DNA of 44,554 bases from a virus. Of the stretch, positions 1-44,554 are shown piece by piece. A program made the position numbers and the translations under genes. Position 1 is the first letter of the stretch, and each line of letters starts with the position of its first letter. The stretch lies in IMG/VR virus record IMGVR_UViG_3300034198_012395, positions 1 to 44,554 of that record; one strand, written 5' to 3'. The notes beneath the pieces were generated by a model that saw only the letters and a list, made by a program, of their open reading frames with translations, did not search any database and was not told the DNA's origin.

Positions 1-518
1 TGGAAACGGCCGCTCGCCGCCGATCCATTGAGCGATTGCGCTGGGAGCAAATCGACTTGGAGCATGGGATTATCCACTTCCATAAAGACGGAAGGCGGCA
101 GAAGAACAAGCGCCGTGTCCCCGTGCCTATTTCTGACCGCCTACGCCCTGTCTTGGAGCGCGCCGCGATGGAAAACGACGGGTCTGCCTATGTTCTGGAT
201 ACCCCCGTCAGCATCCAGCGAGAGTTTGTGCGGTTGGTGAAGCAATTCGCGGCCGTCAACAAGGAGAAGGCAGCCAAAATGACCTGCCACACCATGCGGC
301 ATACTTGGGCGACGCTTGCGGCCCGCGCTGGCGTTGACCTGTATCAGATCGCCGGTGTCCTTGGGGACACATTGGCAACTGTGGAACGCAACTACCTGCA
401 CCACGCGCCGGAGCATCTTCGGGCTGCGATCAACTTCAAGAATGCAGCGCTGAAATCGGGCGAAATGCCCGTTTTGAGCGTAGGCCGTGACCAACAACAA
501 CCACCAACGACATCGTAA
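1..518 (+). CDS. int: Tyrosine site-specific integrase, C-terminal part (5' truncated by window edge)
   Basis: Catalytic domain of a phage tyrosine recombinase, which joins attP and attB. The frame is open from base 3. Conserved features in order: the Arg-I box near the edge (ETAARRRSIERLRW, where many relatives have TGxR), then CHTMRHTW at about 286-312 (the HxxRH box), then LGDTLATVERNYLHH, whose tyrosine codon at 393-395 is the expected nucleophile. The position usually His or Trp after LG is Asp here. About 171 residues are visible; phage integrases are usually 350-400. The N-terminal part of what may be the same gene lies at 44313-44554, so the window was probably cut inside int. The protein ends shortly after the tyrosine box with a hydrophilic tail, followed by two hairpins. 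Confidence 0.93.
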   Translation, partial: ETAARRRSIERLRWEQIDLEHGIIHFHKDGRRQKNKRRVPVPISDRLRPVLERAAMENDGSAYVLDTPVSIQREFVRLVKQFAAVNKEKAAKMTCHTMRHTWATLAARAGVDLYQIAGVLGDTLATVERNYLHHAPEHLRAAINFKNAALKSGEMPVLSVGRDQQQPPTTS

Positions 519-530
519 AAGGCAAAAAAA

Positions 531-560
531 TGGGCCAAACCGTGTTGATGGCTTGGCCCA
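531..560. terminator. Hairpin downstream of integrase
   Basis: An 8-bp perfect inverted repeat, TGGGCCAA and TTGGCCCA, with a 14-base loop, begins 12 bases after the integrase stop codon. There is no T-run directly after it on the plus strand. It lies between convergent int and the end of the late operon, so a role in transcript 3' ends is likely but not shown. Confidence 0.4.
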
Positions 561-594
561 AGTCTAGGGAGGAAACGCCCAGAGTGGGCCTACT

Positions 595-624
595 TGACGG
601 AAAAATTGACTGATTTTTCCGTCA
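595..624. terminator. Symmetric hairpin between convergent int and late operon
   Basis: A perfect 12-bp stem, TGACGGAAAAAT and ATTTTTCCGTCA, with loop TGACTG. The A/T runs lie inside the stem, so the element looks the same from both strands, as expected for a bidirectional terminator between convergent transcription units (int from the left, the 680-residue virion gene ending at 653 from the right). Confidence 0.6.
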
Positions 625-652
625 GGTAGCTGTAGGCCGGAGCGGAATCCGA

Positions 653-2695
653 TCAAAACGGCTCGTCCGCGCCTGCGGCGCGTTCCTCGCTGCGGACATG
701 CTCGGCAACCTTTAGGCTGTTGCCGGACGGCATTGTGATAGTGACACCTTTTGGCATCTCAATCGTCACGTTTCCGTCTGCATCTATTTCAACAACCTTG
801 GCAACTCCACCGCCGCTAGAGGAGGGGAGCCGTAGGGTGTCGCCAGGGGCCATTTCATCCACGGGAAGGTGCAGGCCGTTGATTTCCGCTTGTTGCTCAT
901 GGATAGCGGCTTGCTCATTCATGTGTTGCTCATGCGATTTAATTCCGCCTGTGACACCACGGGCTGATTTGCCGCCTTTAGCTGACTCAACTTCATCCAT
1001 GAGGCGGGCCAAAAGTTCATGGTGCGTGTCATTAGGCCCAAATGGCGATCCTTCGATTTGATTGTCTGCGTTTCGCAGACCGACCGCGCCCATCAGTTCA
1101 TCGGGGGTGCTTTTTGAACCTCTTCTAAAAATGATTTTTCCGTAGGCGGGGGGAATTCGACCAAGCGCCTCATACATGCCCTTGCCGGTGCTTTCCCACC
1201 AGTCCTTGCCTTTCACCCTGCGGGCCTCCGTGGCAGACATAATCCCCCCGTTCTCTATGACCCATTTGGCTACAGCCTGCTCGCTAAAAAGCTGCGTCTT
1301 GGTCATCGGTTTGTCTCCCTTGACCTTGCCAGCCGGTAGCGTCGGCTGCGCTGCCTGCTCGCCGTATGATTTTTCAACCTTTTTAATGGCCGGTGGCTTG
1401 CGAAGGAGGTAGTTCACCTTGAGCGCGGCCAAGGTGCGAACCTTATCCTTGTCGCCAGCCTCGCGGGCTGTCTGCATGTCTGCGTTCAGCGCATCCAATA
1501 AAGCGTTTCCAGCCGGTTTTGCCGCCGCTTCAGGCTCGGCGATTGGTGAGGCAGCAGGGGTTTCGATAGCAGCCGACGCACCCTGTGGGATTTGCTCGCC
1601 GGCTGAAGATTCCAAAGGGGGCGAATCGGGTTCCTCAAACATCTTTGTTTGCGCCGCATCTTGGGCCGCTTTTGCCGCCTCTTGGGCTTTTATTTCGGCC
1701 GCTGCGGCCGCTTCAGCGGCAGATGCGTCTGTCTCACTAGCAAGATTAAAGGATATTTCGTCATTTCGGAAAAGCTGGCCTTCTCCAACCGTGTTAATTG
1801 TGCGCGGAGTAGGTTCTTGGGGAGCTTGAGCTTCCCCGCGTGGTGTTTCCTGTGGCAGTTCGCGCACAGGATTGCGCATTTCTTCATTTCCTCCAGTAAA
1901 CGTGATTTCTCCACTCGGCCGTTTCTGGAATTCAGGCTGAATTTCTTTTCCGCTGGGTTCAGGTGATGGTAATCCAGCGCTTCCGCTACCCCGTTCTCCC
2001 TGCAAATTTGGCACCCCTGGAACAGTTTGTATTGGCTCACCAGTTGCATTATTTGCATTTTGTATTTCTGGGTTGCTTTCGACCAAATCTTCCTTTGGTG
2101 TTGTATTTTTTCCTGTGGTGACATTGTTTTGGGGTAGTTGGGGTTTGCTTATCGCGTGCCTGCCCGATCCAGCCGCCATCAGCGCAGACGATACGGCTCC
2201 AGCGGCCGGTTCTACTACTTGTTGAAGTGTGGCGTCTGGATTGCCGGCTTGATTGATTGCTTCTGCGCCTTGCTGGACGGCATTTGCGCCCATCACGGGA
2301 GCTAAAACGGCAGACGCCAACCGGCCTGCGGCCGCTACAGGTAGTGTCCTAATGGCGTTTGGGGATGTCATGGTTTCTACGGCCGGCGCGATAACGCCAT
2401 TGTAGATGCCCGAAGCTACTTGCCCTATCGTTGACTCTGCCTGCGGAGCGCGCGGGAGCGGAATCATTGGCTTGTCTGCGGCCTCATTTCGGCGCATGAC
2501 CTGGCCCGTCAGCGAGTTTGGGTTAGCCTTCGCTATTTCGGCGTTTTGCCGATACGCATCCATGAATGCGCCGGCTCCTGAATACCAAGGCTGGGGGTTT
2601 GATAGCTTGTGTGCGGCGGCAGAAATATCTGCGTCGGTCATCCCGTCGGGGAATTCGACTTCTCCGATGTTGGGAATCTCAACGATTGTCGGCAT
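653..2695 (-). CDS. Virion/ejection-associated protein, last gene of the late operon
   Basis: A 680-residue protein ending the late operon. Its start overlaps the previous stop as TAATG. Residues about 1-32 carry the module xxVEFPDGMTDADISAAAHKL, which is also at the N-terminus of the collagen-like fibre in this window (LQFPEGTSDATMDAAVRRF). Residues about 100-175 are Ala/Gly-rich and apolar, which is common in ejection proteins. Residues about 191-410 are low-complexity, rich in P, E, N, G, then A. The C-terminal third is more globular (KWVIENGGIMSATEARRVKGKDWW). Position after other ejection-type genes suggests an internal or tail virion protein; no enzymatic motif was recognised. The low-complexity stretch at about residues 191-290 coincides with an HNH endonuclease frame at 1690-2124. 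Confidence 0.72.
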   Translation of the reverse strand: MPTIVEIPNIGEVEFPDGMTDADISAAAHKLSNPQPWYSGAGAFMDAYRQNAEIAKANPNSLTGQVMRRNEAADKPMIPLPRAPQAESTIGQVASGIYNGVIAPAVETMTSPNAIRTLPVAAAGRLASAVLAPVMGANAVQQGAEAINQAGNPDATLQQVVEPAAGAVSSALMAAGSGRHAISKPQLPQNNVTTGKNTTPKEDLVESNPEIQNANNATGEPIQTVPGVPNLQGERGSGSAGLPSPEPSGKEIQPEFQKRPSGEITFTGGNEEMRNPVRELPQETPRGEAQAPQEPTPRTINTVGEGQLFRNDEISFNLASETDASAAEAAAAAEIKAQEAAKAAQDAAQTKMFEEPDSPPLESSAGEQIPQGASAAIETPAASPIAEPEAAAKPAGNALLDALNADMQTAREAGDKDKVRTLAALKVNYLLRKPPAIKKVEKSYGEQAAQPTLPAGKVKGDKPMTKTQLFSEQAVAKWVIENGGIMSATEARRVKGKDWWESTGKGMYEALGRIPPAYGKIIFRRGSKSTPDELMGAVGLRNADNQIEGSPFGPNDTHHELLARLMDEVESAKGGKSARGVTGGIKSHEQHMNEQAAIHEQQAEINGLHLPVDEMAPGDTLRLPSSSGGGVAKVVEIDADGNVTIEMPKGVTITMPSGNSLKVAEHVRSEERAAGADEPF
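1690..2124 (-). CDS. HNH endonuclease nested in another frame of the virion gene
   Basis: A 144-residue frame wholly inside 653-2695 on the same strand but in a different frame. It has the full signature of a known HNH family: C38-x2-C41 (GCQIC), ALDYHHLNP (His53, His54), a Lys/Phe-rich step, EMKKC, then C87-x2-C90-H91-x3-H95 (CANCHRKHH). Two CxxC pairs for zinc, the DYHH catalytic box and the final CHxxxH all have normal spacing. Residues after about 100 are basic, lack HNH features, and may be read-through of host-gene sequence. The ATG is preceded by AAACCCCAACTACCCCAAAACA, a C/A-rich leader like those of other genes here (shown as 22 bases would exceed the limit, so only its type matters). 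Both frames are fully open. Function as a homing-type nuclease is inferred from the family. Confidence 0.8.
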   Translation of the reverse strand: MSPQEKIQHQRKIWSKATQKYKMQIMQLVSQYKLFQGCQICRENGVAEALDYHHLNPAEKKFSLNSRNGRVEKSRLLEEMKKCAILCANCHRKHHAGKLKLPKNLLRAQLTRLEKASFSEMTKYPLILLVRQTHLPLKRPQRPK

Positions 2696-5673
2696 TATTC
2701 AGCGGCTTCAAGCTGTCCTGTTTGCGGGTTCCATCGCATCCTACGAGTCGCGCTAGTATCTCCAGCCTTCTGAACAGGCGCAGCCGCTTTCTTCGGAGCA
2801 GGTGCAGGGGTAGATTTTTCTTCATTGTCGTCGTCCTTCTGTCCGTCCCCGCGATTGACTTCCTGCATCAGAATATTCATCTGCTGGCGCGCCCATGACG
2901 TGCGTTTCCAGTTTGATTCCGTTGGACGAAGCAAAAGCTGCTTCATCTTATCGGGATCCAAAAATGCCTGTAGCTTGATATTGTCTGCAATCTCTTCAGC
3001 GCGCCCGTTTTTGACAGATAGTTTTGCCAAATAACCTAGATTTTGAAGCAAAGTAGCGCCTGATTTAAGGTTCCTCATTGCGGGGATATTAGTATATCCT
3101 TTCACAGCGTTACCTACACCCTCGGCAATACTTCCATCGACCTTGTTGACGTTGGTTTGAGATCCAACAACAGACTGCCGGATTCGCCCGCTCATTTCGA
3201 GCCGGCGATGGTTGGTCAAAAGCGTGTCAATCTCATCCTTGGTCAGAATTCTGCGCAAATTCTTCATTACCGGCCCATTTTCTGCCAGCATCTTGCCAAG
3301 CTGATTCATGGATGTCGGAAGATCCTCATTAGCGATCTTTTCAGCCGTATTGCCCAAAGAAGCCTTGCCCTTATTGAATAGCCGCTCGCCAAGCCATTGA
3401 CGGGTTGCGTTTTTCAACGCATCCATAGACTTGCCGCTTTTATCTAGCTTGGCCGTCTGTAGGAGTTCGTTGACAGCGCTGGTTGAGTCTTTTGACCCAA
3501 AGGCTTCGGCAACAGTTGAAACGGCCGCATCGGGGCTTCCTTTGGAGAATTTGCCAGGGAGGCTAGTATCAGCCTGCTTGCTGGCAGCGGCAGAATCGGC
3601 CTTCATTTGCTCAAGCTTACCGGCCTGCTTACCTTGGAACGTCGTCGCGGCGCTAATCTGTCTGGCCTTGGCCTGTTCAGCCGCCTTGACTTCGGGAAAC
3701 GTCGATATGGCTGGGTTTTTATTGATTGCCGCCGTGATGCTCTGCTTGGTTGGGGTTGCCCCAGATGCCCTTGCCACACTTGCAGACAGATAATCTCCAG
3801 CCGCCTGCTTGCCCTGCGGGGTTGTTCCAACGGTTTTGCTGAATTGTGTCGCTCCTTCAGGAGAAGACATGTATTTGCCCATCGTTTCTGATGGTAGGGT
3901 ACCCCTATCCAAAGCCTCGCCGGCAGGGCCATTTGCCCAGCGGTTTTGAAAGGTCTTGAACGAGTTATTTGCCTGTCGAAGGGCCGTGTTTGCAGCCCCT
4001 CCGGCTTCGCGGTCTGCGATCAGACCTTCCTTGAACATGACGTAAAGGCGAGTGGCTTGATTCTGTCCAGCGCGCTCGGCTTGGCTGATGAGTCCGTTTA
4101 CAATTTTAAGATCGGATTCAAGCTCGCCAAACGTCGTTTCAGGGTTGGCCGCGCGATCCTTCATCATCGCGCCGATCCTCTCGCGCGCGCTGTTTATCGA
4201 CGGATCAACGCCGGCATTCACGCCATGCTCGGCAAGGGCTTCCTCGCCGGCCTTCAGAGAGTTCTCAAAAGTAATCGGAGTTTCGCGCGGGACGGCAGCG
4301 TAAAGCTTCTGATATGCCGCCTTTTCATCAACCATCATGTCGCCGGCCTGCCGTCTGGCAGTCGTGGATGCCGCTGTCTGTTGGTCTGCGGTGGCGCTAC
4401 TGGTGACAGCGGCGCGCCTGCTATCAACAAGATCGTTCGCGCGGTTCATGTCAACGTCTTCAAAGTTTTTAGCGTTCCGTTCGGCAGCGCGGGCAAGATT
4501 TGAAAGCAAGCGACTGAAAAACCCTTGGCCTTCCTGTATAGAAGCCCCCACGGGCTGCGTAGCCTGTGCAACAGACCCGCTAACAGCATCAAAATTATCC
4601 TGATACCTGCCTCGCATGGCCGGCTGATTCTGGAATAGGCCGTTTTCTATAGCCAGCATACCAGGATTGTCTGAAAGCGCTCCAGCCGTAGGGCGGTATC
4701 CTTGGCCGGAAACTCGGTCTGCCTCAAGGTTTGAAACCGCCGAATCAATAGCCTGTTGGCGGGTCAGGTCAGGCCGTGACCTAACAAGTTCTTCCGTAAT
4801 TTGAGATTGCGCAGAGCTTTCTGCGGCTTGGCGGGCATTTTCAAGCCTTGCGCCTCCAAGTCCAAATGACGCCGGAAGAACCTCCCCATTGGGCAAGGTC
4901 ACATCTTGGCCGCGACCAACAAGGCCGCGTCCAAAAGCCTTAAACGATTCAGGCCCGCCCATTGCATTGACGCCTCCCCTGATTGCACCCCTGCCAAGAA
5001 CAGCGGCCATAACAGGAGTCAGAGCGCCAGCAACCATTCCTGAAGTAGATCCATCGGTGACATCGCTGCCGAATTGCGCGCCAACCCCAGATGCCGCGCC
5101 GAGCGCGGCGTTGGCCTCGGGGGCGTCAGCAAGCGCGTTGGCAGTTCCCTGAAATACAGGACGGAACCTATCCGCAACCTCTATCCCCTTCATCACGGCA
5201 CCGGCCCGATTGCCTCCGATAGCGTCTTTAATGCCGCCTGATGCCGCCGCCAAATACTCTTCGCTCTTTGTCTGCGGTTCTGGCAGAGGGTTGTATTGGT
5301 TAACGAAATTATCAAACAACCTGCCTACGCTTAAATCGACATTTGGGTATCCGGCGTAGTGCGCCCCCGCATTTACAGCCATGAGCGGCAAATCTATTAG
5401 ATGGGCAAGCCCATAAGCTCCGGCTCCAACGCCAGCGCCAGCCGCCATTCCAGGAAACCCGCCAGGAGACCCAAGCGCTGCGCCGCCCGTAGCGGCTACA
5501 CTAAGCGGCCCCCAAGGACGCGCAGTAGCACCAAGCGCGTGCAATGCGCTTTTTGCACCATCTTCAATGCCTTGAATTGCCTCTGGAGACCCAGGCTCGA
5601 CGGCGGGTTGAAATTTATTCCAAGGGCCAGATTGACCGGCCTGCGACGAGAATTGTTCCCAAGGTTTTGGCAT
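2695..5673 (-). CDS. Large internal virion (ejection) protein
   Basis: A start at 5673 (MPKPWEQF) is chosen because it follows the previous stop as TAATATG; an upstream in-frame extension would only overlap the preceding gene. This gives 992 residues. The N-terminus has two PW-x-x-F type motifs (PWEQF, GPWNKF), a feature I associate with large podoviral ejection proteins. Gly/Ala-rich apolar stretches follow (about residues 40-100 and 185-240), then a long helical, Ala/Gln-rich body, and an acidic/Lys-Pro tail (DDDNEEKSTPAPAPKKAAAPV). The gene order and size match the T7 gp15/gp16 region, proteins ejected to form the DNA conduit. No lytic transglycosylase motif was seen, so a specific assignment is not made. 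Confidence 0.75.
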   Translation of the reverse strand: MPKPWEQFSSQAGQSGPWNKFQPAVEPGSPEAIQGIEDGAKSALHALGATARPWGPLSVAATGGAALGSPGGFPGMAAGAGVGAGAYGLAHLIDLPLMAVNAGAHYAGYPNVDLSVGRLFDNFVNQYNPLPEPQTKSEEYLAAASGGIKDAIGGNRAGAVMKGIEVADRFRPVFQGTANALADAPEANAALGAASGVGAQFGSDVTDGSTSGMVAGALTPVMAAVLGRGAIRGGVNAMGGPESFKAFGRGLVGRGQDVTLPNGEVLPASFGLGGARLENARQAAESSAQSQITEELVRSRPDLTRQQAIDSAVSNLEADRVSGQGYRPTAGALSDNPGMLAIENGLFQNQPAMRGRYQDNFDAVSGSVAQATQPVGASIQEGQGFFSRLLSNLARAAERNAKNFEDVDMNRANDLVDSRRAAVTSSATADQQTAASTTARRQAGDMMVDEKAAYQKLYAAVPRETPITFENSLKAGEEALAEHGVNAGVDPSINSARERIGAMMKDRAANPETTFGELESDLKIVNGLISQAERAGQNQATRLYVMFKEGLIADREAGGAANTALRQANNSFKTFQNRWANGPAGEALDRGTLPSETMGKYMSSPEGATQFSKTVGTTPQGKQAAGDYLSASVARASGATPTKQSITAAINKNPAISTFPEVKAAEQAKARQISAATTFQGKQAGKLEQMKADSAAASKQADTSLPGKFSKGSPDAAVSTVAEAFGSKDSTSAVNELLQTAKLDKSGKSMDALKNATRQWLGERLFNKGKASLGNTAEKIANEDLPTSMNQLGKMLAENGPVMKNLRRILTKDEIDTLLTNHRRLEMSGRIRQSVVGSQTNVNKVDGSIAEGVGNAVKGYTNIPAMRNLKSGATLLQNLGYLAKLSVKNGRAEEIADNIKLQAFLDPDKMKQLLLRPTESNWKRTSWARQQMNILMQEVNRGDGQKDDDNEEKSTPAPAPKKAAAPVQKAGDTSATRRMRWNPQTGQLEAAE

Positions 5674-5674
5674 A

Positions 5675-7198
5675 TTATTGGACAGGCTGCCAGCTTGTCT
5701 GATCTGCGGGATTTCCGCCAGTAAATCTGTATCCATCAACCACAGTTCCAACAGCGGGAGCGCCAGAAGCCGGCTGCGCCGGCGCTGTCTGCGGTGAGAT
5801 TGCTTGCTGTATTTCACCGCCTTTCGTAGCGGATGCGTAAGAAAGCTTCAGATTTTTTGGAGGCGGGATCTTGGATGCGTAAGCTGATTTGAATTCCAGC
5901 GCTCCGATTGGAGGAAGCCCAGATTCAGATCGCTTCATATTAAATTGATTGAATTCAGCGTCCATTTGAGAAAGGTATCCAACCTTTTCAAGCCAGCTTT
6001 TTATTGCTTCAGAGCTTGCTCCAAGCGACGGCTGATCTTTGCGGAGTTCCGCGCCTTCTCGCTCCGTGATGGCTCCCTTGAGAACGGTTGATTTATTCAA
6101 CCAATCTCCCGTCAGAATTGACTGGAATTGATTGATAAGGTCAGCGCGGCCGGCCTGTTTTGGGTCGGCTGAAATCATGAATTTTGCTACCTGTTCGACG
6201 CCAGGAATACCACCGCCTGACATGTGCAACTGACTTGCGGAATCAATCAGGCCGTTTGCTTTAGCGGCTACGCTGCCGGCAATATCGGCCGCTTCGCCGT
6301 ATTTGTCTGCGCTTTTGGCTCGGCTGCTTGCCGTTCCCCATTGCTGCCCTTTCTGATTTTGTGGAAGGACAACCGCATTGCCGACTGAACGAGGGCGCTG
6401 GGCTTGTTGCTGCAGAGAAGGAGCGCTGAAAGCGTCTGCCACAGAAGGCGCGGCGGGAGCGACGGGAGCCTGCGTCTGCGCCTGTGGCGCGGGAGCGGCC
6501 GGAGCCGGCGAGGTGAACCCATTAGGATCAGACGCGGGGAGCGGCGCACCATCCGGCGTGTAATACGGGTTAGTCCTTCCGTCTGGGAGGACAGATGCAG
6601 GATTTCCAGACGAATCGGTTGCCGCTGCTAGGTCTTTAGCGCCTTGCGCATATATGCTTCCAGGCGCCGTAATTATTCCCTGCGTGTTTGCAGGAACTAT
6701 AATTGGTTTAGCATCTTTTTGATCTTCAGTAACACTCAAGCCAGAATTTTGAAAAAGAGCCAAAAATTTTGAAACTTCCTGCTCTTTTCCTGGATTTGCT
6801 CTTATGTAAGCAGAGAGTGCAGCGCCGGCTCTTTGAGGATCTACATATGCAACGCCATTTTTGTAAATAGGATGTGAAATAATGTCAGCTAATTCAGAAT
6901 TTGCACCAATTTTTGATTGAAGCTGTTGATTCTGAAAATCTTGGCCCGCCGTCTGCGCGCCATAATAGCCGGCGTGCGCATTGTTCATGGATGCTTGGCT
7001 GTCATAGACGCCGCGCTTCATCCCAAGCTCTTGCCGCTGAAGATCCAGTTGCTTCTGCTTGAATTGCAAATCTTGGTCAAGCTGCTTGCGGCGCATCATG
7101 CTATTGGCATCGCCAAACATCGCGATTCCAAGATTGGAGCCGATGTTAGCAAGCTGCTGCGCGGTCTGATTCTGAACGGGATAGACGGGGTATGGCAT
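5675..7198 (-). CDS. Putative internal virion protein
   Basis: 507 residues, starting at an ATG that follows the upstream stop as TAATATG, the same junction as at 5673. Residues about 25-95 are a heptad-like, Gln/Lys-rich helical segment (RKQLDQDLQFKQKQLDLQRQELGMKR). The middle (about 215-280) is Pro/Ala/Gln-rich and disordered, and the C-terminal third looks globular. Located between the gp14-like gene and the large ejection protein, it occupies the place of T7 gene 15, but I see no diagnostic motif. Virion association is inferred from operon position. Confidence 0.68.
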   Translation of the reverse strand: MPYPVYPVQNQTAQQLANIGSNLGIAMFGDANSMMRRKQLDQDLQFKQKQLDLQRQELGMKRGVYDSQASMNNAHAGYYGAQTAGQDFQNQQLQSKIGANSELADIISHPIYKNGVAYVDPQRAGAALSAYIRANPGKEQEVSKFLALFQNSGLSVTEDQKDAKPIIVPANTQGIITAPGSIYAQGAKDLAAATDSSGNPASVLPDGRTNPYYTPDGAPLPASDPNGFTSPAPAAPAPQAQTQAPVAPAAPSVADAFSAPSLQQQAQRPRSVGNAVVLPQNQKGQQWGTASSRAKSADKYGEAADIAGSVAAKANGLIDSASQLHMSGGGIPGVEQVAKFMISADPKQAGRADLINQFQSILTGDWLNKSTVLKGAITEREGAELRKDQPSLGASSEAIKSWLEKVGYLSQMDAEFNQFNMKRSESGLPPIGALEFKSAYASKIPPPKNLKLSYASATKGGEIQQAISPQTAPAQPASGAPAVGTVVDGYRFTGGNPADQTSWQPVQ

Positions 7199-7199
7199 A

Positions 7200-8138
7200 T
7201 TATCGAATTACGGCGGTTGCGCGAGGGACGTATTGACCAAATCCTACGCGAGAAATTGTAGCCCCTGGGGCTGCTTTACCTGCCAATTCTGGGGTCAAAA
7301 ATGTTCCCTTTCCAAATGTTCCACCAGCGCCAAAGCCACCGGCTGACATGCCCATTCCAGCAATCTGCGAAGCAGTCCCAAGGAGCGAACCAACCGTCTG
7401 CCAGTTTTGACCGGCGTTTGCGGCGTTGTTGTAGGCGGTTTGCGCATCGACGTTGGCAAGCTGCCTGTCATAGCCCGTGTTCAGGGCGTTGCGTTGCTGA
7501 AGAAGATTTTGAATGCTATTGGAGGAATTGATTTCCTGTCCGTAGGCATTACGCGATCCGGCAGACATTCTTTCAATCTGCCCAAGTTGCTGATTGGCCT
7601 GATTGAGCGCGATATTCTGGCCGAGCATCGTATTCTGAAAGGATTCCATGCCGGCGCGGGCATTTCCAAGCCCGCGAAGGTAATTGGATGCCTGCCCAAG
7701 AGACTTCTTGATGGAATCGTTGACGACCCGCGTTGAGTCTTCATTGCCTTCGGTTGGGGTGTATGAGGCATTGGCAGCATCAGCAACGCTAGCGTAACGC
7801 TGTCTGCCGGCCTCTTCCTCCTTTGCCAAAAGCTCATTCATGCGCGGCGCTGAATTGCGCTGGATGGATTCGTCTTGAATACCCTGCGCTCTGCGAATTG
7901 CATCTTCCTGCCTGGCATTTTCGGCGTCCATATACGCCTTATTTCTGGCAGCCGCTTCATTGGCAGCATTGAAATTCGCCATTGAGTCGCGCGTGATAAT
8001 ATCAGCCATCCTGCGATCAGCCTGATTTTGCGCATTGTTCATAGCGCTTTGCTGCTGCTGCGAGGCAATATAATTGGCTCCCGTGCTGGCCGCTGCCAAA
8101 AGAACCGTTGTTGCTATGCCACCTGTGGGGTCACACAT
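7200..8138 (-). CDS. T7 gp14-like internal virion protein
   Basis: 312 residues. The start is MCDPTGGIATTVLLAAASTG, a Cys at position 2 followed by an apolar segment, then a long Ala/Gln/Asn-rich helix (about 25-130). This N-terminal layout is characteristic of T7 gp14-family internal core proteins, which are ejected into the outer membrane at infection. The preceding gene encodes a shorter protein with a similar MCFGGGGG start. The C-terminal 50 residues are Gly-rich. Overall low-complexity composition limits certainty. Confidence 0.72.
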   Translation of the reverse strand: MCDPTGGIATTVLLAAASTGANYIASQQQQSAMNNAQNQADRRMADIITRDSMANFNAANEAAARNKAYMDAENARQEDAIRRAQGIQDESIQRNSAPRMNELLAKEEEAGRQRYASVADAANASYTPTEGNEDSTRVVNDSIKKSLGQASNYLRGLGNARAGMESFQNTMLGQNIALNQANQQLGQIERMSAGSRNAYGQEINSSNSIQNLLQQRNALNTGYDRQLANVDAQTAYNNAANAGQNWQTVGSLLGTASQIAGMGMSAGGFGAGGTFGKGTFLTPELAGKAAPGATISRVGFGQYVPRATAVIR

Positions 8139-8143
8139 GATAG

Positions 8144-8872
8144 TTACTCTTGGTAGCTGTATGCTTTTTTGTTGCCGCCCGCGTTTCGGAATGCAGACTG
8201 CAATAGGCCGTCGTTTCCAGTAGCGTTAGCTACGCGGGTGTCATTTACGGCAATTTGAGAGATATTTCCGAATAGATCACCCAACGCCGAGAATTGCTGA
8301 AGCTGTGGGGCCTGAATGGGAAGGGATCCAACTGAACCAGGTTGGTTTACGCCAAGGAACGACGCAGACGTGACTGCATCACCGCCTGTTGCGTTTAACT
8401 GGTTTTGTAGCGCGGTTCGCTGCTGCGCAATCTGGGAGCGGGCATTGTTGGCGTATGTCTGCGCGCCGCTAACAATACCTTGGCGCTGCGTGCCGTAAGC
8501 CTTTTCCAAGTTCGCCATTTCTGTTCCCCTGATGCTGGAATCCATTAGGCCAGCGCGGGAAAGACCAAACAAAAGCTGCTGTTGGGCTTTGCCGTATTGT
8601 TCATCAATTTGAGGGTTGTAGTAATCCAGATACTTCTGATTAAACCCGTTAAAATAATTGTCATCGTATGGCTTAAAGCCAGCTTCGATGTTTGCCATAC
8701 CCTGTTGAAGGCGGGATTGCTTGGCAAGCTGCTCCTGTCTAGCGCGTTCTGCAGCGGCGCGCTGCTCGGCTAGCTGTTGCTCATACAGGCGGTTTTGCCT
8801 GTCCATTGCTTCGCGATTAGCAGCATCGCTCGCTGAAGTATTTTGTTTGCCGCCGCCGCCTCCAAAGCACAT
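8144..8872 (-). CDS. Internal virion protein, MCFGGGGG-type
   Basis: 242 residues. After MCFGGGGGKQ comes a long charged helix rich in Gln/Glu/Arg/Ala (about 20-75, RLYEQQLAEQRAAAERARQEQ), then a tyrosine-rich segment (YDDNYFNGFNQKYLDYYNPQ), then a helical LSRAGLMDSSIRGTEMANL block that is frequent in podoviral ejection or core proteins. It stops 6 bases before the next gene and begins 22 bases after the gp13-like gene. A role as an internal core or ejection component follows from family appearance and position. Confidence 0.7.
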   Translation of the reverse strand: MCFGGGGGKQNTSASDAANREAMDRQNRLYEQQLAEQRAAAERARQEQLAKQSRLQQGMANIEAGFKPYDDNYFNGFNQKYLDYYNPQIDEQYGKAQQQLLFGLSRAGLMDSSIRGTEMANLEKAYGTQRQGIVSGAQTYANNARSQIAQQRTALQNQLNATGGDAVTSASFLGVNQPGSVGSLPIQAPQLQQFSALGDLFGNISQIAVNDTRVANATGNDGLLQSAFRNAGGNKKAYSYQE

Positions 8873-8893
8873 ATTTTTTTAATCGTTTAGGGG

Positions 8894-9358
8894 TTAATAC
8901 CAAGCAAAAACGTAGAATTTTTCTCCGTTCTTGCCATATTTGTATGCAGTAGATTCATTGGTTGCGCCAAGATATTCAAGCCATCTGTGAGCTACATTAT
9001 GTAGGTAATGCGATTTACATTCCGCGCGCTGGAACCCCTCATCTCGCCGGATGATAGATGGGATCATTCGCTTTAGAATATGCTTTGTGACCGTAATAGC
9101 CACCAGCGGCCATTCATCCGTGGCAAACATCCAGACAGACCAGACGCCAGGGTGCATTGGGATGGCACCAAATGCAGCTATTGGCCTTCCGTCGCGGTGT
9201 GCTGTCCAGCACATTTGCGGGATCAGCATAGCATCATGCGCCAAGTCTTCCGGCCGGTCGCTCCAGCGCGTCGCGTAAATCTCTTCCTTGTCTGCAGACC
9301 GCATATTCCGCGCAATATGCAGAACATTTTCGTAGGACAGGGGTTCTAGCGTCGTCAT
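8894..9358 (-). CDS. T7 gp13-like internal virion protein with GNAT-like fold
   Basis: 154 residues. Composition and motif order (AAFGAIPMHPGVWSVWMFATDEWP, followed by a helix and AHRWLEYLGA) match the acetyltransferase-like family that includes T7 gp13 (internal virion protein A, DUF2833). The pattern at about residues 57-85 corresponds to the central strand and acetyl-CoA loop region of GNAT folds, though enzymatic activity is not implied. It overlaps the tail nozzle gene by 4 bases (ATGA), suggesting translational coupling. It sits directly after the tail gene, as in T7. Confidence 0.75.
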   Translation of the reverse strand: MTTLEPLSYENVLHIARNMRSADKEEIYATRWSDRPEDLAHDAMLIPQMCWTAHRDGRPIAAFGAIPMHPGVWSVWMFATDEWPLVAITVTKHILKRMIPSIIRRDEGFQRAECKSHYLHNVAHRWLEYLGATNESTAYKYGKNGEKFYVFAWY

Positions 9359-11388
9359 TCTCCGCCAGCCAAGGTGTAGTGAATGGCAAAATTGCTTAAA
9401 CGGGCATAGCCGGAAGCCTTATTCACAAGCCGAACGCCAATATGGGTGCCAATTCCGTAATGCAAAAGCCGGCCAAGCATATACGTCGAGTTGGTAATCA
9501 TCCCTGAATAATCGCGCGCAAGCGGCTGTGATACATCCATCCCAACGTAAACGGCCCAAGCGCCCTCGCAACCCATGTCGATTGCATCAACAGTCTTTGT
9601 ATGCGCCGGCTTTCCCCCGTCGAGATACGGAAGCGTAATTTCAACTTCGCAATCATCATACTCGTCGCCACTAATGCCCCCATAAAGATATACAGCATTT
9701 CCGCTACGGGCGTAGATGCGGCTATTCGCGTAAGAAAAATTCGTTATCGTGAATCCAGGCTCATAGGTACTCCATGCAGCGACACCAGAAGAAGGGAAAA
9801 AGCTGTAAACATAAATCTTGTTTCCAACAGCCAGCCAATATCGCCCGTCTTTCGGCTCAATAATACCAAACGCGGCATTTTTTACTGACTCCGGCAGGGC
9901 TTGTAAGTCGTCGGAAATCAACGTGTCAATGTTTGTGCCGACATCTGAAACTGTAGCCGCGTTAGATGCGTCACGCGCTCTGAGAGAACGAACCCCGCTA
10001 TCAGACAGGAAGAATACGTCAATATCACCAAAGTTGGTGACAGAACGCGGTGCAAACGTGCCGATGTTTTTGAGCGTCTGCGAAGTAACATTCTTCGTAG
10101 GATCCGCGTCCATCGACCAAATCTGCACGGCTCGGCGTGACAGAACTGCAAGCTTGCCCTGATAAATACCTATCGCCTGAAGGTCTTCAAACCCGCTATC
10201 TTGGTTCGACAGATTGATAAATCCCGCTCCGTTGGTCGTGCCGCCAAATTTAGTAGGGTCTCCGATTTCCGAGAAGTAGAGAAGGCTGCGGGTGGTCGAG
10301 TAAAGCTTGTTACCAAACGTCCTAGCCGTGGTGCCCACGCCGGAAGCTGACGAAGCAATCTGGAAAGTCTTACTGTATGAAAGTGCTGGGATCCCCAGGG
10401 TAATCGTGAATACGTCATTTAACTCAAACGTTCCGCCGATGGTTGCCGTTGTAATCTGGGCCTTGGCATCAGATCCACCTGAGAACTGGCTGGGAGTCCC
10501 GATGGTCAGCCCCGTCCCAGACGTGGATACCGATGGAGTAAAAGCGTTAAACGATGCCCCCGCCGCCGAAGTGATGGTTACTGTGGAGCCAGAAGCAGTC
10601 GCGGTATATCCGCCTCCAATCGCCGCCGCTATTACAATAGCCGTATCCGATGTAGTAGAGGTTCCTGTAACCGTTTCAGAAAGAACGTTGGTGCCGTTGA
10701 TCGTGACCGCTGTAACAGATCCCGTGATGTCAGAAGCCGTTACCGTGAACGATGATGTAGCCACAGTAGCCGCTGCAGGAGATTGTGCTGTCGCTGTTGT
10801 GATGGTCTGATTGTTGTTTGCGCCACCGTTAATCGCCGTCCAAGTAATTGTGAATGCTTGGTTTGTGGTCACGTTGGTAATCGTAATTACCGCCCCTGTT
10901 GAAAAAGCCGTGAATTGGGTTTCAGCCTCAATCTGTGCAGCGAGTGCCGATGCCACGGCTGAATTGTCGCCAACGATCGCGGCCACAGTATCCCAAGTGG
11001 TTACGCGAGACCCATTATAGAAGTGATGCACAGACCCGTCTGCGTATTTAGCAATCGCATAAATCTTGCCGTTGAAAGTCTCGCTAAAAATAAGCTCGGT
11101 CATTGCCTGTCCGCTTGGGTGCTGCAGGCGTTGATAGTTCAGATTTGCAGGAAACCCTGCTGGCTGCGCAATAGACCCAAACACAAATAGTGAGCTACCC
11201 GCAGATTGCAGGCCGAATGTTCCAGACGGTAAACTTGCAAAAACTGAAAACTTTTTGCGCTTTTCAATCTCTTTACCGCGCGTGATATGCGCGTTTTTAC
11301 ACGTCAAAAGAGCGCCGGCCGGAGTCGTTAGCAACGACTTGCGGCTATCCAGACCGGCTCCGAAGTTCTCAACAACGAGGTAGCCCAT
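9355..11388 (-). CDS. Tail nozzle / tail tubular protein B-like, with Ig-like insertion
   Basis: The start at 11388 (MGYLVVENFGAGLDSRKS) forms a TAATG junction with the adaptor gene; the longer in-frame start would overlap that gene. This gives 677 residues. The N-terminal segment (KNAHITRGKEIEKRKKF, KIYAIAKYADGSVHHFYNGSRVTTWD) and the propeller-like C-terminal part (YQGKLAVLSRRAVQIWSMDADP) are typical of T7 gp12 / P22 gp10-type nozzle proteins, which close the tail tube. Residues about 165-310 form a Thr/Ser/Ala-rich beta segment (Ig-like repeats TxTVTITSAAGASF), probably an inserted surface domain. Confidence 0.82.
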   Translation of the reverse strand: MGYLVVENFGAGLDSRKSLLTTPAGALLTCKNAHITRGKEIEKRKKFSVFASLPSGTFGLQSAGSSLFVFGSIAQPAGFPANLNYQRLQHPSGQAMTELIFSETFNGKIYAIAKYADGSVHHFYNGSRVTTWDTVAAIVGDNSAVASALAAQIEAETQFTAFSTGAVITITNVTTNQAFTITWTAINGGANNNQTITTATAQSPAAATVATSSFTVTASDITGSVTAVTINGTNVLSETVTGTSTTSDTAIVIAAAIGGGYTATASGSTVTITSAAGASFNAFTPSVSTSGTGLTIGTPSQFSGGSDAKAQITTATIGGTFELNDVFTITLGIPALSYSKTFQIASSASGVGTTARTFGNKLYSTTRSLLYFSEIGDPTKFGGTTNGAGFINLSNQDSGFEDLQAIGIYQGKLAVLSRRAVQIWSMDADPTKNVTSQTLKNIGTFAPRSVTNFGDIDVFFLSDSGVRSLRARDASNAATVSDVGTNIDTLISDDLQALPESVKNAAFGIIEPKDGRYWLAVGNKIYVYSFFPSSGVAAWSTYEPGFTITNFSYANSRIYARSGNAVYLYGGISGDEYDDCEVEITLPYLDGGKPAHTKTVDAIDMGCEGAWAVYVGMDVSQPLARDYSGMITNSTYMLGRLLHYGIGTHIGVRLVNKASGYARLSNFAIHYTLAGGE

Positions 11389-12089
11389 TAGATGCGTCGT
11401 GAACGAAGCTGCCAATCTCCTCCAGGCCAACCGCTGTCGGAGTGAGATCGGATACTTCCACCCATAATAAAGGTGGGCAACTTGTCTGCGTTACCCTTGA
11501 TATTCTTGTAGTGCTGCTGCGCAAGCTGCAGCTTGAACTGCGCGTCCTCTGCCTTCAGTCGTTGGAGCATTTCCGCTGCGCTGAAAAGAACAATGGTCGT
11601 GGCATCCAGATCACAGGTGTCGTCATTGGCAATAAGCGGACGCAGATTGCGAATGCAACGGAAGCGAAGCACCTGATCGCTACTTGCCGGAACGGGCCAG
11701 ACTTCAAACTGATTGTCCTCATAGTGCCGCCAAAGCTGAACAGGGTCGTTTTTGCTGCCAATTTCGCTGTTCATGGCGTTGTAAATCTTGGAATCGAATC
11801 CGTTTTTTACGTCGCGCCAGATTGCGCCATACTTCACAAAAACGCTGATGATGCGATCATGGTTCACGTCATTGTTGAACGTGTAATATCGCTCGCCATT
11901 GACCAATGGCTCGTCGCGCTCAATGACCAAGTGCGGCCAATTCCACTCCTGATATAGCCGCTCTTGGTTGCGCCGAAGCGTTTGCTGAAGTGCCGGAACA
12001 GACCCAATCCCTTGCGCGACAGAAGTTGACGCGCCCATTTCGGCGCGCAATTCTTCAACAAGCGTAGAGAGAGGGATGTTCCGGCGCAT
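11388..12089 (-). CDS. Head-to-tail adaptor (T7 gp11 / P22 gp4-like)
   Basis: 233 residues, the usual size for podoviral adaptors. The layout matches: an N-terminal helical region with LVEELRAEMGAS, then LRRNQERLYQEWNWPHL, a hinge with NGERYYTFNNDVNHDRIISVFVKYG, EVWPVPASSDQVLRFRCIRNLRPL, and a C-terminal helix pair (AAEMLQRLKAEDAQFKLQLAQQHY). These proteins dock under the portal ring and hold the nozzle, which is the next gene. The assignment rests on this pattern and position. Confidence 0.8.
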   Translation of the reverse strand: MRRNIPLSTLVEELRAEMGASTSVAQGIGSVPALQQTLRRNQERLYQEWNWPHLVIERDEPLVNGERYYTFNNDVNHDRIISVFVKYGAIWRDVKNGFDSKIYNAMNSEIGSKNDPVQLWRHYEDNQFEVWPVPASSDQVLRFRCIRNLRPLIANDDTCDLDATTIVLFSAAEMLQRLKAEDAQFKLQLAQQHYKNIKGNADKLPTFIMGGSIRSHSDSGWPGGDWQLRSRRI

Positions 12090-12103
12090 TTATTCTTTCA
12101 GCT

Positions 12104-12517
12104 TTACTTTTTATTCTTTGTCGGCTTTTCAGGCTCGGAATCAAAGAATTCCGCGTCGGGATCAGGTGCGTCTGCCGCGTCGGGGAGATCAGGCACGGGG
12201 GAAAACTTGTCGGCACCAGTAACGGTAATACCAACCTGTTTGAATTCAGACGGCAGACGAGGATCAAACGTCTGCGGAAAAATTTTGTAGAAAATCTTCT
12301 CGCCATCGGTATTCGGGGAATTCCCGTAAATCTCCGCAAGACGAGCGTATTCCTGTTGATGTGACCGGCGATCATTGCCGGTAATTTCCACGCGCACGAC
12401 AGATTCGGCGCCGTGGATTGCTTGGAGAATAGCCGCCTCGGCGGGTGTAACTCCTGTTTTAGGGACGCTGTTGGCAAGATCGCCAAGTAAGCGGACTTCA
12501 CAATTTGCAATTTCCAT
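12104..12517 (-). CDS. Conserved phage protein of unknown function (late operon)
   Basis: Translation most likely starts at 12517 (MEIANCEVRLLGDL), because the upstream sequence is a C/A-rich leader like that of other genes in this genome; an in-frame ATG 78 bases upstream is less likely. 137 residues. The N-terminal half (VRLLGDLANSVPKTGVTPAEAAILQAIHG) has a pattern I have seen in other phage structural operons without a function. The C-terminus is acidic and Pro/Asp-rich. It lies between the HNH gene and the adaptor. Confidence 0.65.
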   Translation of the reverse strand: MEIANCEVRLLGDLANSVPKTGVTPAEAAILQAIHGAESVVRVEITGNDRRSHQQEYARLAEIYGNSPNTDGEKIFYKIFPQTFDPRLPSEFKQVGITVTGADKFSPVPDLPDAADAPDPDAEFFDSEPEKPTKNKK

Positions 12518-12566
12518 ATTTTTGTTGGTTGGTGTTGGGTTTGGGTTTGTTAACCGATCTACAAGA

Positions 12567-13262
12567 TCAGCAAACATCTTTGGGGTAATTTCCAAGGCTC
12601 GTCAATCCCAAAATCCGGCTTGGGTGCAACTTCCAGCAATCAGGGAGCCTGTCGTCGGAAGCCGTGGATTTCCTTCGGTTCAACGACCTGGGCAAAACAT
12701 GAAGATTTAGATGGTGGTGCCATCCGCCTAACTTCAGAGGAATAAAATGATCCACCTCAAAAATGCATCCAAGGCACTCCTGTAGGCGGCGGCGGGACTC
12801 CCTCACGGCCAATTCCATGCCGCAGTCATGGTCTTGATGTAGGGCCGCTTTCAGGCGCGCTCTGCGCGCTGTGTTATGAAGGTTTCGCTTCTCTGGGTAG
12901 AGTTTTGCGTATTCCCTGCCATATCTTCGTTTTCTTTCTATGTTTCGGATGTATTCAGCGCGAGAAATTTCCCTTCGTCTTTCTGGGTTGTTTCTAGCCC
13001 ATCGTTGCCTATTGGCTTTGTGGCGATCAGGATTTTCTTTTACCCATTTCTTTGTTCGCTCGCAGTTGTCGCGCAACATTTTTTCGCGGTTCTTGATCCG
13101 CCATTCCGCCAATGATTTTTCATGCTTTTGCTTCCTTGCGTCAAACTGATCTGGAGTCATCCATATTTCAGGATTTCTTCCACAACGCCTTTCGTAGATC
13201 CAAAATCTCTTTGTTTTACACGGACTCCAATCTCCTCTTTTGTATTTTGGCGCGTGGTTCAT
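12567..13262 (-). CDS. Free-standing HNH homing endonuclease
   Basis: 231 residues. Residues about 5-45 form a small domain (KYKRGDWSPCKTKRFWIYERR, then EIWMTPDQFDARKQKH) followed by a long basic helical linker with NPERR/YPEKRN repeats, often seen in HNH proteins. The catalytic part is at about 165-196: CIFEVDHFIPLKLGGWHHHLNLHVLP then LNRRKS, giving the His-Asn-His finger. It sits between the major capsid gene and the next structural gene, right after a strong terminator, so it looks like a mobile insertion in the late operon. Its first domain recurs in the small protein at 34686-34949. Confidence 0.88.
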   Translation of the reverse strand: MNHAPKYKRGDWSPCKTKRFWIYERRCGRNPEIWMTPDQFDARKQKHEKSLAEWRIKNREKMLRDNCERTKKWVKENPDRHKANRQRWARNNPERRREISRAEYIRNIERKRRYGREYAKLYPEKRNLHNTARRARLKAALHQDHDCGMELAVRESRRRLQECLGCIFEVDHFIPLKLGGWHHHLNLHVLPRSLNRRKSTASDDRLPDCWKLHPSRILGLTSLGNYPKDVC

Positions 13263-13267
13263 AAAAA

Positions 13268-13303
13268 AATACCGCCGCTAGAATTGCGCCTAGCGGCGGT
13301 ATT
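13268..13303 (-). terminator. Strong intrinsic terminator after the major capsid gene
   Basis: A perfect 14-bp stem, arms 13268-13281 and 13290-13303 (core ACCGCCGCTAG and CTAGCGGCGGT) with an 8-base loop, followed on the minus strand by seven T (13263-13269) that end at the HNH start codon. Two smaller hairpins precede it: 13333-13356 (ACTTCGCAAT/ATTGCGAAGT) and GGTTAT/ATAACC near 13312-13326. Confidence 0.88.
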
Positions 13304-13363
13304 GTCGAGAGGTTATTTCATAACCATTATTTACTTCGCAATGTTAATTGCGAAGTTAAATGA

Positions 13364-14413
13364 TTAAGAAACCTCGTAAACTGCGCTCGAATTAAGCTGC
13401 TGAACGGTCAGTCCGCCAGTCCAGGTCATCGCACGATACAGGGAATACTGATCGTAAGGACGGGCCGGATTGTGGGTCTTCTTGTCCTCACCCTCCATCA
13501 CCTGAAGCTTGATAGCGTTCAGGTCGATGAAGTAAGCGCGCTTGGACAGCGAGAGGTCATCGAGGGTTGGGTCATACACGAACGAACCGACGCCGCGCAT
13601 GGAGATGTCCGCCATGCCGATGTCGTTCTTGCCGTTGTTGGCAAAGCCCGTCATGGAGTAGTAACCCTTCTCGGCAACCTCGCCCTCAAGAGCCTCAAGG
13701 AACGCGCTACCAGCGAGAAGCAGGTAGTTGGGGTTCTTGGCGTAACGACGAAGCTGGCGGATCTCCTTGCGCAGGGTCTTGGAGAGCGTCTGGTTAGTCG
13801 TGGACGCGGTGATCTTGTTGGCTCCAACAAGGGCGCGATGCCTCCACCAAGCCGTAGTGGCGCGGTCGAGACCTCCAGTTGTGCCGACAGCGGGGGTGTC
13901 GGTGAGGATGGAGAGCAGACCAGGAACCTGCTTGGCGTCCTGAGTGCCGTCCCTCCACAGCATGTTGTTGAAGGTCTTCGACCAACCCTCGGTCATGTCG
14001 TCAAGCTTGTCCTCAAGCAGGCCGGTGAGAACGGTAAGTTCACGCTCGGAATGCTCGGAAACATTCTTGCCTTGGGCGCTGTCCACGACGCTGATGCCAT
14101 CGTTTTTAAGCTCCGTGAGAGTCACGGTGATACCAGCGTGGATTTCCCTCCAAGGGAAGGTGACGCGCTTGATATTCGCCGGATTCGCGTAGCTGACGGA
14201 ATCGTTGTGGGTGTAGCCAGCGATGGCCGTGGTGTAATCGCCCTTGACGGGGATCGTGATGTTGCCCTTGCCTCCAGGGAAGCTCTTTTTGGCACCCTCA
14301 AGGGCTTTAAGAAGGGGCTTGTCCTGAATGGACTGCGCGAAAGCCGGCCCCTTGATGTGATAATCAAGGGCAGCATTCGCAATGTTGTTTAGTTCACCAG
14401 TTGTAAATGGCAT
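13364..14413 (-). CDS. Major capsid protein
   Basis: 349 residues, the first gene after the scaffold and the last before a strong terminator, as usual for the most abundant virion protein. Composition and layout (helical N-terminus with LNNIANAALDYHIKGPAFAQ, a central VTFPWREIHAGITVTLTELKNDG, then FNNMLWRDGTQDAKQVPGLLSIL) fit HK97-fold major capsid proteins of podoviruses. No protease gene was found next to it, so processing is not suggested. The C-terminal part has an acidic-aromatic beta region (YDPTLDDLSLSKRAYFIDL). Assigned by context and pattern; no catalytic motif is expected. Confidence 0.85.
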   Translation of the reverse strand: MPFTTGELNNIANAALDYHIKGPAFAQSIQDKPLLKALEGAKKSFPGGKGNITIPVKGDYTTAIAGYTHNDSVSYANPANIKRVTFPWREIHAGITVTLTELKNDGISVVDSAQGKNVSEHSERELTVLTGLLEDKLDDMTEGWSKTFNNMLWRDGTQDAKQVPGLLSILTDTPAVGTTGGLDRATTAWWRHRALVGANKITASTTNQTLSKTLRKEIRQLRRYAKNPNYLLLAGSAFLEALEGEVAEKGYYSMTGFANNGKNDIGMADISMRGVGSFVYDPTLDDLSLSKRAYFIDLNAIKLQVMEGEDKKTHNPARPYDQYSLYRAMTWTGGLTVQQLNSSAVYEVS

Positions 14414-14442
14414 ATTGCTTGTTTTTTAGTTGAGTTGTTTTT

Positions 14443-15540
14443 TTACAGTTGTCCGACCGCCGCCAGTCTGACTGCATCTCGCAGGCTTCTCGGCTCCGGC
14501 TTGACGTTTGCGGACGATGTTTCGCTTTTAATGGTCGTGGCTTGGGCGCGCTGTGGAGTGAACCGCCGAAGCGAATCACCAACGTCTTTGTAGGCCGCTT
14601 CGACCAGCGCAATCGCCTCATCGGGCGTCTGCGGAGGGCGGGCAGCCATTGCGGCTTTCACCTTGTCCATCAGAAACGGGGCTTTGACAGTATAATCAGC
14701 ATCGCGGGTCTTTATGCCATTCTCCCATTCCGTCACCGCATTGCGCATGATCCCTTGGACTGCGGCTTGCTGATGGAACTCGGCCTGTTGGGCCTGTGCT
14801 TGGATTGTCGCCTCCTGCTGTCTGCGAAGAAAATCCGCCTCGTTGCGTCTGCGGGCCAATTCGGCCGCAAGCGCCTCGTCAACTTCTCCCTCGTCAACCT
14901 TTGTTTTAAGGTCTTCGGGGAGCTTGTTGCCGGCGAAGGTTTCCAAGCTATTCCAGTAGGAAGACAACATTTCACGGGCGCGAATTGGATCACTCTTCAT
15001 CGCAGCCATGATCTGAAATCCTTCAGCCACTTCATGCGGCGTTAGGGAATTCGTATCCATGAACGTTCTAACAGCGCGCCACTCCTCGGCATCCGGCTTC
15101 AGCGTGTCAGCCTCCTGCCGGTAGGCAGAACGCTCTTTAATGACTTGCTGGAATCGCGGGTGTTTATGGAACGGCAGTTTGGCATCATCCACTTCGGCAT
15201 CTGTCGGCTTGCCATCGTCCTTAACGGCTTGCGCATCAGAAGCGAGAGTTTCAGTCGCCTTGCTGGTGTCTTCTGTCTTGTTCGGGTCGAGCGATGTCCC
15301 GTCAGCCGATTTTGCTTCCTCCTTGACAACGTTTTTTACAACGTCGAGCAGGGATTGGGCTTCATCGGCCTTTGTTTCGCTCTGATCGCCCGCAGCGGAC
15401 GGATCTGCGGAAATCTGTTTTGCGTCCTGGGTCGCAGACGTATCCTGAGAAACCGATGTCGAAACATCGGTATCAGTTGAGGCCGTCTGCGTTATGCTGT
15501 CTGCCGACGAAGCAGACAAATCTGTTGGATTTATCGTCAT
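14443..15540 (-). CDS. Capsid scaffolding protein
   Basis: 365 residues directly upstream of the capsid gene. The N-terminal third (about 1-115) is acidic and Ser/Thr/Asp/Ala-rich, followed by helical regions rich in Glu/Gln/Ala/Arg (FLRRQQEATIQAQAQQAEFHQQAAV at about 238-262), and the C-terminus is basic. This is the usual character of scaffolds, which guide procapsid assembly and then leave. The leader before the ATG is C/A-rich (ACCAACATAAATCAACACA). Confidence 0.75.
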   Translation of the reverse strand: MTINPTDLSASSADSITQTASTDTDVSTSVSQDTSATQDAKQISADPSAAGDQSETKADEAQSLLDVVKNVVKEEAKSADGTSLDPNKTEDTSKATETLASDAQAVKDDGKPTDAEVDDAKLPFHKHPRFQQVIKERSAYRQEADTLKPDAEEWRAVRTFMDTNSLTPHEVAEGFQIMAAMKSDPIRAREMLSSYWNSLETFAGNKLPEDLKTKVDEGEVDEALAAELARRRNEADFLRRQQEATIQAQAQQAEFHQQAAVQGIMRNAVTEWENGIKTRDADYTVKAPFLMDKVKAAMAARPPQTPDEAIALVEAAYKDVGDSLRRFTPQRAQATTIKSETSSANVKPEPRSLRDAVRLAAVGQL

Positions 15541-15601
15541 TGTGTTGATTTATGTTGGTTTGGTTTGGTTTTGCAAGGACTTTTTACGGTCTTTGCGTAA
15601 T

Positions 15602-15862
15602 TTATGCTTCAGCCAACTGCTGCACCAAAGCCTTGATCTGCTCTTGCTTGTCGGCGGGGAGAGTTGCAGCAAGGTCAAAGAAGGAAGCGTTCTCCTGCTT
15701 CAAACGCTCCACTTCCTGCGCGTCATAGCTTGCGAGGATTTCCTCAACACGGGCCTGTAGGTAGGCTTCTGGCGTGATCTGCTCTGCGCCTTCGGCGGCG
15801 TTGGCGCGGGCGACGATGGCGGTCAGGCCGCTTAATTTAGATGGGTCAATCGTTAGAGTCAT
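15602..15862 (-). CDS. Small late-operon protein of unknown function
   Basis: 86 residues from ATG 15862 (MTLTIDPSKLSGL). This start is preferred over an in-frame start at 15970 because 15863-15970 is occupied by another coding frame (15846-16019). Mostly helical, with Glu/Gln/Ala-rich segments (YLQARVEEILASYDAQEVERLKQE, LPADKQEQIKALVQQLAEA). It overlaps the upstream 57-residue gene by 17 bases. Possibly a head-assembly accessory factor by position; no family recognised. Confidence 0.6.
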   Translation of the reverse strand: MTLTIDPSKLSGLTAIVARANAAEGAEQITPEAYLQARVEEILASYDAQEVERLKQENASFFDLAATLPADKQEQIKALVQQLAEA

Positions 15863-16019
15863 TTGCTTCGGAAGGTTCGGGTTGCTTGATTGCGGCGGCG
15901 AGGACTTCGATGGCTTTTTGTATGGAGATATATCCGGCACGGGATATTTGTCCTTGGGCTTTTGGTTCAAGAGCTTCGGAGAGGAGTTGGAGGGCTTGGG
16001 CTGGTGTTGGGTTGTTCAT
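15846..16019 (-). CDS. Very small coupled protein of unknown function
   Basis: 57 residues starting MNNPTPAQALQLL and ending EANDSND. The frame is short but clearly coding-like: helical and amphipathic (LQLLSEALEPKAQGQISRAGYISIQKAIEVLAAAIKQ). It starts 4 bases after the fibre gene stop and overlaps the next gene by 17 bases, consistent with a packed operon. A function cannot be named. Confidence 0.6.
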   Translation of the reverse strand: MNNPTPAQALQLLSEALEPKAQGQISRAGYISIQKAIEVLAAAIKQPEPSEANDSND

Positions 16020-16022
16020 AAA

Positions 16023-17975
16023 TTAGGCAAGGGCTACGGATTTCATCGTTCCGCCATCGTTGTACCAAAGCTTCACAACTGAGCTTGTGGAGTTCTTCCA
16101 CACACCAGCACGACCAGCCGCAAGATCCGATGTGGTTGGGTCTGCCGCTAGAGTAAATGCCGTAAACTGTAGAGGCGTATAAATGATGCTATTACTGTTT
16201 CCAAATCGCGCTGATAGAGTGCTATTAAAAGTTGTAATGTCGCAATTAACTGCCGATTGAAGTTTAAGAACCCTCCCCGTCCCCGTGCCGCCCGCCTCGG
16301 TTCCGATTTCGAGCAAGTTCGCGTTCCACCTCATGAAGCCGCGCTCGAAATTTGAGGCGTCTGTGAAGGTATTATACAGACGGAAGGTCTGGGCATTCGT
16401 GCCGTTGCGCTGGGCAATGGCATTGCTTATTCCTTCATCAATAAGGGTTGCGCCGCCCGGAAAACTTATCGGGTTTTGACTGTTCCCTATCGAAATTCCT
16501 CCTCCCGCAACTCGAAATTGACCTTGCCACCCAAGGACAGGAGCAATCGACGCATACCCAAAGACAATTCTTCCATCTTTCTCAACTCGGAACCTAGAAG
16601 TTCCCCCTGTCTGGACATCGAGGAGGTTAGACCCTGCCGCGCTCGCCGTGTCGGTGATATTGAGCAGGATGCCCCTTGCAACACCCGTGGTGTTCCACGT
16701 TCCGCTCAACGAGACAAGCGGGGTCGTGTTCGCGCCCGTGACGGAGTAGCTGGCCGTCAGGGCAGACGTATTCGCGGCAGCGGTGATGGTCTGGCGACCA
16801 GTAAGGTTAAAATGCTGTGCGGAAACATTAAGGTTGGAGTTGCCAGCAGCGATGGTTTGGGTGTAAAAAGTCACTGGAGCCTCAAAATTTACTCCCAGCG
16901 GAGAGGCGGTAATAAGCCCACGGTAGCCACCATCATCTCCAAATGCGGGGTCAAAATACCTTACATCAATTCCATTATTAGCCTTAACATAATTAAATAT
17001 CGGCGAGTCTGTCGTATTGAGCGATTGGTCAAACGTCTGGAGCGGCGGCTTGTTCAGGATCTGCGCGACTCCAGTTGTGGCATTCCAGTCGGAGTTGACT
17101 TGGGCGGCGGGGATAGTAGGCTTGTTCAAGATCGCCGCAACTCCCGTTGTGGCATTCCAATCAGAATTGACTTGAGATGGAGAAACAGCAGCCACGGCGC
17201 TTGAAAAGTCGGTAATCTGACTAGCTGTATGTGTATGCGATGCCGGAGCCGCACCGATGTCTGCCGGTGTGAGGGGATCGCTGCCGCCTGTGGCATGCGT
17301 TGATTTATGCGCAGACGGCGAAAATGCAGATGGCTTGCCGGTAATAGCAGCCCAATCAATCGAGCCGGCTGATGCCCCACCAGATGCTACAAGCTGCCAA
17401 TGCGTGCCAGGGGGTGCTGTTGTGACGTTGCTTGCCGTGCAGACATAACTGGATCCCTGATATTCAACGGCGTCGTAATCGTTATAGGCAACTCCAGCCG
17501 TCCAAGATCCACGCCAGAAGGCACCAGGCCGGCCACGGCCACCTGCAGGGCCAATCCCTCCCTCTGGGCCACGCTCGCCTTTTTCACCCCTTGCGCCTTG
17601 ATCTCCTTTCTCTCCGCGCTTACCCTCCGGCCCTTGCTCGCCGCGATCTCCTTTCAGACCACGCTCACCAGTAAATCCGCGCTCGCCGCGATCACCTTTA
17701 TCGCCTTTTTCTCCGCGCTGTCCGCGCTTCCCCTCCGGCCCTTGATCGCCGGTATCGCCTTTTTCTCCGCGCTCGCCTTGGTTTCCTTGATCGCCCTGAT
17801 CGCCTTGATCTCCCTTTTCACCCTGATCGCCTTTTTCTCCCTTATCTCCAGGGAAAAAGACGGGGGTGATGGAATTGCCATTGATGAAACGCCGGACAGC
17901 GGCATCCATTGTCGCGTCAGATGTTCCTTCGGGGAATTGAAGAGTTTCCCCATTTGGGAGTTTTGCGATTCTCAT
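16023..17975 (-). CDS. Collagen-like tail/head fibre
   Basis: 650 residues. Residues about 1-32 are the FPEG-type module (LQFPEGTSDATMDAAVRRF) shared with the virion protein at 653-2695. Residues 43-150 are about 36 uninterrupted Gly-X-Y triplets rich in K/E/D/Q/R, a collagen-like triple helix. Next comes a carbohydrate-binding-like motif (WRGSWTAGVAYNDYDAVEYQGSSYVCTASN), two copies of QVNSDWNATTGVAxILNKP at about 270-315, and a trimeric-fibre-like Ser/Thr/Gly-rich C-terminus. It is most likely a receptor-binding or decorating fibre, placed unusually between portal and scaffold genes, so a head fibre is possible. Confidence 0.85.
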   Translation of the reverse strand: MRIAKLPNGETLQFPEGTSDATMDAAVRRFINGNSITPVFFPGDKGEKGDQGEKGDQGDQGDQGNQGERGEKGDTGDQGPEGKRGQRGEKGDKGDRGERGFTGERGLKGDRGEQGPEGKRGEKGDQGARGEKGERGPEGGIGPAGGRGRPGAFWRGSWTAGVAYNDYDAVEYQGSSYVCTASNVTTAPPGTHWQLVASGGASAGSIDWAAITGKPSAFSPSAHKSTHATGGSDPLTPADIGAAPASHTHTASQITDFSSAVAAVSPSQVNSDWNATTGVAAILNKPTIPAAQVNSDWNATTGVAQILNKPPLQTFDQSLNTTDSPIFNYVKANNGIDVRYFDPAFGDDGGYRGLITASPLGVNFEAPVTFYTQTIAAGNSNLNVSAQHFNLTGRQTITAAANTSALTASYSVTGANTTPLVSLSGTWNTTGVARGILLNITDTASAAGSNLLDVQTGGTSRFRVEKDGRIVFGYASIAPVLGWQGQFRVAGGGISIGNSQNPISFPGGATLIDEGISNAIAQRNGTNAQTFRLYNTFTDASNFERGFMRWNANLLEIGTEAGGTGTGRVLKLQSAVNCDITTFNSTLSARFGNSNSIIYTPLQFTAFTLAADPTTSDLAAGRAGVWKNSTSSVVKLWYNDGGTMKSVALA

Positions 17976-20159
17976 TTACGAAAGCCTATTTCCGCCGTTG
18001 TCGTATGTCACGACATTTGGATCTTGTTGTGGTGCGGGAAGTTGATTGTCTTGCGGTGCTTCGGGAGCGGCCGGCGCATTATCTCCGCCCTGTCCGCCTT
18101 GCATATTGGGATCGGTTGCCGGATCTCCCGTCCCGACCTGCTTCTGGCCGTTCATGGCTACAATAGACTGCAGACCGGCTTGCAGCGCGTCTGTGAGGTC
18201 AATCTTGTCATCCATGCGCTTGATAAGCTCCTTGGCAAGGAAGTCGGGAGAGACGCCAGGGATCTGAATCAGGAGCGGGACGATCTTCTCCATGTTGGCA
18301 AGCTCGGCGGCTTTGTTTGGCCGGCCGCTACTTCCGCCCTGAACTTCCAAGATGAGTTCGTTAGCAATATCCTGCGCGGTAAGCTCCGGCCAGACGGCAC
18401 CAGGGCCGGCAATCTTCTGAACGGTTTCGGCAGAAATCTCAGTCAGTAGCACCTGCCCAAGCGAGCGGGCAAACTCGTTCATAAAGTCATCCAGATCGTC
18501 CACGTTGGACGCCAGAGCAGACATACGGCTAGATTCGGCAATCGACGATTCGGTGGCGGTTGCGCTGCTAGTTCCGCCAAGATTTGCTTCCTGTGCGCCG
18601 ACAACGCGCATGACATCATCAAAGATGGCAGATGTATCGTAAAGCTGCGGGTTGATAACCGGCCCTTCGACGGGCTGCAGAATGTCGCCAATGCGCTGAC
18701 CAGGCTGTAGGCCTTTGAGGGTAATGACGCCGTTGGCTGGGCGAGCCTCCAACTTCATCTTGTCTTCTGGGTCAAGAACGCCGTCAGGGATCGCCGTCAG
18801 CGGCCTGTTACTAAAGCGATGCTCACGAAGACCTTCACGCAACCTATTGTATTCAAGCTGCATGGGACGAAGCAGAGAAATATCGCTAGGAGGATAAAGT
18901 TCTGTCTCGCTCTCCATTTCATTGAAGCAGAGAACAAAGAACGGCCAAAAGCGCTCCAGCTTTACGTCCGGCTGCTTTGGTTCCTGCAGAAAATCCTTGT
19001 GTCCCTCGGCGCAGACATAAACGAGTCCGTCTGTCTTGCTGTAGATTTCCCAGACGCAGACCTGATCGCACGGCTTATAGCCGTCAACCTCTTTATCGCC
19101 GGTTTCAATCTTGATTCTGCCTTGGTCGGGGTCGTTGTAGGCCGTGAAGTGACCTTTCTTGAGGTCAACGTCGTAGATTTCACGCACGTCATCGGTTGAC
19201 ATGATGAATTCATGGGCGACGAATTTTGCTCCAAGGAAACTCCGAAGATCGGTGCAACGCGGGTCAATAATAATTGACGTAGCGCGCGGAAAGTCCACCG
19301 CGATCCCCTCTTTTGCTACAATGTCTGGGGTCTCCTCCAAGGAAAGCATTTCCAAGCGAAGCTGTTCCGCCTCGGCAGATAGCATGGAAAGCTGATACTC
19401 ATCCTTCTCGGATAGCTGCTCCGAAAGCCTCTGAATCTCCACCAATCGCTGCGTAATATCGGTGATCTTTTCAAGATCCTCCGGCCGCTTCTTCATAAAG
19501 CGCTGCAGACCGATCTTCATAAATCCTACGCTGGCGGCGCAAGTGCGACGCACCAAGCGCTTCATCTGCATCTTGAATGGCGGAAGCTGCTCATCCAGCG
19601 TGTATTTGGCAACAAGCTCCATTGTCTTCGCCACGCGGTCGAGAAGCTTGCGCTTCTGGAATCCCTGCGCAATGTCCTGCGCCATCTCCATTGCCTGCGG
19701 CATGATCTGCATTCCCATTGCCATGCCCTGTTGGATCTGCTGCGCGGCTCCTTGGGCCTCGGCAAGCGTTCCTTCCCACTTGGCAAAGTCCAGCGTGTCG
19801 CGGCGCTTGGCAATGATGGTCGGGTTCTTGGCGTAAAGCGCGGCTACGCGCTGGGCAATGTGCCGCTGAATGATGTTCGCCATGTAGCGGTCATCATCCT
19901 CATTCTGGCTCCATTGTTTGCCGGCAAGGAAATCAAGATCCTTGCGCATCCGCTTAAAAGCTTTTTCATGCCGCTTTTTTGCGTTTTGGATCTTGCCCTG
20001 CCAGCGCTTGCAAAGCGCAACGCGGGCTTCATGCGGCTCGGTATTCTCCTTCTGATCTTCCGTTTGTGTTTCCATGACCGGCGCAAGCGCGTCGATAGGA
20101 ATTCCCTCTTCGGGGGGTAATCCGTTGGATTGCTGTGGAGGGAGAAAGCCTGGCGTCAT
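17976..20159 (-). CDS. Portal protein, P22-like
   Basis: The ATG at 20159 is chosen (727 residues, about the size of P22 portal); a TTG at 20183 overlaps the terminase stop and is an alternative. The pattern is typical: LCKRWQGKIQNAKKRHEKAFKRMRKDLDFLAGKQW near the start, then QVCVWEIYSKTDGLVYVCAEGHKD, FFVLCFNEMESETELYPPSDISLLRPMQLEYNRLREGLREHRFSNRP, and a C-terminal tail rich in Pro/Gln/Gly. The portal is the ring through which DNA enters and leaves. It follows terL and precedes the fibre/scaffold/capsid genes. Confidence 0.88.
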   Translation of the reverse strand: MTPGFLPPQQSNGLPPEEGIPIDALAPVMETQTEDQKENTEPHEARVALCKRWQGKIQNAKKRHEKAFKRMRKDLDFLAGKQWSQNEDDDRYMANIIQRHIAQRVAALYAKNPTIIAKRRDTLDFAKWEGTLAEAQGAAQQIQQGMAMGMQIMPQAMEMAQDIAQGFQKRKLLDRVAKTMELVAKYTLDEQLPPFKMQMKRLVRRTCAASVGFMKIGLQRFMKKRPEDLEKITDITQRLVEIQRLSEQLSEKDEYQLSMLSAEAEQLRLEMLSLEETPDIVAKEGIAVDFPRATSIIIDPRCTDLRSFLGAKFVAHEFIMSTDDVREIYDVDLKKGHFTAYNDPDQGRIKIETGDKEVDGYKPCDQVCVWEIYSKTDGLVYVCAEGHKDFLQEPKQPDVKLERFWPFFVLCFNEMESETELYPPSDISLLRPMQLEYNRLREGLREHRFSNRPLTAIPDGVLDPEDKMKLEARPANGVITLKGLQPGQRIGDILQPVEGPVINPQLYDTSAIFDDVMRVVGAQEANLGGTSSATATESSIAESSRMSALASNVDDLDDFMNEFARSLGQVLLTEISAETVQKIAGPGAVWPELTAQDIANELILEVQGGSSGRPNKAAELANMEKIVPLLIQIPGVSPDFLAKELIKRMDDKIDLTDALQAGLQSIVAMNGQKQVGTGDPATDPNMQGGQGGDNAPAAPEAPQDNQLPAPQQDPNVVTYDNGGNRLS

Positions 20160-20179
20160 ATTCGCAAATTCAAAAGAGA

Positions 20180-21787
20180 TCAAAATCCGTCACGATAAGC
20201 AAGCCTTTTCATTTTTTCTTCTTGCTTGGTCTGATGCTTTACCCATGCCAGAGTCCCCGTTTTAATAAGATCCGCCATCTTGGCGGGTGCCGGCGCGTTG
20301 GTCTGCAGATTCAGACCGATGCCAATCCACGCCAAGGCGTCCACAAAGTCATCATGTCTGCCGGCCGGAAACTTCAGTAATTCCTGCTCTGCATTGGGCC
20401 ACCAAGGCGCAAACTTCGGGAACCGAACGCGCCCAAGCGATGCCATTGCCTGAATTGACTGCGCACGGGTCATCTTGTCCTTAACGGGGGTCATTTCTAC
20501 GACGGAAGCGTAAATACTCTCTTCGACCATGCGTTTGCGAAGGAATGGCCCAATCGACTTGCTGATATGCCCATTCTCAGCCCACCAGAATAGCGGCTTG
20601 CGCCGTTTCATCATGGCAAGCATGGCTTCCACAACCTTGTCTGTCTGCTCGCGCCGCCACCAAGCATCGGGCAGCACCCAGATAATGCCATCTTCGCAGA
20701 CACCGACCGGCAGCAATACGGTAGGGTCACGATCCTGCTTTGTAGAAACCGCGTGATCGCTCGCGCAGTAAAACCGAAGGTTGCTGGGCAATTCATCCGG
20801 CCCGTATGTCTTTAGGTAATCTTTCTTGAAAAACTCGCCGTCATCCGGCGTTGGCCGACCTTGATAGAGTGCGCTGAAGCCGCGCGAATTGAGCCGACGG
20901 GCATTCTGAAGAAATTCAATGGGGAAGCGTTCCGGCCACAGCGATTCTCCTGGCTTGCGGCCCATTGGGTCGTCATTTTCCGCTATGGCCGGAAGCGCTA
21001 AAATCTTCCAACTCTTTGCTTCCTCCTTGTTGTAACAAGGATTACTTGGATCGGTGAGCCGGCCAATCAAATCATCCTCATGCCAGCGGGTCATAATAAT
21101 CACCACACGGGAACCGGCCGTCATCAGACGGGTCATGGCGACTTCTGTGAACCAACTCCAAAGCTTGTTACGTTCGGTGACGCTATCGGCTTGCTCACGA
21201 TCTTTGATTGGATCGTCGATGATGAGACAATCCGCACCGCGACCCGTGATAGATCCACCAGCACCAACGAAGGCCGCAATACCGCCCTCGTTTGTCTGCA
21301 CGCGGTCTGCCGCCGCGCTGCCAGAGCGCAAGTCACAGCCAGGGAATACCTGCCGGTATAGATTCTGTTTCATTAGATCGCGCACAGCGCGACCCGTATC
21401 TTGGGCAAACGTCTCGTTATACGAGGCAAAAATGACGTGCCGGTATGGGTCTCTTCCAAGCAACCAAGGGATGAATTTCTTACTTGAGAGTTCCGATTTT
21501 CCTGCTCTTGGGGGCATCGTAATAATAAGCCGCAGGATATTGCCCTTATCCACTTCCTCCAGCGCCTTTGCGATGACCTTATGGTGCTTGGCCGGCTGAT
21601 AACGGCTCTTATTGGCGTCGTCTGGATCGTTGGGATCCGGCATCATCAGACAGGTGAAGTCGATCAAATCCTCGCTGGCCTTCTTTAAGCGCAGCTTGCG
21701 CTTTGCTGCCAGAATCGTCCGCTCATACTCTAGCAAGGCGTCAGCCTTGCGCTGCTGTTCAGTCTTCCCGTCTTTCGGTTGGTTCAT
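20180..21787 (-). CDS. terL: Terminase large subunit (packaging ATPase-nuclease)
   Basis: 535 residues. Walker A-like MPPRAGKS at 91-98, Walker B acidic pair in CLIIDDP at about 188-193, a C-motif-type strand VVIIMTRWHEDD, and an RNase H-like nuclease domain with FYCASDHAVS (first acidic residue) and a closing HDDFVDALAW. This order is diagnostic of TerL, which drives DNA into the procapsid and cuts it. The start overlaps the endolysin stop as TAATG. In this genome it is about 5.7 kb away from terS, with tail-fibre and lysis genes in between. Confidence 0.95.
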   Translation of the reverse strand: MNQPKDGKTEQQRKADALLEYERTILAAKRKLRLKKASEDLIDFTCLMMPDPNDPDDANKSRYQPAKHHKVIAKALEEVDKGNILRLIITMPPRAGKSELSSKKFIPWLLGRDPYRHVIFASYNETFAQDTGRAVRDLMKQNLYRQVFPGCDLRSGSAAADRVQTNEGGIAAFVGAGGSITGRGADCLIIDDPIKDREQADSVTERNKLWSWFTEVAMTRLMTAGSRVVIIMTRWHEDDLIGRLTDPSNPCYNKEEAKSWKILALPAIAENDDPMGRKPGESLWPERFPIEFLQNARRLNSRGFSALYQGRPTPDDGEFFKKDYLKTYGPDELPSNLRFYCASDHAVSTKQDRDPTVLLPVGVCEDGIIWVLPDAWWRREQTDKVVEAMLAMMKRRKPLFWWAENGHISKSIGPFLRKRMVEESIYASVVEMTPVKDKMTRAQSIQAMASLGRVRFPKFAPWWPNAEQELLKFPAGRHDDFVDALAWIGIGLNLQTNAPAPAKMADLIKTGTLAWVKHQTKQEEKMKRLAYRDGF

Positions 21788-22293
21788 TATGCCTTGGAAG
21801 GATGAATCCGAACGTATGCCTTCACCAGCGACCGGCTACGCGTCTTGAAATAGACGCCATCTCCATCACGGGAGCCGGCTCCATTCGTATTGCCTTCCAC
21901 GGTCTGAATCGACTTGCCATTATCAGAAATCACGATCCCGACGTGACTGAAAGTAAACATTACGATGTCACCAGGCTTCGCCTGTTCGGAGCGATCTATA
22001 ATTTCTGTTGTTGCCGGCCGCTTGGCGGCCCAATCATCAAATCCCCATGCCCTCGCTGTCTGCGGACGCCAATCTTCCGGCGTGCGGTGCTTCAGATTGA
22101 GCCATTTTTGAGCCTTTTCGTCCTTGAGCCATTCGCGGATGACCCAACAGACAAAAGCCGCGCACCAAGGCCAGCCGCCAGGCTCCAAATTGGTAGTTCC
22201 TTGGTATTTCCGAACTACCGAGCCGTCATTGTTGCCCGTTGCTTCTTTTTGGCCGACCTGTGAAGTGGCAATATCAGCGATTTTCTTGTTCAT
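21787..22293 (-). CDS. Endolysin, NlpC/P60-CHAP-like amidase/peptidase
   Basis: 168 residues, a compact single-domain cysteine hydrolase. Catalytic Cys44 lies in WPWCAAFVCWV, His117 in FSHVGIV, and the third polar residue is in VEGNTN (Glu133/Asn135). The PGDIVMF strand before the His is characteristic of this family. No signal peptide is seen, so export would depend on the holin. It follows the u-spanin and precedes terL in the late operon. Cleavage of peptidoglycan cross-links or peptides is inferred from the family. Confidence 0.88.
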   Translation of the reverse strand: MNKKIADIATSQVGQKEATGNNDGSVVRKYQGTTNLEPGGWPWCAAFVCWVIREWLKDEKAQKWLNLKHRTPEDWRPQTARAWGFDDWAAKRPATTEIIDRSEQAKPGDIVMFTFSHVGIVISDNGKSIQTVEGNTNGAGSRDGDGVYFKTRSRSLVKAYVRIHPSKA

Positions 22294-22294
22294 T

Positions 22295-22711
22295 TTAGAT
22301 TACAGAGAGTGGTTTAATCCGGCTAACGGCAAATGCTGCCAATGCAATCGACAAATTGACAGCCAGAATTGCAAAAAACGCAAATCTCCACGAATTTAGC
22401 TTTTTTGACGCATCAGAATGCCGTTTTTGCCAAAAATCTGTCGATTTTGCGAGTTGATCGGCCTTTTTTTCGTATTTAGAGACCGTTTCCGAGAGTTGCG
22501 AGATAGAGCAGGCAGCGGAATCCAACGATTTTTCCGTCTCGACAAGCAACTTCTCCCGATCTTCAGCCGGCGCGGAGCGCGCGGCTTTAACTTTGGCTTT
22601 TGCCATCGCAATTTGCGATGCCGCCGCGATAGCGGATTGCGGCTTCGGGGTAGAAGCACACGCAGACAAAAAAAGAACCGCCATGAGGGAGAGGAGAGAG
22701 GGAACCCTCAT
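22295..22711 (-). CDS. Unimolecular spanin (u-spanin)
   Basis: 138 residues from ATG 22711. The N-terminus (MRVPSLLSLMAVLFLSACAS) is a lipoprotein signal with lipobox LSA-Cys18. The body is a Lys/Glu/Ala-rich coiled coil, and the C-terminus is one membrane helix (FAFFAILAVNLSIALAAFAV). One protein thus ties the outer membrane (by lipid) to the inner membrane (by the helix), as in phage T1 gp11. It implies a Gram-negative host. The start codon and a second in-frame ATG (22684) sit in the two arms of a perfect hairpin. The short form from 22684 would leave only 8 residues before the lipobox Cys. Confidence 0.88.
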   Translation of the reverse strand: MRVPSLLSLMAVLFLSACASTPKPQSAIAAASQIAMAKAKVKAARSAPAEDREKLLVETEKSLDSAACSISQLSETVSKYEKKADQLAKSTDFWQKRHSDASKKLNSWRFAFFAILAVNLSIALAAFAVSRIKPLSVI

Positions 22712-22716
22712 GGCGG
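22678..22716 (-). promoter_or_regulatory. Hairpin over the u-spanin start with an ATG in each arm
   Basis: A perfect 12-bp inverted repeat, CCGCCATGAGGG at 22678-22689 and CCCTCATGGCGG at 22705-22716, with a 15-base loop. In the minus-strand mRNA the 5' arm holds the u-spanin ATG (22711) and the 3' arm holds a second in-frame ATG (22684). It should mask the start codon and so regulate spanin synthesis. Function is inferred. Confidence 0.7.
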
Positions 22717-22751
22717 CAAGCACCCGCGTTCTGGGCAGACGGAGCGGGGCT

Positions 22752-22928
22752 TTACTTGTTTCCCTTGCGGAAAACGTTGATCGCACCAACGATGGCAAGT
22801 CCGGCAGCCGCGATAGCGGCTCCCTGATCTGGATCCAGCTTCAGGCCAACAGCCGTCAACACAAACACAAGGCCGCGCCAAGTGGAGGATTCGCCAAGTC
22901 GGTCAATAATGTAGTTAAGGACGTTCAT
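22752..22928 (-). CDS. Small holin-like protein
   Basis: 58 residues. The layout of MNVLNYIIDRLGESSTWRGL, an apolar stretch (VFVLTAVGLKL), a short polar turn with DPDQ, a second apolar stretch (AAIAAAGLAIVGAINVF) and a basic tail RKGNK matches small two-helix phage holins that begin with a RLxEPSTW-type segment. A holin permeabilises the inner membrane so that the endolysin reaches the wall. It is placed directly upstream of the u-spanin and endolysin. Confidence 0.78.
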   Translation of the reverse strand: MNVLNYIIDRLGESSTWRGLVFVLTAVGLKLDPDQGAAIAAAGLAIVGAINVFRKGNK

Positions 22929-23006
22929 AGAGTAGTTTTGTTGGGGTTTCTGGGGTAACAGGGAATGTTGTAGGCCGATTCGCCGTGTCGGTCAACAGGA
23001 ATCAAC

Positions 23007-23231
23007 TCAACTGACGTGAATCCGGCCTTTGACCCATTCAACGGCAATCACCCACAGGAGGGAAATCGCGGCAATCACGCCCAGCGTGTATGCCTTGTGC
23101 GCTTCCAAGTGCCGCAAGCGCTCCTCAAGACCATCCACGCGGTCAAACATGCGATTCTGATTGGCAAGGCACATATCCATCTTACCGCGAATCTCGCCAA
23201 GGATTTCTTTGATGTCTGCGCCGTCGCTCAT
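23007..23231 (-). CDS. XhlA-like lysis accessory membrane protein
   Basis: 74 residues: a charged coiled-coil N-terminal half (IKEILGEIRGKMDMCLANQNRMFDRVDGLEERLRHLE) followed by one C-terminal membrane helix (AYTLGVIAAISLLWVIAVEWV) and a basic end. This coil-plus-helix plan resembles haemolysin XhlA-type proteins, which occur next to holins. It is the first gene of the lysis cassette, just after the tail fibre gene. It may be the actual holin or a partner of the downstream small holin. Confidence 0.65.
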   Translation of the reverse strand: MSDGADIKEILGEIRGKMDMCLANQNRMFDRVDGLEERLRHLEAHKAYTLGVIAAISLLWVIAVEWVKGRIHVS

Positions 23232-23233
23232 AC

Positions 23234-24088
23234 TCAGACCTTGAGAATCATAATGTCCACGCGGGTATATGTCCCCGTGGCCGTTCCTGTAGAATTTCTG
23301 GTAATGACGCGCACGCTTCCCGTGGCGACTCCAAAAACATCAACTATGCCCCAACTCGTTCCAGGGGTGCTGCAGGCCCCAAAGACCAAGTAGTTTGTAT
23401 TGGCGTAGGCCGATGAAAACGAAATCGTGTAATCGCCGGCTGCATTTTGGGTCACGCCACTTATGCCGGAGGCGTCGCGGAGTGTTTTTGCCCCATTGGC
23501 TCCACTTCCATCGAAACCCACATACCCGCTTACAGCGCGGGATTTCATCGCGGCATCCAGCTTTGAAAAGGATACTCCGTTGTCTGGTATGGCGGTCGCT
23601 GACAACGATACCGTCTTGCTAGTAAGATCCAGCGTATCTGCCAACTTTGCAGCCGTAACAGACAAATTAGCGATCTTTGCGGTTGTAACTGCGCTGTCTG
23701 CAATGTCTGCTGTCACAACGGAATTAGCCGCAATAGTCGCAGTAATTGTCGCATTTGCCGACCCGTCAAACGAAGCCGTGCCGGTAACATCCCCAGAAAG
23801 CGCAATACTTCTTGCGGTTGCCAGCTTGGTCGCAGTTGGCGCATTGCCTACAACAGACGTGGCTATATTGAGATTTGCCGAGCCATCAAATGACCCTGAT
23901 CCAGTCACGTCGCCAGTAAGTGATACCGTCCTGCTGGTCGCCAATCTGGTTGCTGTAGTGGAGTTACCCGTAATTGGCCCAATAAAGGACGCTGCGGTAA
24001 CACTACCAGGGACGGTAATATCTCCAGAAGCAGTAGGCACAGAACTACCATTTGATGACATTCTTGTGTGAGTTTTCGTCAAAGCCAT
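23234..24088 (-). CDS. Tail fibre protein
   Basis: 284 residues of Ser/Thr/Ala/Gly-rich fibre sequence. Two repeats of the form ATxLATxRxxxLxGDVTGxxSFDGSANxxI lie at about 43-112, followed by decapeptide repeats with ADxAVTTAKIA (about 118-150) that also occur in the neighbouring tailspike. The C-terminus (GFDGSGANGAKTLRDASGISGV through TYTRVDIMILKV) is a beta-rich tip of the kind that contacts receptors. Likely a receptor-binding fibre or an attachment adaptor for the larger spike. Confidence 0.8.
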   Translation of the reverse strand: MALTKTHTRMSSNGSSVPTASGDITVPGSVTAASFIGPITGNSTTATRLATSRTVSLTGDVTGSGSFDGSANLNIATSVVGNAPTATKLATARSIALSGDVTGTASFDGSANATITATIAANSVVTADIADSAVTTAKIANLSVTAAKLADTLDLTSKTVSLSATAIPDNGVSFSKLDAAMKSRAVSGYVGFDGSGANGAKTLRDASGISGVTQNAAGDYTISFSSAYANTNYLVFGACSTPGTSWGIVDVFGVATGSVRVITRNSTGTATGTYTRVDIMILKV

Positions 24089-24109
24089 ATAGTCAGTTGA
24101 TTGAGTGTT

Positions 24110-27100
24110 TTACAGATTAGGTTCAAACCTTTCAATCAAAAGGTAGTGGACGGTTGACCTGTCTGCCGTGCTTGCAGACGTAATCGTGAAAGATGTTCCA
24201 TTTACCTTCGAGGTTACGGCGACTGCCTGTGGAACAGAGACTCCTGAAAGAGTGTTGACTGTGAGGAAAATCCTAGTCCTGCTGGTTACTGTTGTGTTTG
24301 GAACTACAACTACTCCATTGGCCCCAAGCGTTGCCTGTCCCATCCTGTCACTAATGTTATCGTATTCACGGATCATTATACCCGTGCCGATGCGCTTTGC
24401 TACAAAATTTCCATTGTAATCAATCGCGGAAAGAACATCGCCAGCATTTGCAAGATTGGAATTGTTTTTGAACTGATGAATGTCGTTGCAGTTAAGCGTA
24501 AATGTAATCGTTCCAGACGCAGGAGATGCAACAAATCCAGATCCATATAAACCAGTAACATTGATCGTAAAAGTTGATCCGCTTACGTTGCCTGCATTAT
24601 ATCGGTTAACAATTCTGCTGTCTGAACAAGCTGTAATGTCTATCGTGCCAAACGTATTGACAGACGCAGCGATTGCGGCGGTTGTCGTAATCGTGATTAT
24701 CGGGCCAGAACTTGTATAAGTTCCAGTTACGTTGACGCGAGATGGTGCAGTAGAAGATCCGTCTGTTGTATTGAATGGTATCGTAGAAGCTGCCGCTACT
24801 CTATCAATATTAGCAGCCGTTGCTTCAAGCATGGCGTACAATGTAGGCCTTGTAGGAACAGTATTTGCGAACCTAGCAAACCAAACGTTGTCCAATGACC
24901 CATACATATAACCAAAACCAAATCCATCTTGTAAAACAGACCTTCCTGAGCGAAAGTCTCCAGTTCCTTCAAAGAAGTTAAGAGAACCCCCACCACCACT
25001 ACCAGACCAATTAACTCCACTATTAGTCGAGAATGCTCCGCCTATTCTTACTTGCGTCCCACCTGTAACAACCAACCATTCAGCCGCACGATCTGCCCTC
25101 TGATCTACTACTCCTCCATATTGATTGGTAAGATACCTTTTTGTGTTGTATCCATGCGTTGTGAGGTATAAATTAGAATCATCAATTGTAGAAATAGCTT
25201 CGTAAATAAGTGAATTAAAATAGTTGCTACCAACTTGTGCAAAATGATACCCGTCACCCATAAGCCAATTTCCAAGTGCTACTTGTGTTGCGTAATCCGG
25301 CATACAAGCATTTGCGTCAACAAACGTATGGCCGTTTGAGTTGGCGAAACTCTTGATCCAATTATTTTTGCCACCCGCATTTCCAGTTGGGTTCTGCATT
25401 GTTGGGTGGTCAGAAAGCAAAACAATATCCGCATTAGGTGCGGCTATTTTAAGCTTTTCTACATACGCAGGAAGATGTGCCTGATAAGTAGCAAGACTAT
25501 CATCGTATTTGATCGTTATAAGATTAGGATTATAATCATTCAGAATGGCATTCCACAAAGCCTGTGGGCAGGAGGCCGCCGCATCAATAGTCGTTCCACT
25601 TGCGGCAAGGTTAAACCCAATTTCTCCTCCCTGAACGTTTCCAAATGCAATAACCCCGTTAATTATACCACACGCGATTATTTTTACAGATGCCGATGTG
25701 CAAGTAATTACAACACGATATTGATCCTTGCTTCCAAGATCAACATTTAGAACACCGATGCCGATAGACGCAGAGTTTGCGTTTACAACAGAAGCAGTCC
25801 CCGAATTTGAATATGTGCTATTCGATCTGTTAAATTTTTGAGCCTGAACAGACATATTGCCGCTACTTGAGTCAGTAACGTAATATACCTTCATGATTCT
25901 GCCAGGGATTGCAGAAGGCAAGCCAGCAGAATATGTAGCTGTTCCAGAATTCGGAATGTTGCAAAATGCTCCGTTTGGAGACCTAGTAAAGTCGTAGGTG
26001 GAATTTATTGCTGCCCCACCAGTTGTGCCATTAGGAACCGTAAAAATAGCACCTCCATCACCAAATATAGATTTTAATTGAGCATCTGGCGCAGTTGCCC
26101 AAGAGTCACCAAGAGCTAGAACCCTTATTTGCTGGTTTGTGCCGCCCTGGCGTTGGTTAACCATGCTAGTAATTGTTCTCCAAGGCCGGCCAGGAGTAAT
26201 CTTGGAAAGATCAACAGAGCTACTTATTTTTGCATCCGTAATAGCACCGTCAGAAATAGACTCAGTTGTAACCGCGCTTGCTCCTATTTTTGAAGCAGTT
26301 ACCGCGCCGCTAGCCAATTTCGATGAAGTTACAGCCTCGTCCGCAATAGCGGCCGATACAATGCTGCCCGCTCCAATTTGAGGGGTCACAATAGCCCGCT
26401 GATACCCAATGCAAACAACGACTATAGCGGAATTGACGGGCGGGGCTTCAGAGAAAACGATATTCGTGCCAGAAATTGAATAACTAGCCGGATCTTGGGT
26501 GATCCCATCCACGGTGACAATATAGGCCGAGGAATTTGCCAAAGTGGCACCAGACAAAGGAAATGTAGATGCAGATCCCGTTCCAGTAGCAGCCCAGCGA
26601 GTTAGTGGCGTTGCTGTTCCGAAACTCAGGGTGTTGTTTATGCCGTCATCGACGTATTGCTTAGTGGTAGCGTCTCCAGGCAATGAGGGGGTCTGCACAT
26701 TGGAAACACGAACTCCAGTAGCATCAAACTGCCCCTCCTGATTTTTAATCATCGGGGGAAAAGTCATTTTGTCTGCGGTTATCGAAGCGGTAGCGACTTT
26801 AGCTCCAGTCACCGCACCATCAGCAAGGTCGGCCGTGACAACCGCACCTTCAGCAATTTTGCTGGTTGTAATTGCCCCATCTTGGATGCTTGCCGTCTGC
26901 ACAGCACCGCTGGCGATCTTTGAATTTACAACCGCCCCATTGGCTATTTTGGAAGAAGAAATTGCGGAGTCTGCAATTTTGTCTCCCGTAAGGGCGAGGC
27001 CCGTAGCGAATGATTCTGCAGTAACTACCCCATTCTTGAGCGCGCCGTCGTCGCGCTGAATCTCAGCGAGCCGGCTGATTGTGTCGTTCAGCGAATCCTG

Positions 27101-27220
27101 CACAGCCACAAACTCGGCGTCCAAGCCAGTTGCAATCTGCGGAACCGTGATACTCGGATTATTTGTTGCGTCCGAGACGAAATTTTTCTGGCGCTCGTAA
27201 GGAGTGGGTGCTTGCGACAT
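24110..27220 (-). CDS. Tailspike with SGNH/GDSL hydrolase domain
   Basis: 1036 residues. The N-terminus (1-75) should attach to the tail. Residues 81-151 are decapeptide repeats (K-I-A-x-x-A-V-x-x-S) that recur at about 288-332. An SGNH hydrolase follows: block I IRVLALGDSW with Ser373, a Gly block NVQGGEIGFN, a block III position where the usual Asn is replaced (ITIKYDD), and block V DGYHFAQVG with Asp/His. These enzymes remove acyl groups, often O-acetyl, from surface sugars, so this spike probably deacetylates host polysaccharide. The C-terminal 400 residues are beta-rich. The DNA of the hydrolase part is visibly more AT-rich than its neighbours, which suggests exchange. Confidence 0.85.
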   Translation of the reverse strand: MSQAPTPYERQKNFVSDATNNPSITVPQIATGLDAEFVAVQDSLNDTISRLAEIQRDDGALKNGVVTAESFATGLALTGDKIADSAISSSKIANGAVVNSKIASGAVQTASIQDGAITTSKIAEGAVVTADLADGAVTGAKVATASITADKMTFPPMIKNQEGQFDATGVRVSNVQTPSLPGDATTKQYVDDGINNTLSFGTATPLTRWAATGTGSASTFPLSGATLANSSAYIVTVDGITQDPASYSISGTNIVFSEAPPVNSAIVVVCIGYQRAIVTPQIGAGSIVSAAIADEAVTSSKLASGAVTASKIGASAVTTESISDGAITDAKISSSVDLSKITPGRPWRTITSMVNQRQGGTNQQIRVLALGDSWATAPDAQLKSIFGDGGAIFTVPNGTTGGAAINSTYDFTRSPNGAFCNIPNSGTATYSAGLPSAIPGRIMKVYYVTDSSSGNMSVQAQKFNRSNSTYSNSGTASVVNANSASIGIGVLNVDLGSKDQYRVVITCTSASVKIIACGIINGVIAFGNVQGGEIGFNLAASGTTIDAAASCPQALWNAILNDYNPNLITIKYDDSLATYQAHLPAYVEKLKIAAPNADIVLLSDHPTMQNPTGNAGGKNNWIKSFANSNGHTFVDANACMPDYATQVALGNWLMGDGYHFAQVGSNYFNSLIYEAISTIDDSNLYLTTHGYNTKRYLTNQYGGVVDQRADRAAEWLVVTGGTQVRIGGAFSTNSGVNWSGSGGGGSLNFFEGTGDFRSGRSVLQDGFGFGYMYGSLDNVWFARFANTVPTRPTLYAMLEATAANIDRVAAASTIPFNTTDGSSTAPSRVNVTGTYTSSGPIITITTTAAIAASVNTFGTIDITACSDSRIVNRYNAGNVSGSTFTINVTGLYGSGFVASPASGTITFTLNCNDIHQFKNNSNLANAGDVLSAIDYNGNFVAKRIGTGIMIREYDNISDRMGQATLGANGVVVVPNTTVTSRTRIFLTVNTLSGVSVPQAVAVTSKVNGTSFTITSASTADRSTVHYLLIERFEPNL

Positions 27221-27458
27221 GAGAGGAGGCTATTGGCGTTGGTTGTTGCTGGTCAACACCAAAATACAGGATGTAGGTCTAGGTTTTTCAAAAATCAGAA
27301 ATTTTCTGGGTGGGGGTGCGCCATTATTTTTTTTGCGGCGTCGGGGGCCAGGGCGGGGCCAGCCGGTCACAGACCGGCCATGCCGGCGCTCAGACCAGAG
27401 CAGACAGAGGCCCGCCAAGCGTGAACGCCCGAACAAGGCGGGCACACCCCCGCAGACA
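27221..27458. promoter_or_regulatory. Non-coding control region between terS and tailspike
   Basis: 238 bases without a gene. Contents: a dyad at 27264-27276 (ATACAGGATGTAG, identical to 43702-43714); a GCCGGTC/GACCGGC hairpin with 3-base loop near 27360-27378; and GCCCGCC/GGCGGGC near 27411-27444. On the minus strand TTGAAA and TATTTT flank the dyad with a rather long spacer. It could hold a promoter for the tail and lysis genes. No terminator T-run was seen for terS. Confidence 0.5.
27264..27276. promoter_or_regulatory. Candidate operator, TAC-N5-GTA dyad
   Basis: ATACAGGATGTAG, the same 13 bases as at 43702-43714. It is upstream of the leftward tail genes. Part of a set of four such dyads in intergenic regions. 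Confidence 0.45.
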
Positions 27459-28010
27459 CTAGGACAGGGAGGGGGGCGGAGCGGATTGCTGGGCGGATTG
27501 CCTGGCGGGCACCGCCTGCACCTCGACGACGGGAGCGCCGACGACCTTGAGGCGGTCAAGCGCCGACTCACCGCGTGCGATGAATGCTTCCAACTCCTGC
27601 AGGCTCATATCCGAAAGGCTCTTTTCCGGCGCTGGCGCTCCTGCAGCTTCCGCCGCTGCCCTATGTCCGCACGTTTCAAGCGTCCACTTGGCAGCTTGGA
27701 ACCTTACGGGAGCAGGCGTCAAATCATCCCGCATAAGGGTGCGCATTGTCGAAAGCGCGAGGCTTGCAAGATCGCCCTCAATGGCCCCTTGCCGGATCTG
27801 GTGGACGGCCGCACGAATATGCGGGTTACGCATCAGCGCGGAGCCGTAGCTTGCAGGATGAGCAAATCCGGCGACTTCCGCCGCCTTAGCGCAACTCATG
27901 CCATCTTTCCCCACGGCGTAGGCGAACCGCGTTTGTTGAGCGGTCAGCCCCTGGCACGCTGGCAAGTATTTTTCCGGCGCTTGTTCTTCTACTTCCCCGA
28001 CGTGATTCAT
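27459..28010 (-). CDS. terS: Terminase small subunit
   Basis: 183 residues from ATG 28010 (MNHVGEVEEQ); a longer frame to 28118 would run through the divergent promoter. Residues about 22-73 (LTAQQTRFAYAVGKDGMSCAKAAEVAGFAHPASYGSALMRNPHIRAAVHQIR) are the DNA-binding HTH region of Terminase_2-type small subunits, which recognise pac or cos DNA for TerL. The C-terminus is Ala/Pro/Gln-rich. It is the first gene of the leftward late operon, unusually far from terL. The pac site may lie within or near it. Confidence 0.82.
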   Translation of the reverse strand: MNHVGEVEEQAPEKYLPACQGLTAQQTRFAYAVGKDGMSCAKAAEVAGFAHPASYGSALMRNPHIRAAVHQIRQGAIEGDLASLALSTMRTLMRDDLTPAPVRFQAAKWTLETCGHRAAAEAAGAPAPEKSLSDMSLQELEAFIARGESALDRLKVVGAPVVEVQAVPARQSAQQSAPPPSLS

Positions 28011-28058
28011 GGCCGCAGACCATGCCGCAGACGCCCCGAAAAAAAAACAACAAAACAC

Positions 28059-28087
28059 TTGCACCCCTACGCCTTGTAGGGTAATGT
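28059..28087 (+). promoter_or_regulatory. Rightward promoter with operator in the spacer
   Basis: -35 TTGCAC at 28059-28064, a 17-base spacer that is itself the palindrome CCCTACgccttGTAGGG, and -10 TAATGT at 28082-28087. Spacing is ideal for a sigma-70 promoter. A protein bound to the palindrome would block polymerase. It drives the plus-strand operon from 28139. Confidence 0.7.
28067..28079. promoter_or_regulatory. Candidate operator in the rightward promoter
   Basis: CTACGCCTTGTAG, a TAC-N5-GTA dyad of the same spacing as 27264, 32950 and 43702. Here it is embedded in a longer 6+5+6 palindrome exactly between -35 and -10. Confidence 0.55.
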
Positions 28088-28138
28088 TTGCTGGTGATGA
28101 CCAACACAACCAACACAACCAACAACCCGCAGAACCGC

Positions 28139-28267
28139 ATGAACACTACATCCGCAGCCCTCGCCAAGATCGCACTTGCCGCCGCATTCCTCGCCGCTGG
28201 CATTGCCTACGCCAAGACTATCAGCCACCACGACACCGCAGCCCGCGCCGCCTATTCCCACCGATAA
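28139..28267 (+). CDS. Small signal-anchor membrane peptide
   Basis: 42 residues starting MNTTSAALAKIALAAAFLAAG, one apolar helix near the N-terminus and a polar His-containing tail (TISHHDTAARAAYSHR). The first gene after the rightward promoter, with a C/A-rich leader (ACCAACAACCCGCAGAACCGC). It may be a membrane peptide or a leader peptide; no family recognised. Confidence 0.55.
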   Translation: MNTTSAALAKIALAAAFLAAGIAYAKTISHHDTAARAAYSHR

Positions 28268-28300
28268 ACCAACAACCAACCAACCAACAGAACCACGACA

Positions 28301-29578
28301 ATGAGCATTGACACCACCGCAGCAAACGCAGCCGCCGACGCGATCACCTACCCCGTGAGCAGCGAGAACAGGAACGCCGTGAGAAAGTATCTCACCGCAA
28401 TCGGCATTCCCTACGCAATCGCCGGACGCTTGAACTTGGCAGAGCTTGCCTGCGTCGCAGAACTAGCCGCCGAACGTTACAGCAACAGCACAGCGCACGA
28501 AAACGCCGCCAGCCTTGCGCGCTTCATGGCAGAGGATACAGAACCCGCAGCCGAGCAACAGACCGCAGAACCCGCCTTCCCAGCCTTCAGCCCAACCGCA
28601 GAACCCACACCCACACCCGCACCAATGAACACCGCACAGACAAACCCCGACGACGCAGCCGCCCGCCTTGCCGCAGCCTTGCGTGAATTGACGGCCGCAG
28701 CCCCCGCAGCCGCCCCCCTGGACGAGGGGCGCGTGATTGACCTTATCCGCACGCACGCCCCGAAAGCCGAGCCGCGTGAAATCGTCGTGAAGATCGCAGA
28801 CCGCCCCGCCGTCACGATCAGCCGCCAACATTACAAGTTTCCGCTTCTCCTTGCGACTATCGCCGCCAAGGTTCCCGCGTTCCTGGTCGGCCCTGCAGGA
28901 ACGGGAAAGACGAGCGCAGCACACGCCGCAGCTAACGCCCTTGGCTTGCCCTTCTACGCGATCAGCGTTGGCCCGATGACGAGCAAATCCGACATGTTCG
29001 GAATGCGCGACGCGCACGGAAATTATCACGAATCCGACCTAGTGAAAGCCGCGACACGCGGAGGCGTTTTTCTGTTCGACGAGTTCGACGCAGGAAACCC
29101 CGCGACGATGACGAGTATCAACATGCTTTTGGCCAATGGCAGCTTTTCCACGCCGGACGGGATGCGGGAGAAATCGCCGGACTTTGTGCCCGTGTTTGCC
29201 TTGAACACCTACGGGACGGGAGCGAGCCGCGAATATGTCGGCCGCAACCAACTGGACGCCGCAACGCTAGATCGTGGCGCTTTCCTCGACTGGCCGCTTG
29301 ATGCTTCCCTTGAATCTTCATTCCTTGGCATTGATGAGACGGCCCCCGCCTTCAACCTTTCCGAAGGAGGCGCAGCGACGGCCGGAGCATGGCTGGACAA
29401 GATCCGAGCCGTCCGCAGCGCTGCAGCCCTGCACAAAATCCGGCACATCGTCAGCCCCCGCGCGGCGATTTACGGAATGCAGCTTGCCGCCGCTGGCGTT
29501 GGATGCAAGCACGCAGCCGCCGCCCTGTTACGCAAGGGACTGGACGACGCAACCGCCGCCAAACTTGGCTTGGAATAA
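28301..29578 (+). CDS. MoxR-type AAA+ ATPase
   Basis: 425 residues. N-terminal region about 1-80 helical, 80-140 Ala/Pro-rich linker, then an AAA+ module: Walker A GPAGTGKT at 197-204, Walker B VFLFDEFD at 256-263, sensor-1 ALNTYG at about 300-305, and arginine-finger region near R310/R325 (LDRGAFLDW). The MFGMRDAHGNYHESDLVKA insertion and the absence of nuclease motifs fit the MoxR/AAA_5 branch, which remodels partner proteins. The next gene is probably its partner. Leader ACCAACCAACCAACAGAACC precedes the ATG. Its use by the phage is unknown. Confidence 0.85.
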   Translation: MSIDTTAANAAADAITYPVSSENRNAVRKYLTAIGIPYAIAGRLNLAELACVAELAAERYSNSTAHENAASLARFMAEDTEPAAEQQTAEPAFPAFSPTAEPTPTPAPMNTAQTNPDDAAARLAAALRELTAAAPAAAPLDEGRVIDLIRTHAPKAEPREIVVKIADRPAVTISRQHYKFPLLLATIAAKVPAFLVGPAGTGKTSAAHAAANALGLPFYAISVGPMTSKSDMFGMRDAHGNYHESDLVKAATRGGVFLFDEFDAGNPATMTSINMLLANGSFSTPDGMREKSPDFVPVFALNTYGTGASREYVGRNQLDAATLDRGAFLDWPLDASLESSFLGIDETAPAFNLSEGGAATAGAWLDKIRAVRSAAALHKIRHIVSPRAAIYGMQLAAAGVGCKHAAAALLRKGLDDATAAKLGLE

Positions 29579-29597
29579 CCCGAACCAACTTGAAACA

Positions 29598-30407
29598 ATG
29601 ATAATCGACGCATACACGTTTGACAGCCTCGACGCCTTGCTTGACGAGGTGAGCCAACCCCCGAAAGCCGAGGGAGCCGCCAGCCTACGCGAGACCGCCG
29701 CCGAGGCAGAATGGTTCGGCAGCGCCAATTATGCCGAAGCGGAGCGCATGGCGCGTTATGGCTGGCCGGAGGGACTGGCGCGCATGGAGACGGCCCGCGC
29801 GGCCGTTCAAATCCCCGAAGGCTTGGAGAGCTTAACGCCCTCGCCCGTCATGGCGGAGGAGGGAGATGAAATCCTTGTCGACCGATACCTTGACGGAGAA
29901 AGTGACCACTTTCTTGCATTCCCCGTCGTGTTGACGCCGCGCGCCGGACGCGTCGCGTTGATCGTTGTCAACGTTGGAGGAAGTAGCGAAATTGACCCGA
30001 TCACTTACTTTCGCAGGGGAGCCGCAGCGCTGGCCGTCTTGGACGCCCTGGAGCGCGCGGGAGTCCGCTGTGAGGTGCAAATATGCCAGCGAAGCGAGAT
30101 GAAATCATCCCGCGCTTGCCAATGGTTTGCCACGATCAAACGCCCAGAGGATCCGCTAGACCTTGACCGAATGGCGTTTTTTCTTGCGTCCGCCAGCGTT
30201 CAACGCCGTTTTTCCTTCCGCTTGAGGGAGCGCAGCAAGGCCCCGAAAAAGTGGATAGATGGAAGCTACGGAGTAAGCCGCAACATCCCAGAAGGAGACC
30301 TCCCAGAGGGAGCAATCTATTTCCCGACGCCAGCAAGCAACCTATCGGAAGAAGCCGCCTTGCGCATAGCGCTGGACAAGTTGAAGGCATGGACGGCGGA
30401 GAAATGA
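29598..30407 (+). CDS. Putative partner protein of the MoxR-like ATPase
   Basis: 269 residues from ATG 29598 (MIIDAYTFDSLDALLDEV). It begins 19 bases after the ATPase stop. Residues about 35-75 (EWFGSANYAEAERMARYGWPEGLARM) and about 95-165 (DRYLDGESDHFLAFPV, VALIVVNVGGSSEIDPITYFRRGAAALAVLDALERAGVRCEVQI) resemble proteins found next to phage AAA+ genes (DUF7192-like), possibly with a VWA-related fold, although no clear MIDAS DxSxS is visible. It is probably remodelled by the ATPase. Stop overlaps a following ATG as ATGA. Confidence 0.65.
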   Translation: MIIDAYTFDSLDALLDEVSQPPKAEGAASLRETAAEAEWFGSANYAEAERMARYGWPEGLARMETARAAVQIPEGLESLTPSPVMAEEGDEILVDRYLDGESDHFLAFPVVLTPRAGRVALIVVNVGGSSEIDPITYFRRGAAALAVLDALERAGVRCEVQICQRSEMKSSRACQWFATIKRPEDPLDLDRMAFFLASASVQRRFSFRLRERSKAPKKWIDGSYGVSRNIPEGDLPEGAIYFPTPASNLSEEAALRIALDKLKAWTAEK

Positions 30408-30436
30408 CAGGAACCACAACAACACAACCCAAAAAA

Positions 30437-30628
30437 ATGACAACATACGGACACCCCGAAGAGCTTTTCGCCCGCTTTAAAGCTCTAGTGAATAAATGCG
30501 GAGCGGATTACATCCTTTCCGAAATCCTCCCCGCATGGATGGATGACGCCGACATGGCCGCTTTTTGCGAAGCCATGCTTGACCGACTACACATTGACGA
30601 AACCAACCGCGCAAACGGATGGAAATAA
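30437..30628 (+). CDS. Small acidic protein of unknown function
   Basis: 63 residues from ATG 30437 (MTTYGHPEELFARFKALVNK). An in-frame ATG at 30404 overlaps the previous stop as ATGA and would add 11 residues; the C/A-rich leader before 30437 favours the later start. Acidic and helical (YILSEILPAWMDDADMAAFCEAMLDRLH). No family recognised. Confidence 0.6.
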   Translation: MTTYGHPEELFARFKALVNKCGADYILSEILPAWMDDADMAAFCEAMLDRLHIDETNRANGWK

Positions 30629-30654
30629 CAACCCACACACAAGGAACCCACACA

Positions 30655-30966
30655 ATGAACACGAACGAAGCCACCACCAAAACAACCCCGAAGCCGTTTG
30701 ACCTTGGCCGCGTAGTTTCCACGCCTGGAGCGATGGAGACTTTTCCCCGCCCCGTATTACTGGACGCCCTAGCGCGTCACCTCGCCGGAGACTGGGCAGA
30801 GATGGACGAGGAAGATCAGGAGAGCAACCGCCAAGCCACGCACACAGGCGCGCGCGTTTTTAGCGCCTACAAATACAACGGGGAGCGCCTATGGGTCATC
30901 ACCGACGGAGACGACGAGGAAGGGACGCGCCATTGTACAACCTTTCTTTTGCCGGAGGAATACTAA
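30655..30966 (+). CDS. Widespread plasmid/phage small protein of unknown function
   Basis: 103 residues from ATG 30655. The core, FDLGRVVSTPGAMETFPRPVLLDALARHLAGDWAEMDEEDQ ... RVFSAYKYNGERLWVITDGDDEEGTRHCTTFLLPEEY, is a conserved pattern I have seen on many plasmids and phages (ATPGA, GDWxxxxEED, YxxxGxxxWVITE, TTxLLPxEY), where it is unassigned. It ends one base before the next start codon. Function unknown. Confidence 0.75.
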   Translation: MNTNEATTKTTPKPFDLGRVVSTPGAMETFPRPVLLDALARHLAGDWAEMDEEDQESNRQATHTGARVFSAYKYNGERLWVITDGDDEEGTRHCTTFLLPEEY

Positions 30967-30967
30967 C

Positions 30968-31171
30968 ATGAGCAACAATATCCGCCGCGTCAGGCAGCTA
31001 AAACAGCGCGATTATCTCCGGCGCTTGGCAGCAAACAACGCCAACACAGCCCGTCAACTAATCGAAGACCACAACCGACGCGTGAGAACCGCGCGCGTGC
31101 TGGGCTGGCTGGAGTTTATTGTGACGGCCACAATCGCCGCAGCCGTGACGGCTTGGATGATTAGCAAATAA
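30968..31171 (+). CDS. Small basic membrane protein
   Basis: 67 residues: a basic, helical N-terminal part (RRVRQLKQRDYLRRLAANNANTARQLIEDHNRRVRTARVL) and one C-terminal membrane helix (LEFIVTATIAAAVTAWMI). One of the few genes here with a recognisable Shine-Dalgarno (GGAGG, 9 bases before ATG). Function unknown. Confidence 0.65.
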   Translation: MSNNIRRVRQLKQRDYLRRLAANNANTARQLIEDHNRRVRTARVLGWLEFIVTATIAAAVTAWMISK

Positions 31172-31194
31172 ACAAACAACAAACACCCGAACCC

Positions 31195-31458
31195 ATGAAC
31201 CCAAAAACACAAGAAGCAATCACGGCCGCACTTGCGGCCCTTGACGAGAACCAAGGCCACGACATTGACAGCCCCGCAGGGCTGGCGCTGCACGCACTAC
31301 GCAAAGCCGCCGCCGAGATAAAGCGCCTGGACGGAATCGCCACCCGCGCCAGATACACGGCAGCCGGAATGCTGGACGCCATGCGCGGCCACAGCGACCA
31401 CAGACAGGCAGCGCTTGCGCGCGTTGGATTGGAAGCACTAGCCCAGACGCACGACTAA
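31195..31458 (+). CDS. Small helical protein of unknown function
   Basis: 87 residues, Ala/Leu/Arg-rich and helical throughout (ITAALAALDENQGHDIDSPAGLALHALRKAAAEIKRLDGIATRARYTAAGML). Last gene of the rightward operon, followed by a terminator at 31485. Leader is C/A-rich (ACAACAAACACCCGAACCC). Confidence 0.6.
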   Translation: MNPKTQEAITAALAALDENQGHDIDSPAGLALHALRKAAAEIKRLDGIATRARYTAAGMLDAMRGHSDHRQAALARVGLEALAQTHD

Positions 31459-31484
31459 ACCGCCACCAGAGACCGAACAGAGAC

Positions 31485-31516
31485 GGCCCGCAGGGTGAAC
31501 CCTTGCGGGCTTTTCT
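31485..31516 (+). terminator. Intrinsic terminator of the rightward operon
   Basis: Arms GCCCGCAGGG and CCCTTGCGGGC (one bulged T) with loop TGAA, followed by TTTTCTCT. It lies 26 bases after the last rightward gene. Confidence 0.78.
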
Positions 31517-31813
31517 CTGTAGCCACGCAAAAACAGCCCCAGCAGCCTCGCAGACGCGCCCGAACCCCCCGCCCGCTCCCATGACCTTATTCGCAGACAA
31601 AAGCGAGCCACAGACCCCGCCACGCTCGCGCGTGGCCCCTCCCAGCTATGCCACCACACCCCAAGAACCGACCCAGCACCGACCCAGCACCGAACCGCAC
31701 GCACCGACCCAGCGCGGAAAAAAAATCGCCGTCTGCGTCGGTTTCCCCACCCTCCCATCACAGAAGGCCCGACACAAACGGCGAAATTTTTAGAAACCCC
31801 TAAAAGGCAAAAA
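31517..31813. other. Gap between the rightward operon and rusA, with short tandem repeats
   Basis: About 300 bases with no convincing gene. Near 31667-31712 the unit ACCGACCCAGC occurs three times, with a degenerate copy between. A 70-residue Pro-rich plus frame from 31581 is present but has no recognisable features. Confidence 0.4.
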
Positions 31814-32305
31814 TCAGGCTTTAGGATCCCCCACCCCCACCGCTGGCTTGAGCAGGGTCAGATACACCATGCAGCCGGCATCCTGCTTCTTGCAGTAGGA
31901 CTTGCGAATGAAAAGCTCAGACACGCGTGAGTCATCCCCAAGGATGAGGCCACGGCGAACAAACGCATCCAGCATGAGCTTCGCGAGGTTATCCACGTCG
32001 GGCACCTTGAGATGGGGCTTGCCGTATCGGTCTTTGTTCTTTGGTTCGGTTGGAAACAAAAAATACATGTCGGCGCGAAGCGCCTCCCCTTTGTCACCGA
32101 GATAATGCCGCACCAAGTTTGGCCCACCGAGGCATTGGATTGTTTGCTTGGTGTAGAACTCAACCGCATTGATCCATCGTTGCGCGAGTGGGTCTGCCGT
32201 GGAGATGACCCGACCTTTGGCGAAGCGTGGTCTGGGCTGTGGTCTCGCCGTCCCTGGCACGAACACCTGCACCGGCTCGTAGATGCGTTGTTGGTCTGCC
32301 TTCAT
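31814..32305 (-). CDS. rusA: RusA-family Holliday junction resolvase
   Basis: 163 residues. Features in order: N-terminal beta start with GTARPQPRPRFAKGRV, then HLKVPDVDNLAKLMLDAFVRRGLILGDDSRVSELFIRKSY. Asp103 and Asp105, Lys109 and the Asp124-Asp125 pair form the metal site of RusA. The enzyme cuts four-way junctions, resolving recombination and concatemers before packaging. Its ATG overlaps the upstream stop (ATGA). Confidence 0.9.
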   Translation of the reverse strand: MKADQQRIYEPVQVFVPGTARPQPRPRFAKGRVISTADPLAQRWINAVEFYTKQTIQCLGGPNLVRHYLGDKGEALRADMYFLFPTEPKNKDRYGKPHLKVPDVDNLAKLMLDAFVRRGLILGDDSRVSELFIRKSYCKKQDAGCMVYLTLLKPAVGVGDPKA

Positions 32306-32811
32306 TTTTCAGTTTGAAGAATTTGTTTTGCGGCCTCCACGATGTCTGAATGATCCAGAACCGCAAAGCGAATGTCGTTCCATGTGCGGTTATTCTTCAG
32401 AATGGCTCGCATATTGGATTCTTGGATTCCGTAATGCGCGGCGCATTTGCAGATGGAGCCGTAAATATGCACGCCTCCGTTCGGCTCAACGGCCCTGACT
32501 CGTTTTGGCGCCCAATGCGGGACAACGCCGGTCTGCGCTGCGCGCAGAGCCGCCTGTTGGACTTTTGCTTTCCGCATTTTTGATCGCCAGCGCGCATTCG
32601 CGCGGCCTTCTTTCATAGCCGCCAAGGTATTTTGCCGGAACGTTGGATCGTGCCAGCGGTCTGAAAGTGCGCGTGATCGTTTGGCCCTGCGTTCCCAATC
32701 AATTCGTTCAATGGCCTCGCGTTCTTCTGGCGGGAGCAAATGAAAATTTTCTCGCAATTCCTTTGGTGTGAGCCTGCTTAATTTTTGGTTCGTTGGTTTT
32801 GGTTGGTTCAT
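32302..32811 (-). CDS. NUMOD1-domain protein (homing-endonuclease-associated DNA binder)
   Basis: 169 residues from ATG 32811 (MNQPKPTNQKLSRL); the longer frame to 32901 would pass through a G-rich leader. Residues about 50-85 are basic with NUMOD3-like spacing (TLAAMKEGRANARWRSKMRKAKV). Residues about 104-152 (RVRAVEPNGGVHIYGSICKCAAHYGIQESNMRAILKNNRTWNDIRFAV) are a NUMOD1/IENR1 repeat that binds DNA in homing endonucleases. No HNH or GIY-YIG catalytic motif is present, so it may be a nuclease remnant or a regulator. Coupled to rusA. Confidence 0.75.
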   Translation of the reverse strand: MNQPKPTNQKLSRLTPKELRENFHLLPPEEREAIERIDWERRAKRSRALSDRWHDPTFRQNTLAAMKEGRANARWRSKMRKAKVQQAALRAAQTGVVPHWAPKRVRAVEPNGGVHIYGSICKCAAHYGIQESNMRAILKNNRTWNDIRFAVLDHSDIVEAAKQILQTEK

Positions 32812-32949
32812 TGAATCATCAAAGCAAACAACCACCTTGATCGTCAACTTAAAAATTGGCGGGGGGGGGTAGGGGCGGGTCTGCGTTGCGGGAGCGAGCA
32901 ACGAACACGCATCGCCAAGGGCATGATGCGTGGAGGCGTAGCGCAGCTA

Positions 32950-32962
32950 CTACGTAACGTAG
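32950..32962. promoter_or_regulatory. Candidate operator, perfect CTAC-N5-GTAG dyad
   Basis: CTACGTAACGTAG, the perfect form of the dyad found at 27264, 28067 and 43702. It is directly joined to a second dyad GTAGCGCAGCTAC at 32938-32950. Confidence 0.5.
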
Positions 32963-33152
32963 TCTCTGAGAGAATATGATTTATCTATTCTCGAAGAGAA
33001 GTAGGAGCGGGATTTTCTGTCTGAACATAACGCCCCAACAGCCTGCCGAGCTTGATAAATGCTGACTTTGTTACCGCCCCAAACACAGGTATAATTGAAT
33101 TGGACAGGCATTACAGGGATTAATGGAAGTTTTTTCCCAACAATCCCATTCC

Positions 33153-33188
33153 ATTCATACCGCACATCTCGCTTTATTCATACCGCAC
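33153..33188 (+). repeat. 13-bp direct repeat, two copies
   Basis: ATTCATACCGCAC at 33153-33165 and 33176-33188, 23 bp start to start, so on nearly the same helix face. Could be a regulator-binding pair or iterons. Confidence 0.6.
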
Positions 33189-33315
33189 GAAATGCAAGCC
33201 AAAAATTTCTGAAAAATAAATCTTGTCATGGGGGATCATTTGATTTTGACTCCCTCCCAGCGTGACGACCTGGCAAACGCCGGCGCACGCTGAACCACCA
33301 AACCACATCGCAAAA

Positions 33316-33492
33316 ATGAACCCAACCGAAATCATCACCGGCAAAACGCCGGCGCGTCCCTACGTCAAGCTCCATGAGCCGAACCCTACAAACCGGCCTT
33401 GTCTATATTGGCCGGCCTTCCTGATGCGCCTATCGGCGCGCGGACTCATCGGCACGCCGCGTTTTCGCCGTTCCGTTTACTCACCACGATGA
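33316..33492 (+). CDS. Small protein of unknown function
   Basis: 58 residues (MNPTEIITGKTPARPYVKLHEP...), basic and Pro-rich. First gene of a packed chain. Its stop overlaps the next start (ATGA). No domain recognised. Confidence 0.5.
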   Translation: MNPTEIITGKTPARPYVKLHEPNPTNRPCLYWPAFLMRLSARGLIGTPRFRRSVYSPR

Positions 33493-33680
33493 GCATTTAT
33501 CAATCCGACGCTGACGAGCGCAACGAAACGCGCCGCGTGATTGAAACCCTACGCGACGACATTGGGCATTACCGCCGACAAATCGACTCCACAAATGACA
33601 AGCGGCTGATTGAAGAACTCACAGACGTAATCTCTGACCTTGAGGAGCAAATCGAACACCTACAATTTGACCTGCGATGA
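33489..33680 (+). CDS. Small coiled-coil protein
   Basis: 63 residues, highly charged and helical (ADERNETRRVIETLRDDIGHYRRQIDSTNDKRLIEELTDVISDLEEQIEHLQFDL) with heptad spacing. Starts within ATGA shared with the previous gene. Function unknown. Confidence 0.6.
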   Translation: MSIYQSDADERNETRRVIETLRDDIGHYRRQIDSTNDKRLIEELTDVISDLEEQIEHLQFDLR

Positions 33681-33853
33681 AAATCAAAATTGAACTCAGC
33701 GACGACCAGATTGACGAGATTGTGGCAAATGCCATCCGTGAGGCACACCCCAATGTCTGCGGTGTATCCAACTACGGCACGCCAGAAGAAACCCTTGCCA
33801 TGAGCTACGCCATGCAGCTTGTTTACAGCTATTTCACCGGCAAAGAATTGTAA
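33677..33853 (+). CDS. Small protein of unknown function
   Basis: 58 residues, MKIKIELSDDQIDEIVANAIREAHPNV ... MQLVYSYFTGKEL. Its ATG shares ATGA with the previous stop. The N-terminus is amphipathic. The composition is that of a real small protein rather than of a shadow frame; no family recognised. Confidence 0.6.
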   Translation: MKIKIELSDDQIDEIVANAIREAHPNVCGVSNYGTPEETLAMSYAMQLVYSYFTGKEL

Positions 33854-33874
33854 CCACCAAAAAACACCATTTAC

Positions 33875-33941
33875 CCGCCAGTAGGGGATAAACAATACAA
33901 CCAAAAATTGTCTTTGTGGATCGAGTGAACCCTACTGGCGG
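33875..33941 (+). promoter_or_regulatory. 12-bp perfect inverted repeat with 43-base interior
   Basis: CCGCCAGTAGGG at 33875-33886 and CCCTACTGGCGG at 33930-33941, inside the only gap (33854-33956) of the small-gene chain. The interior has ACAAT and ATTGT that could pair. Candidates: an RNA structure or an operator pair. Confidence 0.55.
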
Positions 33942-33956
33942 AACATTTTAACCTCT

Positions 33957-34334
33957 ATGAAACCCACCAACACAAAACCCAAAATCAAGCCAACCACAAC
34001 CAAGAAGCAGATACCATCGCCTGCGGCTATAGCCGCCACAGAAGCCGGCATGTGGAAGTCCAGCGTTGACCTTACCCTCCTGGTTCGCCACGGCAAGGAG
34101 ATCACACGGCAAGCCGGAGAAATTGCGGCAGCAACGCATAATCTGAAAGAGTATCGCCGCGCAATGAACACGCACAATGAAACCTTGAGCGACGTTCTTG
34201 ATTCCTTACGCTCGCATTCGGGTCATCTACGCGAGCTACGCGAGGCGCAGCAATACCACCGCGTTATCCTGTCTGTGAATCTGTTTATCATCCTTGGCCT
34301 GCTTGTTGCGGTTGCATACATTTTATTCAAATGA
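33957..34334 (+). CDS. Coiled-coil protein with C-terminal membrane anchor
   Basis: 125 residues: a Lys/Pro/Thr-rich N-terminus, a helical middle (GKEITRQAGEIAAATHNLKEYRRAMNTHNETLSDVLDSLRSH) and one C-terminal membrane helix (VILSVNLFIILGLLVAVAYILF). Possibly an inner membrane protein facing the cytoplasm. Stop overlaps the next start (ATGA). Function unknown. Confidence 0.65.
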   Translation: MKPTNTKPKIKPTTTKKQIPSPAAIAATEAGMWKSSVDLTLLVRHGKEITRQAGEIAAATHNLKEYRRAMNTHNETLSDVLDSLRSHSGHLRELREAQQYHRVILSVNLFIILGLLVAVAYILFK

Positions 34335-34498
34335 AGAAACAGCAGAAGATTCAGAAATCCCGAACAAATAACCGCTCGTCCAGTCGGTCGGCGCTTCGCG
34401 CCTCCGACAGGGCAGAGCTTCCTGTCTGTGCCGAGTGTGGCCGTAGCGCTCCCGTGAGCATTCGGTCGGGTCTGTGCATCAAGTGTGAACGTGTATAA
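34331..34498 (+). CDS. Small zinc-ribbon-like protein
   Basis: 55 residues: a basic, Ser/Arg-rich N-terminus and two CxxC knuckles (PVCAECGRS and GLCIKCERV) 18 residues apart. This should bind zinc, as in small DnaK-suppressor- or ribbon-like proteins. ATGA overlap with the previous gene. Confidence 0.6.
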   Translation: MKKQQKIQKSRTNNRSSSRSALRASDRAELPVCAECGRSAPVSIRSGLCIKCERV

Positions 34499-34519
34499 AA
34501 ATCCCAACCTTTTGAACAT

Positions 34520-34720
34520 ATGCCCATGAACATGTCTATGGAGGAGGATTTTTTCGACATATGGTGGCGTCGCGATGGTGCGCGTCTGCTATTGCCAGAT
34601 GGTCAGATCCCCCAATTAGAGGATTACGTCAAAGTAGCTTTCTTGGCCGGCTATCGCAAGCGCGTTGCAATCGAAAAGACAATCAATGAACTCCGAGAAG
34701 GTAAAATACCGACGCGGTGA
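34520..34720 (+). CDS. Small protein of unknown function
   Basis: 66 residues, MPMNMSMEEDFFDIWWRRDGARLLLPDGQIPQ. There are three ATGs in the first seven codons (34520, 34526, 34532 region), so the true start may be a few codons later. Acidic-aromatic start, then helical. It overlaps the following gene by 35 bases. Confidence 0.5.
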   Translation: MPMNMSMEEDFFDIWWRRDGARLLLPDGQIPQLEDYVKVAFLAGYRKRVAIEKTINELREGKIPTR

Positions 34721-34949
34721 CTTATCGCCGTGCGGCGAGTATCGTTTTTGGCAATATCAATCACACGTCCGAAAAGACGGAATCAAAGGTGAAAGGTGGA
34801 TCCCCGTTCATACATATGATTGGTATCGTAAGCAGGACATGCACAGATCCGAGCTATGTTCAGCCAATACAGAATTTCACAGACAGAAGAGAATGACCCC
34901 CAAGATTGACCCAAAGGAATACATCTGGAAGACCTACGGAATTAAATAA
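34686..34949 (+). CDS. Small protein sharing the N-terminal domain of the HNH endonuclease
   Basis: 87 residues from ATG 34686 (MNSEKVKYRRGDLSPC). Residues 7-52, KYRRGDLSPCGEYRFWQYQ ... ERWIPVHTYDWYRKQDMH, align with residues 6-46 of the HNH protein at 12567-13262 (KYKRGDWSPCKTKRFWIYE ... EIWMTPDQFDARKQKH). No nuclease domain follows. It may be a free DNA-binding module of homing endonucleases or a decayed relative. Confidence 0.65.
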   Translation: MNSEKVKYRRGDLSPCGEYRFWQYQSHVRKDGIKGERWIPVHTYDWYRKQDMHRSELCSANTEFHRQKRMTPKIDPKEYIWKTYGIK

Positions 34950-34950
34950 A

Positions 34951-35313
34951 ATGAAGACCAATACCAAGACGCTAGTTGAAGCGCTTTACATCCTAGCAGA
35001 CGACATACAAAGCCAGGATGGTGTGCCGGAAGCGGCAATCATGGAAGCAGCAGAAAGGATTACAATCTTGGCTGGCGCTAATAAGGCAATGGCTGAGATG
35101 GCTGCAAAAATGATGAGTGACCTTGATGACCTTCGCGAGATCGCAGACAAGCTATTCAAAAGCTTGACTTCAAAGAAGGGAATCAATGACGAGGATCTAT
35201 GCGGATTAGCCGGATACCAGATTTGGCGTAAGGAGCAGGACATGAGAAAGTCAGACACTACATCTTGTTTCGGAAATCTTTTTCCTATTGACCCCAAGCC
35301 GGCTGACAAATAA
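34951..35313 (+). CDS. Helical protein of unknown function
   Basis: 120 residues from ATG 34951 (MKTNTKTLVEALYILADD), beginning one base after the previous stop. Met/Ala/Leu-rich helices (ILAGANKAMAEMAAKMMSDLDDLREIADKLFKSL) fill most of it. Last gene before two terminators. No domain recognised. Confidence 0.55.
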   Translation: MKTNTKTLVEALYILADDIQSQDGVPEAAIMEAAERITILAGANKAMAEMAAKMMSDLDDLREIADKLFKSLTSKKGINDEDLCGLAGYQIWRKEQDMRKSDTTSCFGNLFPIDPKPADK

Positions 35314-35320
35314 ATCCATA

Positions 35321-35355
35321 CCAAGGGCGGGGTTTGTTCATTTCCCCGCTCTTGG
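35321..35355 (+). terminator. Hairpin downstream of the small-gene chain
   Basis: CCAAGGGCGGGG at 35321-35332 and CCCCGCTCTTGG at 35344-35355 (one G-U), with an 11-base loop, followed by TTTGG. First of two successive hairpins. Confidence 0.6.
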
Positions 35356-35380
35356 TTTGGTGCATTGTGTGAAGAACACA

Positions 35381-35420
35381 GAGAGGCTGCCGAGTGGTTC
35401 CGGCAGCCTCTCACTTTTTA
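35381..35420 (+). terminator. Strong intrinsic terminator
   Basis: A perfect 12-bp stem, GAGAGGCTGCCG at 35381-35392 and CGGCAGCCTCTC at 35401-35412, with an 8-base loop, followed by ACTTTTTA. A typical rho-independent terminator for the plus-strand chain. Confidence 0.88.
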
Positions 35421-35593
35421 GAGTCATATTGATGCGCAACTACTAAAACGTTGGTAATTGCACATAACGCGCATATCGCGTTTAATTGAAAATAAACAAG
35501 TTGTTGATTTGCAAGTAGATAAATAAACGCAACATATGCGCGCCGTTTTCTTATCAAATAAGAAAACGCGCATATCTGTATTTAGACCACGCT
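35421..35593. repeat. AT-rich repeat region; candidate origin or convergent terminator
   Basis: No gene. Contains AACGCGCATATC twice as direct repeats (35466-35477, 35565-35576), an inverted ATATGCGCG (35534), an AACGCG/CGCGTT palindrome (35466-35482), and a perfect 11-bp hairpin CGTTTTCTTAT/ATAAGAAAACG with loop CAA (35544-35568). It separates the convergent plus chain and the leftward replication operon, next to the primase-helicase gene. Confidence 0.6.
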
Positions 35594-35812
35594 CTAAAAT
35601 TCAGGCGGGTCGTTTAGGCTGTGATCTGCAATTACCCCATGAGGGGAATTGCCATACTTCCCATAAACAGCGGCGTTGATATGCCTGTCTGCGCAAAGTC
35701 GCGCTTCGCGCTCCTGTTCTTGGGTTGGTGGATCTTCCTCGCACATGAGGCCAATCCGCTCGTTATAGGCATACTCCCATTCTGCCTTTATTTCAGAAAA
35801 CTTCAGTTTCAT
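35594..35812 (-). CDS. Small acidic protein, end of replication operon
   Basis: 72 residues (MKLKFSEIKAEWEYAYNERIGLMCEEDPP...), with a helical Glu/Arg-rich centre. The start overlaps the primase-helicase stop by 4 bases. No family recognised. Confidence 0.55.
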   Translation of the reverse strand: MKLKFSEIKAEWEYAYNERIGLMCEEDPPTQEQEREARLCADRHINAAVYGKYGNSPHGVIADHSLNDPPEF

Positions 35813-38265
35813 GCAATAAAGGGTTTCTTTACTTCAGATTGCTTGACGATTGTTCCTTGGACTTCGCAGTAAGCATACTTCGACCAGTCTGGAACATCGG
35901 TATAGGCGCCCGATGACAGGACGGCTCCGGCTTCGTCTGTGGCGAGCGGGCCATTAGGAACGTCGATGAAGTTCTTCCCCTTGGATCCGCGCACGGCTGC
36001 CGTGACCAGGTTGCCGGCTTGAAGCGTCTGCCCAAGCAGGGCATCCAGTTCGCGGCCACCCATGAAGCGGAGCGCAGGCGGGAGTTCGGCGCGGCGCTTG
36101 AACAGGCCGCTGGCACTTCCCTTGGTTCCGTTGGTGTAGGGATGTCCGGCTTCGGCTGCCTTGGAGCAACAGAAGATGAGCCAAGCCATGCGGTCGTCAT
36201 GGTTGCCGCCTTGGAAGACATCGCGGGCCGTCACGTCATCCATGAGTCCACGATTGTTGCGCAGTAGCGTTTTCTCTCCGCGCATCATGCCGTGGATGTT
36301 GGCTTTGCAGACACCGAATCGCCAAAGCGCGCCCTTCTCAGGCGGTAGGCCCATTGCTTTCATGCGCCTGTCATAGTCCACGACAGAGAACATGCCGATG
36401 TTGATACGGAAATACGAAGTGATGGCGCTACTGCCACGGATGGCATTGCGCAGGTCATCCAACGATCCGATGGCGGTTCCCATCTGTCCTTGCTTGCGGA
36501 CGTGATGGTTCACTACAAGGGCAGCGCCTAGCTCACCGCAGACACGTTGGGCCTCTCGCATCATCTGGGAGATGCCCAGCGCGGAGTTCTCATCGCTGTG
36601 AGATACGCTGTTAAGGGTGTCGATACAGACCATTACCAAGTCGGGGATTTCCCGAAGTAGGGTCAGCATTTCTGCCCAGCGCTTTGACGCGCGGCTTTCG
36701 CCGTGCCGATCAAGCTCCACCAAGGGGAATGCGCCGCCCAGCTTGGTCATCGGCAGGATGATAAACTTGTCACCGGCGCGTTTGATGCGTTCATCTAGGT
36801 TGATTTCCAAGATGCGGCGGTGCATTTCTGTCTGCGAGTCCTCGCACAGGATCAGGACGGTTGTTCCGCCCGATAGGATCTTCTGACCGAACCAGACGGC
36901 CGGCTCACGGGATGGATCGTTGTCATGGGCAGCCAGCTTCATTGCCAAGTCTGCGACTTGGAATGTCTTGCCGGCTCCGCCCTCGGCTACGAACAGGTGA
37001 GGCTCACCTTTGATAATGAGGCCGTCCACCAAGTAGTGATGTTCCGGCTTTGGCTCCGTGACCCATCGGTGAGCCGCCCACATCTTCAGACCAAGCCCAC
37101 CCTCTGCGATTCGCTGTTCCTCTCGTAGCATGGGAGGCTCCGGCTCTGGCATGGGGCCGTTGCATCTGATGTCGTGAGCCAACAGGGCCGCAAACTCATG
37201 TTCGATACGCTGCGGGGGCCACGGGGGAATCATGTTCGCCAGCACCCAACCATAGGTATCATCAAATGCCTTCTGCGGGGTGACTTCGCCTCTGCGGGCC
37301 ATGCTGATATGCAGACCGGCAACGCGGTTGAACTGCCCCCAGCGCGTCTTGTCATTGCCACCCTCGTAAACCTTCTCCTGCAGGGCATCGGCTGCGGTTC
37401 CGCCTCCGCTTCCTCCGCTGTGAACGCTGAACAGGGAGCCTTGGGCTATACGTTCCTCAAGCGGTCGCGCTTCGCGCGCCGCGACTTCGGCCGCATAGGG
37501 GCTGTCTGTGATCTTCTCTAGGCACTCTTCAAGATAGTCGAGGGCATACGAGGTATCCGAGCGGCTTTCTATGGAGCAGGCGGAAGGCTTGCCATTCTTG
37601 GCATGAACCGATCCTGGCACACGGACAGGCTGATGAGCGCGCCCGAACGGGTTGCCATCCACCCCCAAGCCCATTGTCATGTCGCCGCCGCATTTGCGGG
37701 CAAGCGCATCGCGGACAAAGATAGACTTGCGGATGTCTTCGGTCGGAACGGTCAAAACGTAATAGACGTGCCGTTTCGGGGTTCCGGCCTCCGTTGTTCC
37801 GCCAGAGCGGATGACCATTGAAGGCTCACCGATATGCTGGCGCATGAAGTCGAGTTTTTCGTTGGTATCGCCGCTATCCAGATCGGCCAAGATATTTGTG
37901 AACAGGCAGACATTCTCTGCGGTTCCCTTCTGATCGCGCAGGACGGCCGGAACAACAAATGTTGCAATGGCATTGCGCGCCCAGAGATCGACGCAATTCA
38001 TAATCCCGTCTGTGGGATCGGCCATATTTGGCTGGAAAAAGTTGTCGCTTCGGAAAACTCCCTCTTTGGGAGTTCCCTTCTCGCCAATTCCTCGCAGGCA
38101 AATATGGGTCGTATCATCCCATTTGACATCCCCGAAGATTGCTTGGAAGTATCTGACTACCTGATCTTTATCTATCAGGCTTATGGCTGCTTTATCATCG
38201 TAGTGAAATTCAGATTCGGGTTGGGTTTCGGGTTCGTTATTGGTTTGGTTTGGTTCTGTCTGCAC
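35809..38265 (-). CDS. Primase-helicase (AEP-like primase fused to RepA-type ATPase)
   Basis: 818 residues. The N-terminal half looks like an archaeo-eukaryotic primase-polymerase: LADLDSGDTNE (Asp128/Asp130), SGGTTEAGTPKRHVYYVL (His166), and VRVPGSVHAKNG. The C-terminal half is a RecA-fold helicase of the RepA/AAA_25 type: Walker A VAEGGAGKT (427-434), Walker B VMVCIDTLNSV, and LVVNHHVRKQG. It would both prime and unwind at the phage origin. It precedes (in transcription, follows) recombination genes in the leftward operon. Confidence 0.88.
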   Translation of the reverse strand: MQTEPNQTNNEPETQPESEFHYDDKAAISLIDKDQVVRYFQAIFGDVKWDDTTHICLRGIGEKGTPKEGVFRSDNFFQPNMADPTDGIMNCVDLWARNAIATFVVPAVLRDQKGTAENVCLFTNILADLDSGDTNEKLDFMRQHIGEPSMVIRSGGTTEAGTPKRHVYYVLTVPTEDIRKSIFVRDALARKCGGDMTMGLGVDGNPFGRAHQPVRVPGSVHAKNGKPSACSIESRSDTSYALDYLEECLEKITDSPYAAEVAAREARPLEERIAQGSLFSVHSGGSGGGTAADALQEKVYEGGNDKTRWGQFNRVAGLHISMARRGEVTPQKAFDDTYGWVLANMIPPWPPQRIEHEFAALLAHDIRCNGPMPEPEPPMLREEQRIAEGGLGLKMWAAHRWVTEPKPEHHYLVDGLIIKGEPHLFVAEGGAGKTFQVADLAMKLAAHDNDPSREPAVWFGQKILSGGTTVLILCEDSQTEMHRRILEINLDERIKRAGDKFIILPMTKLGGAFPLVELDRHGESRASKRWAEMLTLLREIPDLVMVCIDTLNSVSHSDENSALGISQMMREAQRVCGELGAALVVNHHVRKQGQMGTAIGSLDDLRNAIRGSSAITSYFRINIGMFSVVDYDRRMKAMGLPPEKGALWRFGVCKANIHGMMRGEKTLLRNNRGLMDDVTARDVFQGGNHDDRMAWLIFCCSKAAEAGHPYTNGTKGSASGLFKRRAELPPALRFMGGRELDALLGQTLQAGNLVTAAVRGSKGKNFIDVPNGPLATDEAGAVLSSGAYTDVPDWSKYAYCEVQGTIVKQSEVKKPFIA

Positions 38266-38307
38266 GGTGGTTCTGTGGTTCAGGTGGTTCGATTTGTTGG
38301 GTGATTT

Positions 38308-39111
38308 TTAGGAAAGCCAAAATGGCTTTGGGGCCGTTTGTGAATTGTTTGGGTTCACGGGCTTGCTTGGGGCGACGTTGATTTCATCCCAGCAGGTTCG
38401 GTGAAAATCGCAGAACTTGCAGCGGAAGTCGGTCGGGTCGGTGGTAAGCCTGGAAAGCTCTGCCGGCGTGGATGATTTGATGACGCGCAGCGCCTTATCG
38501 CTGTCGGCCTGTGCCGTCGCGGGGTCAAACGGGACATGCTCATAATAGAGTTCGCTGTTGTCCTTGTTGAGCGCAACGAAGAGACCGCCGCCTGCAATGT
38601 CAAAGTAGGCGCAATACGTCTGAATCTGTGAGTAATAGACGGGCTTACTGACCTTGACGCCTTTGTTCTTGGTATCCGTCCAAGATTTGTTGTTGAGCGA
38701 TTTGCACTCAAAGACAAGTGGATATGGAAGGTCAACGGGGCCGCTGATGAGAATGCCGTCGCAATGCCCTCCCAGCTTTCCATCGGCGGCAAAGAATCCG
38801 ATTTGCCCGCCGCTTTCGCCGCGCGTCATAATCTTGAAGCCGGCAAGCTCCAGGTATTCGATGACGCGTTCCTCAACGTCGTGTCCCGTGTCGAAGATTC
38901 GGAATGCTTGGCCGCTGAATCCCTTGTCGGGAATGGCGCGGTGGAATTCGTATCCCAGCTTACGCTCGCACGACTCACCCCAGCGCGACGCGCCGAGATA
39001 TTCACGGGGTTTCTGCTTGGATCGTTCGGATCGTAGCGCCTCATCCACAATGGGGGCGATCTTTTCGGAAAGGCCGTTATCGGCCAAGCGTTCGGGTTTG
39101 AACATGGTCAT
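38308..39111 (-). CDS. PD-(D/E)XK nuclease, Cas4/RecB-like with Cys cluster
   Basis: 267 residues. Catalytic motif: GGHCDGIL (Asp118), LVFECKSLN (Glu135, Lys137). An N-terminal SRWGESCERK Cys48 and a C-terminal CKFCDFHRTCW give four cysteines, the arrangement that holds an iron-sulfur cluster in Cas4/AddB/Dna2-type exonucleases. It probably resects DNA ends for recombination with the neighbouring ATPase and DUF669 protein. The start overlaps the upstream gene stop (ATGA). Confidence 0.85.
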   Translation of the reverse strand: MTMFKPERLADNGLSEKIAPIVDEALRSERSKQKPREYLGASRWGESCERKLGYEFHRAIPDKGFSGQAFRIFDTGHDVEERVIEYLELAGFKIMTRGESGGQIGFFAADGKLGGHCDGILISGPVDLPYPLVFECKSLNNKSWTDTKNKGVKVSKPVYYSQIQTYCAYFDIAGGGLFVALNKDNSELYYEHVPFDPATAQADSDKALRVIKSSTPAELSRLTTDPTDFRCKFCDFHRTCWDEINVAPSKPVNPNNSQTAPKPFWLS

Positions 39112-39326
39112 TTTCGGGTTTTTTTGGAGTAGTAGGTTCGGTAGTATTTGGTCATGTCTCGCAAGGCATTGATAGCCTCCGACTCGTCTCCTTCAATCAG
39201 GGCCATTACGCTTGCGGGAGGGGGGTTCCCGCGAAGGTGCATGACGCTGATCGGGTTCAATTTGACGGGCGCGATGAGCATGACAAGTTTGCCTTGCTCG
39301 TCAATACCAAGTAGCGGGTAAATCAT
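39108..39326 (-). CDS. Small protein of unknown function
   Basis: 72 residues (MIYPLLGIDEQGKLVMLIAPVKL...), a beta-like first half and a helical, basic Lys/Tyr/Arg end. ATGA overlaps on both sides place it firmly in the operon. No family recognised. Confidence 0.6.
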   Translation of the reverse strand: MIYPLLGIDEQGKLVMLIAPVKLNPISVMHLRGNPPPASVMALIEGDESEAINALRDMTKYYRTYYSKKTRK

Positions 39327-39541
39327 TTGCCCATCCTGAGTTCAATTTCCTGCTGAATGTAGAAAACGGCTTTTCTCAAATCTTCCACGGCATCCCCTTT
39401 TAGGCCGGCGCGCCAGATATATTTCATGGCATTACCAAGGCAGAAATTCATGTGCCGCGTGATTTGAATACACTCCACGCCGCTAGGATGGGCCGTGTAA
39501 TGCTTTGGGTGATTGACTGCATCGTGCAAATTTTTTTTCAT
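39323..39541 (-). CDS. DUF3310 family protein
   Basis: 72 residues. The pattern VNHPKHYTAHPSGVECIQITRHMNFCLGNAMKYIWRAGLKGDAVEDLRKAVFYIQQEI is a clear DUF3310 domain (HPxHY, LGNAxKYIWRxGxK), common in phage replication regions. A small helical protein, sometimes labelled as a nucleotide-metabolism protein without good proof. Confidence 0.88.
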   Translation of the reverse strand: MKKNLHDAVNHPKHYTAHPSGVECIQITRHMNFCLGNAMKYIWRAGLKGDAVEDLRKAVFYIQQEIELRMGK

Positions 39542-39542
39542 A

Positions 39543-41210
39543 TCAATGTTGGTTTGTTGTTTGGACTGCTTGTTTGATGCGCTGCTCGCTGAATTTCCAT
39601 GTCAGCGCGCAAGACGCGCGGTATCGGTTCATCTGAAATGCCTCCATTGACATCGGTTGAATGCCAAGAAGTTCTTTCTGCTTATCGGTCGGCGGCAGGG
39701 ATAGCCAAGACCGGCTTTTGCGGGCGTTGGATCGGTCGCCATGCTCGCGCATGTAATCGTCAGCGCTTGCCAGCGCCGCAATCTTGTCGTGACCGCGTGC
39801 CGTGATGGTTGGGAATCGTTCGTTTTCGTTGCCGCAGACAGCAATCCAGAGATCGCCGTAGTTGACCAAGGCACTCCAAGCCGTCAGGCCGTTTGCAATG
39901 ACAACGCGGCCGTCAAAGAACCCTTCCCAGCGGAACGGGGAAACGTCCAATAGCTCAACCTCCGTCATGGAGAAGGTTTCGAGCGGTTCGCGCTCTCCAC
40001 CCTCCCCCTCCTGTGCCGGATCTGCGAGATTGATAACCTCGCCGCAGACAGGGCATTCGCGGACGTTTGACGGGATCTTGGTTCGGCAACCAGGGCATTC
40101 GATGGTAGGCGCTTCGCCCTTGCGGGGAGAAAGTTCGATGTCAGTTTCCAGCGTTCCGTGCGTCAGGAGGCTGTAACCAAAATCCAGAACAACGCAGTCG
40201 TCTTTGATGATGCCAGGGTAGCGGGATGGATCTACCTTGCGCAGCCCACGGCCGATCATTTGGAGCATCGTGGACTTGTGCGAACAGGGCCGCAGAAGGA
40301 TGACGCATGAGACCGGCTGGCAATCAAATCCCTCTGTCAGGACAGCGACGTTGCAGACAACTTGTGTTTCGCCGGTATCCAGACGCTTCAGGGCACCCTT
40401 ACGCTCGGCTTCGGTCATCGTGCCATCCACAAGCTCCGCTTTGATGCCGGCCTGCTTGAAGGCTTCGGTGACGTGGCGGGCGTGTTCAACGGTAGAGCAA
40501 AAGACGATGGTGCGGCGGTCTGAAGCTACTTTCTTCCATTCTTCGATGACGCGCCGCGTAATGGGCGACTTGTCCATGATCTGTTCGACCTCGGACATAT
40601 CAAAGTCAGCGGCCGTCCTTCGGACGCCGCGAAGCTGCTCCCGCATACCGCAGTCAATGACGAACGTGCGGGGGCGCACCAGATGACCGCCTTGGATAAG
40701 TTCGGTGATACTGATGACATCGGCAACGTTGGTGAAGGCATTGGTGAGAGCGCGCTTGTCAGCGCGCATTGGTGTGGCCGTGACCCCGAATATCATGGGG
40801 TCGGATAGCTCCCTTGCGCGCTCAATGATGCGCTGATAGCTGTCTGCAGCGACGTGATGGCACTCGTCGATTACCAAGAGATCCACGGGGCGCATGGAGT
40901 CCAGATTACGCGCAAGCGTCTGAACCATCGCAAAGGTTGCGCCTTCGGATAGGAAATTCTTCCTACTGGCAACCATGAGATCGGTTTTGACCGATGGATT
41001 GACCTTCTTGAAGGTTGATCGGTTTTGATCGACCAACTCATCCCTGTGTTGGATCACAAGAATGGATGGCTTTTTGATTCGGCCGGCAACGGCAGACAGC
41101 ATGACTGTCTTTCCGGCTCCCGTGGGGGCAACGCCTAGCGTGTTGCCGTGTTCGCGCAGCGCTTTAATGCAAGCTGTGGAAAATTCTTCCTGTCGTGGGC
41201 GCAGGATCAT
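39543..41210 (-). CDS. SF2 DEAH-type helicase
   Basis: 555 residues. Q-like RPRQEE, Walker A APTGAGKT at 28-35, DECH at 115-118, VTATPMRADKR (motif III), VFCSTVEHARHVTEAF (IV), VLTEGFDCQPVSCVILLRPCSHKSTMLQMIGRGLRKV (V/VI). A zinc ribbon CPGC ... CPVC follows the helicase core, then a C-terminal domain of about 150 residues. It unwinds DNA or removes proteins in replication/recombination. Starts inside the 3' end of the small gene at 41164-41337. Confidence 0.92.
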   Translation of the reverse strand: MILRPRQEEFSTACIKALREHGNTLGVAPTGAGKTVMLSAVAGRIKKPSILVIQHRDELVDQNRSTFKKVNPSVKTDLMVASRKNFLSEGATFAMVQTLARNLDSMRPVDLLVIDECHHVAADSYQRIIERARELSDPMIFGVTATPMRADKRALTNAFTNVADVISITELIQGGHLVRPRTFVIDCGMREQLRGVRRTAADFDMSEVEQIMDKSPITRRVIEEWKKVASDRRTIVFCSTVEHARHVTEAFKQAGIKAELVDGTMTEAERKGALKRLDTGETQVVCNVAVLTEGFDCQPVSCVILLRPCSHKSTMLQMIGRGLRKVDPSRYPGIIKDDCVVLDFGYSLLTHGTLETDIELSPRKGEAPTIECPGCRTKIPSNVRECPVCGEVINLADPAQEGEGGEREPLETFSMTEVELLDVSPFRWEGFFDGRVVIANGLTAWSALVNYGDLWIAVCGNENERFPTITARGHDKIAALASADDYMREHGDRSNARKSRSWLSLPPTDKQKELLGIQPMSMEAFQMNRYRASCALTWKFSEQRIKQAVQTTNQH

Positions 41211-41337
41211 GGATTTTGATGCGGTAAATAGTGTGAAGAATATGCTTGGCGCGCTCGGCTTCTGGTGTGCCGTGGTTCAGCGCTTTCTCAAGCAGAATCA
41301 CCAATTTGGAGGTGCGCGGATCTTTGCGTGATGCCAT
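41164..41337 (-). CDS. Very small protein, DUF2786-like fragment
   Basis: 57 residues, MASRKDPRTSKLVILLEKALNHGTPEAERAKHILHTIYR. The LLEKALNHGTPEAERA pattern recalls the N-terminus of DUF2786 domains. It overlaps the helicase start by 47 bases. A purine-rich AAAGGGGGG lies about 10 bases before the ATG. Coding status is plausible, not certain. Confidence 0.5.
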   Translation of the reverse strand: MASRKDPRTSKLVILLEKALNHGTPEAERAKHILHTIYRIKIHDPAPTTGRIFHSLH

Positions 41338-41369
41338 TTCCGCGCACCCCCCTTTGGTGCGTGCGATTC

Positions 41370-41960
41370 TTACCGAGGGCCGTTCAGCCAGCCAGGAGCG
41401 CCGCCAGCGGCGGGCGTAGTAGTGGCCGCTGCAGGCCCGAACGCATTCGGACGAGCTTGGGCCGAGGCCGATATATTGCCGGAAGTAAGTTTTTTCCAGC
41501 CACTATGACCGCCAGACTGCGGGTTGGGGGAGAGGTATTCCGCCACCTTGTTTTTGTCTGGATAGGCTCCATTCCTATCGGATTCGACCTTTACCTTGAT
41601 AGCGATACGAGCGCCGTCAAGAAACTGGCAGATCGTCAGGAACGACTGGCCGTTGAACTGATTGTAGGATTCGGGGCTTTCCGGCTTGAAGATGCCGGCT
41701 GCCTCAAACATTCGGGTCAGGTTGGCAATCGCCATATTGCGCCATGCCTCGCTGTTGTTGGTGTCGAGGGGATTTCCCATCATTTCAAAGACCTTGCGGC
41801 CTTGGAAATCGCCGCCGTCCAAAGTGAGTTCCATGTCGGCGTATTCGCCGTTGGATGCCTTGGATTTCTTGATTTCACGAACCTTCACGATTGCGAAGGA
41901 GAGCGTGCCGGTGGGGATCAGGGAAGGGGCCGATGAGGCTCCAGAGGTAGGACTGAACAT
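41370..41960 (-). CDS. DUF669 protein (single-strand DNA-binding-like)
   Basis: 196 residues from ATG 41960 (MFSPTSGASSAPSL); a longer frame to 42071 reads through a CAACC-type leader. The core TLSFAIVKVREIKKSKASNGEYADMELTLDGGDFQGRKVFEMMGNPLDTNNSEAWRNMAIANLTRMFEAAGI is the DUF669 pattern found beside phage recombination ATPases. The tail is Ala/Pro/Gly-rich, typical of flexible SSB tails. Likely binds single-stranded DNA together with the upstream ATPase. Confidence 0.85.
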   Translation of the reverse strand: MFSPTSGASSAPSLIPTGTLSFAIVKVREIKKSKASNGEYADMELTLDGGDFQGRKVFEMMGNPLDTNNSEAWRNMAIANLTRMFEAAGIFKPESPESYNQFNGQSFLTICQFLDGARIAIKVKVESDRNGAYPDKNKVAEYLSPNPQSGGHSGWKKLTSGNISASAQARPNAFGPAAATTTPAAGGAPGWLNGPR

Positions 41961-41988
41961 ATGTTTGGTTGGTTGGGTTTGGGTTGGG

Positions 41989-42837
41989 TTAGAGTGAGGT
42001 GTTGAGAGCGGAGTCGAGGCGCTTGCCGGTGCGGATCTTCTTGATGAGACCGCCGAGGTCAGGCGGTTCAATCATTTCAAGCCGTCCAGAACGATCCTTG
42101 GCGGGATAGCTCCAGTTGTTTTGCTGCTGGCAGACAAAGGCGCGGTATGGCTTGCCTTCATCCGTCTGCAGCGTGGTAAGCGTCACAACTTGGTCGAAGA
42201 TGCCAGGGAGTTCGCGGCCGGTCTTGGAACCTTCCACTTGCGGGGTATGCACCCAGCGCTTCAGGTCGTCCTGCTCGCTGTCCAAGATGCCGACAAGGAT
42301 GATGTCCTTGGGGCAATGTTGGAGATTGGTAAGCCAGCGGATCATTTCGCGGCCGAGTAGGCCGTATGCTCCGCGAGTATCGGCTTTACCAGTCTTCTCG
42401 CTGAATGCTTCTGGCTGCTTCTGCGACCATGCAAACGCGAGGCGAGAGGCAACGGTGATGGAATCGACAAAAACAGTCTTGTATTTGTCGAGCATCGACG
42501 CGTCGGCTCCGAGTGCCTTGACGTAGGCTTCGTAAGCCGTGTGGCTATACGGGCCGTCTGCATCGGTAGGGTCGGGGCCGCTCACTAGACAGGCTAGAGC
42601 GCGGGCGATTTCCCAAGGATGGGCGTTCATGCCCTGTGCCGTCTTGCGGATGTCGATTACGTCTCCGTTCCAGTCTTGAATTGCCAGCGTGCCGGCCTCC
42701 AAGTCGAGGAATAGGGTGGATTCGGGATCAAGCGTTCGGGCTTGGGTTGTCTTCCCTACTCCAGACGGGCCGAAGAGGGCGATGTTGATCTTGGTGTTGG
42801 CTGCGATACGTTCGTCAGCCTTGATGATCTTAATCAT
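41989..42837 (-). CDS. Sak4-like RecA-fold ATPase
   Basis: 282 residues from ATG 42837 (MIKIIKADERIAANTK). Walker A LFGPSGVGKT (about 21-30), FLDLEAGTLAI, FVDSITVASRLAFAWS (Walker B), ILVGILDSEQDD. The AAA_24/Sak4 family provides annealing or strand exchange in phage recombination, usually next to an SSB, here the DUF669 gene. The start shares ATGA with the small membrane protein upstream. Confidence 0.88.
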   Translation of the reverse strand: MIKIIKADERIAANTKINIALFGPSGVGKTTQARTLDPESTLFLDLEAGTLAIQDWNGDVIDIRKTAQGMNAHPWEIARALACLVSGPDPTDADGPYSHTAYEAYVKALGADASMLDKYKTVFVDSITVASRLAFAWSQKQPEAFSEKTGKADTRGAYGLLGREMIRWLTNLQHCPKDIILVGILDSEQDDLKRWVHTPQVEGSKTGRELPGIFDQVVTLTTLQTDEGKPYRAFVCQQQNNWSYPAKDRSGRLEMIEPPDLGGLIKKIRTGKRLDSALNTSL

Positions 42838-42974
42838 TGGTGGTTCTGTTTGGTTTGGTTTGCTTCGCTCAAGTGAATCTTGAGCAAATTGTGGGCGCTT
42901 ACGATCATGGCAATAAATGCCAAGGTCAAGCAATTCGACATAAAAACTGCGATGAACAGGTCTGTGTGGTTCAT
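42834..42974 (-). CDS. Tiny membrane protein, coupled on both sides
   Basis: 46 residues, MNHTDLFIAVFMSNCLTLAFIAMIVSAHNLLKIHL plus a polar Asn/Gln tail. One apolar helix at about 6-26. Its ATG overlaps the previous stop (ATGA) and its stop overlaps the Sak4-like start (ATGA). Function unknown. Confidence 0.6.
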   Translation of the reverse strand: MNHTDLFIAVFMSNCLTLAFIAMIVSAHNLLKIHLSEANQTKQNHQ

Positions 42975-43390
42975 TTGAATGAAACCTTCGGTTCGCTGTA
43001 TTTGACCGTCCTTGCGGCGGCAAGGAGCTTGCCCGCAGGAGTTGTAGAGACTTCATCCCATGTCCTTTCTGGGATGGAAATTTTTACGCTGAACAGGGTA
43101 GCCTGAAGTTCAGGATCAAGATCGGCGGCAATCTCCTTGAGTTTTTCGGTATCCCATGAAACTGACTTGGTGATACCGAGTTTCAGCTTGACATCATCAA
43201 CTTCGATAGTGGCTTCGCCGTGCTGTTGGTGGCGTTCCTGCAAAACCTTTTCCAGCGTTCCGCGATAGCGGCGCAGGATTTCGCTTTCGATTTGCTTTAG
43301 CTCCGCCTCGCAGTCTGCTATGGCCGATAAAATGCTTTCGGCAATATCACGCAGTTTGGTCAGCGGAAGGTTGCTGATTTTTTCGCTCAT
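42971..43390 (-). CDS. Small helical early protein (possible nuclease-inhibitor-like)
   Basis: 139 residues. Coiled-coil start (LTKLRDIAESILSAIADCEAELKQIESEILRRYRGTLEKVLQERHQQHGEATIEVDDVKLKLGI) and a beta-rich end (VSWDTEKLKEIAADLDPELQATLFSVKISIPERTW). The order coil then K-L-x-I-x-K-x-V-x-W resembles small phage early proteins placed ahead of recombination genes. No firm family name. Confidence 0.6.
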   Translation of the reverse strand: MSEKISNLPLTKLRDIAESILSAIADCEAELKQIESEILRRYRGTLEKVLQERHQQHGEATIEVDDVKLKLGITKSVSWDTEKLKEIAADLDPELQATLFSVKISIPERTWDEVSTTPAGKLLAAARTVKYSEPKVSFK

Positions 43391-43647
43391 TGTTTTTGTG
43401 TTTGGTTCTTTGCCATCGCGGGGGTCATTCCGATGATGAGATCATAGATGTCAACGGGGCGTCCGTCCTCACGGGCGCAAATGCAAATTTGCGCAATCCG
43501 ATTGGTAGGAATATTTCCCCGCTCCACCCATTTCTCAATCGTCTTAATGCCGAGATTGAAGCCAGCTTTTTCAAGCCTCCTCCAAGTCGCAGCACGACCG
43601 CCGAGAACGGCAAGCGTTTTTTTTGGATCAATGTTCAAGTCTGACAT
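43387..43647 (-). CDS. Cro-like DNA-binding protein
   Basis: 86 residues from ATG 43647 (MSDLNIDPKKTLAVLGG); an upstream in-frame ATG at 43689 runs through an ACCAACAAAGCC-type leader. The HTH is VLGGRAATWRRLEKAGFNLGIKTIEKWVERGNIPTNRIAQICI, the Cro/carph158-like form (x-GGRAA-x-x-L-x5-V-x-x-W-x-x-RG-x-IP). First gene of the leftward early operon, divergent from the repressor. Expected to act at the shared intergenic operators. Confidence 0.8.
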   Translation of the reverse strand: MSDLNIDPKKTLAVLGGRAATWRRLEKAGFNLGIKTIEKWVERGNIPTNRIAQICICAREDGRPVDIYDLIIGMTPAMAKNQTQKQ

Positions 43648-43816
43648 TGGGGTTGGTTCGTTTGGTGGTGTTGGCTTTGTTGGTGCCAACGAATCAGCAC
43701 CATACAGGATGTAGCCGACACGCCAAGGATTTTTTTACAAAAATTTTACCTTGACTGCCCAACAGAGTGTCGGGTAGAACCATCATGTCAACCAACAAGG
43801 CGGACACAGAACCACA
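43648..43816. promoter_or_regulatory. Lysogeny switch region with divergent promoters
   Basis: 169 bases between the divergent cro-like gene and repressor. Plus strand: TTGACT 43751-43756, an 18-base spacer, TAGAAC 43775-43780. Minus strand: TTGGCG and TATGGT about 16 bases apart around the dyad at 43702-43714. A T7 run at 43731-43737 separates them. Confidence 0.65.
43702..43714. promoter_or_regulatory. Candidate operator at the lysogeny switch
   Basis: ATACAGGATGTAG, overlapping the predicted -10 of the leftward promoter, and identical to 27264-27276. Best candidate for repressor/Cro binding. Confidence 0.5.
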
Positions 43817-44167
43817 ATGAGTAGAGTCAATCGCACAATTACGCCCGACTTGGGCAAACGCATCAGCGAAAAAATGCACGCAAAAAATTGGAACCAAAGC
43901 GATTTGGCGCGCGCATCGGGGCTGGGACGGGATTCCATTTCCACCTATATTCGCGGAATGGTCACGCCGACGCATGGCAATCTAAAGCAGATTGCCGACG
44001 CGCTTGGATGCTCCACCGATGAGCTTCTACCGGCCGAGGAGCGTCAGCAGGAGACGCTTTTCGAGATACGCCAAACCGGCGATGGCCGCGTTTTTGTGAA
44101 GATCAATAAAGCCGTCAGCATCAAGCAGGCGGCTGCAATCTTTGAAATTTTGCGTGATGAAAAATGA
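43817..44167 (+). CDS. XRE-family lysogeny repressor
   Basis: 116 residues. An HTH_3 domain spans about 10-65 (LGKRISEKMHAKNWNQSDLARASGLGRDSISTYIRGMVTPTHGNLKQIADALGCSTDELLP). The C-terminal part (FEIRQTGDGRVFVKINKAVSIKQAAAIFEILRDEK) is a short dimerisation-like segment; there is no LexA-type peptidase, so induction by RecA self-cleavage is not expected. ATG preceded by ACAGAACCACA. The stop overlaps the excisionase start (ATGA). Confidence 0.88.
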   Translation: MSRVNRTITPDLGKRISEKMHAKNWNQSDLARASGLGRDSISTYIRGMVTPTHGNLKQIADALGCSTDELLPAEERQQETLFEIRQTGDGRVFVKINKAVSIKQAAAIFEILRDEK

Positions 44168-44493
44168 GGTTTCTCACGCAATCCGAGGTGGCGGCGCTTT
44201 TGCGCCGCTCGCCTCAAACGATTGCCAGGTGGCGGCGGCGGGGAGTCCTGCCGTTCCTACCAGGTAAGCCAGTCCTCATCGAAGAAACACAACTCCAAAC
44301 CATCATTGAACAATGGCTAGAACCAACAAAGGCCCACGGGTCGAAAAGAATGAATTCGGAATCTACGAGATCCGATGGACAAAAGACGGACGCTCAAAGC
44401 GCCTTTCAACGCGGACGGAAAGCCTATCGGAAGCGCAGCGCTTCTTGGCCGGATGGCTGCTTGAAGAAAGCCGCGAAAACGGGCCGTCAATGA
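44164..44493 (+). CDS. Excisionase-like winged-helix DNA-binding protein
   Basis: The frame codes 109 residues. The first 55 are an HTH_17/AlpA-type domain (LTQSEVAALLRRSPQTIARWRRRGVLPFLPGKPVLIEETQLQTIIEQW), typical of phage excisionases that direct integrase. Residues after about 55 are basic and lie in the part that overlaps the integrase start by 181 bases, where they look like out-of-frame sequence. The start shares ATGA with the repressor, so the three genes form one operon. Confidence 0.78.
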   Translation: MRFLTQSEVAALLRRSPQTIARWRRRGVLPFLPGKPVLIEETQLQTIIEQWLEPTKAHGSKRMNSESTRSDGQKTDAQSAFQRGRKAYRKRSASWPDGCLKKAAKTGRQ

Positions 44494-44554
44494 CGGTCAG
44501 AAAAATCCTTGACCTGTATCTCAACGAGCATGTCGAGGAGCAAGTGATCGACCA
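44313..44554 (+). CDS. int: Tyrosine integrase, N-terminal part (truncated by window end)
   Basis: 80 complete codons from ATG 44313. EFGIYEIRWTKDGRSKRLSTRTESLSEAQRFLAGWLLE is the AP2-like arm-binding pattern of phage integrases, and TVRKILDLYLNEHVEEQVID begins the core-binding domain. The reading frame runs off the window. It continues the repressor-excisionase operon and probably belongs to the same gene as the C-terminal piece at 1-518, with roughly 100 or more residues missing. Confidence 0.85.
   Translation, partial: MARTNKGPRVEKNEFGIYEIRWTKDGRSKRLSTRTESLSEAQRFLAGWLLEESRENGPSMTVRKILDLYLNEHVEEQVID

Follow-up and report, generated by a model that had tools for sequence, protein, structure and literature searches.

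We found that a phage gene at the end of a structural cluster encloses, in a second frame of the same strand, an ORF for an HNH endonuclease, and that in the shared DNA the codon-level constraint follows the HNH frame. The window, i.e., the whole stretch of DNA that was analysed, is the 44,554-base virus record IMGVR_UViG_3300034198_012395 (positions 1 to 44,554). The explanation that we favour, with a probability of roughly 0.8 for the whole, is that an HNH gene was inserted into the structural-cluster gene, that the DNA has been read in both frames since, and that the HNH protein is made by internal initiation. An HNH gene of a widespread phage family would thus have entered the structural-cluster gene in the common ancestor of two phages, and the inserted ~105–120 codons would have left the host frame open, as it is observed to be. 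The host protein would be made as one chain in which the HNH DNA, read out of frame, forms a flexible linker, and for the HNH protein, ribosomes would initiate internally on that mRNA, at the HNH ATG, which lies within an unstructured A/C-rich stretch. The two genomes show that purifying selection has preserved the HNH protein throughout the divergence of the flanks, and that the host frame has been kept stop-free, but otherwise unconstrained, across the HNH. From its family, the HNH is most likely a free-standing nuclease of the homing type, guarding its own locus and promoting the spread of that locus. The features of the locus are listed in Table 1.

Table 1. Features of the nested ORF pair in the window; L002 is the second genome carrying the pair.
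Feature	Position	Strand	Description
Host ORF	653..2695	minus	680 aa; closes the structural cluster; product putatively virion-associated
Nested HNH endonuclease ORF	1690..2124	minus	144 aa; shifted +1 from the host ORF; homologue likewise nested in L002
Dual-coding segment	1763..2124	minus	HNH codons 1–120, corresponding to host residues 191–311; HNH-type constraint
Right edge of the dual-coding segment	about 1724–1780	minus	support interval, host residues 306–324
HNH core	1840..2013	minus	residues 38–95 (CxxC, DYHH, CxxCH-x3-H); family-invariant columns all intact
Run-on C-terminal tail of the HNH ORF	1690..1762	minus	substitutions follow the host frame
Leader of the HNH start	2125..2146	minus	A/C-rich, unstructured, without Shine–Dalgarno

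Layout and family of the nested gene

The HNH ORF is wholly enclosed by the host ORF on the same strand, with a frame shift of +1, and starts with ATG. An earlier note on this DNA had placed the two ORFs on the minus strand at 1690–2124 and 653–2695, which is exactly where they lie, and the HNH motifs that it had described were borne out as C38xxC41, D51YHH and C87xxC90-H91-x3-H95. The window encodes a terminase and a portal protein (PHROG matches), together with a podovirus-type major capsid protein and, at its left end, a partial tyrosine recombinase. Because the 680-aa host protein had no significant match in Pfam, NCBIfam or PHROG, its label of virion protein rests on gene order: the gene ends the terminase/portal/capsid cluster, and its product is a putative virion protein on that ground. 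The structure model of the host protein was poor (pLDDT 39), too weak for judging a linker. We also noticed a second HNH-like gene downstream of the capsid gene (window 12567–13262, minus; PHROG 333, E 0.0011), which has an N-terminal stretch in common with a small ORF at window 34665–34949 (plus) (KYKRGDWSPC/KYRRGDLSPC).

The sole second genome carrying the host gene is IMGVR_UViG_3300032285_002887 (L002), and all comparisons are between these two genomes. L002 carries the same nested pair, with the HNH at L002:4001–4435 within L002:3484–5421. Its host homologue (645 aa) is 57% identical to the window host protein, whereas the HNH proteins are 65% identical and the terminases 93% identical. 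The 435-nt overlap aligns without gaps, at 72% DNA identity and with identical start and stop positions. At the right edge of the dual-coding segment (window about 1766–1800, minus), ~30 bases are identical to L002, compared with 72% for the rest; this run probably reflects constraint in both frames, and an RNA element or a target-site element is also possible. Just downstream of the host gene, the suhB/mmgR small RNA family (RF00519) is matched over its full length in both phages (window 517–596, minus, beside the partial integrase gene, and L002 5478–5554, plus). This match may mark part of an attachment site or be a small RNA that the phages carry; it also hints at an alphaproteobacterial host.

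Could the nested ORF be a true HNH endonuclease gene? Its product matched the PHROG HNH families 3106 and 2255 (E 1.5e-21 and 4.7e-21) and had matches in 411 phage records, and the Pfam HNH match was sub-threshold (17.5 bits, with a cut-off of 21.4). Invariant columns were defined by aligning the nested HNH with the L002 copy and 15 free-standing viral relatives, and all 18 of them, including the zinc cysteines and the core histidines, were intact in the nested HNH. The structure model was confident (mean pLDDT 87); a Foldseek search with it returned nothing below E 0.2, the best weak matches being HNH nucleases. These results support a true HNH endonuclease gene, with DNA cleavage predicted from the family. 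We judge the ORF to be real because of its homology and the codon-position pattern, and not because of the length of its open frame.

Codon-level constraint, extent and relatives

Which of the two frames is under selection? Between the window and L002, the substitutions at host codon positions 1/2/3 number 60/39/98 and 103/57/198 in the flanks, with the usual third-position excess. In the overlap (host residues 191–310), they number 50/28/19: the excess now sits at host position 1, equivalent to the third position of the HNH codons (chi-square P 4e-6 and 3e-9). Synonymous and non-synonymous change in each frame, the comparison that the earlier note had proposed, gave the same picture, with constraint in the HNH frame and not in the host frame. 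In a two-frame count over these residues, the HNH dN/dS was 0.16, with an upper limit that is undefined because the synonymous sites are saturated; the host-frame dN/dS in the overlap was about 1.2–1.5 (1.21, 95% 0.70–2.40, for residues 191–310), compared with 0.20 and 0.21 in two flank segments, the third being saturated. The codon-position flip and the dN/dS values therefore indicate that the HNH amino acids are conserved and that the host-frame amino acids are free to change. The HNH motifs, which the earlier note had allowed might prove eroded in relatives that keep the low-complexity segment, are intact in L002, and the drift falls on the host-frame amino acids instead. The comparison supports the HNH as the older, selected reading, with the host protein apparently bearing the same DNA as a freely evolving linker.

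In the overlap, divergence at HNH-synonymous sites is about the same as at host-synonymous sites in the flanks, which argues against a recent transfer of the HNH alone. Could the nested HNH have been domesticated, so that it no longer homes and is kept intact because it serves the phage, e.g., in packaging, recombination or the exclusion of rivals? We hold this to be possible, at well below even odds. The HNH has co-diverged with the host gene under strong purifying selection, with a synonymous divergence equal to that of the flanks, and it is present in both known genomes. On the other hand, repeated homing would likewise keep the HNH intact, a difference that two genomes cannot separate, and the HNH lies far from the terminase gene. 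Domestication bears on the present function of the HNH and not on its origin by insertion.

With regard to the lasting state of the locus, we consider it slightly better than an even bet that the structural-cluster gene has permanently absorbed the HNH, that both readings of ~360 bp are selected, and that the segment is a stable, vertically inherited, dual-coding home for a selfish gene. The HNH would then be selected for its sequence, and the host frame for staying open and linker-like.

How much DNA would have been inserted? The HNH protein ends 6–21 residues past the NCHRxxH motif in 20 of 21 other relatives and 39 past it in the remaining one, compared with 49 in the nested HNH; the native end of the family would thus lie near HNH residue 104, as opposed to 144 here. 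In a likelihood scan, the return to host-type constraint falls at host residue 311 (HNH residue ~121), and on the left, HNH-type constraint starts at the HNH start. With the native end at ~104 and the constraint switch at ~121, the last ~24 HNH codons probably belonged to the host gene originally and are now read in the HNH frame. The free-standing relatives and the switch together suggest an inserted length of about 105–120 codons, which fits within the 100–145 codons estimated at the outset. A 15-nt, 80% repeat near both ends in L002, with a spacing of 310, was considered as a flanking direct repeat; we took it as chance because this spacing is not divisible by 3 and the repeat is missing from the window.

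No empty-site relative of the host protein was found in viral contigs, genome contigs, phages or plasmids, nor among 37 records whose terminases are related; for this reason, we put forward the insertion event, homing and mobility as inferences. Among the collections searched, the host gene was found in two genomes, both with the HNH, and a search with its upstream neighbour matched only L002. Eight extra viral-contig matches to the host protein were confined to its first 30–68 residues, and in the four inspected (L004, L007, L009 and L010), this N-terminal module starts unrelated long proteins. Could the HNH once have lain between two genes that were joined into one 680-aa frame by the loss of stops? 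The ~30–50 N-terminal residues of the host protein are indeed a module that also starts unrelated long phage proteins; however, no separate homologues of either half of the host protein were found, and across the overlap, a continuous host reading in a different frame is kept open. We regard such a fusion as unlikely.

The module itself, MPxIxEIPGxGxVxFPDGMTDADI, begins at 3484 in L002 and at 6001 in L004, L007, L009 and L010, and a 650-aa collagen-like protein at window 17975 has a similar stretch at its start; the module may serve as a common tag for targeting to the virion. Immediately upstream of the module lies a gene with similar C-terminal tails across phages (RMRWNPQTGQLE, RRYNPATGTIE and LYYNPATKTVE), located at window 2695 (the end of a 1040-aa ORF), at L004 6001 and at 5998 in L007, L009 and L010, and these tails are possibly another sorting signal.

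In a survey of nesting among 80 viral HNH relatives, the L002 copy alone was enclosed by a long second frame. The short second frames over the HNH relatives in L123, L124 and L169 look like chance, and an HNH match labelled 'tail protein' (H44) has an ORF of about HNH size and was taken as a misannotation. In L141, the 3' part of an HNH relative (2713–3258, plus) overlaps a 265-aa ORF (3036–3833, plus) that lies in another frame and runs past it; this partial overlap may be chance, the neighbouring genes being on the other strand. Two free-standing relatives, L100 1100–1264 and L103 857–1273, sit in phage tRNA arrays, and both extend at their 3' ends ~10 bases into the following tRNA gene.

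Expression of the HNH protein and the open host frame

The HNH ATG (2124) has no Shine–Dalgarno, and a promoter scan found no promoter-like site. In the window phage, 16 of 21 other starts checked, including that of the capsid gene, likewise show weak or no anti-Shine–Dalgarno pairing. Furthermore, in both genomes, the fold energy of the 40 nt around the HNH ATG is 0.0, which places this stretch within the least structured 2% of positions in the host ORF. Because the ATG region is unstructured and starts with a weak or no Shine–Dalgarno are common in this phage, Shine–Dalgarno-independent internal initiation fits. Translation of the HNH by +1 ribosomal frameshifting out of the host frame, with the HNH start unused, is improbable. 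The HNH frame is the +1 frame and is open upstream of the ATG for 8 codons in the window and 4 codons in L002, but these short stretches offer no apparent slippery site common to the two phages. Both genomes keep the ATG and the initial residues of the HNH, and neither has structure in the start region.

How surprising is the open host frame? When the HNH protein is held fixed and coded with random synonymous codons drawn from the phage's usage (4000 simulations), 7.7 host-frame stops are expected in the window and 8.9 in L002, whereas 0 were observed in both. The host frame was stop-free in 1/4000 (window) and 0/4000 (L002) simulations (P ≤ 0.0003 each), and the third frame has 12 stops across the overlap in each genome. 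Compared with random synonymous recodings, the host-frame peptide of the window also contains fewer hydrophobic residues (P 0.0005) and more disorder-promoting ones (P <1/4000), a linker-like composition that is weak in L002. The low-complexity linker described in the earlier note is clear in the window and holds only weakly in L002. The overprinting that it had proposed stands as far as an HNH in another frame and an open host frame read as an unconstrained linker are concerned, and the search for an HNH-free relative found none.

Is the HNH segment perhaps removed or skipped in making the host protein, by an unrecognised intron, an intein-like element or bypassing of the T4 gene 60 type? HNH genes often reside in introns and inteins, and the bypassing in T4 gene 60 is tied to a homing endonuclease. 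However, removal would not demand a stop-free host frame, which both genomes have, and the HNH-type constraint extends over almost all of the segment, so that no space remains for a ribozyme. No Rfam group I or II intron family matched around the HNH ORF at either locus (window or L002), and no intein signature was found in the host ORF, as judged by the lack of a family match in the host frame. Because no intron family matches and removal would not explain the lack of stops, splicing of the segment appears unlikely from the sequence, and we give removal or skipping of any kind very long odds.

In the reverse test, with the host protein given, the HNH frame is open by chance with P about 0.1–0.2, and for this reason the open 144-codon HNH frame is unremarkable on its own. 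That the HNH frame is an eroding remnant, with the host frame alone functional, is hardly credible: GC-rich DNA does give long second frames, but the constraint lies in the HNH frame and not in the host frame, and all invariant HNH residues are intact in both genomes.

Comparison with known systems

Hidden, out-of-frame HNH insertions are a kind already known (PMC11855218). The ShiLan domain and the Pacc40 gp60 insertion contain such HNHs in mycobacteriophage DNA methylase genes, where the host frame is open, there is no intron, intein or Shine–Dalgarno, and the host-frame reading is predicted to be disordered or looping (Arsenault, Gosselin and Gogarten 2025, PMC11855218). The nested pair shares with this kind an HNH in another frame of a longer phage gene, a host frame that is open across the HNH, a host-frame reading of predicted disordered or looping character, and the lack of an intron or intein signature and of a Shine–Dalgarno before the HNH; the likeness is drawn on arrangement and not on HNH sequence homology. 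On the other hand, the host gene here belongs to a structural cluster of another phage group and is not a methylase, the HNH starts with ATG and not GTG, and the HNH ORF runs on into host sequence, whereas the ShiLan one ends with the insertion. Furthermore, the HNH is present in both known genomes here and patchy in the ShiLan case, and the evidence of selection here covers both frames at the codon level.

The free-standing phage HNH genes of PHROG 3106 and 2255, often found in tRNA arrays, have the same core and invariant residues as the nested HNH, but they are separate genes, and many carry an N-terminal zinc ribbon that the nested HNH lacks. Like homing endonucleases borne by introns or inteins, the nested nuclease gene lies within another gene without destroying it; unlike them, it comes with no detected splicing element. 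In the gene 60/mobE cassette of phage T4, bypassing is linked to a homing endonuclease, and there, as presumably here, a nuclease gene has lodged at a gene that is needed, with the host accommodating it at the translation step. The T4 ribosome skips a 50-nt gap, whereas the host frame here is open and can be read through.

If both frames are selected, this is, to our knowledge, the first hidden HNH with codon-level evidence of selection in both frames. Hidden out-of-frame HNH insertions would thus extend beyond mycobacteriophage methylases, and in this case, the codon record shows the older frame, a rough insertion end and the upkeep of both frames. Screens for nested genes are worthwhile because gene callers that forbid long same-strand overlaps likely miss them. 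Compared with introns and inteins, the arrangement supports a further route by which a nuclease gene may live inside another gene, namely as an insertion that is read through as a tolerated linker and expressed by internal initiation.
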